DNA of 8,749 nucleotides from Candidatus Zixiibacteriota bacterium (lineage in GTDB: Bacteria > SM23-81), in NCBI GenBank assembly GCA_030628225.1, contig DAOVRJ010000095.1:1-8749 (forward strand), read 5' to 3'. The position numbers and the translations under genes were made by a program. Below, in pieces: positions 1 through 8,749 of this stretch. Numbering within the stretch: position 1 is the stretch's first letter; the number at the start of each line of letters is the position of its first letter. The notes under the pieces are model-generated. The model was not told the DNA's origin, ran no database searches, and worked only from the letters and a program-made list of their open reading frames with translations.

Positions 1-591
1 CTGTTGAGCAGCTTGTTCGTATTCAGCCACCAGTTCCAGGGCTCTTTGATCGGTGTAGGCCCGGCTGGAGGACGAGACCAACTTGGCCAGAGGGATGCCG
101 ATATCGGGGTGAATTTGGCGATAGAGCCAGATGTTCAGGGGGTGCCGCAGGATCTTCTTCAAGATGCGGTATCCTTTGTCTTTTCCGGCCAGCCCATCGC
201 CATGGGCCACGAAGAGCTTTAATCCCTGATGTTCCACCGCCATGGGCCCTGGGGAAACCTCCATGCCCACCTCTCGGGTAAAGAAATCTCCCAGCCAAAA
301 ATCGTGGTTTCCGGCCACGTAGATGACTCGCGTTCCCTGTCGAACCAGAGCGGCCAGCTGGTGAAGGACCCGGTGGTGCCAGGCCGGAACAGCTTGTTTG
401 TATTCGAACCAGAAATCAAAAAGATCTCCCACCACATACAAGAAGGCGGCATCGTGGGAGATATGACGCAAGAAGGCGATGAGGCGGTCCTCCTTCGCTT
501 TTTCCACCTGGGAATTGTTCTCCCCTAAGTGAGCATCGGAGATGAAATAAACCTTTTGTTTAGCTCCCACCATTTCCCCCTGGATCCTCAT
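1..591 (-). CDS. lpxH: UDP-2,3-diacylglucosamine diphosphatase, LpxH-like (partial, C-terminus off the window)
   Basis: Calcineurin-like metallophosphoesterase of the LpxH type, which removes UMP from UDP-2,3-diacylglucosamine in lipid A synthesis at the inner face of the cytoplasmic membrane. Seen (numbering from the ATG at 591): SDAHLG with D19 and H21, GDLFDFWFEY with D56, GNHDFWLG with N95 and H96, and HGDG with H130, the successive metal-ligand motifs of the family. The 'HGDGLAGKDKGYRILKK' and 'HPDIGIPLAKLVSSSSR' stretches resemble the FCB-group form of the enzyme. The last family motif (HxH) would lie beyond position 1, so only 197 codons are visible. Start uncertain: the ATG at 591 has no clear Shine-Dalgarno, whereas an AGGGGG just inside the frame would better serve the in-frame ATG at 573 or GTG at 570, giving an N-terminus closer to the family. 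Transcribed divergently from the gene at 1054. No signal peptide is visible. Confidence 0.85.
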   Translation of the reverse strand, partial: MRIQGEMVGAKQKVYFISDAHLGENNSQVEKAKEDRLIAFLRHISHDAAFLYVVGDLFDFWFEYKQAVPAWHHRVLHQLAALVRQGTRVIYVAGNHDFWLGDFFTREVGMEVSPGPMAVEHQGLKLFVAHGDGLAGKDKGYRILKKILRHPLNIWLYRQIHPDIGIPLAKLVSSSSRAYTDQRALELVAEYEQAAQQ

Positions 592-619
592 TTGCTGTGA
601 CTAAGACAAATCAAGGTGT

Positions 620-647
620 AATATAACCTCGGTTTCCACAAAGGCAA
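620..647 (-). promoter_or_regulatory. putative sigma-70-type promoter for the lpxH-like gene
   Basis: On the minus strand a TTGCCT -35 element (647-642) is followed after 16 bases by TATATT (625-620). Transcription would start near 612, leaving a leader of about 20 bases to the ATG at 591, or about 40 bases to the better-spaced starts at 573/570. Called by eye from consensus match only. Confidence 0.45.
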
Positions 648-678
648 TCTTTTTTCCGTATGCCGAAAGAAAACTTTT

Positions 679-715
679 ACCGCCAGGGAGCTCTCGGGCC
701 CTCGGCGGTTTTTTT
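679..715 (+). terminator. Rho-independent terminator with no visible upstream plus-strand gene
   Basis: ACCGCC (679-684) pairs with GGCGGT (704-709), and AGGG (685-688) pairs with CCCT (699-702) with C703 bulged. The 10-base loop is followed by seven T residues (709-715). The T-run makes it a plus-strand terminator; on the minus strand the bases after the stem are AAAAG, so it is not bidirectional. No plus-strand gene precedes it in the window, because lpxH starts at 591 on the other strand. It may end a short RNA, a premature transcript, or antisense transcription across lpxH. Confidence 0.75.
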
Positions 716-806
716 GTGAACTCTGTGATCAGCCGTGATAAGTGCTGCAAATTCTGTTTCATGGATGAGTTAACCAGGGGATTCCGGGTACTTTATTCCC
801 TTTTTG

Positions 807-817
807 GGCAATTTGCC
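807..817. repeat. perfect 11-bp dyad GGCAATTTGCC
   Basis: GGCAA and TTGCC flank a central T, forming a perfect inverted repeat about 150 bp upstream of the sigma-54 promoter. This is within the usual range for enhancer-binding-protein sites, but the binding protein is unknown and chance occurrence is possible. Confidence 0.3.
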
Positions 818-837
818 TGATCAAACCCCGACCTGAT

Positions 838-854
838 AGTCCCGCAGAGAGACT
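838..854. repeat. imperfect dyad AGTCCCGCAGAGAGACT, candidate activator site
   Basis: The arms AGTC and GACT are exact and the interior is partly symmetrical. The centre at about 846 is roughly 130 bp upstream of the predicted sigma-54 start site, a typical position for an upstream activating sequence. Only one copy is seen, so the assignment is tentative. Confidence 0.25.
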
Positions 855-950
855 GTCTGAAGAACCCTCGGTTATATCCTGCTAACTTCAATGAGATAGC
901 AAATTATAGCTGCTGCGGTTATTAAAAAAGATTCTCTGCAAAGATCTGTT

Positions 951-966
951 TGGCACGTTGTTTGCA
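951..966 (+). promoter_or_regulatory. sigma-54 (RpoN) -24/-12 promoter
   Basis: TGGCACG (951-957), four bases, then TTGCA (962-966) matches the sigma-54 consensus TGGCACG-N4-TTGCW at every defined base, with correct GG-to-GC spacing. The predicted start is near 976, giving a leader of about 78 bases to the ATG at 1054. Such promoters need an ATP-dependent enhancer-binding activator; none is encoded in this window. Dyads at 807-817 and 838-854 are candidate upstream sites. Confidence 0.8.
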
Positions 967-1038
967 GTTTAACGAGATGCTGATGTATTGCTTTTTGCAC
1001 AATGTGGTTTTTCTCAGATATTACCTTTAACGATCAGT

Positions 1039-1047
1039 GGGGAGGTG
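1039..1047 (+). promoter_or_regulatory. ribosome binding site that fixes the start at 1054
   Basis: GGGGAGGTG is a strong Shine-Dalgarno placed 7 bases from the ATG at 1054. It decides against the upstream in-frame ATG at 988, which lies only about 12 bases after the predicted transcription start and would put 22 non-signal-like residues before a classic signal peptide. Confidence 0.85.
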
Positions 1048-1053
1048 TATCAC

Positions 1054-2235
1054 ATGCGAATCAAGAAACAGGTGCTCAGATTTTCGCTGGTCACTCTGAG
1101 TGTGGTTCTCCTGTTTTCCGGTTCAGTCTCTGCAAAAATAGGTCTGTTGGGCAACTGTGATTTTGCCATCAACCAGGTCCACCTACCTCCCGAGGATTTT
1201 CAGTTCTATTCGGACTGGATAGATCCGCCCAGTTGGATCACCTATGAGGGGGTTCCCATTTCCTCCCATCCGGCCACGCGCCATTTCTGGTTGTTCCTGC
1301 AGTTGGGATTTGATGGGATGGACCAGGCAATGGCCCAGGCCGGTGCGGTTTGCCGAGACTTGGAGGAGTTGCTCTCCAGGACTGACGTCCAGGATGATGC
1401 TGATCTCAGATTCGTGCTCATCGAGACATTGCTGGAGGATTTTCGCCAGGATGTGATGGACAAAGGAGGCTATTTTGAGGTGATCGTGGAATATGATCCC
1501 CAGGCGCCCAACCCCAATCCAATCGCCGATTTTCAGTTGGCCTACCCGGAAGCATTTTACTTTTATCTGCTGGTGGTCTACAACTTAGAGATGCGCGAGG
1601 CCACGGACATGATCTGGAGCGATTTCCAGGTGGCCGTGTCCCTGTCATCCTTCACGGCCACGGCCGGTCAGGGTCGGGTGATCCTGGAGTGGACCACCGA
1701 AACTGAGAAGCAAAATTTTGGTTTTAATCTTCTGCGTCGATGTTCTGCGGAAGAGCATTTTTCCAGGATCAATGAACAGTTGATCTCCGCCGCCAGCGGA
1801 GGCTATTCCGAGGTTCCGCTGTACTATCGCTTTACGGATGACGATGTGTCGGTAGGGATGAACTACGAGTATCAATTAGAGGATATAAACTTACGTGGTG
1901 AAAGAACCATTCACGGTACCGTCAAAGCCACGCCCTTGGCTGCTGGAGCCATTCCCAAGAAATTTCGCCTTTTCCAGAACTATCCCAACCCATTTAATGC
2001 CAGCACTGAGATCCTCTATCAAATCCCTCAGAGTGTCCACGTGAATCTCAGCATCTTCAATGTTCGTGGTGAGTTGGTTAAAGTTTTGGTGAATGGTATG
2101 CAAGAAGTGGGGCAACGACTGGTAAGTTGGGACGGTCGCACCTGGCAAGGCGAGATTGCTGGAAGTGGACTTTACATCTGTAAGCTTCAAGCAGGGGACT
2201 ACCAAGAGACGATGAAGATGGTTCTGCTCCGCTGA
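1054..2235 (+). CDS. secreted protein with C-terminal T9SS type A / FlgD-like sorting domain
   Basis: A 393-residue exported protein of unknown specific function. Residues 1-27 form a Sec signal peptide (basic MRIKKQ, hydrophobic core, VSA cleavage site before KIG). Residues 28-195 match no family I recognise and look partly helical (around 95-135). Residues about 197-295 ('TATAGQGRVILEWTTETEKQ' onward, ending in YEYQLEDIN) resemble the fibronectin-III-like domain that often precedes this type of tail. Residues 303-393 are the sorting domain: FQNYPNPFN, then Y-Q-I-P, IFNVRGELV, SWDGR, SGLYICKL and a terminal MVLLR. In FCB bacteria such tails direct export through the type IX system and surface attachment; no T9SS component is encoded here, so the route is inferred. 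Transcription is probably sigma-54 dependent and ends at the terminator at 2261, so the gene appears monocistronic. Confidence 0.85.
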   Translation: MRIKKQVLRFSLVTLSVVLLFSGSVSAKIGLLGNCDFAINQVHLPPEDFQFYSDWIDPPSWITYEGVPISSHPATRHFWLFLQLGFDGMDQAMAQAGAVCRDLEELLSRTDVQDDADLRFVLIETLLEDFRQDVMDKGGYFEVIVEYDPQAPNPNPIADFQLAYPEAFYFYLLVVYNLEMREATDMIWSDFQVAVSLSSFTATAGQGRVILEWTTETEKQNFGFNLLRRCSAEEHFSRINEQLISAASGGYSEVPLYYRFTDDDVSVGMNYEYQLEDINLRGERTIHGTVKATPLAAGAIPKKFRLFQNYPNPFNASTEILYQIPQSVHVNLSIFNVRGELVKVLVNGMQEVGQRLVSWDGRTWQGEIAGSGLYICKLQAGDYQETMKMVLLR

Positions 2236-2260
2236 GATTACCACCAGCAGGTTTCATTGA

Positions 2261-2294
2261 GCCACCGAGATCCTCTGGATCCGGTGGCTTTTTC
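2261..2294 (+). terminator. Rho-independent terminator after the secreted-protein gene
   Basis: GCCACCG (2261-2267) pairs with CGGTGGC (2282-2288), and GATCC (2269-2273) pairs with GGATC (2277-2281). A2268 is bulged, the loop is TCT, and a T-rich tail (T5 C T3) follows. This separates the sigma-54 unit from the murA unit. Confidence 0.88.
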
Positions 2295-2306
2295 TTTGTT
2301 CAACCT

Positions 2307-2324
2307 TTCAGAATCATATCTGAA
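2307..2324. repeat. inverted repeat TTCAGA-N6-TCTGAA upstream of the murA promoter
   Basis: Perfect 6-base arms with a 6-base spacer, centred about 60 bp upstream of the murA -35 element. This spacing could suit an activator site. There is no second copy and the cognate protein is unknown, so it may be chance. Confidence 0.25.
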
Positions 2325-2373
2325 CAGCGTGTTTTTTGCGTTATGGAACGATGATAAACGGAGAAAAGAAAAC

Positions 2374-2402
2374 TTGACAAGGCTACAATTCGAGCATATT
2401 TT
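2374..2402 (+). promoter_or_regulatory. sigma-70-type promoter for murA and probably the genes behind it
   Basis: A perfect TTGACA -35 (2374-2379), a 17-base spacer and TATTTT as -10 (2397-2402). The predicted start is near 2409, about 38 bases before the murA GTG. No other promoter or terminator stands out until 8059, so it may drive all three downstream genes. Confidence 0.7.
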
Positions 2403-2434
2403 AGCGGGTGGAAGTGCCGTAGGTTTCATCCGAG

Positions 2435-2441
2435 AAGGAGG
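2435..2441 (+). promoter_or_regulatory. ribosome binding site for the GTG start of murA
   Basis: AAGGAGG lies 5 bases before GTG at 2447. It supports this non-ATG start, which also gives the N-terminus MDKIVIAGG expected for MurA. Confidence 0.8.
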
Positions 2442-2446
2442 GGATT

Positions 2447-3700
2447 GTGGATAAAATCGTCATCGCCGGTGGCAAAAAGCTTTCCGGAACAGTGCAGATC
2501 AGCGGAGCCAAAAACGCCGCCCTGCCCATGATGGCGGCCACGATCCTGGCTTCCGGGCAGAGCACCTTGCACAACGTGCCTCATCTGAAGGACGTGAGCA
2601 CCTTCTCGGATGTGCTCCGCGTTTTGGGAGCGCGAGTTAAAAGGGAAGAACATGGCTTGACCATTGACACTTCGAGCATCGAGCACTTTGAGGCTCCCTA
2701 CGAGCTGGTGCGGACCATGCGGGCGTCCATTTATGTTCTGGGACCTTTGCTGGCTCGATTCGGTCAGGCCCGAGTTTCTCTGCCCGGTGGCTGCGCGTGG
2801 GGTCCCCGTCCGGTGAACCTGCACCTCAAAGCCATGGAGGAGTTGGGGGCTCAGGTAGAAATCCAGCACGGATATATCGTCGCCCACTCAGAAAAGCTCA
2901 GCGGTGCCGTCATCGATTTCGACGTGTCAAGCGTGGGGGCCACGGCCAATACCATGATGGCCGCCTGTCTGGCCTCGGGCACCACCGTCATCCGCAATGC
3001 TGCCCGGGAGCCGGAGATAGAGGCTTTGGGAGCGATGCTCACCTCCATGGGAGCTTCCATCTCTGGAGTGGGCACCGGCACGGTGGAGATCCGGGGGGTG
3101 GAGGGTTTACATGAAGTTCAAGAGAGAGTTATTCCTGACAGAATTGAGGCAGGCACGTATATGGTGGCCACCGCCATAACGGGAGGCGAGGTAACCCTGA
3201 AGGGAGTGCGCGTGGACCACATGGGTGCTGTCATCGCCAAGCTGGAGGAAGCTGGGATTGTAATTCGGCAAGAAGGTGAGAACCTGGTGGTGGAGAGAAC
3301 CTCATCCCTGGCCCCCCTGGACATAACCACCGCGCCATACCCGGGATTTCCAACCGATATGCAAGCTCAGATCATGATCCTGCTCAGCCTGGCCCGAGGC
3401 ACCAGCGTGATTACGGAGAACATTTTCCCGGACCGGTTTACCCATGTCCCCGAGATCCGTCGGATGGGGGCCAATGTGAAATTGGACGCCAACGTGGCCG
3501 TGATTACCGGGGTGAAGGAACTGAGTGGGGCACCCGTGATGGCCTCAGATCTTCGGGCCAGCGCCGCCCTCATTTTGGGGGGTCTGGTGGCTAAGGGAGA
3601 AACGGAGGTCCTGCGCATCTATCATATAGATCGAGGCTATGAGCGGATCGGAGAAAAGCTTCGCAGATTGGGTGCCGAAATCCATAGAGTAAGAGAATAA
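2447..3700 (+). CDS. murA: UDP-N-acetylglucosamine 1-carboxyvinyltransferase MurA
   Basis: Cytoplasmic enzyme of the first committed step of peptidoglycan synthesis: transfer of enolpyruvate from phosphoenolpyruvate to UDP-GlcNAc. It has 417 residues, against 419 in E. coli. Seen: ISGAKNAALP with K22 and N23, SLPGGCAWGPRPVNLH with C116 (equivalent of the catalytic Cys115 that fosfomycin alkylates), PYPGFPTDMQAQ with D304 (general-base position), and IDRGYERIGEKL with R396 (equivalent of Arg397). The whole length reads as an intact inside-out alpha/beta-barrel EPSP-synthase-fold protein. The active-site cysteine is present, so the fosfomycin-resistant Asp variant is not expected here. It starts with GTG and leads the probable envelope operon; the next gene begins 134 bases after its stop with no terminator visible between. 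Confidence 0.97.
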   Translation: MDKIVIAGGKKLSGTVQISGAKNAALPMMAATILASGQSTLHNVPHLKDVSTFSDVLRVLGARVKREEHGLTIDTSSIEHFEAPYELVRTMRASIYVLGPLLARFGQARVSLPGGCAWGPRPVNLHLKAMEELGAQVEIQHGYIVAHSEKLSGAVIDFDVSSVGATANTMMAACLASGTTVIRNAAREPEIEALGAMLTSMGASISGVGTGTVEIRGVEGLHEVQERVIPDRIEAGTYMVATAITGGEVTLKGVRVDHMGAVIAKLEEAGIVIRQEGENLVVERTSSLAPLDITTAPYPGFPTDMQAQIMILLSLARGTSVITENIFPDRFTHVPEIRRMGANVKLDANVAVITGVKELSGAPVMASDLRASAALILGGLVAKGETEVLRIYHIDRGYERIGEKLRRLGAEIHRVRE

Positions 3701-3834
3701 GCCTGGGGCTGCTGTGGATTTCCCGGGAGAGGACGAAAGGCGGTTTTCAGATCAGCATAAAGGTTCTTCTGTTTGCCATTCTGCTGATGGTTTTCGCCGT
3801 GGTGACCAAATAACTGCCTGTTGAGGAGTTTTAC
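3701..3834 (+). other. murA downstream spacer with an unassigned hydrophobic reading frame
   Basis: No terminator or convincing promoter is seen in this spacer, so read-through from murA is likely. One frame, open from 3688 to a TAA at 3811-3813, encodes near its end a very hydrophobic segment (IKVLLFAILLMVFAVVTK, 3757-3810). It has no ATG, GTG or TTG in a usable place, so it is not called as a gene. It could be chance, a remnant, or a small membrane peptide with an unusual start. Confidence 0.3.
3823..3828 (+). promoter_or_regulatory. ribosome binding site for the GTG start at 3835
   Basis: GAGGAG lies 6 bases before GTG 3835. The protein then begins directly with a typical signal peptide, which supports this start. 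Confidence 0.75.
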
Positions 3835-6800
3835 GTGTTTCGTACAAGAATTACTCTTCTGTTGATTGGCGTACTGGTATTGTCGATGCCCCTTTTCGGC
3901 GCTGCCCAGGATTTTGGCAAGAACAAGGTCCAGTACAAGTCCTTCAACTGGTCTTACCTGCAGACCTCCCATTTCGACATCTACTTCTATAAAGGAGAGG
4001 AAGATCTGGCTTATTTCGCTGCCGAGCAGAGCGAGTATGCCTGCCAGCAGATCAAAAAGGATTTTCGGCACGAAATCCGCAAACGCGTGCCCATCATACT
4101 TTACAAATCTCACAATGATTTTCAGCAGACCAATGTGATTCTTGAGATACTGGATGAAGGGGTAGGTGGATTCACCGAATTTTTTAAAAACAGAGTGGTC
4201 ATGCCCTTCACCGGTTCTTATGAGGACTACCGGCACGTTCTTCACCATGAGTTGACCCACGCGGTTATGATAGACATGTTGTACGGCGGTGGGGTTGGAT
4301 CCCTGATCCGGAGACAACGTTTTTTTTCTCCTCCACTCTGGTTCGTGGAGGGCCTGGCCGAGTATGAATCCTTGGGATGGGAAAAGGATGCCGACATGTT
4401 CATGCGCGATGCCACCATCAGCGGATATCTACAACCCCTCCCCTATGTACGAGGATTTCTGTTGTATAAGGAGGGCCAATCGGCGGTAAGATATATAGCC
4501 AATCGCTATGGTGGGGAGAAAATAGGAGAGATTTTGGGCAAGGCCAAGCTGCACAGAAATATGGAGAAAGCTCTGAAATCGTCTATTGGCATGGGGGTTG
4601 AAGGACTGGACGAGGAATGGAGAAAAGCTCAGCGGGTGATATACTGGCCTGAAATTGCCCGCCGCCAGGAGGCCAGGGATTTTGCTCGCCAGCTTACTGA
4701 TCACACCAAGGACGGCTCTGGTTTCAACCTCAGACCTGCTTTTTCACCGCAAGGAAAAAAATTGGTTTTTTTCTCGAACAAGAGTGATTATACGGATATA
4801 TATCTCCTCTCGGCCATAGATGGCCAGGTACTGGGCCGCTTGGTAAAAGGCGAGCGATGCGGAGGGCTGGAATCTCTCCGGAACTTCCGGAGCTCCATCG
4901 GTTGGTCGCCGGACGGCTCCAAGATTGCCTTCGTTGCCAAGAGTGGCGGTGGCGATGCTCTGTATCTGTTAAGAGTGCAGGACAGGAAGGTGATCAAGAA
5001 ATATTGTTTTCCTATGGATCTCATCTCCTCTCCCTCATGGTCGTCGCAAGGTGACCAGATTGTCTTAAGCGGTCTTGATGACGGGTATTCCGACTTGTAT
5101 CTGCTCCAGATCGAGACGGGGAAGCTGGTCCGATTGACCGAGGACCGTTATGATGACGCCGAGCCGGCTTGGTCTCCTGATGGGAACCGGATTGCTTTTT
5201 CTTCTGATCGCCCTGTTGCCCCGCAGGAAGAGGCCGACACGGTTTTTGTGTATGGGCATTATGATATTTTTATCATGGATCTTCCTGATGGTGGCATCCA
5301 ACCCGCGGTGATGGCCGAGGGTCAGCAGAGATCGCCCACCTGGTCTCCCCAGGGAGATAAGCTGTGTTATACGTCCGACGAGAACGGCATCAGCAACCTA
5401 TATATCATAGACCTGGAGAGCGAGGAGAGTTTTCCCATCACCGATGTGATCGGCGGTTGTTTTACACCCTCTTGGTCAGCTGATGGTGCAAGGCTGGCTT
5501 TCTCCTATTTCCAAAAGGGCGGTTGGGATTTGTACGTGATGAAGGATCCCCTGAACAATCGCTCAGAAGTGGTTGAGTTGAAACCGACTCATTTCGTGGC
5601 TGAGTTGAGGGATCAAAGGGAAATGGGCATTTCTGCAGCGGATAGTTTGCCAGCCCAATTGACAGTGGATAGCACTGCTGCGGTTCAGCAATTGCCTGCT
5701 TTCCAGAGAGATAGCCTGTTGGTTTTGACTATGGTCGATTCAGTGGCTTTGGATTCTAGCGACACGGCCCGCGGTCCATCAGCGACAGAGGAAGTGGATA
5801 GCGCTGCCGCGGTTCAGCAATTACCTGCTTTTCAAATAGACAGCTTGCTGGTTTTGAGCGAGGGTGATTCCACGACCATGGCTTTCTCCGACAGCACACC
5901 CATCACCTTAGGGCCACGGAAGTATCGGGTGAAATTCAGCCCCGATGTTTTAAGTGCCGATATGGCCTACGACACCTACTTCGGTTTGCAGGGACAATCT
6001 ATGCTGGCCCTGAGCGATCTTATGGGCAACCACCGCATTTTCCTGTTGTTTACCCTCTTAAATTCTTTATCTGAGAGTGATTGTCAGCTGGCCTATTACT
6101 ATCTACCCCGGCGAATCAACTACGGCATCGGGTTTTTTCACCTGAAAAACTACTTCATAGATCATTTACACCGCCTGTTTTCCGATCGGATCTACGGAGG
6201 ATACCTCAGTCTGTCCAGGCCTTTCGACAAATTCAACCGGATGGACCTTAGTTTGCAGGCCCTGACCATCGAACGGCGTTACTACGATCCGCCCCTCGAT
6301 GATTCCATGAATCGACTTTATAATCTTGTCGGTTCTCTGGTGCACGATACTGTCCTGTGGGGTAACACCGGGCCGGTTAACGGATCGCGGTGGAATCTGA
6401 CGGCAGAATATGCTCCTCTCATCGGCGGACATGCTAGATCTTATTCAAGAATTATATTTGACCGCCGATGCTACATTGACTACCGAAAGAAGTACAATTT
6501 CGTGTACAGAATGGCGGCCGGGACAAGCCTGGGCCGGGACCCCCTGCGGTTCTATCTGGGTGGAACTTCTAACTGGCTGGATGTGGAATTTTACCGTGGA
6601 GATCACTATTACTCAGTGGAGGATATCTATTTTTCTAACAGGATAACGCCCCTGCGGGGATATAATTATAACGAGGTTCAGGGTTCCAAATTTGGGCTTG
6701 TGAACCTGGAATTTCGGTATCCGTTCATCGATTATCTGCTGGTCCACTGGCCCCTGCGTTTCGGCATACGCCGGGTTAACGGGGCTCTGTTTTTCGACAT

Positions 6801-7008
6801 GGGCAGCGCCTGGGAGGAAACAAAGGCCTTCAAGGGAGGATCTACGGAGGGTGGTTCTCACCTGAAGGATCTGAAGACCGGCTTTGGTTTTGGGATGAGA
6901 GCCAACTTAGGTATCTTTGTGTTGCGTTTCGATGCCGCCTGGAAGACAGATTTTGATCAGGTATCAGCAAAGCCGAAGACTTACTACTCTCTGGGCGCGG
7001 AGTTCTAA
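3835..7008 (+). CDS. outer-membrane fusion protein: gluzincin metallopeptidase, TolB-like beta-propeller, Omp85-like barrel
   Basis: A 1057-residue exported protein that I read as three fused modules. Residues 1-24 are a signal peptide (cleavage near GAA/QD). Residues 35-270 form a gluzincin peptidase domain of the peptidase MA-like kind: zinc motif HELTH at 138-142 with E139 as catalytic base, and EGLAEY at 172-177 with E172 as probable third zinc ligand. Residues 295-572 hold six PD40/TolB-type blades, marked by WSPDG-like motifs near 304, 357, 402, 447, 504 and 548, each followed by an IAF-type strand and a D-(L/I)-Y strand. Residues 575-695 are a Ser/Asp/Ala-rich linker containing a 43-residue duplication. 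Residues 697-1057 look like an Omp85/surface-antigen barrel, with PLRGYNYNE (939-947) matching the conserved (V/L)RG(F/Y) loop and a final aromatic residue (YYSLGAEF) as expected of a barrel insertion signal. No POTRA domains are seen; the propeller occupies that place. Substrate is unknown; a role in outer-membrane proteolysis, assembly or secretion is inference. Confidence 0.85.
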   Translation: MFRTRITLLLIGVLVLSMPLFGAAQDFGKNKVQYKSFNWSYLQTSHFDIYFYKGEEDLAYFAAEQSEYACQQIKKDFRHEIRKRVPIILYKSHNDFQQTNVILEILDEGVGGFTEFFKNRVVMPFTGSYEDYRHVLHHELTHAVMIDMLYGGGVGSLIRRQRFFSPPLWFVEGLAEYESLGWEKDADMFMRDATISGYLQPLPYVRGFLLYKEGQSAVRYIANRYGGEKIGEILGKAKLHRNMEKALKSSIGMGVEGLDEEWRKAQRVIYWPEIARRQEARDFARQLTDHTKDGSGFNLRPAFSPQGKKLVFFSNKSDYTDIYLLSAIDGQVLGRLVKGERCGGLESLRNFRSSIGWSPDGSKIAFVAKSGGGDALYLLRVQDRKVIKKYCFPMDLISSPSWSSQGDQIVLSGLDDGYSDLYLLQIETGKLVRLTEDRYDDAEPAWSPDGNRIAFSSDRPVAPQEEADTVFVYGHYDIFIMDLPDGGIQPAVMAEGQQRSPTWSPQGDKLCYTSDENGISNLYIIDLESEESFPITDVIGGCFTPSWSADGARLAFSYFQKGGWDLYVMKDPLNNRSEVVELKPTHFVAELRDQREMGISAADSLPAQLTVDSTAAVQQLPAFQRDSLLVLTMVDSVALDSSDTARGPSATEEVDSAAAVQQLPAFQIDSLLVLSEGDSTTMAFSDSTPITLGPRKYRVKFSPDVLSADMAYDTYFGLQGQSMLALSDLMGNHRIFLLFTLLNSLSESDCQLAYYYLPRRINYGIGFFHLKNYFIDHLHRLFSDRIYGGYLSLSRPFDKFNRMDLSLQALTIERRYYDPPLDDSMNRLYNLVGSLVHDTVLWGNTGPVNGSRWNLTAEYAPLIGGHARSYSRIIFDRRCYIDYRKKYNFVYRMAAGTSLGRDPLRFYLGGTSNWLDVEFYRGDHYYSVEDIYFSNRITPLRGYNYNEVQGSKFGLVNLEFRYPFIDYLLVHWPLRFGIRRVNGALFFDMGSAWEETKAFKGGSTEGGSHLKDLKTGFGFGMRANLGIFVLRFDAAWKTDFDQVSAKPKTYYSLGAEF
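5665..5856 (+). repeat. two copies of a 63-bp repeat, period 129 bp, inside the fusion-protein linker
   Basis: Copy one spans 5665-5727 and copy two 5794-5856, encoding VDSTAAVQQLPAFQ-R-DSLLVL and VDSAAAVQQLPAFQ-I-DSLLVL. The copies differ at 9 of 63 bases, but only two changes alter the protein (Thr to Ala, Arg to Ile). The period is exactly 43 codons. It lies between the propeller and the barrel. Confidence 0.9.
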
Positions 7009-7012
7009 GTGG

Positions 7013-7020
7013 AAAGGAGG
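7013..7020 (+). promoter_or_regulatory. ribosome binding site that fixes the start at 7025
   Basis: AAAGGAGG lies 4 bases before ATG 7025. It excludes an earlier in-frame ATG at 6917, which is inside the barrel gene and would put 36 unrelated residues before the signal peptide. Confidence 0.85.
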
Positions 7021-7024
7021 GGAC

Positions 7025-8032
7025 ATGCGTTGTGCGAAGGTTGTCGGAGTCGGATTGGCCCTGATGGTATTGACCTGGGCCCTGTGGGTCGGGGCACATC
7101 AAGGAACTATGGAGATGAGAGTCCGCGGACCGGGGGAGGGCTCATATTCAACTGCCCTTACAAAGGGAGATACCATCTGGTATTCCGGATTTGAGCCGGG
7201 AGACCCCCTGGGGGTCAACGTAGACTATAATGCCAAGGCTTCGCCGGATGAGTGGCACGTGACCAAGCGAATGCTCTACGAGGGAACTACCACCTGGATG
7301 ACGGCACCTGTGGACAGCTATTTCTGCCACATCGGCGACGACAGCGCCGGTTATAGCGATGGGAACGAGGTGGGTTATCAGATAGAGTTGGATCTTACCA
7401 ATTACAGCGATGCCAACCTGTACTATCTGAGTGCCATGCAGGCCTATGATGTCGGGGAGGTTTATGACAAATTCGTCGTCTGGGGGACGAACGAGGGGTT
7501 GGGGAGTTCCTGGGTCAATCTGGATCCTGGGGAGGGATATGCCTGGGGTGGGGACTGGGGGACCAGCTGGTACTCTCCTGAGGACTCCTTGATCTCCCTG
7601 GCCGGTTTGGTGGGGCATGCCGGGGTGATCATCGAGTTCTGGTTTTACGCCGATTCGGGCCATCCCGAGGGTTTTGGCGTAGGCATCGACGAGATAATCA
7701 TTACCGGGATACCTGCCACAGCCGTGGAGGAGGTGGAGGTTGGCTCTGCGCTCCCACATAATTTCGTCCTGGGTCGCCCATACCCGAACCCGTTTAATGC
7801 CCAGGCCTCCATCGAATATCAGGTTCCCGACGCTGAGGTCCACCTGGGGATCTACAATGTTCGAGGCCAACTGGTGAAAACCCTGGTTCAGGGGTCTATG
7901 GTGGCTGGGGATTATATTGTAACCTGGGACGGTCGGACTGAAGGAGGAGTGGAGGTGGGGAGCGGCGTGTATTTCTGTCTGCTTAGGTCTGGAGATATCG
8001 CCTTGGTCAGGAAGATGGTGTTGTTGCGCTGA
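7025..8032 (+). CDS. secreted protein with jelly-roll-like domain and C-terminal T9SS type A / FlgD-like sorting domain
   Basis: A 335-residue exported protein. Residues 1-24 form a signal peptide (MRCAKVV, hydrophobic core, WVGA cleavage site). Residues 48-230 ('GDTIWYSGFEPGD' to 'GIDEIIITG') read as one all-beta domain resembling the MAM-like/immune-inhibitor-A type carbohydrate- or protein-binding jelly rolls found on secreted proteases; no protease motif is present, so a binding role is more likely than a catalytic one (inference). Residues 246-335 are the sorting domain: LGRPYPNPFN, YQVP, IYNVRGQLV, TWDGR, SGVYFCLL and terminal MVLLR. The gene follows the fusion-protein gene by 16 bases with its own strong ribosome binding site, so the two are almost certainly co-transcribed, and the protein may be a partner or substrate of the upstream outer-membrane peptidase. 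The unit ends at the terminator at 8059. Confidence 0.85.
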   Translation: MRCAKVVGVGLALMVLTWALWVGAHQGTMEMRVRGPGEGSYSTALTKGDTIWYSGFEPGDPLGVNVDYNAKASPDEWHVTKRMLYEGTTTWMTAPVDSYFCHIGDDSAGYSDGNEVGYQIELDLTNYSDANLYYLSAMQAYDVGEVYDKFVVWGTNEGLGSSWVNLDPGEGYAWGGDWGTSWYSPEDSLISLAGLVGHAGVIIEFWFYADSGHPEGFGVGIDEIIITGIPATAVEEVEVGSALPHNFVLGRPYPNPFNAQASIEYQVPDAEVHLGIYNVRGQLVKTLVQGSMVAGDYIVTWDGRTEGGVEVGSGVYFCLLRSGDIALVRKMVLLR

Positions 8033-8058
8033 GAATTTTCAGCACAGTTCCGCCCCAC

Positions 8059-8097
8059 AAAAAAACCGCCGAGAGTTTTTGTCCCGGCGGTTTTTTT
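8059..8097. terminator. bidirectional Rho-independent terminator between convergent genes
   Basis: Seven A (8059-8065) plus CCGCCG (8066-8071) pair with CGGCGG (8085-8090) plus seven T (8091-8097) around a 13-base loop. The 13-bp symmetrical arrangement gives a GC stem followed by a U-run on both strands. It serves the murA-side unit on the plus strand and the regulator gene on the minus strand. Confidence 0.92.
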
Positions 8098-8116
8098 CAG
8101 ATATGGAATCCGGCCA

Positions 8117-8704
8117 TTACTTGCCGTTTGCTTTGAATTTCAGTCGCTTGGGGTCGATGTAGAAATCAGCAGATAGAACTAGCAATGCCTCGGCGCCGCC
8201 CTTGCTGAGGCTGCGCGCCCGGGAGGGTATTCCCTGGGTGATCTGCAGGGTATCTCCCTTTTCCAACTGGAGGGTGTTACCGTTCAGATCCACCTCTACT
8301 TTACCCTTAAGGATGGTGATCATCTTTTCATCGCCCACGTATCCTAGGGGATGGAAGCTAACCTCGCCGTCGAACTTCACATTGCCCACTACGAGCTTGG
8401 AATCATTCATGCCGGTGCTGAAAAAATGCAGGTCATACCCATTGCGCGATATTACCTGGCGCTTTTTCTCCGGAGCTATCTGAAAGCTCTTATCCTCATC
8501 GGTAGGTAGAAAATAAGAGGCCGGTTTTCTCAAAGCCTGGGAGATTCTATATAGGGTGTTGATGGTTGGTGAGGCCAGGCCTCGTTCCAACTCCGAGATA
8601 TGAGTGGCCGTCACGTTAGAAATCTCGGAAAGCTGCTTCAGGGTGAGAAGCTTCTCTTTTCTCAACCGGTGGATTTTGCGACCCAGATCGAATTTGTCCG
8701 TCAT
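8117..8704 (-). CDS. XRE-family transcriptional regulator with C-terminal cupin domain
   Basis: A 195-residue cytoplasmic DNA-binding protein. Residues 8-62 form a Cro/cI-type helix-turn-helix (LGRKIHRLRKEKLLTLKQL, then SNVTATHISELERGLASPTINTL as turn and recognition helix). Residues 105-178 form a small cupin (FHPLGYVGDEKMITILKGKVEVDL, KGDTLQITQGIPSRARS, EALLVLSA). This layout is the common HTH_3 plus cupin_2 regulator, in which the cupin binds a small ligand; targets vary and cannot be told from sequence. The usual cupin metal ligands are largely missing: only H118 is seen in the first motif, and the PH of the second motif is PS (P160-S161), so metal binding looks unlikely. The start at ATG 8704 is supported by a near-perfect Shine-Dalgarno. 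It converges on the unit to its left and shares its terminator. Its promoter is probably beyond the right edge. Confidence 0.9.
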   Translation of the reverse strand: MTDKFDLGRKIHRLRKEKLLTLKQLSEISNVTATHISELERGLASPTINTLYRISQALRKPASYFLPTDEDKSFQIAPEKKRQVISRNGYDLHFFSTGMNDSKLVVGNVKFDGEVSFHPLGYVGDEKMITILKGKVEVDLNGNTLQLEKGDTLQITQGIPSRARSLSKGGAEALLVLSADFYIDPKRLKFKANGK

Positions 8705-8710
8705 GATCTA

Positions 8711-8719
8711 ACCTCCTTT
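8711..8719 (-). promoter_or_regulatory. ribosome binding site of the XRE-cupin regulator
   Basis: On the minus strand AAAGGAGGT lies 6 bases before ATG 8704. The match to the anti-Shine-Dalgarno core is near perfect and fixes the start. The remaining bases to the window edge show no clear promoter. Confidence 0.85.
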
Positions 8720-8749
8720 CAGGAATTTTCACGCAACTACTGGAGTTCA

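Follow-up and report, generated by a model that had tools for sequence, protein, structure and literature searches.

Ten subfamilies of Omp85/TpsB proteins were described by Heinz and Lithgow in 2014, and one of these, WD40-Omp85, combines a propeller with the barrel (PMC4104836). The authors compared this arrangement to a fusion of BamA with BamB. Their "Metallo" group is defined by a distinct domain, PF00149. A WD40-like group was still listed in 2024 as poorly characterised (PMC11116518). In PlpD, another Omp85 protein, the enzyme domain was demonstrated to lie in the periplasm, and deletion of PlpD causes an increase in phospholipids (PMC11116518). Outside the superfamily, the zinc metallopeptidase BepA is described as acting in quality control of outer-membrane proteins (PMC8423444).

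The stretch of DNA that we analysed (8,749 nucleotides, referred to here as the window) encodes what appears to be a WD40-Omp85 protein of the outer membrane, with a gluzincin peptidase at its N-terminus (Table 1). It represents a conserved, often multi-copy protein of several little-cultured phyla. We found no characterised member in the literature, and our literature search found no publication covering both PF13485 and PF01103. The original prediction, made from the sequence, had treated the fusion as without a characterised precedent. That much holds, but the propeller-barrel subfamily was named in 2014 (PMC4104836), and the idea of such a fusion is thus already known. New here are the recognition of the peptidase, the fact that one clade has lost its active site, the set of paralogues and the neighbouring genes.

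Table 1. Positions of the features in the window, with residue numbers of the encoded protein
Feature	Position	Strand	Remarks
Peptidase-propeller-Omp85 protein (P0001)	3835..7008	+	1057 aa ORF, GTG start
Ribosome-binding site GAGGAG	3823..3828	+	6 nt 5' of the GTG, read in the sequence
Sec-type signal peptide, about residues 1-25, without lipobox Cys	3835..3909	+	Sequence reading; helix 2-16 in the model
Peptidase MA (gluzincin) domain, residues 27-296	3913..4722	+	PF13485; fold matches M9, M30 and M1 peptidases
HELTH, residues 138-142, predicted zinc-binding and catalytic motif	4246..4260	+	H138, E139 and H142 invariant in 105/105 intact sequences
EGLAEY, predicted third zinc ligand E172	4348..4365	+	E172 invariant in 105/105 intact sequences
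Y211, proposed catalytic tyrosine	4465..4467	+	Invariant in 105/105 intact sequences; missing in 8/8 site-less sequences
TolB-like propeller, six blades, residues 298-570	4726..5544	+	Pfam, model, TolB fold match
Disordered linker, residues 602-691	5638..5907	+	pLDDT about 30
Omp85 barrel, 16 strands, residues 701-1054	5935..6996	+	Model; BamA fold match; PF01103
LRGY in loop L6, residues 940-943	6652..6663	+	R941 and G942 invariant in 78 sequences, also in 8/8 site-less sequences
murA, upstream neighbour	2447..3700	+	TIGR01072, 577 bits; adjacency kept in the window's phylum and Zixibacteria

Several other features of the window were observed. Part of the disordered linker is duplicated as a direct repeat of 101 nt (5664-5764 and 5793-5893, 74% identical), of which the nearest relative (L034) apparently has a single copy. 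The flanking genes at 988-2235 and about 7025-8032 each encode a product that carries a sorting tail for type IX secretion (TIGR04183 above cut-off). The downstream ORF has a listed start at 6917, and its likely start is at about 7025. The gene order with these tailed flanking products is conserved in L034.

Domain architecture

The predicted anatomy of peptidase, propeller and barrel was borne out by Pfam and by an AlphaFold2 model of the window protein built from 78 sequences (full-length pLDDT 85.4, pTM 0.84). The HMM searches that had been proposed all gave matches: Peptidase_MA_2 at residues 72-264 (32.8 bits against a cut-off of 32.4, and 38.4 bits for the isolated domain), PD40 in five stretches (E 3e-30) and Omp85 PF01103 at residues 847-1040 (43.3 bits against a cut-off of 24). 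PF13485 was matched in 77 of 77 family members. The NCBIfam models for TolB (TIGR02800, 158.6 bits over the propeller part only, curated cut-off 343) and BamA (TIGR03303, 32.8 bits, curated cut-off 297) both scored under their cut-offs, and the window protein is therefore neither TolB nor BamA.

In the model, the peptidase is mostly helical and extends to about residue 276. The propeller has the six blades that had been counted in the sequence. The region predicted to form a 16-stranded barrel, residues 697-1057, does have 16 strands, but they begin at about residue 701, and residues 602-691 are a disordered linker. Eleven strands precede the LRGY loop and five come after it, which is the Omp85 order. 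As anticipated, the window protein has no match to a POTRA family in Pfam at E values up to 1. At the same threshold it matches neither the calcineurin-like phosphoesterase domain PF00149, the mark of Metallo-Omp85, nor the patatin domain, the mark of PlpD. The 16-stranded barrel with (V/L)RG(F/Y) in L6, between strands 11 and 12, places the protein in the Omp85 superfamily. The TolB-like WD40 propeller N-terminal to an Omp85 barrel is the feature of WD40-Omp85, an assignment made by features.

Fold searches against the PDB matched the propeller to TolB (Z 29.4 over 244 residues, 2.0 A) and the barrel to BamA (Z 23.1 over 305 residues, 4.3 A). A sequence search of the PDB with the peptidase domain gave only chance-level matches, so we relied on the fold search for this domain as well. 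Modelled alone (pLDDT 86.6), it matched M9 collagenase (Z 17.7 over 230 residues, 3.3 A), M30 lugdulysin (Z 16.5 over 235 residues) and also M1 aminopeptidases; few families make up the matches listed, and the absence of other families among them is uninformative. M9, M30 and M1 peptidases are HEXXH-plus-Glu (gluzincin) enzymes. The window protein has HEXXH, a downstream glutamate as the predicted third ligand and the matching fold, the features of gluzincins in the Peptidase MA clan. The spacing from E139 to Y211 is 72 residues, close to the 73 that separate E242 and Y315, the pair mutated in lugdulysin according to the PDB entry title, and Y211 is therefore probably the catalytic tyrosine.

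The ~90 disordered residues between propeller and barrel in the window protein could be taken to favour delivery to the surface, with peptidase and propeller reaching the outside of the cell by way of the barrel, as was formerly proposed for PlpD. We consider this very improbable. The linker is short in paralogue B, and the enzyme domain of PlpD itself proved to be periplasmic (PMC11116518).

Distribution and loss of the active site

At least 567 relatives were found in a scan of one genome per species. They occur in Zixibacteria, KSB1, Ignavibacteria, Marinimicrobia, Calditrichota, Eisenbacteria, Kryptonia, LCP-89 and other phyla, which supports the suggestion that the three domains co-occur in FCB phyla. 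The contig scan was queried with N-terminal-domain patterns and is thus biased toward members that have this domain. In the phylum of an Ignavibacteriales genome, where the whole protein was the query, 66 of 99 genomes were positive; nearly all of the matches lie within frames of more than 900 aa, which suggests that the N-terminal domain is a regular part of the protein. In the window's phylum, the gene is present in all four genomes, along with additional paralogues. With hundreds of carrier genomes, a fusion produced by chance or by assembly is ruled out.

Three paralogue groups were distinguished, and all 13 of their members keep the predicted active site. At L032 4245-8263 (G000 contig C59), paralogue B (951 aa) is followed by a BamB-like PQQ lipoprotein that scores 242.6 bits with TIGR03300 against a cut-off of 285. 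Paralogue C (L033 5437-8499, G000 contig C166) is distant, with 24-25% identity and the motif HEFTH. It lies in the type IX secretion cluster, near the genes for PorU, for PorV-like proteins and for an M6-like metalloprotease that is inactive. A further paralogue frame (G006:C149:14209-15885) has one in-frame TAG stop.

The predicted zinc site is intact, as originally read from HELTH and E172, and is invariant among intact members. We aligned 113 sequences of all paralogue types, with two genes counted twice from two sources. H138, E139, H142 and E172 are kept in 105 of the 113. In the other eight (L158-L161 and L174-L177) all four residues are missing and the overall architecture is retained. 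All eight come from the phylum of the Ignavibacteriales genome, and we infer from that phylum that they belong to Bacteroidota. Of the peptidase columns with conservation of 95% or more among intact sequences, six are lost in every one of them: R120, H138, E139, H142, E172 and Y211. Present in all eight are P167, W169, G173 and G214 of the peptidase domain and R941, G942, E959, R961, P963 and D988 of the barrel. The eight form a single clade with support of 1.0, with or without the peptidase columns, a grouping that long branches could aid. No recurrent gene pointing to a function was found in their neighbourhoods.

The simplest reading of these alignments is that catalysis was lost one single time and that the remainder of the protein stayed under selection. 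Because the active site was lost while the fold, the propeller and the barrel motifs persist, catalysis appears to be separable from the core role. This argues against processing of clients as the core job. The clade also provides a natural control for separating the role of the protease from that of the barrel and propeller.

Neighbouring genes and other envelope proteins

The genes beside the family differ between lineages. Among the 78 loci surveyed, murA is directly upstream (within 410 nt) in 13, in addition to the window, and at two loci the gene ends overlap. This is the arrangement in the window's phylum and in Zixibacteria. In 16 Ignavibacteria-like loci the gene directly upstream is that for RNase R, which is itself preceded in 13 of the 16 by an AsmA/TamB-like gene (1385-1561 aa, some copies being split or cut by the contig end). 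At one further locus the AsmA/TamB-like gene is on the opposite strand, making 14 loci altogether. The MlaE permease gene is directly downstream on the same strand in 10 of the 78 loci, at a gap of -130 to 328 nt, in at least three phyla including LCP-89, Calditrichota and Fidelibacterota. All of the flanks together contain 11 MlaE genes, and 10 of these directly follow a peptidase-propeller-barrel gene. MlaF comes next after MlaE in 5 of the 10 loci.

Two other observations concern the surroundings. In six KSB1-like loci (L054, L060, L071, L072, L114 and L120), a gene for a GWxTD-domain protein follows the family gene. A 1381-aa protein encoded at L144 5354-9499 (G000 contig C190) has no Pfam match and, in its C-terminal part, a weak match to TamB.

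The genes beside the family suggest a lipid or envelope-assembly partner, and MlaE and the AsmA/TamB-like proteins are direct candidate partners for an Omp85 protein that lacks POTRA domains. One possibility, which we regard as unlikely, is that the barrel works in lipid traffic. It would take in or remove phospholipids at the outer membrane, where a path formed by MlaEF or AsmA/TamB-like proteins has its distal end, and the propeller and peptidase would regulate that path. The 10 loci with MlaE directly downstream, spread over at least three phyla, and the 14 loci with an AsmA/TamB-like gene nearby are consistent with this, as is the rise in phospholipids upon deletion of the related PlpD (PMC11116518). 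However, the neighbour in the window's phylum and Zixibacteria is MurA, and most loci have neither MlaE nor an AsmA/TamB-like gene beside them.

The other envelope proteins of carrier genomes also bear on the role. A BamA-family match above cut-off was found in all 16 genomes tested, including all 12 other carrier genomes. The window's genome separately encodes a true BamA, which rules out that the window protein is the genome's own BamA, as well as a POTRA-bearing Omp85 protein adjoining TamB. No stand-alone TolB scored above cut-off in this genome. We also rejected identity with a component of the Flavobacterium johnsoniae BAM complex, for which PMC12611786 names no propeller, peptidase or metallo- subunit.

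The original prediction envisaged a self-contained machine, in which the propeller selects clients, the peptidase processes them and the barrel inserts or exports them. Three intact modules in one chain and the conserved BamA-type barrel motifs would fit such a machine. We now think it quite unlikely. Lipid-transport and cell-wall genes adjoin the gene in several phyla, and such conserved neighbours suggest that the protein has partners. In addition, a separate BamA-family protein was present in all of the genomes tested, and the site-less clade retains everything except the site.

It could also be that the protein assists type IX secretion by trimming T9SS cargo or controlling its quality, a proposal to which we give little credence. 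In the window the gene has T9SS-sorted proteins on both sides, the genome encodes PorU, and paralogue C lies within the PorU cluster. However, these genomes encode a great many T9SS-tagged proteins, so those on the flanks may be there by chance, and the window gene itself is outside the T9SS cluster.

Proposed role and relation to known systems

We tentatively favour envelope biogenesis as the core role, and postulate that the protein is a periplasm-facing, TamA/BamA-like factor in which the propeller serves for docking and the peptidase is an optional module for quality control. The C-terminal barrel would sit in the outer membrane with both of its ends in the periplasm, and the propeller and peptidase would thus lie on the periplasmic side, like the enzyme domain of PlpD (PMC11116518). 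The barrel might thin or remodel the outer membrane locally, as TamA and BamA do. The propeller could dock a client, either protein or lipid, or a periplasm-spanning partner, for which the candidates are MlaEF, AsmA/TamB-like or BamB-like proteins, according to lineage and paralogue. The peptidase might trim or clear stalled clients, or regulate the partner, and proteolysis would be an add-on that one clade has given up.

We favour envelope biogenesis because of the Omp85 topology (11 + 5 strands, LRGY in L6) and the TolB-type propeller; because the gluzincin fold has an invariant HEH, E and Y that were lost jointly in one clade; because the neighbours include MlaE, RNase R with AsmA/TamB-like genes, MurA and a BamB-like protein; and because BamA is encoded separately. 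Against envelope biogenesis, the neighbourhood is indirect evidence and varies by clade, MurA and RNase R share no single pathway with MlaE, and the window's own phylum shows no association with MlaE or AsmA. We speculate, as a bolder and rather unlikely proposal, that FCB bacteria have a hitherto unrecognised outer-membrane machine: a lipid path of the MlaEF or AsmA/TamB-like type would terminate distally in the Omp85 barrel, the fused propeller and peptidase would gate it, and one Bacteroidota clade would run it free of proteolysis.

Of the known systems, WD40-Omp85 shares with the window protein the Omp85 barrel, the N-terminal TolB-like WD40 propeller and the lack of POTRA domains. The text of the 2014 description does not mention a peptidase domain, and proteins of the window type may well belong to the 2014 set (PMC4104836). 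PlpD, the patatin-Omp85 protein, likewise joins an Omp85 barrel to an N-terminal enzyme domain (PMC11116518). However, PlpD has a lipase and POTRA, whereas the window protein has a predicted zinc peptidase and a propeller, and is without POTRA. The BamA-BamB and TamA-TamB systems resemble it in barrel fold and L6 motif, but its blades are of the TolB type rather than the PQQ type, it lacks POTRA domains, and its genome encodes both BamA and the TamB-adjoining POTRA-Omp85 elsewhere. TolB has a similar six-bladed propeller (Z 29.4); in contrast, the window protein lacks the TolB N-terminal domain, scores below the TolB cut-off and is fused to a barrel. M9 collagenase and M30 lugdulysin share the peptidase fold and the HEXXH/E/Y arrangement at 12-14% identity, but in the window protein the peptidase is a predicted one and is tethered to the membrane. 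Lastly, the resemblance to the zinc metallopeptidase BepA is confined to the proposed role: BepA is a separate periplasmic protein, and in the window protein the peptidase is fused to a barrel.
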